Source of the DNA: Erysipelothrix sp. | Lineage (GTDB): Bacteria > Bacillota_I > Bacilli_A > Erysipelotrichales > Erysipelotrichaceae | Length of the DNA stretch: 32,136 bases | NCBI GenBank assembly: GCA_012735275.1 | Contig: JAAYHR010000017.1 | Location: forward strand, 1 to 32,136 | Direction: 5' to 3' | Shown here: piece by piece, positions 1 to 32,136 of the stretch | How the letters are laid out: each line of letters opens with the position of its first letter | Numbering within the stretch: position 1 is the first letter of the stretch | Made by a program: the position numbers and the translations under genes | Notes under the pieces: generated by a model | Told to the model about the DNA's origin: nothing | The model's input: only the letters and a program-made list of their open reading frames with translations | The model's database searches: none

Positions 1-1679
1 GGTTTTGTTGGTGGTACAATTTCTTTATCAATTATATGAACATAAGATGCGTGGATGTATCCATACATATTTTTCATGTCATACTCGTTAATTTGTGTAC
101 TCGTATTTTGTAATAATTTTGATCTAGTTTTGTCTAGAACTGGATCTGATTGAATTTTGTACCAAACATCTGACCCTTCAACCATTTCACCTTTTACAGT
201 ACCTAGTATTTTGAAACTAATACTATCACCTGGTCTAGTTCTGTATAGTAATGTAGATTTTGTATCTGCTTCTTTTCTTACATTAAGATTACTACTATCT
301 AAAAGAACTCCGATTTGCTCGCGTTTCTCTTTTGTATAACCATCTTTTTCAATTCGGTTAACTTGAGAAGCTGCTTTCTCACCCCAATAAGGATCTGAGG
401 CATACATAACGTTTGAACCTGAACGCTTATCACCTAGGTGACCACCGTTATATCTTCCGCCTGTACATCTATTTGAATACCCATCATTAGCAACTGTCCA
501 GTCACATGGATCTAAGTAACCATCTGATAAATATTTAGATGCGTGAGCAATTATACTATCTCCTGAACTGGCATATTTAACAGCACTATCTGGATTACTG
601 TCAACTGCGCCATGGCCAAACAAGTTGTTTCTTTCTATAGCATAACGGCTATTACCCCATGCACTCTCATTAATAGCTACCCCAATTATTAGAAGTGCAT
701 TAATACCGTACTTAGCTTCAGCTTCTTTTAAGGCTTTACCGGTACCATGTAATTTACTCTTTTCACCAGTATTATTACTATCTTTAAAATACTTGTCTAT
801 TTGCTCTGCAGTAATGCTTGATTCTGATCGGTGACTTAAGAATTGGTAATAATTATAATATGGATTTTTAGGATTTACTGCGTTAGCATAAGTTCCATTT
901 TTATAATCATCAGCCATTTTATGAAATGTTTCGTAGAAATAATGTCCATCATATGAATAGTAGTTCTTACCATTCTGTAAGTAGGATGGTTTTACTCCTA
1001 CATCTTGTTGAGAAGCATATTTAGTTGCATTAATATCATTTACAATTCCATGATAAATTCGATCATCTACAGTGTAATACTTTGATATTATTTTAGTATC
1101 AGAATACTCTACAAGTTGAACTTGATCTTTTTCTACTACACCAACAACTCCGGCTAACTTAAATCTTACTTTACCATCATTTGTATAACCTAAGAATACT
1201 GCGTCAGCTCCGTACTGACCATTTGTATATCTTGAAAACCCTGTTTTTTCTTCAATGAAATTAGTGTTACTTCTTATACCTTTAATACGAAAATTTACAA
1301 CTCCATAATTTAAGTTATGAGTTACGTTATTATTATAAACAATGATATTCTGATCAGTTTTTCTTGTTGCTAAATAAGCATCTGCATCTTTTTGATTATC
1401 GAAAGTTTCAAGAACTTTGTCTGCTGATTTATCGTAAGCAACAAATTGATCTTCTTCGTCGTTAAGTGCCATAGGTGCGCCGATTGCTACTTCTGGCTCT
1501 AGATCTTCAGTATACATATTAATAATGTTACCTTCTTCATCTAAACCCATAAAAAAGTTACTATCTTCAACAGGATTATATTCAAGCTCTTTTTCACTAG
1601 CTGCGAATATTTGTGTTGAGAAAGTAGTTATCATTATGGAAATAATAAATGTCCAAATTAATGGTTTTGATATTTTCAT
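1..1679 (-). CDS. Secreted endo-beta-N-acetylglucosaminidase with SH3-like domain (3' end outside window)
   Basis: The open frame starts with ATG at 1679 and runs off the left edge, giving about 559 visible residues. A good ribosome site (AGGAGCGG) sits just upstream of the ATG. Residues 1-27 form a signal peptide with likely cleavage after IFA. Residues 245-445 match the glucosaminidase family (GH73/LytD-like), which cuts the glycan backbone of peptidoglycan. The catalytic glutamate is probably E338 in the AINESAWGNS motif, followed by NNLFGHGA. Residues 456-550 look like a bacterial SH3 wall-binding domain (SSNLNVRKEAD, YGYIHASYV). Residues 75-200 contain the short repeat-like segments often seen ahead of this domain. 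The role is likely cell separation or wall turnover. Family assignment is firm. Total length is unknown, and further SH3 domains may follow outside the window. Confidence 0.88.
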   Translation of the reverse strand, partial: MKISKPLIWTFIISIMITTFSTQIFAASEKELEYNPVEDSNFFMGLDEEGNIINMYTEDLEPEVAIGAPMALNDEEDQFVAYDKSADKVLETFDNQKDADAYLATRKTDQNIIVYNNNVTHNLNYGVVNFRIKGIRSNTNFIEEKTGFSRYTNGQYGADAVFLGYTNDGKVRFKLAGVVGVVEKDQVQLVEYSDTKIISKYYTVDDRIYHGIVNDINATKYASQQDVGVKPSYLQNGKNYYSYDGHYFYETFHKMADDYKNGTYANAVNPKNPYYNYYQFLSHRSESSITAEQIDKYFKDSNNTGEKSKLHGTGKALKEAEAKYGINALLIIGVAINESAWGNSRYAIERNNLFGHGAVDSNPDSAVKYASSGDSIIAHASKYLSDGYLDPCDWTVANDGYSNRCTGGRYNGGHLGDKRSGSNVMYASDPYWGEKAASQVNRIEKDGYTKEKREQIGVLLDSSNLNVRKEADTKSTLLYRTRPGDSISFKILGTVKGEMVEGSDVWYKIQSDPVLDKTRSKLLQNTSTQINEYDMKNMYGYIHASYVHIIDKEIVPPTK

Positions 1680-1710
1680 ATTACCGCTCCTAAACTTTAT
1701 ATACTAATCT

Positions 1711-1739
1711 ATTATACTAAAAAATACATTTTTTGTGTA
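1711..1739 (-). promoter_or_regulatory. Promoter of the glucosaminidase gene
   Basis: On the minus strand, TACACA (1734-1739) and TATAAT (1711-1716) are separated by 17 bases. They lie about 32 bases upstream of the ATG. The -10 is perfect and the -35 matches 4 of 6 positions. Confidence 0.55.
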
Positions 1740-1767
1740 GACGAGTCTAGGTGTAAGCGTATTTTTT
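1719..1767 (-). terminator. Inverted repeat, possible sdaA terminator
   Basis: A 9-bp perfect inverted repeat (AAAAAATAC at 1719-1727, GTATTTTTT at 1759-1767) encloses a smaller one (TAGAC 1738-1742, GTCTA 1745-1749). It lies 16 bases after the sdaA stop. The outer stem is all A/T-rich, and its T-run is part of the stem rather than after it. It also overlaps the glucosaminidase promoter, so termination is plausible but unproven. Confidence 0.35.
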
Positions 1768-1782
1768 GATCATTATCTTTAA

Positions 1783-3006
1783 TTATAATTTATCTTCACT
1801 ATCGAAGACGACTTCTTTCGCAAGTCCTCCTAGTGATGTCTCTCTTAACTCTGGAATTATCATTTTTCCAGTATAGTTCATTGTTCTTACGACTGAGTCG
1901 AAAGTAATTTTATTTTTTCTAATATCTGATAGTTGTTCAGATAAGAGTGCTGAATCGAAACTTCTTAGTAGTGCAACTGCATTTCTTTCAATACATGGAA
2001 TAATTACATAACCACCGATTGGATCGCATGTTAGTCCGAGATGGTGTTCAATTCCAATTTCGGCTGCATATTCAATTGTTTGGATATTGGCGCCATTTAA
2101 GTGGCTGATCATCGCTGAAGCCATGGCACATGCTGATCCGATTTCTGCTTGACAGCCACCTTCTGATCCAGCTAGTGTTGCATTCTCTTTAATGATATTA
2201 GCAAAGATTCCACCGACACAGAGTCCTTCAATTAACTGGCTCTTTGAATAGTTTAAATCGTGATAGTAATGATAGACAAGTGCAGCAAGGACGCCTGATG
2301 CCCCAAGGGTTGGAGCAGTAACACAAATACCACCGGAAGCATTTTCTTCACTTGCGGCATAAGCATAGGCCATCATTAAGAGCTTATGTGATTCTGCTTT
2401 ATCATTTAGGTGTTTAGCCTTCATTAATAAATCACCAGCGACACGACCTATTTTTAATCTACCTGGAAGTAATCCTGTTCTTGATAGCCCCGTTTGAACT
2501 GTCTTTAGCATTTGATCAACAATTGCGTCCATATAGTTTTCAATATCTGGTTCAAACTCGAGGACATAATCATATAAATTTTGCTTATTTTCTTTTAAAT
2601 GGACTTTAACGTCTTCAAAGAATGTGTGTGGGTAAATATCATCTTCAAATCCAAAGTCATGATCAATGATTTTTATCGTTCCACCACCAACTGATGCGAC
2701 TTCCCATAGTTGAAGTTTATTTCCATTCTCATCATAGCCTGTAATATCTAAGGCCGTAGCATAAGGATGACGCCATTTACCGGTGTTTGATGTAATCTCT
2801 ACTTCTTGATTTGGAAAACACTTCTCGATAATTGAATATGTGTGGTGTCCTTCTGCTGTAAAGGCTAAGGATGCGAATAACTCAATCTTTAATGACTTTA
2901 CATTTGGATAGTGTTCTAGGTAGAGTAAGCAGGCTCTTTGAACCGCTAATGTATGACTTGATGACGGACCTGGTCCAATCTTATATATTTCTTTTAATGA
3001 TTTCAT
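1783..3006 (-). CDS. sdaA: L-serine dehydratase (L-serine ammonia-lyase), single chain, iron-sulfur type
   Basis: The enzyme converts L-serine to pyruvate and ammonia in the cytoplasm with an oxygen-sensitive [4Fe-4S] cluster. The small N-terminal domain opens with KIGPGPSSSHT, and the catalytic domain holds the SGGICVTAPTLGASG loop. Likely cluster cysteines are C285, C293 (GGCQAEIGSAC) and C327 (LTCDPIGG). At 407 residues it is a little shorter than the E. coli single-chain enzymes (about 450). A GTG nine bases upstream is in frame. I chose the ATG at 3006 because GAGGTG lies 8 bases ahead of it and would overlap the GTG. The ATG overlaps the holA stop as ATGA, so translation is probably coupled. 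The product, pyruvate, could feed the oxidoreductase encoded at 12499-16008 (inference). Confidence 0.93.
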   Translation of the reverse strand: MKSLKEIYKIGPGPSSSHTLAVQRACLLYLEHYPNVKSLKIELFASLAFTAEGHHTYSIIEKCFPNQEVEITSNTGKWRHPYATALDITGYDENGNKLQLWEVASVGGGTIKIIDHDFGFEDDIYPHTFFEDVKVHLKENKQNLYDYVLEFEPDIENYMDAIVDQMLKTVQTGLSRTGLLPGRLKIGRVAGDLLMKAKHLNDKAESHKLLMMAYAYAASEENASGGICVTAPTLGASGVLAALVYHYYHDLNYSKSQLIEGLCVGGIFANIIKENATLAGSEGGCQAEIGSACAMASAMISHLNGANIQTIEYAAEIGIEHHLGLTCDPIGGYVIIPCIERNAVALLRSFDSALLSEQLSDIRKNKITFDSVVRTMNYTGKMIIPELRETSLGGLAKEVVFDSEDKL

Positions 3007-3965
3007 ATTGTACACACCTCGATTAAGAATAACTCAAATCCAATATTTGGATTTATGCGACCACCCTTAATGTTTTGTTCTAAGGATGATAGTCGATCTA
3101 ATACCGATAAAATCTCATTAGTTGAATATTTTCTCGATATTTTTCTAGCAATTTGTACGCGATATGGGTGAACTTTTAATTCACTGGCAATCGCTTGATT
3201 TTCCATACGATCTTTAGCTAAGGTTGCGACTTGATGAACTAAGCGAAATTGACTTGCTAATAACATAGTTAAGGCAATTGGCTCACTAGCTTTGTTAGGT
3301 AATGATCTAAAAGTACTTACACTGGTTTTTAAGTTCTTTTCCAGAACACTATTGACTAAATCAAATATATTATCATGTTCTGATTCAGCAACTAAAAGTT
3401 TTATATCATTTAAGTTTAGATCAGTCTTACCATAGAGAACTAACTTCTCTAACTCATTATCCCAGTTTTCAAAGTTATCACTTAAGCGATTGACTAGTTC
3501 AGCTAGCGCTTGATTATTGATATTTATTTTTGCTTGATATAAATCTTTTTCAATAATTCCCTTGATCATTGATTCATCTACCTGTGGTGGCTCATAAAGT
3601 TCACAGTTTTTGATAATTGATTTCGCAATTTTCTTGCGACGATCAATCTTAAAATTATCGACATAAATAATTAGACTTGAAAAGTCAGCTGGATTCTTTA
3701 AGTATTCATCGAGAGTATTTACATCAGCGTCACTTAAAGATCCCTTAGCACTTAAAAAAAGTGGATTATTTAGAATTACAATGCGGTGTTCATGTAAAAA
3801 AGGTAGTGTATTTAAATCATTAACTAAATATTCAATATTAAAATCTTTAATATTGCCATCATATTCAATAATGTCACAATCATACTTACCCTCATACTTA
3901 TTTATTAGTTTGTTCAACTCTTTTTTTACTAGTAACTCACTATCTGCTAAAAGCGCATAATTCAT
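3003..3965 (-). CDS. holA: DNA polymerase III delta subunit (clamp loader)
   Basis: HolA is the wrench subunit of the clamp loader; it opens the beta sliding clamp during replication. The N-terminus NYALLADSELLVKKELNKL aligns with the family start (YLL-G-e-fLi-eal). It is followed by TLPFLHEHRIVIL and, near residue 235, the EPIALTMLLASQFRL region typical of the C-terminal domain. The frame is open further upstream, to a possible ATG at 4028. That start would overlap comEC and lacks homology. The ATG at 3965 has AGGTGAT just ahead and gives 320 residues, a usual length. It lies 28 bases after comEC and overlaps sdaA by four bases. comEC-holA adjacency is common in Bacillota. Confidence 0.88.
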   Translation of the reverse strand: MNYALLADSELLVKKELNKLINKYEGKYDCDIIEYDGNIKDFNIEYLVNDLNTLPFLHEHRIVILNNPLFLSAKGSLSDADVNTLDEYLKNPADFSSLIIYVDNFKIDRRKKIAKSIIKNCELYEPPQVDESMIKGIIEKDLYQAKININNQALAELVNRLSDNFENWDNELEKLVLYGKTDLNLNDIKLLVAESEHDNIFDLVNSVLEKNLKTSVSTFRSLPNKASEPIALTMLLASQFRLVHQVATLAKDRMENQAIASELKVHPYRVQIARKISRKYSTNEILSVLDRLSSLEQNIKGGRINPNIGFELFLIEVCTI

Positions 3966-3993
3966 ATAATCACCTGCAAATATTATAACAAAA

Positions 3994-5856
3994 TCACCTC
4001 TTAATTGAAAGGTAAGTCGACCTTGCAAAATGCTTAATTAAGATGTCACCTAAATCCTGGGTATCGACTAATAATAAACCATGATGATTAATTCGCTCAA
4101 GCACTTTGGGACTTGGATGATTATACATATTATTTAATCCCGATGAGTTTATTAAGAGTTTTAAGGAATCATTATCTAATATTTCATTTGATGTTGAAGT
4201 ATTTGAGCCATGATGAGCCAGTTTTAAAACATGATAGTCAAGATCATAATTATCTTGTAAAAACTTAACTTCAACTTCCTTAGATATATCTCCAAGTAGT
4301 AAATAAGCAATATCATTAACGACAAAGTATGTAATTAGACTCGAATCATTCTCATCATCACTATCATAAGCATAGTTGTTAAGCTTAAGCTGATAGAAAT
4401 CATAAGTGCCAACTTCACGAATAATATGCTTAACTGTGTAATTATTATTTAAGTAATCAAGATTTCCGGCATGATCAGCATCATCATGACTAATAATTAA
4501 ATTTTGAATTGTCTTAATCCCATAATAATTTAAAGCCGATTGTAACTTGGTCTGATTAAAGGGAGATCCCGTATCAATTAAAGTTACCTCAACTTTAAAG
4601 GGATAAGTTAAAAGCGTCGCATCCCCCTGTCCAACATATAACTGATGATAAATAAAACTTGGACTAAAGATTAGTTGATACTGATTAATAATTAGTATTG
4701 TTGTAAGTAAGATGACTTTATAAAACTTAAACGCTTGTAAGAGTCTTAAAGAAATTATGATCCAAGCTAGTAGAAGTATCAGTGGTAAATGACCAGTAAT
4801 TTTAAAATAGTCAAAAGATAGATTAAATGTCGTAAAGATTTTATAGGAAAAATTAGTCAGTAAGATTAAATCAATATAGGCAATTAGAAACAAGAATGAA
4901 TAGTAAGTTCGAATCAAGGGATAGATAATAATCTGAAGTAATGAAACTTCATAATTCATTCTTAAGGATAGCGGTAGCATAATTAGACTAGCGACAAAAA
5001 ATGAGCGTGGTTCACGTTTAATAATGTAGACAAATTGAAAAAGAGCGACGACAATAAAGGCCATTGAGAAGCCAAATGTTGGAAAGATAAATAGTGTTAA
5101 TGCTGCGGCTAGCGAGAATTTATCTAATCTTGAAAGCGATAAGTGACGAAAAATAATTCTTAAGGCTAAGAATGTATAAAATGCATACTTCTGATAGGTA
5201 AGCGCTAGAATGACATAAAGTATAATTTCATAATAATCAAAATTATCATCATAAAAGTAAATCGCTAAGATCTTCCGTAGTGATCGTATTAAAGATTGAA
5301 TCATTACACCAGATGAGATAATAATTTGGCTAAGCTTTAGTTCACTATCAAAGGTGTTTATACCAAGAATTAATTTTTGATAGTATTCAGGGTTAGCAAT
5401 CTGATTAATCCGATTAAACAATTTACTTTTATAATTACTCTTACTTGCTTCAATATTTACATCATCTGTTTTGATTTGATAAAAGATCGCTTGATTGTTC
5501 ATAGTTTTTTGAAAGTTATAAGCAAAAGTATTTGATACTGACTTTATATTTTGATACTGTCCATTAAAACTTATCTGATCACCAAAATTTAAATCTACTT
5601 TACTATATAAGAGAATCACTTGATCCTTAAGTTTTACTTGATAGTAACTAGGACTAATGGCTATTACTTGACCCTGATAATCACTTGGTGGCTTGTTTTG
5701 ATAAGTATTACTTACTTGCATAAAGAAAAGTGTAATTAAGCAAATAAAGATAATTGCTTGGAGTTTGTAGCGTTTAATAAAAAAGAGTATGAAACTGATT
5801 GTTAAAGTTAATGATAATATTTTGGAATAATTATATGTATAGAGAATAAATAGCAT
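3994..5856 (-). CDS. comEC: ComEC/Rec2 DNA-uptake channel protein
   Basis: ComEC forms the inner-membrane channel that takes up single-stranded DNA during transformation. Residues 1-50 hold two membrane segments, then a short OB-like domain (about 60-135). The competence domain with many membrane helices spans about 160-400. A metallo-beta-lactamase-like domain covers about 402-620, with LIDTGSP (427-432), HDDADHAG (457-464), LLGDIS (520-525) and LAHHGS (546-551). The metal-binding motif looks intact. At 620 residues it is shorter than the B. subtilis protein (776), mostly in the membrane domain. The usual SGLH segment reads SSGVM (181-185). No clear ribosome site precedes the ATG at 5856, so coupling to comEA, 29 bases upstream, is likely. 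Whether the strain is transformable cannot be judged from this. Confidence 0.9.
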   Translation of the reverse strand: MLFILYTYNYSKILSLTLTISFILFFIKRYKLQAIIFICLITLFFMQVSNTYQNKPPSDYQGQVIAISPSYYQVKLKDQVILLYSKVDLNFGDQISFNGQYQNIKSVSNTFAYNFQKTMNNQAIFYQIKTDDVNIEASKSNYKSKLFNRINQIANPEYYQKLILGINTFDSELKLSQIIISSGVMIQSLIRSLRKILAIYFYDDNFDYYEIILYVILALTYQKYAFYTFLALRIIFRHLSLSRLDKFSLAAALTLFIFPTFGFSMAFIVVALFQFVYIIKREPRSFFVASLIMLPLSLRMNYEVSLLQIIIYPLIRTYYSFLFLIAYIDLILLTNFSYKIFTTFNLSFDYFKITGHLPLILLLAWIIISLRLLQAFKFYKVILLTTILIINQYQLIFSPSFIYHQLYVGQGDATLLTYPFKVEVTLIDTGSPFNQTKLQSALNYYGIKTIQNLIISHDDADHAGNLDYLNNNYTVKHIIREVGTYDFYQLKLNNYAYDSDDENDSSLITYFVVNDIAYLLLGDISKEVEVKFLQDNYDLDYHVLKLAHHGSNTSTSNEILDNDSLKLLINSSGLNNMYNHPSPKVLERINHHGLLLVDTQDLGDILIKHFARSTYLSIKR

Positions 5857-5885
5857 GGTTATATGAATTAAGTAAGCCCGATTTC

Positions 5886-6353
5886 TTATAAGCTGATATA
5901 ATCCTTGATATTTTCGAATACTTTATCGCCAACTCCTTTCACATTCTTAATCTCTTCAAGTGCTTTAAAGGGACCAATATTCTCGCGATAATCAATTATG
6001 CGTTCAGCCATAACTTTCCCAATGCCTTTAAGAGTCATTAGTTCATCAAGACTTGCGCCATTAATTGAGACTAATTTTTGCGCGCTAACTTGATTGATCA
6101 AAATCACATCCTTATGTAAGAGATGGCGATTAAGATTTAAATGCGAATAATCACTATCTGTTTTTAAATCTAATTGATCAAGTAAGCTGCTTAGTTGGGT
6201 ACGATGTTCAAGTTCAAAGATACCAGGATTATTTAAGTGGCCTTTAACTTCAACTTGAATATTTTGATCTTTCAATTTTTCTAAATCATTAAATTTTATT
6301 GGTCGATTAATAATTAAGAGTAGAATAATAGTTAAGACAATGATATAGCGCAT
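5886..6353 (-). CDS. comEA: ComEA DNA-binding competence protein
   Basis: ComEA is a membrane-anchored receptor that binds incoming double-stranded DNA outside the cell and passes it to ComEC. Residues 2-16 form the N-terminal anchor. Residues 33-87 are a SLBB-like beta domain (VEVKGHLNNPGIFEL). Residues 92-155 carry a paired helix-hairpin-helix module (INGASLDELMTLKGIGKVMAERIIDYR, then IKNVKGVGDKVFENIKDY). The length of 155 is normal. The ribosome site AAAAGGGGTGAAGT precedes the ATG at 6353. It is first in the comEA-comEC-holA-sdaA run and follows the terminator at 6402-6426, so a promoter must lie in the 50 bases between; none is close to consensus. Confidence 0.92.
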   Translation of the reverse strand: MRYIIVLTIILLLIINRPIKFNDLEKLKDQNIQVEVKGHLNNPGIFELEHRTQLSSLLDQLDLKTDSDYSHLNLNRHLLHKDVILINQVSAQKLVSINGASLDELMTLKGIGKVMAERIIDYRENIGPFKALEEIKNVKGVGDKVFENIKDYISL

Positions 6354-6401
6354 ACTTCACCCCTTTTAACTATTATTCGTAATAATTAAAAGAAACCATA
6401 A

Positions 6402-6426
6402 TAAAAGTACAGCGTTTGCTGTACTT
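6402..6426 (-). terminator. Rho-independent terminator of the phosphotransferase gene
   Basis: A 9-bp stem AAGTACAGC / GCTGTACTT with a 4-base loop is followed on the minus strand by TTATT. The gene's stop codon (6425-6427) overlaps the base of the stem. Confidence 0.8.
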
Positions 6427-7348
6427 AAGAAAGTGATTTAACTTTTTTTATAAATTTCATTAGATGTTTATGATATTGCTTAATTTCAGTTTCCATATCG
6501 CGACCATTCTTATCTAGGTTTAGTGCCCAGAGTAGCCAGAATAAAGTTGCTACAGCAAAGTATGAATAATATTCTTTAATAATCTTATCATCAAACTCAT
6601 GGCGGAGATACATTTTTAAGATGCGATTGATTTCATAGTCAGAATATTCAGATGAGATAAAGAGACTTGCTAAATCAAAAGCCGGATGACCATCTTTGGA
6701 AAATTCCCAATCGATTAAATAATTAACGTCAAAGGTAATTAAGACATTACGTGCATAAATATCATTATGACAGAGAACCTTCTCTGCGTTATCATAATCT
6801 AGATCTTCATAAATACTCTTAACGGCTTTTCTAATTGAGAAGATATTCGTGAAGACACTTGTAGCATAATCTTTGTTTTGCGCCCATAAACGATCAATTT
6901 CGCCCATAATATCATATGGTGTTCCAGTTAATTGGCCAGAATCATGTAAGGTATGCATCATATCTAATGCTAGTTCGATATCCTTTTTGACTTCATAGTC
7001 AAAGAAACGATAATTAACGATATAACGACTAATCTTATGACCATCATTATTCATCCAGATACCTGAATTATCTAAACCAAGTGTTTCTGCGATATCATTC
7101 GCAATCTTCTCAGTTTCGCGATCAATTATTCCAAGCGTCTTATCACTAGGATAGCGATAGACATAACGAGTCGTATCAATCCAGAAAGAAAATATTGGAT
7201 TAGTGTATTTATCAGCTAACACTTGATAGCTCTTAATCTCTTTGTTACCGAAGCAGTTCACAATATTACTTGTTATAAGTTCAGCATCCATAAAGTGAAA
7301 TTCCCTGCTGGATTGAATTAAATCATCCACACTATTAAATACTTGCAT
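6425..7348 (-). CDS. LicA-like choline/ethanolamine kinase family phosphotransferase
   Basis: The 307-residue protein has the kinase fold shared by choline kinases and aminoglycoside phosphotransferases. The catalytic loop is LCHNDIYARNVLI (192-204), with D196 as likely base and N201 as metal ligand. The second metal-binding aspartate is D213 in LIDWEFS. HPAFDLASLF (221-230) is typical of the choline-kinase branch. The ATG at 7348 is preceded by GGGGGC five bases upstream. It is monocistronic, with a near-consensus promoter at 7392-7420 and a terminator at its stop. The substrate cannot be read from sequence. Choline or ethanolamine for lipid or surface-glycan decoration is the best guess, and no lic genes lie next to it. 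An antibiotic-modifying role is less likely given the choline-kinase-like motifs. Confidence 0.8.
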   Translation of the reverse strand: MQVFNSVDDLIQSSREFHFMDAELITSNIVNCFGNKEIKSYQVLADKYTNPIFSFWIDTTRYVYRYPSDKTLGIIDRETEKIANDIAETLGLDNSGIWMNNDGHKISRYIVNYRFFDYEVKKDIELALDMMHTLHDSGQLTGTPYDIMGEIDRLWAQNKDYATSVFTNIFSIRKAVKSIYEDLDYDNAEKVLCHNDIYARNVLITFDVNYLIDWEFSKDGHPAFDLASLFISSEYSDYEINRILKMYLRHEFDDKIIKEYYSYFAVATLFWLLWALNLDKNGRDMETEIKQYHKHLMKFIKKVKSLS

Positions 7349-7391
7349 ACTTAGCCCCCTAAATTAAAACTGTCTTAAAATACTATATAAA

Positions 7392-7420
7392 ATTATACAT
7401 ATTCAACCTAATACAGTCAA
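7392..7420 (-). promoter_or_regulatory. Promoter of the phosphotransferase gene
   Basis: Minus strand TTGACT (7415-7420) and TATAAT (7392-7397) with a 17-base spacer. This is a strong sigma-A-type promoter about 44 bases ahead of the start codon. Confidence 0.8.
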
Positions 7421-7462
7421 TGCATTACTTTTATATAGTTTGTGTGATGTCGAAAGTTTACT

Positions 7463-7506
7463 TATTATCAGTAAATGAGACTACTTTAGGTTTACAACTG
7501 ATAATA
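7463..7506. repeat. Long imperfect inverted repeat between two genes
   Basis: TATTATCAGT (7463-7472) pairs with ACTGATAATA (7497-7506). The pairing extends inward to GTAAA/TTTAC after a small bulge, leaving a loop of about 15 bases. There is no T-run after either arm, so it is not an ordinary terminator. It lies between the DUF2207 terminator and the phosphotransferase promoter. Function unknown. Confidence 0.5.
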
Positions 7507-7526
7507 GGCATGTTATTTTCACAAAG

Positions 7527-7548
7527 AAAAAAGAGCTAATAGCTCTTT
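7527..7548 (-). terminator. Rho-independent terminator after the DUF2207 gene
   Basis: Stem AAAGAGCT / AGCTCTTT with a 3-base loop, followed on the minus strand by a T-run. It lies 7 bases beyond the stop of the DUF2207 gene and closes the four-gene run that begins at 12399. Confidence 0.85.
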
Positions 7549-7554
7549 AATTCA

Positions 7555-9459
7555 TTAACGACCGCCACCGCCGCCACCACCGAAACCCCCACCGCCGGAG
7601 AAACCACCGGAGAATCCGCCGCCACCAGAGAAGGATCCACCACCGCTACGCGATTGCGTTGGAGGTGGAGTAAAGGAGCGCATTGAAGAATTCATCGAAT
7701 TCATCATTGATCGCATAATTAAATAATTTGATAAAGATGGGTTATAAGAACGGTAATATTGTGAACTTGGAACTTCAAGTGTCTTAAAGTGATTTGACCA
7801 AAGATCAGACATACCGAAGGCATAAGCATATGGAAGTACATCATAGTAAAGAGATGGGTTTTCCGCTTGCATAACTTTTAACTCATCGACTTTAGCATAC
7901 TTAATAAAGTCTCTTAGTCCAAGGATCTCACCATAAACATCAGATCCTGCTTGCGTTCTACGACCAATAAAGCTTGCAGTTGCGAGTGCTAGTGCCATTA
8001 GTGCCATTATAAATGGATAATAGAAAGTATCTAAGCGAATACCATAGATAGTTAGCTTAGCCATAAATGACATCGCAAAGTAAGCAAAGATTCCAAATAT
8101 AATTGTGAAAATGAAATTGTACTTAGATTCTCCATTCTTAATCGCTGCCGATAGCATTGGTCTAAAGATAATAAAGCCGACTAAGACTACTGCGAGATAG
8201 ATTAGCGCTAATAGTGCTGAGGTTGAATAAGATTGAATCGTTTTATTCACAGCGACAATCGTAAATATATACATTGCTAGCACACTTAGGATAGATAAGA
8301 TAGTTGCTTGCGCATATGATTTCTTATCACTAATCTCAACGATTTTCTTAACTTCAACTGTTAGTGAAGCCATAAAACTTGAGAATGCTTCATAAGCACC
8401 AAGTTTCTTCCAATCCTTAGTTGAGACAAATTCCATATCGGTAAAGAGTGTATTAAATAATTTAGCTTCTGAATTATTATTGGTATTAATCTCAGTTAAT
8501 TTCTTAAAGTATAAGCCATCCTCTCGCTCATCAATTAAGATATAACCTTTTGATGCCCATTCAAAGATAATTGATTGCGCATCAGTCATTGTTACCATCG
8601 ATTTGTAGACACTGGTAATCATTGGACCGTTAAAGCCTTTAGGAGCCGTAAACATAACTTTTTTGATTAGAGGTAGCGCTGGACTAACAAAGAGCTTAAA
8701 GATTAAAGCAAGTGCTAGTAAGCTAAGCCCAATTATTACATATAAGAAATATGCTACTGATGATTGTGATCGATTATAATAGTCATCAGCTAATGGCAGG
8801 TTTGCAGTAATCCCATTACCGGGATAGAAGATCATCGTATCATTATACTCACAAGTAAAGCCTTTAGCATTACTTGCACAGTTAAGGTCTAGTTCTTGAT
8901 TAAAAGTTTGACCTTTAACAATTAGATTTTGATTTGCAACTGGGTTTTCAAATTCAACACTAGCTTTAAAGTTATGGATTGGTGCTGTCCAATCAGCTAC
9001 TAAGTTTAAGAAGAAAGCTTCTTTTTGACTAGGTAGATCAAGTGATTGACTTAAAATTTTATATTTAATGACATAGTCTTTTAAGCCAGTAAATCTTGGT
9101 CCATCATCTGGTCCAACCACAATTTGCTTACCATTGACTGTATCTTCAACATAATAGACATCCCCTTCTAATTCAATATTAGAGATTGGGAAATAGTATC
9201 TTTTATTATAAGTTGTATTCTCATCAGTAAAACGCATTTTATAGTAGGAGGGAATATCACGATAAAAGCCTAAAGCCGGAGCCGTAAAATTCATTTGATA
9301 TTTCTCAACAATATCGTAAGATCCGTCTTCATTAACAAAAATACTTACCTGTAAATCGTTAATTTCAAAATTATCTAGAGCATTAATTTGACTTGGGTTA
9401 GCAAATAAAAAGACTAAGGCCAAAAGTAATGCCATGATTATTGATTTAGATTTCTTCAT
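7555..9459 (-). CDS. DUF2207 family membrane protein with glycine-rich tail
   Basis: This 634-residue protein has a signal peptide (about 1-28) and an extracellular domain (about 30-230) typical of DUF2207, including GFYRDIPSYY. A membrane helix follows near 235-260. A cytoplasmic stretch leads to two pairs of helices (about 380-430 and 445-495), then a polar region. The tail from about 598 is almost only Gly, Ser and Phe. A glycine-rich end is a usual mark of this family. Its function is unknown. An in-frame ATG lies at 9471. I prefer 9459 because GGTGAG is spaced correctly for it and the signal peptide then starts MKKSKS. It follows yhaM after about 30 bases and is probably in the same operon. 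Confidence 0.85.
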   Translation of the reverse strand: MKKSKSIIMALLLALVFLFANPSQINALDNFEINDLQVSIFVNEDGSYDIVEKYQMNFTAPALGFYRDIPSYYKMRFTDENTTYNKRYYFPISNIELEGDVYYVEDTVNGKQIVVGPDDGPRFTGLKDYVIKYKILSQSLDLPSQKEAFFLNLVADWTAPIHNFKASVEFENPVANQNLIVKGQTFNQELDLNCASNAKGFTCEYNDTMIFYPGNGITANLPLADDYYNRSQSSVAYFLYVIIGLSLLALALIFKLFVSPALPLIKKVMFTAPKGFNGPMITSVYKSMVTMTDAQSIIFEWASKGYILIDEREDGLYFKKLTEINTNNNSEAKLFNTLFTDMEFVSTKDWKKLGAYEAFSSFMASLTVEVKKIVEISDKKSYAQATILSILSVLAMYIFTIVAVNKTIQSYSTSALLALIYLAVVLVGFIIFRPMLSAAIKNGESKYNFIFTIIFGIFAYFAMSFMAKLTIYGIRLDTFYYPFIMALMALALATASFIGRRTQAGSDVYGEILGLRDFIKYAKVDELKVMQAENPSLYYDVLPYAYAFGMSDLWSNHFKTLEVPSSQYYRSYNPSLSNYLIMRSMMNSMNSSMRSFTPPPTQSRSGGGSFSGGGGFSGGFSGGGGFGGGGGGGR

Positions 9460-9490
9460 AAAACTCACCATCCTTAATAACTAAATTATA

Positions 9491-10432
9491 CTACAATTTG
9501 TGTTTGTAGAAAGCACGATTTTCTAAAGAGAATATTCTTGGAGTAAATTCACCCGCATCAATATTGTCCATCGCTTTTTCTAACATGTTAATACGGGCAT
9601 CCATATTATCAATAAATGTTAATAGTTCTGCTTCAGTTACTAGTGGTAGTACTGGTGATCCATATTCATATTCACCGTGGTGTGAAAGGATTAGATGACG
9701 AAGTAACATAATTTCTTCACTATCTTCAATCCCTAATTGCTTAGCATAGTCTAATAGATCTGCTTGCATAATTGAGATATGGCCTAATAATTTACCAGCA
9801 GTTGTATATTGCGTTAAAATTGGACCTGAAAGTTCCGTCGTTTTTCCAAAGTCATGCAGTACAATTCCTGAGTATAATAAACTCTTATTAATTAGTGGAT
9901 AAAGATTAACTAGTGTTTCAGCAATTTTTAGCATACCTAAAACATGCGTTGCTAATCCACCAACGAATTCATGATGAATACGTGATGCAGCTGGATATGT
10001 GAAATAGTCATTAGCATTTTCTCGAACAATCTTATTTGTAATTGCGAAGAGATTCTCATTATCAATTTGTTCAATAAATGAATAAATTTCATCTTCTAAA
10101 ACTGGTCTTTCAATTGGTGATGCTTTTAAGTAGTCAGTAATTTCATACTCTGATTGTGCCAGTGACGAAATTTTATTAATTCTTAGTTGTAAATTATTAC
10201 GGTAAAGTAGCACGTCACCATTTACTTGAATTACAGAACCAATTGCGGCAATTGCGATATTTTCTTCATTAGCATCCCATAATTTTGCATCAATTGTGCC
10301 AGTATTATCTTGAAACTCAATATTTAAATAAGTTGCCCCAGCATTAGTTAATCCCTTAGTTACATTCACTATTAGTAGGGATTCGTTAATTCTTAGCCCT
10401 TCTTCAAAATCTTTTATATATACTTTAGTCAT
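9491..10432 (-). CDS. yhaM: YhaM-type 3'-5' exoribonuclease (OB fold plus HD domain)
   Basis: YhaM trims RNA, and in vitro DNA, from the 3' end in a metal-dependent way. Residues 1-90 are an OB-fold nucleic-acid-binding domain (NIEFQDNTGTIDAKLWDA). Residues about 140-300 are an HD hydrolase domain with H163 (LATHVLGM), the H193-D194 pair (VLHDFGKTTEL), H218 (GHIS) and H251/H252 (LSHHGEYEYGSP). The length of 313 equals the family norm. The start ATG overlaps the end of recX by 8 bases, with GGAGAAAG as ribosome site, so the two are probably translated together. Confidence 0.93.
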   Translation of the reverse strand: MTKVYIKDFEEGLRINESLLIVNVTKGLTNAGATYLNIEFQDNTGTIDAKLWDANEENIAIAAIGSVIQVNGDVLLYRNNLQLRINKISSLAQSEYEITDYLKASPIERPVLEDEIYSFIEQIDNENLFAITNKIVRENANDYFTYPAASRIHHEFVGGLATHVLGMLKIAETLVNLYPLINKSLLYSGIVLHDFGKTTELSGPILTQYTTAGKLLGHISIMQADLLDYAKQLGIEDSEEIMLLRHLILSHHGEYEYGSPVLPLVTEAELLTFIDNMDARINMLEKAMDNIDAGEFTPRIFSLENRAFYKHKL

Positions 10433-11228
10433 TTTCTTTCTCCATTTCTTCCATTACAGTTTGAACCATAGAATAATTATACCCTTTTGACAGTAAAAAA
10501 TTAATTATTCGTGTTTTTAGTTCATAGTCAGAATACTTGCGACTATAGCGTCGCTCTGCTTTTGTGTACTCTTTAATTAGTAATCCATACTCAATGTCGC
10601 TATCAACACTTACTTCTAAGGCCGAGACTACATTATTGATTACATCACTATTAAACCCACGATAAACTAATTTTTGTTTTAGGGTATTTTCGGTTTGAAT
10701 CTTTGTTTTATTCTTAATTGAATTTAAAGTTTTACTAGCAAATTCAAAAGCTAGATCATATTCAACTTCATAATTGTAAACTAAAAACTCACTAATTCGA
10801 TTTGAATTAATATAAACTTTAATTAAGTTTGATTTAATCTTATTGTAACCATAATACTTTAATTGATTATTTTCGATTAAATCTTTTGTGTAGCGATCAT
10901 CATTAATAAAATCATAGTAAATAAGTTTATCAAGGATCGCATCGACTTCATTTTTTAAGAGCTTAAAGTCATCATAAAGATGAGCTCTGATTTCATACTC
11001 AGTGCGATCCTTATACTTAAGTTTGTTTAAGGAACTCATATAACCGGCATGATAGTTAGCTTGTTGTTTCAATTGATTTTCTAGTTCTAGATCTACTGGA
11101 TCATTAGCCTTATATTTAAAATCAAAATAATCATTATCTGATATTTTATAAGCACTAGCATCACTTAGATTAATCTGAACATAGTTGTTAGTAACATTAA
11201 TCGAAGTAATTTTTTTCATTTTCTTCAA
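10425..11228 (-). CDS. recX: RecX, regulator of RecA
   Basis: RecX binds the RecA filament and limits recombination and SOS activity. The 264-267-residue protein shows the family's tandem three-helix repeats: KYKDRTEYEIRAHLY and VDAILDKLIYYDFINDDRYTKDLIENN (about 73-125), then a second repeat ending KLVYRGFNSDVINNVVSAL, and a third with RRYSRKYSDYELKTRIINFLLSKGY. Two starts are possible. TTG at 11228 has AAGGAAG about 9 bases ahead. ATG at 11219 has only a weak GAAG. Both overlap the glycosyltransferase reading frame. recA is not in the window. Confidence 0.88.
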   Translation of the reverse strand: MKKMKKITSINVTNNYVQINLSDASAYKISDNDYFDFKYKANDPVDLELENQLKQQANYHAGYMSSLNKLKYKDRTEYEIRAHLYDDFKLLKNEVDAILDKLIYYDFINDDRYTKDLIENNQLKYYGYNKIKSNLIKVYINSNRISEFLVYNYEVEYDLAFEFASKTLNSIKNKTKIQTENTLKQKLVYRGFNSDVINNVVSALEVSVDSDIEYGLLIKEYTKAERRYSRKYSDYELKTRIINFLLSKGYNYSMVQTVMEEMEKEND

Positions 11229-12399
11229 TTTCTATCGCTTCCTTATAGGTTTCAATAATCTTATTGTAATATTCTTCTAAGGAATATTTCTTGGACATAG
11301 CTAATGCGTTCTGATAGATTTCTTCTTTTACTTCTGGATGTTTGATAAATGTTTCGATCTTACTTGCTAACTCACTTGAATCTGCAAAGAAATAGCCCGT
11401 TTCACCTTCTATAACTATTTGATTTAAAACATCATCTTCCTTAGCAAAGACCGCTAATCCGGACGCTAAAGCCTCAATATAAGTTAAACCTTGCGTTTCC
11501 GTTGTTGATGCTGAAATAAAAGCATGTGCTGTATGATAGTATTTCGCAACTTCACTTGAATCAACTTGCCCTTCAAAAAAGACATAATCATTTAAATCTA
11601 ACTTACTTGCTAATTTCTTTAAATCATCTAAGTCTGGCCCACCGCCAACAATTAATAATTTCGCTTTTAGCGCTTTTTCTTTAATCTCACTAAAGGCAAT
11701 AATTACTTCATCAATTGATTTCTCTTTGGCAATACGACCAACATACGTGAAGATAGTATCATCTGGATTAATATTGTATTTTGATATAATTTCCTCTTTT
11801 TCAGCTTCACTAGTATTAGCGACATTAAAGTTCTCAAGATCTAAACCAGTTGGTATAACTTTAATTAACTTATTAATACCATAACCCTCTAACATTTCTT
11901 TTGTTTTTTCTGATGGGGATATAATAATATTTGAACGTTTTGTAAAAGACTTAGAATATATCTCAACAACCTTCTTAGAAAATTTCTCAACTAACGATGA
12001 ATCGAGAATATTAACATAGTGAGTATAGTCCTCATAAGTAGTATGGTAAGTGTTTAAAAGTGGAATTTCCCAATGTGACGCTAAAAAACGTCCATAAGTC
12101 CCAATTCCAAACTCTTGTTGAATATGAATTACATCTAAGTTCCAATCTTTAATTGTTTTGTTAGCTTGAAGTTGAATTGGACTTGAAATCTTATAACCAT
12201 ATAAGAAATCCAATTTAATTCCTGGCAGTCTTAAAATTCTATTTTCTTCATCATAGACTGTTTTAATAATGTTGGCATGATTAGTTACAACGTAAACCTC
12301 ATGGCCATGTGCTTCTAATGCTTTCTTCAAACTTACAACTGAAGTAACCACACCATTAATATCTGGCGTGAAAGTTTCTGTAAATATTCCGATGCGCAT
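11197..12399 (-). CDS. GT4 glycosyltransferase, probable 1,2-diacylglycerol 3-glucosyltransferase
   Basis: The 400-residue protein is a GT-B fold, family 4 transferase. The N-terminus MRIGIFTETFTPDINGVVTS closely resembles monoglucosyldiacylglycerol synthases of Acholeplasma and Bacillota. These make membrane glycolipids at the cytoplasmic face from UDP-glucose. The acceptor half has HIQQEFGIGTYGRFLA and NTYHTTYEDYTHYV. The donor half has FTYVGRIAKEKSIDEVI and the E-x7-E motif in ETQGLTYIEALASG. An upstream in-frame start at 12462 exists. The ATG at 12399 has the ribosome site AGAGGGAA and matches the family start. It heads a run with recX and yhaM overlapping end to start. The exact sugar and acceptor are inferred, not proven. 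Confidence 0.87.
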   Translation of the reverse strand: MRIGIFTETFTPDINGVVTSVVSLKKALEAHGHEVYVVTNHANIIKTVYDEENRILRLPGIKLDFLYGYKISSPIQLQANKTIKDWNLDVIHIQQEFGIGTYGRFLASHWEIPLLNTYHTTYEDYTHYVNILDSSLVEKFSKKVVEIYSKSFTKRSNIIISPSEKTKEMLEGYGINKLIKVIPTGLDLENFNVANTSEAEKEEIISKYNINPDDTIFTYVGRIAKEKSIDEVIIAFSEIKEKALKAKLLIVGGGPDLDDLKKLASKLDLNDYVFFEGQVDSSEVAKYYHTAHAFISASTTETQGLTYIEALASGLAVFAKEDDVLNQIVIEGETGYFFADSSELASKIETFIKHPEVKEEIYQNALAMSKKYSLEEYYNKIIETYKEAIEIEENEKNYFD

Positions 12400-12429
12400 G
12401 TGTTCCCTCTTTTCAATATACTTATACCT

Positions 12430-12458
12430 ATTATAAGGAAGTTTTATGAAATATACAA
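12430..12458 (-). promoter_or_regulatory. Probable promoter of the glycosyltransferase-recX-yhaM-DUF2207 run
   Basis: Minus strand TTGTAT (12453-12458) and TATAAT (12430-12435), 17 bases apart, about 30 bases before the ATG at 12399. The -10 is perfect and the -35 is weak. Confidence 0.5.
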
Positions 12459-12467
12459 ACAAGACTT

Positions 12468-12493
12468 AAAAAAAGCTACACGAATGTGTAGCT
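12468..12493 (-). terminator. Rho-independent terminator of the oxidoreductase gene
   Basis: Perfect 8-bp stem AGCTACAC / GTGTAGCT with a 4-base loop, followed on the minus strand by seven T. It lies just beyond the stop at 12499. Confidence 0.92.
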
Positions 12494-12498
12494 TAAGC

Positions 12499-15400
12499 TT
12501 AATTACCTGCTAAATGTTTTAAGCGATTATAACGATATTCCGCATCTTGACGCGACTTATCAAATAGATCAGCCGCATTATCAGGATTGATATTAAATAG
12601 TGCCGAGTAACGACGCTCTTGTAATAAGAAATCTTGATACTTATCAAAGTCAGGAGCTGGTGAATCAATTGTTAATGGAGTTTCTAATTCAGGATTATAT
12701 CTGTATAGAGTCCAGTAACCTGATTGAACCGCTTCTTTTTGACGGTTTTGATGATTCGCTAAACCACCTTTGATTCCATGTTCAATACATGGTGAGTAAG
12801 CAACAATTAATGATGGACCACGATATGCTTCAGCTTCTTTAAAGGCTTTAATCGTTTGCATACGGTTAGCCCCCATTGAAATTGATGCAACATAGACGTG
12901 ACCATAAGTCATCATAATTTGTCCAATATCTTTCTTAGATACATCTTTACCACCAGCTGCGAATTTCGCAATTGAAGCTGCTGCTGAAGATTTAGATGAC
13001 TGTCCACCAGTGTTTGAGTAAACTTCTGTATCTAATATTAGAACGTTAACATCTAATTTATTCGCAAGAACATGGTCTAATCCGCCATAACCAATGTCAT
13101 ATGACCAACCATCTCCACCAATAATCCAAACAGATTTAGAAATTAAGTCTTTTTCAAACTCAAGAACATCTTTAACACGTTCTGATTTAGAAGCTTTAAC
13201 TAATGCTAATAAATCTTTAACTAAGAAGCGCTCTTCAATACGATCGCCCTTAACAGCTAAGTATTTATCAATTACTTCTAATAATTCTGGCTCAACTTCT
13301 GTACGTGCATCTTCTAAGATTGTAACAATCTTCATTGATTTAACTTCTTGCGCGATTTGCATACCAAATCCAAATTCAGCATTATCTTCAAATAGTGAGT
13401 TAGCCCATGCAATCCCCTCATCATTTTCATCAGTAACAAAGACTGAAGATGGAGTAGACCCACAATAGATTGATGAACAACCTGTCGCATTGGCAATTAA
13501 CATATCACGACCGAATAATTGTGAAGCTAAACGGTAGTAAGGAGTTTCCCCACAACCAGCACAAGCGGCACTTACTTCAAAGTAAGGTTTTAAGAACTGT
13601 GAACCTTTAATTGTATCTGTTGAGAAATAATCTGATTTATATTCAGTTTCTTTATATAAGTAGTTAGCTAATGGTGCTTCATGCATTTGCTCATTAACAT
13701 CAACCATAACTAATGCTTTCTTACCACCCTTACCTGGACACTCTGTTGCACATAGTGAACATCCAACACAGTTATCAGGCGAAACTTGAACACGGTAGTA
13801 TAAGTCTTCCATGTTTGGTCCCATTGGTTTTAGTGTTTCAACAAACTCAACTGGTGCTGCATCTAATTCTTCCTTAGTTAATAAGAAAGTTCTAATTGTC
13901 GCATGCGGACAAACAAATGAACAGAATCCACATTGGATACAGTTTTCTGGAATCCATTTCGGAACTTGAGTAGCAATTTGACGGTGTTCATCAAAAGCAA
14001 CGTTATTTCTAAGTGATCCATCTAAAACATCATTATCAATAAATGCTGAAACTGGAAGATCATAACCATTTAATGAGTTAATTTCATTAGCAAAGTTATC
14101 GAAGTAATCATCACCAGTACCTGTAGGTGCAATAACCGTTAATTCAGACCATGCAGGATCAACAGTAATTTCTTCTAAGCCATCTTTACCTAAGTCAATC
14201 GCACGGTGGTTAGCATCAACAATTTCTTGACCTTTTGAACCGTAAGTTTCAGTTGCTGCAGCCTTCATGTAATCTAGTGCTTCACTGTATGGCATAATTT
14301 CTTCATTTAAAGCAAAGAATGAAGACTGTAAGATCGTATTCGTACGACGACCCATACCAATTGATTCCGCTAAATCAACTGCATTAATAATATAGAACTT
14401 AGCTTTTTTATCAGCTAATTGCTTCTTAACTTTATTTGGAATATGATTAACTAATTCTTCACCTGTAAATGTTGTAGAAAGTAAGAATGTTCCACCTGGT
14501 TTTAAATGTCTAATCATATCGTATTTAAAGACGTAAGCATCAAGTGAGCATGAGATAAAGTCAGCTTGGTCAACATAGTAAGTTGAACGGATATTATCTT
14601 TACCAAATCTTAAGTGTGAACGAGTTGCTCCACCAGCTTTTTTCGAGTCATATGCAAAGTAAGCTTGTGAATATAAATCAGTATTATCACCGATAATTTT
14701 AATTGAGTTCTTATTTGCTGAAACTGTACCATCTGAACCTAAACCATAGAATAGGCATGATGTATAGTCATGATCTATTTCAAAGTCAGGATCACTAGCT
14801 AATGATAAGTTAGTAACATCATCGACGATTGAAATTGTAAAGCCTGTATGTGGATTTTCAGTTAATAAATGATCGTATACAGCTTTAATATCACGTGGTT
14901 GTGTATCTTTTGAAGATAATCCATAACGACCACCAACAATTTTTTGAACGTTTTTATAGCCTGAGAATTCAGCAACAACATCTAAGTATAAAGGTTCATG
15001 TGAACCTTGCTCTTTTGTACGATCTAATACCGCAACATGTGTAACAGAATCTGGTAAAACCGCTTTTAAATGTTTAGCTGAGAATGGACGGTATAAATGA
15101 ACCTTAATCATCCCAACTTTTTCACCATTTTTATTTAACTCATCAATTACTTCATGCGTAGTTTCAGTTACTGAACCCATTGCAATAATAATACGCGTTG
15201 CATCTTCTGCTCCATAGTAAGTAAATGGTGCATAGTGACGACCAGTAATTTTTGAAATATCTTCCATGTAATCAGCAACAATATCAACAATTTGATTGTG
15301 GTGTGTATTTTGTGCTTCACGTCCTTGGAAGTAAATATCATCATTTTCTGCTCCCCCACGTGTTACTGCATTACCATGAGGATTAAGTGCTCTTGATTTA

Positions 15401-16008
15401 AAGTGAGCTAACATTTCTTTATCAAGTAATGGTGCTAGATCTTCTTTTTCTAAGACTTCAATTTTTTGAATCTCATGTGAAGTTCTAAAACCATCAAAGA
15501 AGTGTAACATTGGACTAGATGATTTGATTGCCGCTAAATGTGCAACCCCTGCTAAGTCCATTGCCTCTTGTACCGAGTGTGATGCAATCATTGTTACACC
15601 AGTTTGTCTAACTGCATAAATATCTTGGTGATCACCAAAGATCGATAAAGCACGTGTTGCAAGTGATCTTGCTGAAACATGTAATACCGCTGGTAACATT
15701 TCACCAACCCATTTATATATGTTTGGAATCATTAATAGTAAACCTTGTGATGCAGTATAAGTAGTTGCTAAAGTACCAGCTTGTAAAGCACCGTGAACTG
15801 TTCCCGCAGCTCCTGCTTCTGATTGTAATTGAACAACATTAACTACTGACTCAAAAATATTTCTTCTTCCTTGTGATGCCCATTCATCAACAAGTTCCGC
15901 CATCGTTGACGATGGTGTTATCGGGTAAATTCCAGCAACATCTGTAAACATGTATGAAACATGTGCAGCGGCTGTATTACCATCCATTGACATAAATTTT
16001 TTCGACAT
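12499..16008 (-). CDS. nifJ: Pyruvate:ferredoxin (flavodoxin) oxidoreductase
   Basis: This 1169-residue enzyme oxidises pyruvate with CoA to acetyl-CoA and CO2 and reduces ferredoxin or flavodoxin. The single polypeptide keeps all usual domains. Domain I begins GNTAAAHVSYMFTDVAGIYPITPSS. The gamma region follows in the middle. Two [4Fe-4S] clusters of ferredoxin type are in CIQCGFCSFVCP and CVGCSLCATECP. The thiamine diphosphate domain has ACAGCGETPYY, GGDGWSYDIGYGGLDH and NTGGQSSKSS. The extra cluster ligands appear intact (ACAGCG and YSPCIEHGIKGG). Length is normal for the homodimeric type. The ribosome site GGGAGG is seven bases before the ATG, with TATAAT at 16036-16041. It implies anaerobic pyruvate metabolism. 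It is single-gene, closed by a strong terminator, and divergent from galM. Confidence 0.96.
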   Translation of the reverse strand: MSKKFMSMDGNTAAAHVSYMFTDVAGIYPITPSSTMAELVDEWASQGRRNIFESVVNVVQLQSEAGAAGTVHGALQAGTLATTYTASQGLLLMIPNIYKWVGEMLPAVLHVSARSLATRALSIFGDHQDIYAVRQTGVTMIASHSVQEAMDLAGVAHLAAIKSSSPMLHFFDGFRTSHEIQKIEVLEKEDLAPLLDKEMLAHFKSRALNPHGNAVTRGGAENDDIYFQGREAQNTHHNQIVDIVADYMEDISKITGRHYAPFTYYGAEDATRIIIAMGSVTETTHEVIDELNKNGEKVGMIKVHLYRPFSAKHLKAVLPDSVTHVAVLDRTKEQGSHEPLYLDVVAEFSGYKNVQKIVGGRYGLSSKDTQPRDIKAVYDHLLTENPHTGFTISIVDDVTNLSLASDPDFEIDHDYTSCLFYGLGSDGTVSANKNSIKIIGDNTDLYSQAYFAYDSKKAGGATRSHLRFGKDNIRSTYYVDQADFISCSLDAYVFKYDMIRHLKPGGTFLLSTTFTGEELVNHIPNKVKKQLADKKAKFYIINAVDLAESIGMGRRTNTILQSSFFALNEEIMPYSEALDYMKAAATETYGSKGQEIVDANHRAIDLGKDGLEEITVDPAWSELTVIAPTGTGDDYFDNFANEINSLNGYDLPVSAFIDNDVLDGSLRNNVAFDEHRQIATQVPKWIPENCIQCGFCSFVCPHATIRTFLLTKEELDAAPVEFVETLKPMGPNMEDLYYRVQVSPDNCVGCSLCATECPGKGGKKALVMVDVNEQMHEAPLANYLYKETEYKSDYFSTDTIKGSQFLKPYFEVSAACAGCGETPYYRLASQLFGRDMLIANATGCSSIYCGSTPSSVFVTDENDEGIAWANSLFEDNAEFGFGMQIAQEVKSMKIVTILEDARTEVEPELLEVIDKYLAVKGDRIEERFLVKDLLALVKASKSERVKDVLEFEKDLISKSVWIIGGDGWSYDIGYGGLDHVLANKLDVNVLILDTEVYSNTGGQSSKSSAAASIAKFAAGGKDVSKKDIGQIMMTYGHVYVASISMGANRMQTIKAFKEAEAYRGPSLIVAYSPCIEHGIKGGLANHQNRQKEAVQSGYWTLYRYNPELETPLTIDSPAPDFDKYQDFLLQERRYSALFNINPDNAADLFDKSRQDAEYRYNRLKHLAGN

Positions 16009-16035
16009 ATTAAACCTCCCAGTTATAATGATTAC

Positions 16036-16041
16036 ATTATA
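16036..16041 (-). promoter_or_regulatory. -10 element of the oxidoreductase gene
   Basis: TATAAT on the minus strand about 27 bases before the start codon. No good -35 is visible at the expected distance, so activator dependence is possible. Confidence 0.4.
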
Positions 16042-16124
16042 CTTTAATTCACAAATTAATTAAAGGGATTTTGAGTTAAAATGAGCATTTCATTTGTTTT
16101 ATATGCATTTGTATGCTTATTAGG

Positions 16125-16138
16125 GTAAAACGTTTACA
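16125..16138. promoter_or_regulatory. cre-like/LacI-family operator between nifJ and galM
   Basis: GTAAAACGTTTACA contains the palindrome GTAAA-ACG-TTTAC. It matches the CcpA cre consensus (TGWAANCGNTNWCA) at 12 of 14 positions on either strand. It lies 70 bases before the galM start and 117 before nifJ. The regulator could be CcpA or the LacI-type protein at 22421-23416. Confidence 0.5.
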
Positions 16139-16207
16139 TTAAAAGCTAGATATAACCTACTTTATTGTTCCAATTTGTATTATAATTATATAAGGAGGGA
16201 TTTTATT

Positions 16208-17215
16208 ATGAAAAGATTATCAGACATTAACACTTATATATTAGAAAATGATTTATTGAAAATAGAAATATCAAGCCTTGGTGCTGCCATCTTAAAATTT
16301 ATCGTAAAAAAGCCAGATAATTCAGAAGTAGATATTGTCCTTGGCCATAAGAACTTAGCCGATTATATTACTAACCCTGGCAATCATGGTGTAATGATTG
16401 GAAGAAATGCCAACCGAATTGAAAATGCTAAAGTAACTATAGATGATAAGACATATGATCTTGAAGCCAACGACTTTGCTAATAACCTACACTCAGGATC
16501 AAACGGTTTACAAAAACGTTTATTTGATTTAGCAGACGTTAGTCAAGACCACCTTGTATTAAAAACAAAAATCCAAGAATTCTCTGATGGCTTTCCTGGA
16601 AACTTATTTGTAACAATTACTTATTTATTAAAAGATAATGAACTAGTAATTAAGCAAGAAGCAACAACTGATAAGAAGACAATTGTTAATATTTGTAATC
16701 ACTCATATTTCAATCTTAATGGACAAGATAATTCAACGATTGATAATCATAATCTCTACATTAACTCAAACTTCTATATGCCAAATACTAAGGAGTCAAT
16801 TCCAACAAAAGAAATAAAGGCCAGTTTAGATAGCCCTTATGACTTTACCCGTAATCCACTCTTAAAAGATCATTTACATATGAATTATGCTGAAGTTATT
16901 CGAACGAAAGGTTTTGACAATAACTTCTTAATTAATAATGATCAAAATGATTTAGTCGCTAAGTTATATTCTAAGCAATCAGGTATTAGCCTAAGTATCC
17001 ATAGTGATCTTAGTGCTATGCATGTTTATACCGGAAATCACTTCCCGGATCCAACCATTGGTAAATCAAATCTTGCTTATCCAAAACATGGTGGAATTGC
17101 TTTTGAAACGCAACTATCACCAAACTCATTAAATATGCCGTGGCTTAAGTCACCCATCTTAAATGTTGATGAAGTTTACGAAACTTATACAAGCTTTAAA
17201 ATTGATTTAGATTAA
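16208..17215 (+). CDS. galM: Aldose 1-epimerase (galactose mutarotase)
   Basis: GalM interconverts alpha and beta anomers of galactose or glucose, feeding galactokinase. The 335-residue protein has the family residues: R66/R70 (GRNANRIENAK), H95 (NLHSGSNGLQKRLFD), the acid H165 (CNHSYFNLNG), and the base E300 (GIAFETQLSPNSLNMPW). An in-frame start lies at 16175. I chose the ATG at 16208, because AAGGAGGG is correctly spaced and the protein then has the usual start. It is the only plus-strand gene of the galactose block and converges on galK. A TATAAT lies at 16181-16186 without a clear -35, and a cre-like site lies further upstream. Confidence 0.95.
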   Translation: MKRLSDINTYILENDLLKIEISSLGAAILKFIVKKPDNSEVDIVLGHKNLADYITNPGNHGVMIGRNANRIENAKVTIDDKTYDLEANDFANNLHSGSNGLQKRLFDLADVSQDHLVLKTKIQEFSDGFPGNLFVTITYLLKDNELVIKQEATTDKKTIVNICNHSYFNLNGQDNSTIDNHNLYINSNFYMPNTKESIPTKEIKASLDSPYDFTRNPLLKDHLHMNYAEVIRTKGFDNNFLINNDQNDLVAKLYSKQSGISLSIHSDLSAMHVYTGNHFPDPTIGKSNLAYPKHGGIAFETQLSPNSLNMPWLKSPILNVDEVYETYTSFKIDLD

Positions 17216-17220
17216 TCCAT

Positions 17221-17260
17221 AAAAAAATTCCACTTATTAATAATAAGCGGAATTTTTATT
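17221..17260. terminator. Bidirectional terminator between galM and galK
   Basis: AAAAATTCC-(A)-CTTATT, loop AAT, AATAAG-(C)-GGAATTTTT. The stem is about 15 bp with one mismatch and has A-runs and T-runs on both sides. It serves the convergent galM (stop 17215) and galK (stop 17264). Confidence 0.9.
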
Positions 17261-17263
17261 ATT

Positions 17264-18424
17264 TTATTTTACTCTTGCTGTTCCTGGTCCAACACTAGCA
17301 ACATAGAAATCTGCTGCATAACCAATTTTATCTAAGTAGTCTGTTCCAACTGCTTCAATAAATTCATCGATTTTCGCATTGTTGACAATCGCAATGGCAC
17401 ATCCACCAAAGCCAGCACCAGTAACACGTGCACCGAGGCAGCCATCAATTGAGAGTGCTGCAGTTTGAAGCGTATCAAGCTCTAAGCCCGTTACTTCATA
17501 CTTATCTCTTAGTGAATAGTGTGACTCATTCATAAGCATTCCAAACTCTTCAATATTACCAGCTTTTAATACTTCAGCCGCTAATTTTGTACGTTCATTT
17601 TCTGATACCGCATGATAAGCACGATCGTATAATTTACCTTCACTTAAAAGGTCTTTTTTAGCTTCTAATTGATCTAAACTTAAATCACATAAGTATTCAA
17701 TATCATATTCTTCTTTTAGAATATCGAATGCTTGATCACAAGTTTGACGACGATCATTATATGCTGAATCGGCTAAACCACGTTTTTTATTTGTGTTCAT
17801 AATTACAATTGAATTATCTTTTAAGTCTAATGGAATATACTCATAGTCTAGTGTATCAGTATTTAATAATATTGCTGCTTCTTCTTTTCCAAAACCAATT
17901 GAGAATTGGTCCATGATCCCTGTATTAACTCCAATGTAGTTATTTTCTACATCTTTCGTCAGTTTTACAAGATCTAAGCGATCAATATTAAGTTCGTAGA
18001 CATCATTTGCAATTACCGCAGTCGCCATTAAGATTGACGCTGATGATGATAATCCTGATGCATATGGAATTGTTCCATAGTATAAGAGATTAAGTCCCTT
18101 ATCGAACTTATGGCCTTGCTCCTTTAATAGTGCAAAGACTCCTTTTGGATAGTTAGTCCAGTTATGATCTTTATTGTATTCTAAATCATTTAAATCAATT
18201 TCAATTACCCCGACATCTTGCATATTATCTGAGTAGAAGACTAATTTGCTGTCTTCTCGCTCTGATAATAATACACTTGTTCCAAGCGTTATGGCACAAG
18301 GTAACACAAGCCCCCCACTATAATCTATATGTTCACCAATTAGATTGATTCTACCTGGCGAGAAATATTCTCTTTCATATTCTAGATTATAGATATCCTC
18401 GAATCTCATTTGTAAACTACTCAT
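17264..18424 (-). CDS. galK: Galactokinase
   Basis: GalK phosphorylates alpha-D-galactose with ATP to galactose 1-phosphate, the first committed Leloir step. The 386-residue GHMP kinase shows the galactokinase signature GRINLIGEHIDYSGG (24-38), the ATP loop YASGLSSSAS (121-130), the catalytic D172 in GIMDQFSIGFG, and the C-terminal motif GARVTGAGFGGCAIA. Its ATG overlaps the mglC stop by one base (TAATG), so it is translated with the transporter genes. It is the last gene of the mgl operon and ends at the shared terminator. galT and galE are not in this window. Confidence 0.96.
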   Translation of the reverse strand: MSSLQMRFEDIYNLEYEREYFSPGRINLIGEHIDYSGGLVLPCAITLGTSVLLSEREDSKLVFYSDNMQDVGVIEIDLNDLEYNKDHNWTNYPKGVFALLKEQGHKFDKGLNLLYYGTIPYASGLSSSASILMATAVIANDVYELNIDRLDLVKLTKDVENNYIGVNTGIMDQFSIGFGKEEAAILLNTDTLDYEYIPLDLKDNSIVIMNTNKKRGLADSAYNDRRQTCDQAFDILKEEYDIEYLCDLSLDQLEAKKDLLSEGKLYDRAYHAVSENERTKLAAEVLKAGNIEEFGMLMNESHYSLRDKYEVTGLELDTLQTAALSIDGCLGARVTGAGFGGCAIAIVNNAKIDEFIEAVGTDYLDKIGYAADFYVASVGPGTARVK

Positions 18425-19440
18425 TATCTTCTCTCCATTGTTTTTCTGATATCTAAAGCAACAGCGACAATAATAACAAGACCTTGAATTACGTTAGTCA
18501 TTTCAGGTGATACTGATAGGAATACTAGTGATGTTTTAAGTAATTCGAATACGAATACCCCTTTTAATATACCTAGTACTGTACCTTCACCACCGGCAGT
18601 TGAAACTCCACCGATTGTTGCAGAAGCGATTGCTTCAAGTTCATATCCACCACCAGCGTTTGCACCAGCAGAACCAGTTTTAGCTGTTAGTAAGTACCCT
18701 GCTAATCCGTATAATAAACCAGCAACAATATAAATTTTAATTTTTGTCATTGCTACATTTACACCTGATACTTCAGCCGCTTCTTCGTTACCACCAATTG
18801 CATACATGTATTTACCATAACGAGTTTTAGCATATAAAATCCATACGATAATACCAACAATTGCCGCAATAATTGCTAAGTAAGGAATAGCATTAAAAAA
18901 TGGATCTTTCGCACGACCTAGTGATAAGAATTTATCAGTAAATGTACCGATTGGTTTGTTCTCACTGTAAATCATTGTAATACCGAAGATCATAATTTGT
19001 GATCCAAGTGTTGCTAAGAACGGTGGAACTTTAAATACCGCAATAACAATACCGTTGAATGCACCAATTATTGCTGAAATAACCATAACAATAATTAATG
19101 GAACGATAATTGGGAAATCTGGTAGATTTTCAAAGTATCTTCCAACAAAGTCTGGCTTTTGAACTAATGTTCCAGTAATAACTGCTGATAGTCCAACAAT
19201 ACGTCCTGCTGATAGATCCGTACCACGAATAATTAGTGTTCCTGAAACTCCCATTGCAATAATGAATCTAACAGATGAGTTTGTTAGAACGTTTGATAAG
19301 TTTTGTATTGATGAGAAACTTGGGTGTTTCACTGACGTATATATAATTAGTAATAATACTACTAATACTAAACCATTAGAGTTTAAAAAATCTTTTATAT
19401 TAAATGGTTCATCTGATTTTCTTTTAAATAATTTTGACAT
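18424..19440 (-). CDS. mglC: Galactose/methyl-galactoside ABC transporter permease
   Basis: This 338-residue inner-membrane permease of the ribose/galactose branch of ABC importers has about ten hydrophobic segments. It includes the family hallmarks MGVSGTLIIRGTDLSAGRIVGLSAV, VPPFLATLG and GANAGGGYELEAIASATIGG. The position between mglA and galK and the neighbouring galactose-binding protein give the substrate. The gap to the mglA stop is 17 bases and includes AGGAAAAAAC as ribosome site. Confidence 0.95.
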   Translation of the reverse strand: MSKLFKRKSDEPFNIKDFLNSNGLVLVVLLLIIYTSVKHPSFSSIQNLSNVLTNSSVRFIIAMGVSGTLIIRGTDLSAGRIVGLSAVITGTLVQKPDFVGRYFENLPDFPIIVPLIIVMVISAIIGAFNGIVIAVFKVPPFLATLGSQIMIFGITMIYSENKPIGTFTDKFLSLGRAKDPFFNAIPYLAIIAAIVGIIVWILYAKTRYGKYMYAIGGNEEAAEVSGVNVAMTKIKIYIVAGLLYGLAGYLLTAKTGSAGANAGGGYELEAIASATIGGVSTAGGEGTVLGILKGVFVFELLKTSLVFLSVSPEMTNVIQGLVIIVAVALDIRKTMERR

Positions 19441-19457
19441 GTTTTTTCCTAGCCTTT

Positions 19458-20960
19458 CTACATAAATCTAGTTGCAAGATCCATAATTTCTTCCTGATTA
19501 GTTGCTTTTGCATCAACTTCTCCAGAAATACGACCTTCACACATAACGATTATTCGATCTGAGACACCTAGTAATTCTGGTAGTTCAGAAGATATCATAA
19601 TAATACTTTTACCAGCCGCCGCTAGATCATTGATAATTTCATAAATTTGGAACTTAGCTCCAACGTCGATTCCACGTGTTGGCTCATCTAGAATTAGAAT
19701 ATCTGGTGAGTTAGCAAGCCAGCGCGAAAGAATTACTTTCTGTTGGTTACCACCTGATAGACTTCTAATCTTAGTTTTTGAACTTGGTGTTCTAATATCG
19801 AGTAACTCGATATTTTCTTCGACTATTTTTCCTATTGCTTTATGATCAACTAAACCAGTTTTTCCGATAAATTGATCAATAGATGCAATCGCGACATTAT
19901 CCTCGATTGATAATACTCCAAATATTCCGTTACGACGACGATCTTCAGTAACTAAGGCAATCCCTTGATTAATTGCTTCTTTGGGACGCGATACCGTAAT
20001 TTCTTCACCATTTAGTTTAACTTGGCCAGAAACTTTTGAGCGCATGCCATAGACTGCTTCAAGTAGTTCAGTTCTTTGTGCTCCAACTAAACCACCAAAG
20101 CCAAGTATTTCACCTTTACGTAGTTTAAAGCTAGCATTTTTGAATGAAAGTGGATTTGGTGATGTCATGCCTTCAACTTCAAGCACAACTTCGTCTGAGA
20201 TGATATTAGTCTTCTCTGGGAACATACCTTCTAGTTTTCTACCAACCATGTTTTGAATAATCTTTTCAGTTGTTAAATCACTAGCATCCCAAGTTCCAAC
20301 ATATTGACCATCTCTTAAGATTGTAACTTCATCAGAAATTCTTAGAATTTCATCCATCTTATGCGAGATATATACAATCGCAATATTTTTCGCTGTAAGT
20401 TTTTCAATAATACCAAATAATACATTTGCCTCTGACTCAGTAATTGATGATGTCGGCTCATCCATTATTATAATTTTTGAATCTTGCGAAATTGCTTTGG
20501 CGATTTCAACAGATTGCATCTGTGAAACAGTCAACTTATCTAGTTTTGTTCTAGCATCCATATCAAGACCAACTTCTTCTAATAGTCGTTGTGTATCTTC
20601 ATACATTTTGTCATGATCAATTAAACCAACTTTTGTTCTTGGGTATCTACCTAAGAAAATGTTTTCTCCAATTGACATTTTTCTAATCGGATGTAATTCT
20701 TGATGAATCATTGAGATACCAGCATCAATACCAGCTTTGGCATTTGCAAAGTCTACTTCTTCACCTTGATAAATTATTGTTCCGCCATCTCGTTTGTAAA
20801 TACCAAATAAAGTTTTCATTAGAGTTGATTTTCCAGCACCATTTTCACCCATAAGCGCGTGAACTTTACCTGGAGTTAAATCTAATTTTACTTTATCAAG
20901 TGCTACAACACCCGGAAAGATTTTATCGATATCTTTCATTTGTAGTATATATTCGCTCAT
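19458..20960 (-). CDS. mglA: Galactose/methyl-galactoside ABC transporter ATP-binding protein (two ATPase domains)
   Basis: The 500-residue protein has two fused ABC ATPase domains, as in the MglA/RbsA family. The first has Walker A GENGAGKST (38-46), the altered signature TVSQMQSVEIAKAI, and Walker B IIIMDEPTSSIT. The second starts near residue 250, has a degenerate Walker A (GGLVGAQRTEL), a good signature LSGGNQQKVILSRWL and Walker B ILILDEPTRGID. The degenerate second site is normal for the family. The open frame reaches 21005. I chose the ATG at 20960 because GGAAGG lies five bases ahead and the family begins there. The upstream extension would run through the hairpin at 20985-21015. Confidence 0.95.
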   Translation of the reverse strand: MSEYILQMKDIDKIFPGVVALDKVKLDLTPGKVHALMGENGAGKSTLMKTLFGIYKRDGGTIIYQGEEVDFANAKAGIDAGISMIHQELHPIRKMSIGENIFLGRYPRTKVGLIDHDKMYEDTQRLLEEVGLDMDARTKLDKLTVSQMQSVEIAKAISQDSKIIIMDEPTSSITESEANVLFGIIEKLTAKNIAIVYISHKMDEILRISDEVTILRDGQYVGTWDASDLTTEKIIQNMVGRKLEGMFPEKTNIISDEVVLEVEGMTSPNPLSFKNASFKLRKGEILGFGGLVGAQRTELLEAVYGMRSKVSGQVKLNGEEITVSRPKEAINQGIALVTEDRRRNGIFGVLSIEDNVAIASIDQFIGKTGLVDHKAIGKIVEENIELLDIRTPSSKTKIRSLSGGNQQKVILSRWLANSPDILILDEPTRGIDVGAKFQIYEIINDLAAAGKSIIMISSELPELLGVSDRIIVMCEGRISGEVDAKATNQEEIMDLATRFM

Positions 20961-20984
20961 ATTTACCTTCCATTCTTTAAATAA

Positions 20985-21015
20985 ATATACAAGTGCGCTT
21001 AGCACACTTGTATAT
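20985..21015 (-). other. Intercistronic hairpin between mglB and mglA
   Basis: On the minus-strand RNA a 14-bp stem (one G-U pair) closes on a 3-base loop, centred between the mglB stop (21041) and the mglA start (20960). No long T-run follows. It fits an mRNA-stabilising or partly terminating element that lets binding protein outnumber the ATPase and permease, as known for other binding-protein operons. Confidence 0.75.
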
Positions 21016-21040
21016 ATTTTATTATTTTAAATCAATTAGC

Positions 21041-22126
21041 TTATTCAGCTTTTTCACGTTCAGCGTATCTTACAGTAACTTCTTCAACAGTTTCTTTACG
21101 GTATTCTGCACGTTTTAATTCAGCATCTTCAACTTTTGTTACTTTAACATAGTCATGCCAGTAGTAAGCTGATAGTTCTTCACCATTTAATGCTTTAATC
21201 GCAACTTCAACAACAGTTTGCGCTTGGTTAAAGTGGTCATTTAATACTGTACCAGTTAATTTACCTTCTTTTAATAATTCTTTAGCGTCAGCAATTGCGT
21301 CAACACCAACTACGAAGATATCTTCACCAATTGTACGGTTACCAGCTTTTTCAATTGCTTGAACAGCACCAATAGCCATACCATCGTTGTTAGCAAATAC
21401 AACTTCTAAATCTTTTCCATATTTAGTTAAAGCATCAGAAGTATGTTTTTCACCTAATTCAGTATCCCAGTTTCCTTGGAATTCTGTTCCGTGAATATTA
21501 TTTGTAGTGATTGATTTTTCTAAAGTTTTGATTGAGTATTCAGTTCTTTGTTCAGCATCAACGTTTCCTGCATCACCTTTTAAAGTAATGTAGTTTACTG
21601 TCCCATCACCGTTAACGTCACCTTTGCTTTCTAATTCAGCAATGATTTCACCTTGGTAGATTCCTGATTGTGTAGCGTCAACACCTACGTAAGTAGTTTT
21701 GCCTGGCCATACACTCATAACTTCAACTGATGGTTCACGGTTGATTAATACAACTGGAATATCTGCAGCTTTTGCATCAGCAATAACTACGTCAGCACCT
21801 GTTGGATCAACTAAGTTAGCAACAATTAAATCCATATCTTGAGTAATAAAGTTTTTAATTTGTTCAACTTGTCCAGCTTGGTCACCTTTAGCGTCAACGA
21901 TGTCAACGTTATAAGTATTACCATCTTTTGCACCAGCAGATTTAAATGCTGTTTTGATTTCCTCTTGGTATAAAGTCATGAAGTCATCAAATTTATAAAT
22001 AGCTACACCAACATTGTAAGTTTTACCTTCTCCGACTGGTGTTTCTCCTTCAGTTCCGCCCCCGCCACATGCAACTAATGCAAAGGCAACTAAACTAACC
22101 ACTAATAACTTAAATAGTTTTTTCAT
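21041..22126 (-). CDS. mglB: Galactose/glucose-binding lipoprotein
   Basis: The solute-binding protein of the galactose importer is anchored outside the membrane by a lipidated cysteine (LVAC, C20) followed by a Gly-rich linker. It closely follows the E. coli MglB pattern. The calcium loop DVNGDGTVNY has D170, N172 and D174. Sugar contacts are probably D190 and R194 (NVDAEQRTEY), W220, N247 (ANNDGMAIGA), D276 (GVDA) and N296 (LND). The histidine that contacts sugar in E. coli (H152) is N188 here, which may alter affinity or preference. Length is 361. The ribosome site AAGGAGG precedes the ATG at 22126. It is the first gene of mglBAC-galK, with the regulated promoter at 22185-22213. Confidence 0.95.
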   Translation of the reverse strand: MKKLFKLLVVSLVAFALVACGGGGTEGETPVGEGKTYNVGVAIYKFDDFMTLYQEEIKTAFKSAGAKDGNTYNVDIVDAKGDQAGQVEQIKNFITQDMDLIVANLVDPTGADVVIADAKAADIPVVLINREPSVEVMSVWPGKTTYVGVDATQSGIYQGEIIAELESKGDVNGDGTVNYITLKGDAGNVDAEQRTEYSIKTLEKSITTNNIHGTEFQGNWDTELGEKHTSDALTKYGKDLEVVFANNDGMAIGAVQAIEKAGNRTIGEDIFVVGVDAIADAKELLKEGKLTGTVLNDHFNQAQTVVEVAIKALNGEELSAYYWHDYVKVTKVEDAELKRAEYRKETVEEVTVRYAEREKAE

Positions 22127-22157
22127 TTTTCCTCCTTATGGAAAACATGTAAAGTTT

Positions 22158-22171
22158 TGAAACCGCTTTAA
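22158..22171. promoter_or_regulatory. cre-like site in the mgl leader
   Basis: TGAAACCGCTTTAA matches the CcpA cre consensus at 13 of 14 positions on either strand. It lies just downstream of the predicted mgl start point (about 22178), where bound CcpA would block elongation. CcpA itself is not in the window. Confidence 0.6.
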
Positions 22172-22172
22172 C

Positions 22173-22262
22173 TCTACTAAACATATAATATATTATGTTT
22201 AGTAAAATGTCAATTAATATTTAAGTTAAATTTACTAAATTAGTTATAAAGTGTTTACTAGC
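22173..22262. promoter_or_regulatory. Operator array for a LacI-type repressor
   Basis: An 11-bp perfect dyad (TACTAAACATA 22175-22185, TATGTTTAGTA 22194-22204) covers the mgl -10 and start. Each arm holds a version of the odd palindrome TTTA(C/G)TAAA, centred at 22177 and 22202. Two more copies are centred at 22235 (perfect) and 22258 (partial). The adjacent LacI-type regulator is the obvious candidate binder. Confidence 0.65.
22185..22213 (-). promoter_or_regulatory. Promoter of mglBAC-galK
   Basis: Minus strand TTGACA (22208-22213, perfect) and TATTAT (22185-22190) with a 17-base spacer. The predicted start is near 22178, leaving a 51-base leader. Operator sequence fills the spacer and the start point. 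Confidence 0.85.
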
Positions 22263-22367
22263 AGGCTTTTTAGACCATAAATTTTTTTCACTTTATTAAA
22301 TAGATCTTATATCTTTATAATAAGTTGAAATAAATGACTAATATATCAAAGATTAGACTGAGGTAAT

Positions 22368-22402
22368 AAAAAACCCTGACAATTGATTATTTCAAGTGTC
22401 AG
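22368..22402 (-). terminator. Terminator of the LacI-type regulator gene
   Basis: Minus strand CTGACA-C-TTGA, loop AATAA, TCAA-T-TGTCAG, then GGTTTTTT. This 11-bp stem with one internal mismatch lies 18 bases after the stop and separates the regulator from mglB. Confidence 0.88.
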
Positions 22403-22420
22403 AGCTTTGATCATTATTAC

Positions 22421-23957
<1,537 letters not shown>

Positions 23958-23971
23958 AATATACCTCTTTA

Positions 23972-24784
23972 CTAATTATTAATTACTGAAACTGGCATTA
24001 TTTGCTCAAAGCCATTTTCTTTAAACATGTCCACCATTACTGATGAGATATCACGGCGCACAGAAATAGTTGAGCCATTAACGACTGAACAACTAATGTT
24101 CAGCTTTAAGACTGGCATTTCATCATCGTAATATACTTGACAGTTGATAGCTGAGATAATGCGATCATCATGACCGAAGCCTGCTAATACCGACTCAGCT
24201 AATGACTTTAACTTATCAATATCTTTAGAAAAACTTAACTTAAATGTAAAGTTAACCTTTTGAAAGTCCTTAGTTTTGTTTGTCACTATCGCAATTTGCC
24301 CATTAGGTACTATATAAACTTCATTATTAATTGTGTTACGTAATGTTGTGATTCTTAAGTTAATTGCTTCAACACGTCCAGTAAAGCCATCGAGAGTAAC
24401 AATATCATCAACTTGATATTGATCTTCTAATAGGATGAATATACCGCTAATAACGTCCTTAACAAGGGCTTGTGATCCAAAACCTAAAGCAATTGAACCA
24501 ATACCCGCAACCGCAATGATTGAGGAGACATCAACTCCAATAAATGCCAGAATCATAACTAACATAAAGAAATAAGCAATAAATTTAATTGTAGAGTTTA
24601 ATACTCCCGTAATTGTCTTTAACTGCTTTTGATTCCGCGATTTAGAATTAATAAAAATAACTTTATTAATAAACTTAATAATAAAGCGACTGACTAAATA
24701 TAAAATAACTAAACTAATTAAGAGTTCAATTGATTTATTTAAAAATGTATTCGCTTCAAAAAAGGCTTGAATTTGCTTAATCAT
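23972..24784 (-). CDS. mscS: Small-conductance mechanosensitive channel
   Basis: The 270-residue MscS-type channel opens under membrane tension to release solutes during osmotic downshock. It has three membrane segments: about 14-36, 60-82, and the pore helix near 90-115 (GIGSIALGFGSQALVKDVISGIFIL). The beta domain follows with DQYQVDDIVTLDGFTGRVEAINLRITTLR and NEVYIVPNG, both family hallmarks. The C-terminal alpha-beta domain is complete. The ribosome site GTGAGGTGA precedes the ATG at 24784. It heads the mscS-DUF2812-lacI run, with a promoter at 24814-24842. Confidence 0.93.
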   Translation of the reverse strand: MIKQIQAFFEANTFLNKSIELLISLVILYLVSRFIIKFINKVIFINSKSRNQKQLKTITGVLNSTIKFIAYFFMLVMILAFIGVDVSSIIAVAGIGSIALGFGSQALVKDVISGIFILLEDQYQVDDIVTLDGFTGRVEAINLRITTLRNTINNEVYIVPNGQIAIVTNKTKDFQKVNFTFKLSFSKDIDKLKSLAESVLAGFGHDDRIISAINCQVYYDDEMPVLKLNISCSVVNGSTISVRRDISSVMVDMFKENGFEQIMPVSVINN

Positions 24785-24813
24785 TGGCTCACCTCACTCT
24801 TCACTCTAATACC

Positions 24814-24842
24814 ATTATGAACTAAATATAGCATTTATGCAA
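24814..24842 (-). promoter_or_regulatory. Promoter of the mscS run
   Basis: Minus strand TTGCAT (24837-24842) and CATAAT (24814-24819), 17 bases apart, 30 bases before the start codon. Confidence 0.6.
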
Positions 24843-25004
24843 TAAAGTCCACACTATTTAGTAAAATTTACCTAAAAGCATTCATTTTAGATAATATTTA
24901 ATGTAAGCCATATCAAAAATCAACAAATATCACGATAAACCGCAACAATAACTAGACACTCATAATAGTAAATTAATTTCTTTTGCGAAATGGTAGAACT
25001 TACA

Positions 25005-25032
25005 TTGCAAAGGTTAACTATTTATGTATAAT
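25005..25032 (+). promoter_or_regulatory. Promoter of the DUF2188 gene
   Basis: TTGCAA (25005-25010) and TATAAT (25027-25032) with a 16-base spacer, 30 bases ahead of the ATG at 25063. The 160 bases to its left hold nothing I can name. Confidence 0.65.
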
Positions 25033-25062
25033 AACATTAGAGATTAAATGAAAGGATATCAA

Positions 25063-25281
25063 ATGGGCAAAAATCAACACGTACAGCCACACAATGATGG
25101 ATGGCAAGTAAAGGGTGAAGGTAATACAAAAGCTACCAAACTCTTTGAAACTCAAGCAGAAGCAATTAAGTATGCTCGTGACATCGCTATTAACCAAAAA
25201 GCAGAAGTGATTATTCACGGACGCGATGGTGAAGTCAGAGAAACCGACTCATATGAAAATGGACCTCGAGTCGACAAATAA
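25063..25281 (+). CDS. DUF2188 small basic protein
   Basis: A 72-residue cytosolic protein matching DUF2188 over its whole length: MGKNQHVQPHNDGWQVKGEG at the start, TQAEAIKYARDIAINQKAEV in the middle, and IIHGRDGEVRETDSY near the end. Function of the family is unknown. An in-frame ATG at 25048 exists. The ATG at 25063 matches the family start and has AAAGGA six bases upstream. It is a monocistronic unit with its own promoter and a strong terminator, which suggests notable expression. Confidence 0.9.
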   Translation: MGKNQHVQPHNDGWQVKGEGNTKATKLFETQAEAIKYARDIAINQKAEVIIHGRDGEVRETDSYENGPRVDK

Positions 25282-25292
25282 ATCCACCTTAT

Positions 25293-25330
25293 AAACTCAC
25301 TAGCACTTATTAACTAGTGAGTTTATTATT
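25293..25330 (+). terminator. Terminator of the DUF2188 gene
   Basis: Perfect 11-bp stem AAACTCACTAG / CTAGTGAGTTT with a 10-base loop, then ATTATTATTT. The T-run is interrupted, but the stem is strong. Confidence 0.8.
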
Positions 25331-25461
25331 ATTTAATAAATTGTACATAAGATCATATCTCATAAGTATCTTAACTTTATATTAATCTGTGAAACTAATT
25401 TATAACAAGAGCAAAAAAAGCCTATATACCCTATTTTAAGGCTAAAGAGAGGAGGTAAATA

Positions 25462-25767
25462 ATGAACAACTCATATTTTGATGGCGGATTACTTCAGTTA
25501 ATTGGCTATCGTATACTTGGAGCCCTCGTTACAATCTTTACATTAGGTATCTGTGCCCCTTGGGCCATTACCATGATTGAGACATGGAAAGCTAAACATA
25601 CAGTAATCGATGGTAAACGCTTAAGATTCGACGGTAGTGCCGTATCCCTATTTGGTCAATGGATCAAATGGTTACTATTAACCTTAGTCACTTTAGGCAT
25701 TTATGGATTCTGGGTCCAGATTAAAATGACACAATGGATTACTAAGAATACACATTTTGCAAATTAA
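25462..25767 (+). CDS. DUF898-like small membrane protein
   Basis: A 101-residue protein with two strong membrane helices (about 14-36 and 66-88). Each ends in a similar motif: TLGICAPWAITMIETWKAKHT in the first half and TLGIYGFWVQIKMTQWITKNT in the second. This repeat, with RLRFDGSAVSLFGQWIKW between, is characteristic of DUF898 proteins, of unknown function. It is one compact repeat pair, shorter than many members. GAGAGGAGGT precedes the ATG. The 5' flank has a weak hairpin (AGCCT...AGGCT, about 25419-25443) and no clear promoter. Confidence 0.85.
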   Translation: MNNSYFDGGLLQLIGYRILGALVTIFTLGICAPWAITMIETWKAKHTVIDGKRLRFDGSAVSLFGQWIKWLLLTLVTLGIYGFWVQIKMTQWITKNTHFAN

Positions 25768-26008
25768 TTAACGTATAATCATTTATTTGATTATCAAAGA
25801 GTACATAACCACAAATAGAATACTTCTTTTTCTTCTTTCCATAATTTATAACCTCACTTTTATTAATTTTATCATACTCGTGAGACTATATATCTTTTGT
25901 GTCTACTTAAGTGTAGCCCATCCAGTAATACTTATTATCGATTGAATGAAAATAATTACTTTGTTATTAATTTATTACTAACTATAACTCCGAAAGATTA
26001 AGTCCAAT
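25768..26008. other. Intergenic stretch without a supported gene
   Basis: AT-rich DNA between the DUF898 gene and the tRNA terminator. It contains a 19-codon minus-strand open frame (25783-25842) with a fair ribosome site, described as a finding, and a palindrome TTTGATTATCAAA near 25787-25799. No terminator for the DUF898 gene is obvious. Confidence 0.4.
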
Positions 26009-26036
26009 AAAAAACCCCTTTATAAATAAAGGGGTT
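26009..26036 (-). terminator. Terminator of the tRNA-Asn/tRNA-Glu unit
   Basis: Perfect 10-bp stem AACCCCTTTA / TAAAGGGGTT with a 4-base loop, followed on the minus strand by T-rich sequence. It is 18 bases beyond tRNA-Glu. Confidence 0.92.
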
Positions 26037-26053
26037 GTTGATTTAAAATTAAA

Positions 26054-26129
26054 TGGTGACGCGTACGGGGTTCGAACCCGTGGATGTCAGCGTGAAAGGC
26101 TGATGAGTTAACCGCTTCTCCAACGCGCC
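26054..26129 (-). tRNA. tRNA-Glu (UUC)
   Basis: The minus strand folds as a 76-base tRNA with acceptor stem GGCGCGT/ACGCGTC, anticodon loop CTTTCAC in a 5-bp stem, a GGTTCGAACC T-arm, and encoded CCA. Second of a two-tRNA transcript. Confidence 0.96.
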
Positions 26130-26153
26130 GTGTATTGGCAAATTTAATTTTAA

Positions 26154-26229
26154 TGGCGCCTGAAACAGGATTCGAACCTGTGACCGATCGGTTAACAGCC
26201 GATTGCTCTACCAGCTGAGCTATTCAGGC
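26154..26229 (-). tRNA. tRNA-Asn (GUU)
   Basis: 76-base cloverleaf with acceptor GCCTGAA/TTCAGGC, anticodon loop CTGTTAA, T-arm GGTTCGAATCC, discriminator G and encoded CCA. It lies 24 bases upstream of tRNA-Glu on the same strand. Confidence 0.97.
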
Positions 26230-26241
26230 AAGCGCTTATCT

Positions 26242-26270
26242 ATAATAACATATCTGAGTTATTATAGCAA
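26242..26270 (-). promoter_or_regulatory. Promoter of the tRNA-Asn/tRNA-Glu unit
   Basis: Minus strand TTGCTA (26265-26270) and TATTAT (26242-26247), 17 bases apart, 12 bases ahead of the mature tRNA-Asn 5' end. The spacer is part of an 8-bp inverted repeat (ATAATAAC/GTTATTAT). Confidence 0.6.
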
Positions 26271-26467
26271 GTGATTTTGAGAAGATATATTTCTTGAAGC
26301 TCTTCCCGATCACTGCTAAATAAGTATAACATAGCCAAACTACATTATCAAGCCTAAGATGCACTTTTCTAAGCTTTATTTTGATTATTTGCTTAGTCTT
26401 TGTATTATTTTACTAAAACTAGTATTTATCACACTTTTAAAGGGTAAAACACTAGTTGTTTCGGGGC

Positions 26468-27139
26468 TTAATCGTAATCTAAATTATTTATTTCGATCAA
26501 TCTTGATGATTTTTGATTAATACTACCCTTTTCTTCTAACGCTTTAAATACTCTACTAAGTGTTTCTGGAGACATTCCAAGATAGTTAGCTAAATCTTTA
26601 CGCGCCATTTTTAATTTAGTTACTTTTAATCCATCTTTAGTAGTTGAATTATCAATTAAGTATTTTGATAATCGACTTGTCGCATTTGATGTTCCTAACC
26701 ATTTAGCTTGTGTTTGTGATTTATCTAATCGCTTAGCAAATTCTTCTAGTATTTTAATTGCGATTGTTGGGTACTCTGAGAGTAATCTCATTATATCTGA
26801 TTTATAGATCAAACAGATCTTAGTGTCCTCTAAAGCGGAAGCAAAGTGGTGTTGGCTCTCATTTAGAAAGAGTGAAGTCTCACCGATATAGTCGCCTGGG
26901 TTAAGAATCGAAATTAAATGTTCTTTGCCTGACTCATCAATAGAGAAGACTTTTACTTTACCTGAGTTAATAATAAATAAGGAGTCTGATACATCGCCAG
27001 CATTAAAAATCATTTCGTTTTTCTTATAATGTTTAGTAACGGATAGATCCATAATTTTAATTTGGTATTCAACATCTAAGTGATTAAAGATGGGAACTCG
27101 ACTTACACATAAGTCTGCACCACAGTTTTGACAGTTCAT
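26468..27139 (-). CDS. FNR-type Crp-family transcriptional regulator
   Basis: A 223-residue regulator with a cyclic-nucleotide-binding-like sensor domain (about 20-120: FNAGDVSDSLFIINSGKVKVF, LNPGDYIGETSLF), a dimer helix (about 122-150) and a winged HTH (about 175-220). The recognition helix has E192, S195 and R196 (PETLSRVFKALEEKG), the E-xx-SR pattern by which FNR reads TTGAT. Cysteines C3, C6, C11 and C109 sit where E. coli FNR has C20, C23, C29 and C122, so an oxygen-sensitive [4Fe-4S] cluster is likely (inference). The ribosome site AGAGGAGGA precedes the ATG at 27139. The neighbours do not share its direction as an operon. Confidence 0.92.
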   Translation of the reverse strand: MNCQNCGADLCVSRVPIFNHLDVEYQIKIMDLSVTKHYKKNEMIFNAGDVSDSLFIINSGKVKVFSIDESGKEHLISILNPGDYIGETSLFLNESQHHFASALEDTKICLIYKSDIMRLLSEYPTIAIKILEEFAKRLDKSQTQAKWLGTSNATSRLSKYLIDNSTTKDGLKVTKLKMARKDLANYLGMSPETLSRVFKALEEKGSINQKSSRLIEINNLDYD

Positions 27140-27159
27140 AATATTCCTCCTCTTACCCT

Positions 27160-27201
27160 ATTATAGCAATAAATAAAAATACTATAATTGATATATGTCA
27201 A
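27160..27201 (-). promoter_or_regulatory. Promoter and FNR-type box of the FNR-like gene
   Basis: TATAAT (27160-27165) places the start near 27153. No consensus -35 is present. Instead TTGACATATATCAA (27188-27201) matches the FNR box TTGAT-N4-ATCAA at 9 of 10 positions. It is centred at 27194.5, exactly -41.5, the class II activator position. Confidence 0.6.
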
Positions 27202-27210
27202 TTATAGTAT
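27172..27210 (-). terminator. Terminator of the HAD phosphatase gene
   Basis: Perfect 13-bp stem (ATACTATAATTGA at 27179-27191 and its complement at 27198-27210) with a 6-base loop, then TTTTATTT on the minus strand. The gene's stop codon (27202-27204) is inside the stem. Confidence 0.85.
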
Positions 27211-28023
27211 AAATTCTTCAATATATTTGGCTACACCATCTTGATCATTAGTGTAATCACTAATTCTTGTAGCATGATCAAATATCCCTTCGTTACCATT
27301 TTTCATAGCAACTGATATATCCGCTAACTTAAACATTGGAATATCATTGAAGTTATCACCAAATGCGTATAGTTTATAAGCATTTTTATTTAATAATTTC
27401 GCAACTTCTTTTCCTGCTAATCCCTTATCACTAGCTATGTTAGTTACCTCGATATTTAAATCATCACTTGATACTACAGTGTAGTGATCAGAGTGGCTAA
27501 TCATTTTCTTAATTTCATCACGAACTTCAATTGACTCAAAGTTTAGATGAAGTTTATCTATTGCTTTTAAAGTTTTTAAAAACGAGTAATTATCTTCCTT
27601 GACGATGCGAGATGCTTTAAATCCTTCAATATGTTCTGCTGGTATTACATTTCTTTCAACAAACATATCAAATAGTTTATCTTCACTATAAACCACGCCA
27701 TTTAAGACAAGATTTATATATGTTCGATCTAAATCTATCTCATCAAGAACCGAAAAGGCTAAGTCTGTATCTAGTGCATATGAAGCTACTAACTCTTTTT
27801 TCTTAACATCATATATAGTTGCACCATTTGAGCAAACAAAATAGCGTAAGTCAGCTTTTAATAAAGATTTTGGTAATTCTTTATAAGGTCTGGCTGTACA
27901 TGGGATAAACATATGCCCTGCTGCTTGCATTTTATTAATTATATTTAAGGTATAATCACTAACTTCAGAATCATCTCTTAGTAAAGTACTATCTAAATCA
28001 CTTAAGACTACAATATTATTCAT
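27202..28023 (-). CDS. Cof-type HAD-superfamily phosphatase
   Basis: The 273-residue HAD hydrolase of class IIB (Cof/YidA-like) probably dephosphorylates sugar phosphates or flavin-type phosphates. Catalytic D9 and D11 lie in SDLDSTLL. Motif II is PCTARPY, the conserved lysine is in IASDKGLAG, and motif III is AFGDNFNDIPMFKLAD followed by AMKNGNEG. The cap domain lies between about 85 and 185. The ribosome site GGGAGGT is seven bases before the ATG. The substrate cannot be told from sequence. It is a single gene ending in its own terminator. Confidence 0.92.
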   Translation of the reverse strand: MNNIVVLSDLDSTLLRDDSEVSDYTLNIINKMQAAGHMFIPCTARPYKELPKSLLKADLRYFVCSNGATIYDVKKKELVASYALDTDLAFSVLDEIDLDRTYINLVLNGVVYSEDKLFDMFVERNVIPAEHIEGFKASRIVKEDNYSFLKTLKAIDKLHLNFESIEVRDEIKKMISHSDHYTVVSSDDLNIEVTNIASDKGLAGKEVAKLLNKNAYKLYAFGDNFNDIPMFKLADISVAMKNGNEGIFDHATRISDYTNDQDGVAKYIEEFIL

Positions 28024-28127
28024 AATTACCTCCCAAAATAATATACTATATAACTTATGCTAAATATTACTAATAAAAAGACCTTTCTTAGTCAAAATTT
28101 CAGTTTGATAAAATAGTTTGTTTGGAA

Positions 28128-28157
28128 ATAAAAAGAAGTCCTCTGGTAAGGACTTCT
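28128..28157 (-). terminator. Terminator of the tRNA-Ile/tRNA-Ala unit
   Basis: Perfect 8-bp stem GAAGTCCT / AGGACTTC with a 6-base loop, followed on the minus strand by TTTTTATTT, 19 bases after tRNA-Ala. Confidence 0.92.
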
Positions 28158-28175
28158 ATACTTTGATTATATAAT

Positions 28176-28251
28176 TGGTGGAGGCTAGCGGGATCGAACC
28201 GCTGACCTCCTGCGTGCAAGGCAGGCGCTCTCCCAGCTGAGCTAAGCCCCC
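28176..28251 (-). tRNA. tRNA-Ala (UGC)
   Basis: 76-base cloverleaf with acceptor GGGGGCT/AGCCTCC (one G-U pair), anticodon loop CTTGCAC, T-arm GGTTCGATCC and encoded CCA. The Ile-Ala pair is often found inside rRNA operons; here no rRNA is present. Confidence 0.97.
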
Positions 28252-28289
28252 ATAATTTATATATTCTATTGTTAATCAATCAAAGTAAA

Positions 28290-28366
<77 letters not shown>

Positions 28367-28388
28367 AAAGACTTTTGACTGCCTAGAT

Positions 28389-28417
28389 ACTATAACATTT
28401 CGAGGATAACTTGTCAA
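28389..28417 (-). promoter_or_regulatory. Promoter of the tRNA-Ile/tRNA-Ala unit
   Basis: Minus strand TTGACA (28412-28417) and TATAGT (28389-28394) with a 17-base spacer, 22 bases before the mature tRNA-Ile. Near-perfect consensus, as expected for a stable RNA. Confidence 0.88.
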
Positions 28418-28670
28418 CACTTATTTAAGTTTTTCGAATTTTGTTTAATTATCTAGATAGTAATATGTAATCTTTATTAATAGTAGAATCATTGTTCCCA
28501 AACTAATTTCTTATTACAATTACTTTTTCGATGTGGCTGATTTCTCAACCTCAATAATTATAGCATGTATAAAAGTTTATTCAAGCCTTTTTGCAATAAA
28601 TGTTAAAAATCTTAAAATTGTTAATGATTACTAGTTGTATATCTTTGATATAATACTTATGAGGTGACAT
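28418..28670. other. Intergenic stretch, no gene seen
   Basis: AT-rich spacer between the tRNA promoter and the DUF1801 gene. A TATAAT lies about 20 bases ahead of the DUF1801 start without a good -35. I see no open frame, RNA fold or repeat worth naming. Confidence 0.5.
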
Positions 28671-29075
28671 ATGGACATAACGAATACAGATCTAACTGAA
28701 TACTTAGAAAATATTGAAGAAAAAAGAAAAGATGATATCAATACCCTTCTAACTATGTTTGAAGAAGAGATTAATTTGAAACCTAAATTATGGGGATCAA
28801 TTGTCGGCTTCGGTAACTTGCATTATAAATACAAAACAGGCAGACAAGGTAATATGCCGATTATTGGATTTGCCAATCGTAAGCAAGCATTAACCTTATA
28901 CTTATCTTATACAATTAGTGATAATCCCCTACTTGATAAATTAGGTAAACATAAAGTTTCTGTTTCATGTCTATATATAAATAAATTAGCGGATGTTGAT
29001 TTAAGCGTACTAAGAGAACTTATTAGAACTTCTATTCAAGAAACATTAAGTCTTGATTATGAGCGTATCGAATAA
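28671..29075 (+). CDS. DUF1801 domain protein
   Basis: A 134-residue protein matching DUF1801 (YdhG-like fold): ENIEEKRKDDINTLLTMFEEEINLKPKLWGSIVGFGNLHYKYKTG, then a strand-rich middle (ALTLYLSY) and a helical end with ISKLADVD-like and LRELIRTSIQ segments. The family is small, cytosolic and of unknown function. GAGGTGACAT precedes the ATG. The DIP1984-like gene follows about 55 bases downstream in the same direction and may be cotranscribed. Confidence 0.85.
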   Translation: MDITNTDLTEYLENIEEKRKDDINTLLTMFEEEINLKPKLWGSIVGFGNLHYKYKTGRQGNMPIIGFANRKQALTLYLSYTISDNPLLDKLGKHKVSVSCLYINKLADVDLSVLRELIRTSIQETLSLDYERIE

Positions 29076-29105
29076 TTCATACAAACTAATTTATATACAT
29101 TGATA

Positions 29106-29123
29106 TATAGTGACGACACTATA
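29106..29123 (+). other. Perfect hairpin just upstream of the DIP1984-like start
   Basis: TATAGTG-ACGA-CACTATA, a 7-bp stem with a 4-base loop. Its last base is followed directly by the ribosome site GGAAAGGA. It could be an operator or a translational control hairpin. Confidence 0.5.
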
Positions 29124-29132
29124 GGAAAGGAA

Positions 29133-29648
29133 TTGCCGTTTAGAAAACTGCAAACTAACAATATGAAAAAAACTATTAAAGAATCAATGAAACACATTAG
29201 CCTGCTACAACAGCAAATAAACAGCATTACTCAAGAGGAAAACAACAACAACTTCATCAACTATGCTAATTCAAAAGATAAAGATGAAACTGACTTTGAC
29301 TTTGAGGCTGTCAATCAAGAAATCGAAGCATTAAATGCTGAGATATTAAAAATTAGAAGTGCCATCAATAAAGCTAACCAAACAACTATGGTTGGAGTTA
29401 ATGATTATTCAATCTCAGATGCCCTAATTAGAATTGCTCAATTAAGTGCTAATTCAGAACGATTTAAAATACTGGCTAGTAATAAGCAAAAAGATCGTAA
29501 CTCAACATTTAGCGGATCGATTGAATATACTGAATACTTATATGATGTAAAAGTTGCTAAAGAGTTATATCTAACAACTGTTGAGAAAATCCATCAACTA
29601 CAAACTGCTGTAGATAAAGCTAATATCTTAACTGAAATAGAAATTTAA
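29133..29648 (+). CDS. DIP1984-like coiled-coil protein
   Basis: A protein of about 171 residues, mainly charged helix. It matches the DIP1984/septicolysin-like family in its core: EIEALNAEILKIRSAINKANQTTMVGVNDYSISDALIRIAQL, and a final TVEKIHQLQTAVDKANILTEIE. The function is unknown; members occur on chromosomes and mobile DNA. The frame is open from a TTG at 29100. I prefer the TTG at 29133, because GGAAAGGA lies directly ahead and the protein then starts near the family start. The ATG at 29163 has no ribosome site. A poly-Asn stretch near residues 38-42 lies in the variable loop. Confidence 0.72.
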   Translation: MPFRKLQTNNMKKTIKESMKHISLLQQQINSITQEENNNNFINYANSKDKDETDFDFEAVNQEIEALNAEILKIRSAINKANQTTMVGVNDYSISDALIRIAQLSANSERFKILASNKQKDRNSTFSGSIEYTEYLYDVKVAKELYLTTVEKIHQLQTAVDKANILTEIEI

Positions 29649-29809
29649 CTACTTCCCTAGTATTTATCCAAATTATGAATCTGGTTATTGCGTGTTATTG
29701 ATAAACTTTATTACTTATATGATACTGTTAATGCATGATAAAGACATTTAAAAAGAAGCACACATTTAAATACTAAAAAACAAGCTGTGGAGTAAGGTTT
29801 AGAAACAGT
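29649..29809. other. Spacer after the DIP1984-like gene
   Basis: About 160 AT-rich bases before the next terminator. No gene, RNA or repeat is visible. Confidence 0.4.
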
Positions 29810-29845
29810 AAAGAGGATATACATTCGTGTATCCTCTTTTATTTT
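29810..29845 (+). terminator. Terminator facing ndk, plus-strand side
   Basis: AAAGAGGA-(TA)-TACA, loop TTCG, TGTA-TCCTCTTT then TATTTTA. A 12-bp stem with a 2-base bulge and a UUCG loop. It ends the plus-strand unit, though it lies 160 bases after the DIP1984-like stop. Confidence 0.8.
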
Positions 29846-29856
29846 ACTTAAACATT

Positions 29857-29885
29857 AAAAAAACCTCTCACTGAGTAAGAGGCTT
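29857..29885 (-). terminator. Terminator of ndk
   Basis: Minus strand AAGCCTCT...AGAGGTTT (8 bp with one G-U) followed by a T-run, six bases beyond the ndk stop. Confidence 0.82.
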
Positions 29886-29891
29886 AGTAAA

Positions 29892-30305
29892 TTAGATTAA
29901 TTGATTAGTATCAAAGTGTAGAGCAATTTCACGTTCAGCACTTTCAACAGAATCAGAACCATGAATAATATTTTGTGATAATTCTGATGAGAAGTCACCA
30001 CGAATAGTTCCAGGAACCATATCTAAAGGACTAGTAGGTCCAATCATTGTTCTAGAGATAGCAACAATATCATTACCTTCCCAAACCATGCAGAATACTG
30101 GTCCACTAGTAATAAACTCTACTAATTCGCCAAAGAATGGACGTTCTTTATGTTCAACATAATGCTCTTTAGCTACTTCTTCTTCCATATTTACTAACTT
30201 AGCACCAACTAAGTTATAACCTTTATTTTCAAAACGCTTAACGACTTCACCAATTAACTTACGTGAAACGCCATCAGGCTTAACCATAATAAATGTTCTT
30301 TCCAT
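29892..30305 (-). CDS. ndk: Nucleoside diphosphate kinase
   Basis: Ndk transfers the terminal phosphate between nucleoside triphosphates and diphosphates. The 137-residue protein is complete: [20 protein letters not shown] at the start, [26 protein letters not shown], and the active-site histidine H115 in [15 protein letters not shown] precedes the ATG. It is monocistronic, with a promoter at 30341-30368 and its own terminator. Confidence 0.97.
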
Positions 30306-30340
30306 TATAAATCTCTCCTTAACTCATTTGAATCCACCTA

Positions 30341-30368
30341 ATTATACTTTATCCAACGACTTTATCAA
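30341..30368 (-). promoter_or_regulatory. Promoter of ndk
   Basis: Minus strand TTGATA (30363-30368) and TATAAT (30341-30346), 16 bases apart, 35 bases before the start codon. Confidence 0.7.
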
Positions 30369-30506
30369 AGTGCATAAAGCCAAAAATTCTTAATTTTTAG
30401 TGTTATATGCACAATAATCACAAAGTATTTCAAACAATTTCTTTATATAGTATTTAATAACTAATAAGGAGATAATTTATACCACTGATCTTTAGATAGT
30501 AGCTAC

Positions 30507-30674
30507 TTACTCAGCATTCTTAATATCACCTAGATTGATAATCTTATCAAAGTATTTCAAGACATTTTCCAATACATTCATTTCTTCAACAAATTCATAG
30601 TTTTGAAAGACAAAGCCTAAGGTATTTATAAACAAAGCTTTCTGTTCATATTCTCCTCCTATTATATAAAGGGA
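30507..30674 (-). pseudogene. Remnant of an ABC-exporter ATPase (MacB/LolD-like)
   Basis: A stop-to-stop frame of 55 codons without a start. It reads GGEYEQKALFINTLGFVFQ then NYEFVEEMNVLENVLKYFDKI. This is the Q-loop segment of antimicrobial-peptide or lipoprotein exporter ATPases (usual form: iGfVFQ-y-L---tvleNv). The Walker A region ahead of it and the signature and Walker B regions after it are gone. The following residues do not match the family. It is a decayed fragment next to an insertion element, with no sign of function. A ribosome-site-like AGGAGGAG near 30652 opens a different frame that stops after seven codons. Confidence 0.65.
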
Positions 30675-30998
30675 TTATCCTGTACTCAATATAAGATAAA
30701 TATAGTCTGTAGAATTTATTTTTAACTGTTCAACTTTATTACTATTATTTTAGCATAGTTATTTGATTTATTAATTTAGAAAGTATTTGTCCTCACCCCC
30801 AATTGTACATTATTAAGTTGACATTAACACCATTGGCTAGCAGTAAAAATAACATAAATTTTCCTAAAGAGTTACTGCATAAACAACAGAAGATGGGCTT
30901 TATGGCAAAACATTACTTAAAGAATTAAAACTATCACTTATTTTCATAATTTAAATCGGTTTTTAAATAAAAAAGTAAATAATTATAAATGGTTAAAT
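30675..30998. other. Degenerate intergenic DNA before the insertion element
   Basis: AT-rich DNA without a valid gene. A short plus-strand frame (about 30886-30954) reads DGLYGKTLLKELKLSLIFII and stops. It has amino-acid texture like the start of an exporter permease but is too short to identify. The stretch looks like gene decay. Confidence 0.4.
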
Positions 30999-31056
30999 AA
31001 GAATACCCAAAAGTGTGCACGTAAGAATCCCCACTTACGATACTATGGGTATTCTT
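30999..31056 (+). repeat. Nested inverted repeats at the left end of the insertion element
   Basis: An 11-bp perfect outer stem (AAGAATACCCA 30999-31009, TGGGTATTCTT 31046-31056) encloses a 6-bp inner stem (CGTAAG 31020-31025, CTTACG 31034-31039). TTTT follows the outer stem. The likely element terminus is the TG near 31014-31016. The structure would stop transcription entering the transposase gene from outside. Confidence 0.6.
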
Positions 31057-32136
31057 TTTGTTATAATCTTTTTGAGGTGATTATAATGACAGAAGTAGTA
31101 TTAGATAATATTGATACAATAAATGATTTAGCACTGTTCGCAGATGCATATAAGAAAGGACATATTAAAGTGAATATAAGTAAGTTATCAAAAGAATTAA
31201 ACAAAGATCGAAAAACTGTTAAGAAGTATCTTAATGGAAACATCCCAAAAACAAATCGAAACAGAAGTAAATATCTAGATGATTATCGTGATGTCATCAT
31301 AAATCTTCTTAGTGATCGGTTTAGAAGTTTTGACTACATTGACCATCTTTACTATTACTTAGTGAGAGAGCATGGTATAGAGTGTAGTCGCTCGACTCTA
31401 AACAGATATATTAGAAAAGATGAGACTCTGGATGGTTTATTTCGAAGAAAAAGAACACAGAAATTTTTTGAGAGATTCGAAACTGGACCTGGCATTCAAG
31501 CTCAGTTTGATTTAAAAGAGAAAATTAAAATAATATTTGAAACAGGAGAAATTCAAAGAGTAAATGTAGCGACACTAACACTTGGATTTTCAAGGTATAA
31601 TATTCGCGAAATTGTACTTGATACAAAGTATGAAACGATTGTTAGTTTCCTAGCAGGAGCGTTTGAAAAGCTAGGTGGCGTCCCTAAAGAACTAGTGATA
31701 GATAATATTAAATGTTTAGTGGATAAGCCACGTGCATACGATAGAGACGCAGTTCTAAATGTTAAGTTTGAAGAATTCCTCAAAGAATACAATATTGAAT
31801 GTAAACCTTGTATGCCTTATCGACCTGAAACAAAAGGCAAGACAGAAACACAAAATAAGAAACCATCACAATTAGAAAACTATAATGGTACATATATAGA
31901 TTTGTTAGATGTTCATGAAAAGATGAAAATTATAAATGATGAAGACAATCAAAGTATATCTCAGGCAACTGGATTACCAAGAATAGTATTACTAAAAGAA
32001 GAAAAAGGTGATTTTCTTCCACTCCCATCACAGAGTATACAAGAAAAATATCACCTCTCACTTAAGCCAGTCGCTGTTACAAAAGATTCACTAAAATCCT
32101 ATCGATCTAATAAATACTCAGTTCCAAAAAGAATGA
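31014..32136 (+). mobile_element. IS21-family insertion sequence, left part
   Basis: Identified by the istA-type transposase starting at 31086 and the terminal-repeat-like sequence just upstream. The right part, including the expected istB ATPase gene and right end, lies beyond the window. The exact left boundary is uncertain by a few bases, because no target duplication can be compared. Confidence 0.75.
31086..32136 (+). CDS. istA: IS21-family transposase IstA (3' end outside window)
   Basis: The open frame starts with ATG at 31086 (ribosome site GAGGTGAT) and runs off the right edge after 350 codons, with no stop or frameshift. An N-terminal HTH covers about 30-50 (NISKLSKELNKDRKTVKKYL). 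The integrase-type catalytic domain has D142 (IQAQFDLKE), D206 (VIDNIKC) and E254 (RPETKGKTETQNK), the DDE triad. The C-terminal beta domain begins near SNKYSVP. A TATAAT at 31062-31067 is a probable -10. In this family istB follows directly. The intact frame suggests a recent or active copy. Confidence 0.93.
   Translation, partial: MTEVVLDNIDTINDLALFADAYKKGHIKVNISKLSKELNKDRKTVKKYLNGNIPKTNRNRSKYLDDYRDVIINLLSDRFRSFDYIDHLYYYLVREHGIECSRSTLNRYIRKDETLDGLFRRKRTQKFFERFETGPGIQAQFDLKEKIKIIFETGEIQRVNVATLTLGFSRYNIREIVLDTKYETIVSFLAGAFEKLGGVPKELVIDNIKCLVDKPRAYDRDAVLNVKFEEFLKEYNIECKPCMPYRPETKGKTETQNKKPSQLENYNGTYIDLLDVHEKMKIINDEDNQSISQATGLPRIVLLKEEKGDFLPLPSQSIQEKYHLSLKPVAVTKDSLKSYRSNKYSVPKRM

Follow-up and report, generated by a model that had tools for sequence, protein, structure and literature searches.

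A predicted class II FNR promoter of an FNR-like gene, with its box in a terminator-like hairpin

We propose that positions 27160-27201 of the window (the whole 32,136-nt stretch of DNA that was analysed) form a class II promoter at which an FNR-like protein, of the oxygen-sensor type, would activate its own gene, a reading to which we assign a probability of about 0.7. The promoter geometry, the hairpin that overlaps it and the recurrence of this geometry with the regulator across the family are all read from sequence. Promoters of this type are ordinary and common to the relatives; the unusual part is only the overlap with the hairpin, which probably serves as terminator of the preceding HAD gene.

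The fnr-like gene and its promoter

A gap of 62 nt separates the HAD gene from the FNR-like gene, and on the minus strand the junction reads ATACTATAATTGACATATATCAATTATAGTATTTTTATTTATTGCTATAATAGGGTAAGAGGAGGAATATT-ATG, with the following features:

27202..28023, minus strand: Cof-type HAD-IIB hydrolase gene, upstream of the fnr-like gene and in the same direction
27179..27210, minus strand: 13-bp hairpin with a 6-nt loop (AUACUAUAAUUGA-CAUAUA-UCAAUUAUAGUAU), probable terminator of the HAD gene
27188..27201, minus strand: putative FNR box TTGACATATATCAA (sequence match), centred at predicted -41.5
27167..27178, minus strand: U-rich tract after the stem, TTTTATTTATTG
27160..27168, minus strand: extended -10 element TGCTATAAT (TGcTATAAT) of the fnr promoter
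27153, minus strand: predicted transcription start (A), placed from the -10 element, 14 nt upstream of the start codon
26468..27139, minus strand: FNR-like regulator gene, 223 aa, with Cys 3, 6, 11 and 109 and the helix PETLSRV

The HAD-fnr pair is flanked by minus-strand tRNA genes at 26054-26229 and 28176-28366 (Glu, Asn; Ala, Ile).

The regulator (P0001) carries the Pfam domains PF00027 (cNMP-type sensor domain) and PF13545 (Crp-type helix-turn-helix) expected of the superfamily. By alignment, C3, C6, C11 and C109 are predicted to correspond to the four [4Fe-4S] cluster cysteines of solved FNR, and SPETLSRV aligns with the recognition helix TVETISRL of FNR, retaining ExxSR; in FNR, the ExxSR helix reads TTGAT. 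We nevertheless call the protein 'FNR-like' only, since its score against the NCBIfam model of Fnr proper falls far under the curated cut-off (NF008365; 86.4 vs. 228 bits). Its own genome holds no other strong match to it, and scanning the contig collection with the protein returned distant relatives only.

The box TTGACATATATCAA differs from TTGATNNNNATCAA by one mismatch, as the sequence-only reading had stated, and is separated from TATAAT (27160-27165) by a spacer of 22 nt. From the centre of the box to the first T of TATAAT there are 29 nt, so that, if TATAAT occupies -12 to -7, the centre falls at -41.5 of the predicted start 27153, in agreement with the position first proposed and as in a class II promoter. 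The TTGAYNNNNRTCAA box arose in 0.035% of 20,000 dinucleotide shuffles of the 86-nt region, and a box followed 22 nt downstream by TANNNT arose in none of the 20,000 (0/20,000). The earlier statement that the promoter has no good -35 holds in that no -35-like hexamer was found at the right distance from TATAAT; it overlooked, however, that the -10 is extended. This TG makes basal, FNR-independent activity of the fnr promoter likely, and it weakens the missing -35 as an argument that an activator is needed. We also considered the TTGACA of the box as an ordinary -35 and rejected it: TATAAT lies 30 nt away and there is no good -10 16-18 nt downstream.

Under the model that we favor, the active dimer, probably with its Fe-S cluster intact, would bind TTGACATATATCAA and contact RNA polymerase on TGcTATAAT, and this contact would raise fnr transcription; the extended -10 would supply the basal level that starts the self-activation loop. 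At the fnr locus itself, we infer protein binding, activation and the signal sensed, as well as termination.

The hairpin between the HAD and fnr-like genes

The sequence-only reading had placed the box in the loop and upper stem of the hairpin; it supplies the loop and the top four of the 13 pairs, and the stem exceeds the length that an FNR box needs. Its 13 pairs, of which 2 are G-C, close a loop of 6 nt and yield -12.0 kcal/mol, within the range of the window's stronger hairpin-plus-U-tract sites (-11.7 to -17.8 kcal/mol); a longer stretch around the hairpin was more stable than 200/200 shuffles (z -3.66), and a stem of at least 13 pairs was formed by 0/3,000 shuffles of the 86-nt region. 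The stable hairpin and the U tract immediately after it (tail UUUUAUUUA) are those of an intrinsic terminator; the G-C-rich stem of one is absent, the clear terminators of the window carrying three to five G-C pairs. The hairpin was missing from the terminator scan because its 2 G-C pairs fall below the scan's 3-pair limit. The HAD stop codon, TAA, sits within the 5' arm of the stem, and in B. subtilis it is normal for a terminator to lie within a few nt of a stop codon (PMC7858274).

Palindrome, nine further pairs and U tract would together make a probable intrinsic terminator in the HAD transcript, which would shield fnr from HAD read-through and leave the fnr level to be set by its own promoter. 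We regard real termination at this hairpin as an even bet. The dual role of terminator and operator proposed at the outset is no more than plausible: the terminator-like stability and the U tract speak for it, whereas the fnr gene of the congener has neither box nor hairpin. A literature search of incomplete coverage returned no FNR box inside a terminator.

The same geometry in this genome and across the family

Whole-genome sites were located by pattern search. The box pattern occurs at 24 places in the whole genome vs. 8 for the reversed control, and the majority of those inspected in context fall inside genes, so the excess by itself proves little and what counts is position. This roughly threefold surplus of TTGAYNNNNRTCAA in G000, mostly intragenic, probably reflects codon usage. 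We disregarded box copies that fall within open reading frames of the window, e.g. those at 12634 and 29901, as probable chance matches.

Sites with the spacing of the fnr promoter were found elsewhere in this genome. TTGACATATGTCAA-n22-TATATT lies upstream of a DUF1858 gene that is followed by a DUF438/hemerythrin/PAS gene, and TTGATAGATGTCAA-n22-TAATAT lies upstream of a gene for an HMA-type protein. A further candidate, TTGATATTCATCAA-n22-TAAAAT (L047 1427-1440, G000:C20), comes straight after an ordinary terminator, ~190 nt upstream of a lipoate-protein ligase gene, and may be an additional target. TTGACATATGTCAA occurs twice in the genome. Its copy at L036 1501-1514 (G000:C1:26625-26638) includes a full -35 (TTGACA-17-TAAACT) and lies upstream of a FecCD-type transporter gene, itself after an ArsR-type regulator gene, with a second palindrome, GTTAGCAGCGGCTAAC, near the start; because this box overlaps a full -35, FNR binding there would more likely repress. 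Inverted words ACTAT...ATAGT are present in L036, L045 and window 27179-27210, all three of them TTGACATAT(A/G)TCAA regions, and may be chance in AT-rich DNA.

A comparison of the spacing in related genomes, which the sequence-only reading had called for, gave strong support to its class II geometry. Among 33 family genomes with an ortholog of the regulator, the pattern TTGAYNNNNRTCAA-n14..30-TATAMT gave 46 matches, with n=22 in 12 and n=21 in 10 (22/46 at 21-22 nt, where chance would put ~5 of the 46 into any two bins out of 17; the binomial p of 1.6e-9 overstates the significance, since the species are related and hence not independent and since these two bins were picked after seeing the data). 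The control set of 33 (32 family genomes without a listed regulator match at 1e-20, plus the congener G177) gave 13 matches, 0 at 22 nt and 1 at 21 nt. The peak appears with the ortholog and not in the genomes without a close one, which links the regulator to the class II geometry. Taken with the protein features and the same-geometry promoters in this genome and in a congener, this leaves the class II geometry first proposed well supported.

The family sites are mostly built on TTGAT halves. Predicted targets in the family are heavy-metal P-type ATPases, HMA proteins and DUF1858/DUF438 genes, together with small proteins partly similar to the Fe-S repair protein RIC; in several genera, boxes of class II type precede genes for heavy-metal P-type ATPases, for HMA proteins and for RIC-like proteins (L098, L099, L100, L102, L104, L106). 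Judged from sequence, the recurrent boxes look as if they marked a conserved regulon for handling metals and repairing Fe-S clusters.

The regulator gene itself is placed under such boxes in four other genera (G011, G155, G164 and G179). In G011, G155 and G164, fnr is the last gene of an operon-like row that begins behind a class II box and includes P-type ATPase and RIC-like genes, with HMA genes as well in G011 and G155; in G179, a class II box (TTGACTTAGGTCAA-n22-TATGAT) lies upstream of HMA and fnr is next. In the species of the window, fnr follows an unrelated HAD gene and has its own box. We infer that fnr either retained its autoregulation through a rearrangement or acquired it again afterwards. 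An FNR protein that activates its own gene has a precedent in Rhizobium fnrN (PMC7888657), and for E. coli FNR the standard position for activation is -41.5 (PMC3688515).

The only other species of the genus compared that has a match to the regulator gene, G178 (67% identity), keeps the HAD-fnr order. Its fnr intergenic region holds TTGAAATAATCAA, a 13-nt sequence that does not qualify as a box, and forms no strong hairpin. At a contig end of G178, TTGATATTTGTCAA-n22-TATAAT lies upstream of an ORF whose product begins MKKFSLDEKV, resembling the start MKISVDEKV of the DUF1858 protein, and site type and spacing are thus conserved at this DUF1858-like target and not at fnr. Loss of the box with the stem kept in close relatives had been named as evidence against the sequence-only reading; in G178 both are absent, and the comparison is uninformative on this point.

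Other junctions of fnr genes resemble that of the window to varying degrees. In genus g28 (G167, G168), a canonical terminator, GAAGAAGTGTGACGGAAGTCACATTTTCTTTT (-13.1 kcal/mol), follows the fnr stop codon, and its core, GTGACNNNNGTCAC / GTGACGGAAGTCAC, lies exactly 22 nt before TATACT, upstream of a DUF438-like gene (L030; G168:C15:63771-63814); its half-sites are not TTGAY. This fnr-DUF438 junction would be a second operator/terminator overlap, similar in layout. In G251, the fnr ortholog has an extended -10 promoter that likewise overlaps a plain terminator but carries no box and shows another spacing, so that such an overlap can arise without FNR control. The hairpins of the fnr-DUF1858 junction in genus g56 (TGTGACTT...AAGTCACA), whose weak box-like core precedes TATAAT by 22 nt, were considered as operators and rejected; we take them to be plain terminators because those genomes use TTGATTCAAATCAA elsewhere.

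Alternative readings and comparison with known systems

Three points count against auto-activation through a box that doubles as a terminator: the box is missing at the fnr gene of G178, the extended -10 could act without an activator, and the stem has two G-C pairs. They lend themselves to other explanations, the confidences of which are not exclusive, since an operator without a terminator agrees with the favored model as far as the operator goes. That operator might stand alone, the extra symmetry being incidental or stabilizing the mRNA 3' end, with HAD and fnr partly co-transcribed, and we hold this to be a serious contender at somewhat less than even odds. It would account for the few G-C pairs (two, vs. 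three to five in the window's clear terminators), for the HAD stop codon inside the stem and for the congener's keeping the gene order without a hairpin; it has to contend, however, with 13 perfect pairs followed directly by a U tract, a stem length that none of the 3,000 shuffles reached, and with the normality of terminators close to stop codons in B. subtilis (PMC7858274). Conversely, the palindrome might be the HAD terminator only, with the extended -10 alone driving fnr and the match to the box arising as a side effect of an AU-rich stem. The energy of the hairpin and its U tract would fit, as would the boxless fnr promoter of the congener and the overlap of terminator and boxless extended -10 in G251. 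We nonetheless consider this unlikely, as it needs a stem that ends in TTGA/TCAA around a 6-nt loop and that sits at precisely the 22 nt from the -10 at which the family's other boxes lie, and box plus -10 at 22 nt appeared in 0/20,000 shuffles.

Very unlikely, in our judgment, is negative autoregulation, with the protein bound to the box and repressing the fnr gene. Three things would favor it: the fnr gene of E. coli is under negative autoregulation, the extended -10 permits activity without an activator, and the motif copy at C1:26625, overlapping its full -35 (TTGACA-17-TAAACT), is in a position that suits repression. At fnr, however, the box sits at -41.5, the activating position (PMC3688515), where the family's boxes cluster. 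Auto-activation from a class II box remains our preferred reading. A broader idea, that some FNR operators in the family are built from the preceding gene's intrinsic terminator, we regard as quite unlikely. One palindrome would then end the upstream RNA and set the activator at -41.5, and binding and read-through could affect each other; this would cover fnr here and the fnr-DUF438 junction of the related genus (GAAGAAGTGTGACGGAAGTCACATTTTCTTTT, core 22 nt before TATACT).

If true, the overlap would be a very compact arrangement, fitting for a small genome: a single palindrome would insulate the regulator gene from its neighbor at the RNA level and switch it on at the DNA level. More solid is the prospect of an FNR regulon open to testing, which would comprise fnr itself as well as metal-type P-type ATPase, HMA, RIC-like and DUF1858/DUF438-hemerythrin genes; in the literature searched, we found no FNR regulon described for this lineage. 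The parts are of known kinds, and the operator/terminator overlap is the unusual element. Like the class II FNR promoters of E. coli (narG, dmsA, nirB, nrfA; PMC3688515), the fnr promoter combines a single putative FNR box, centred at predicted -41.5, with a -10 that lacks a good -35; unlike them, it controls the regulator itself, its -10 is extended and its box lies in the terminator-like hairpin of the preceding gene. Rhizobium fnrN (distal anaerobox; PMC7888657) likewise has an FNR-type protein that activates its own gene from an anaerobox in activating position, but it carries an extra proximal, repressing box where no second box was seen here, and the bacteria are distant. HcpR regulons (PMC1274295) have an FNR-like motif, TTGACnnnnGTCAA, and targets of redox or nitrosative-stress type; of such sites, TTGACATATGTCAA is present at two places in this genome, but TTGAT halves prevail among the family sites, the predicted targets here comprise P-type ATPase, HMA, RIC-like and DUF1858/DUF438 genes, and the cysteines are of FNR type. 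Finally, the Flp/ArcR proteins (e.g. FlpS of Streptococcus suis; PMC5039431) are also CRP/FNR superfamily regulators of Gram-positive hosts (here presumably of low-GC type), yet FlpS activates arcABC, while the protein described here has all four FNR cysteines and predicted targets that are metal-related and Fe-S repair-like.
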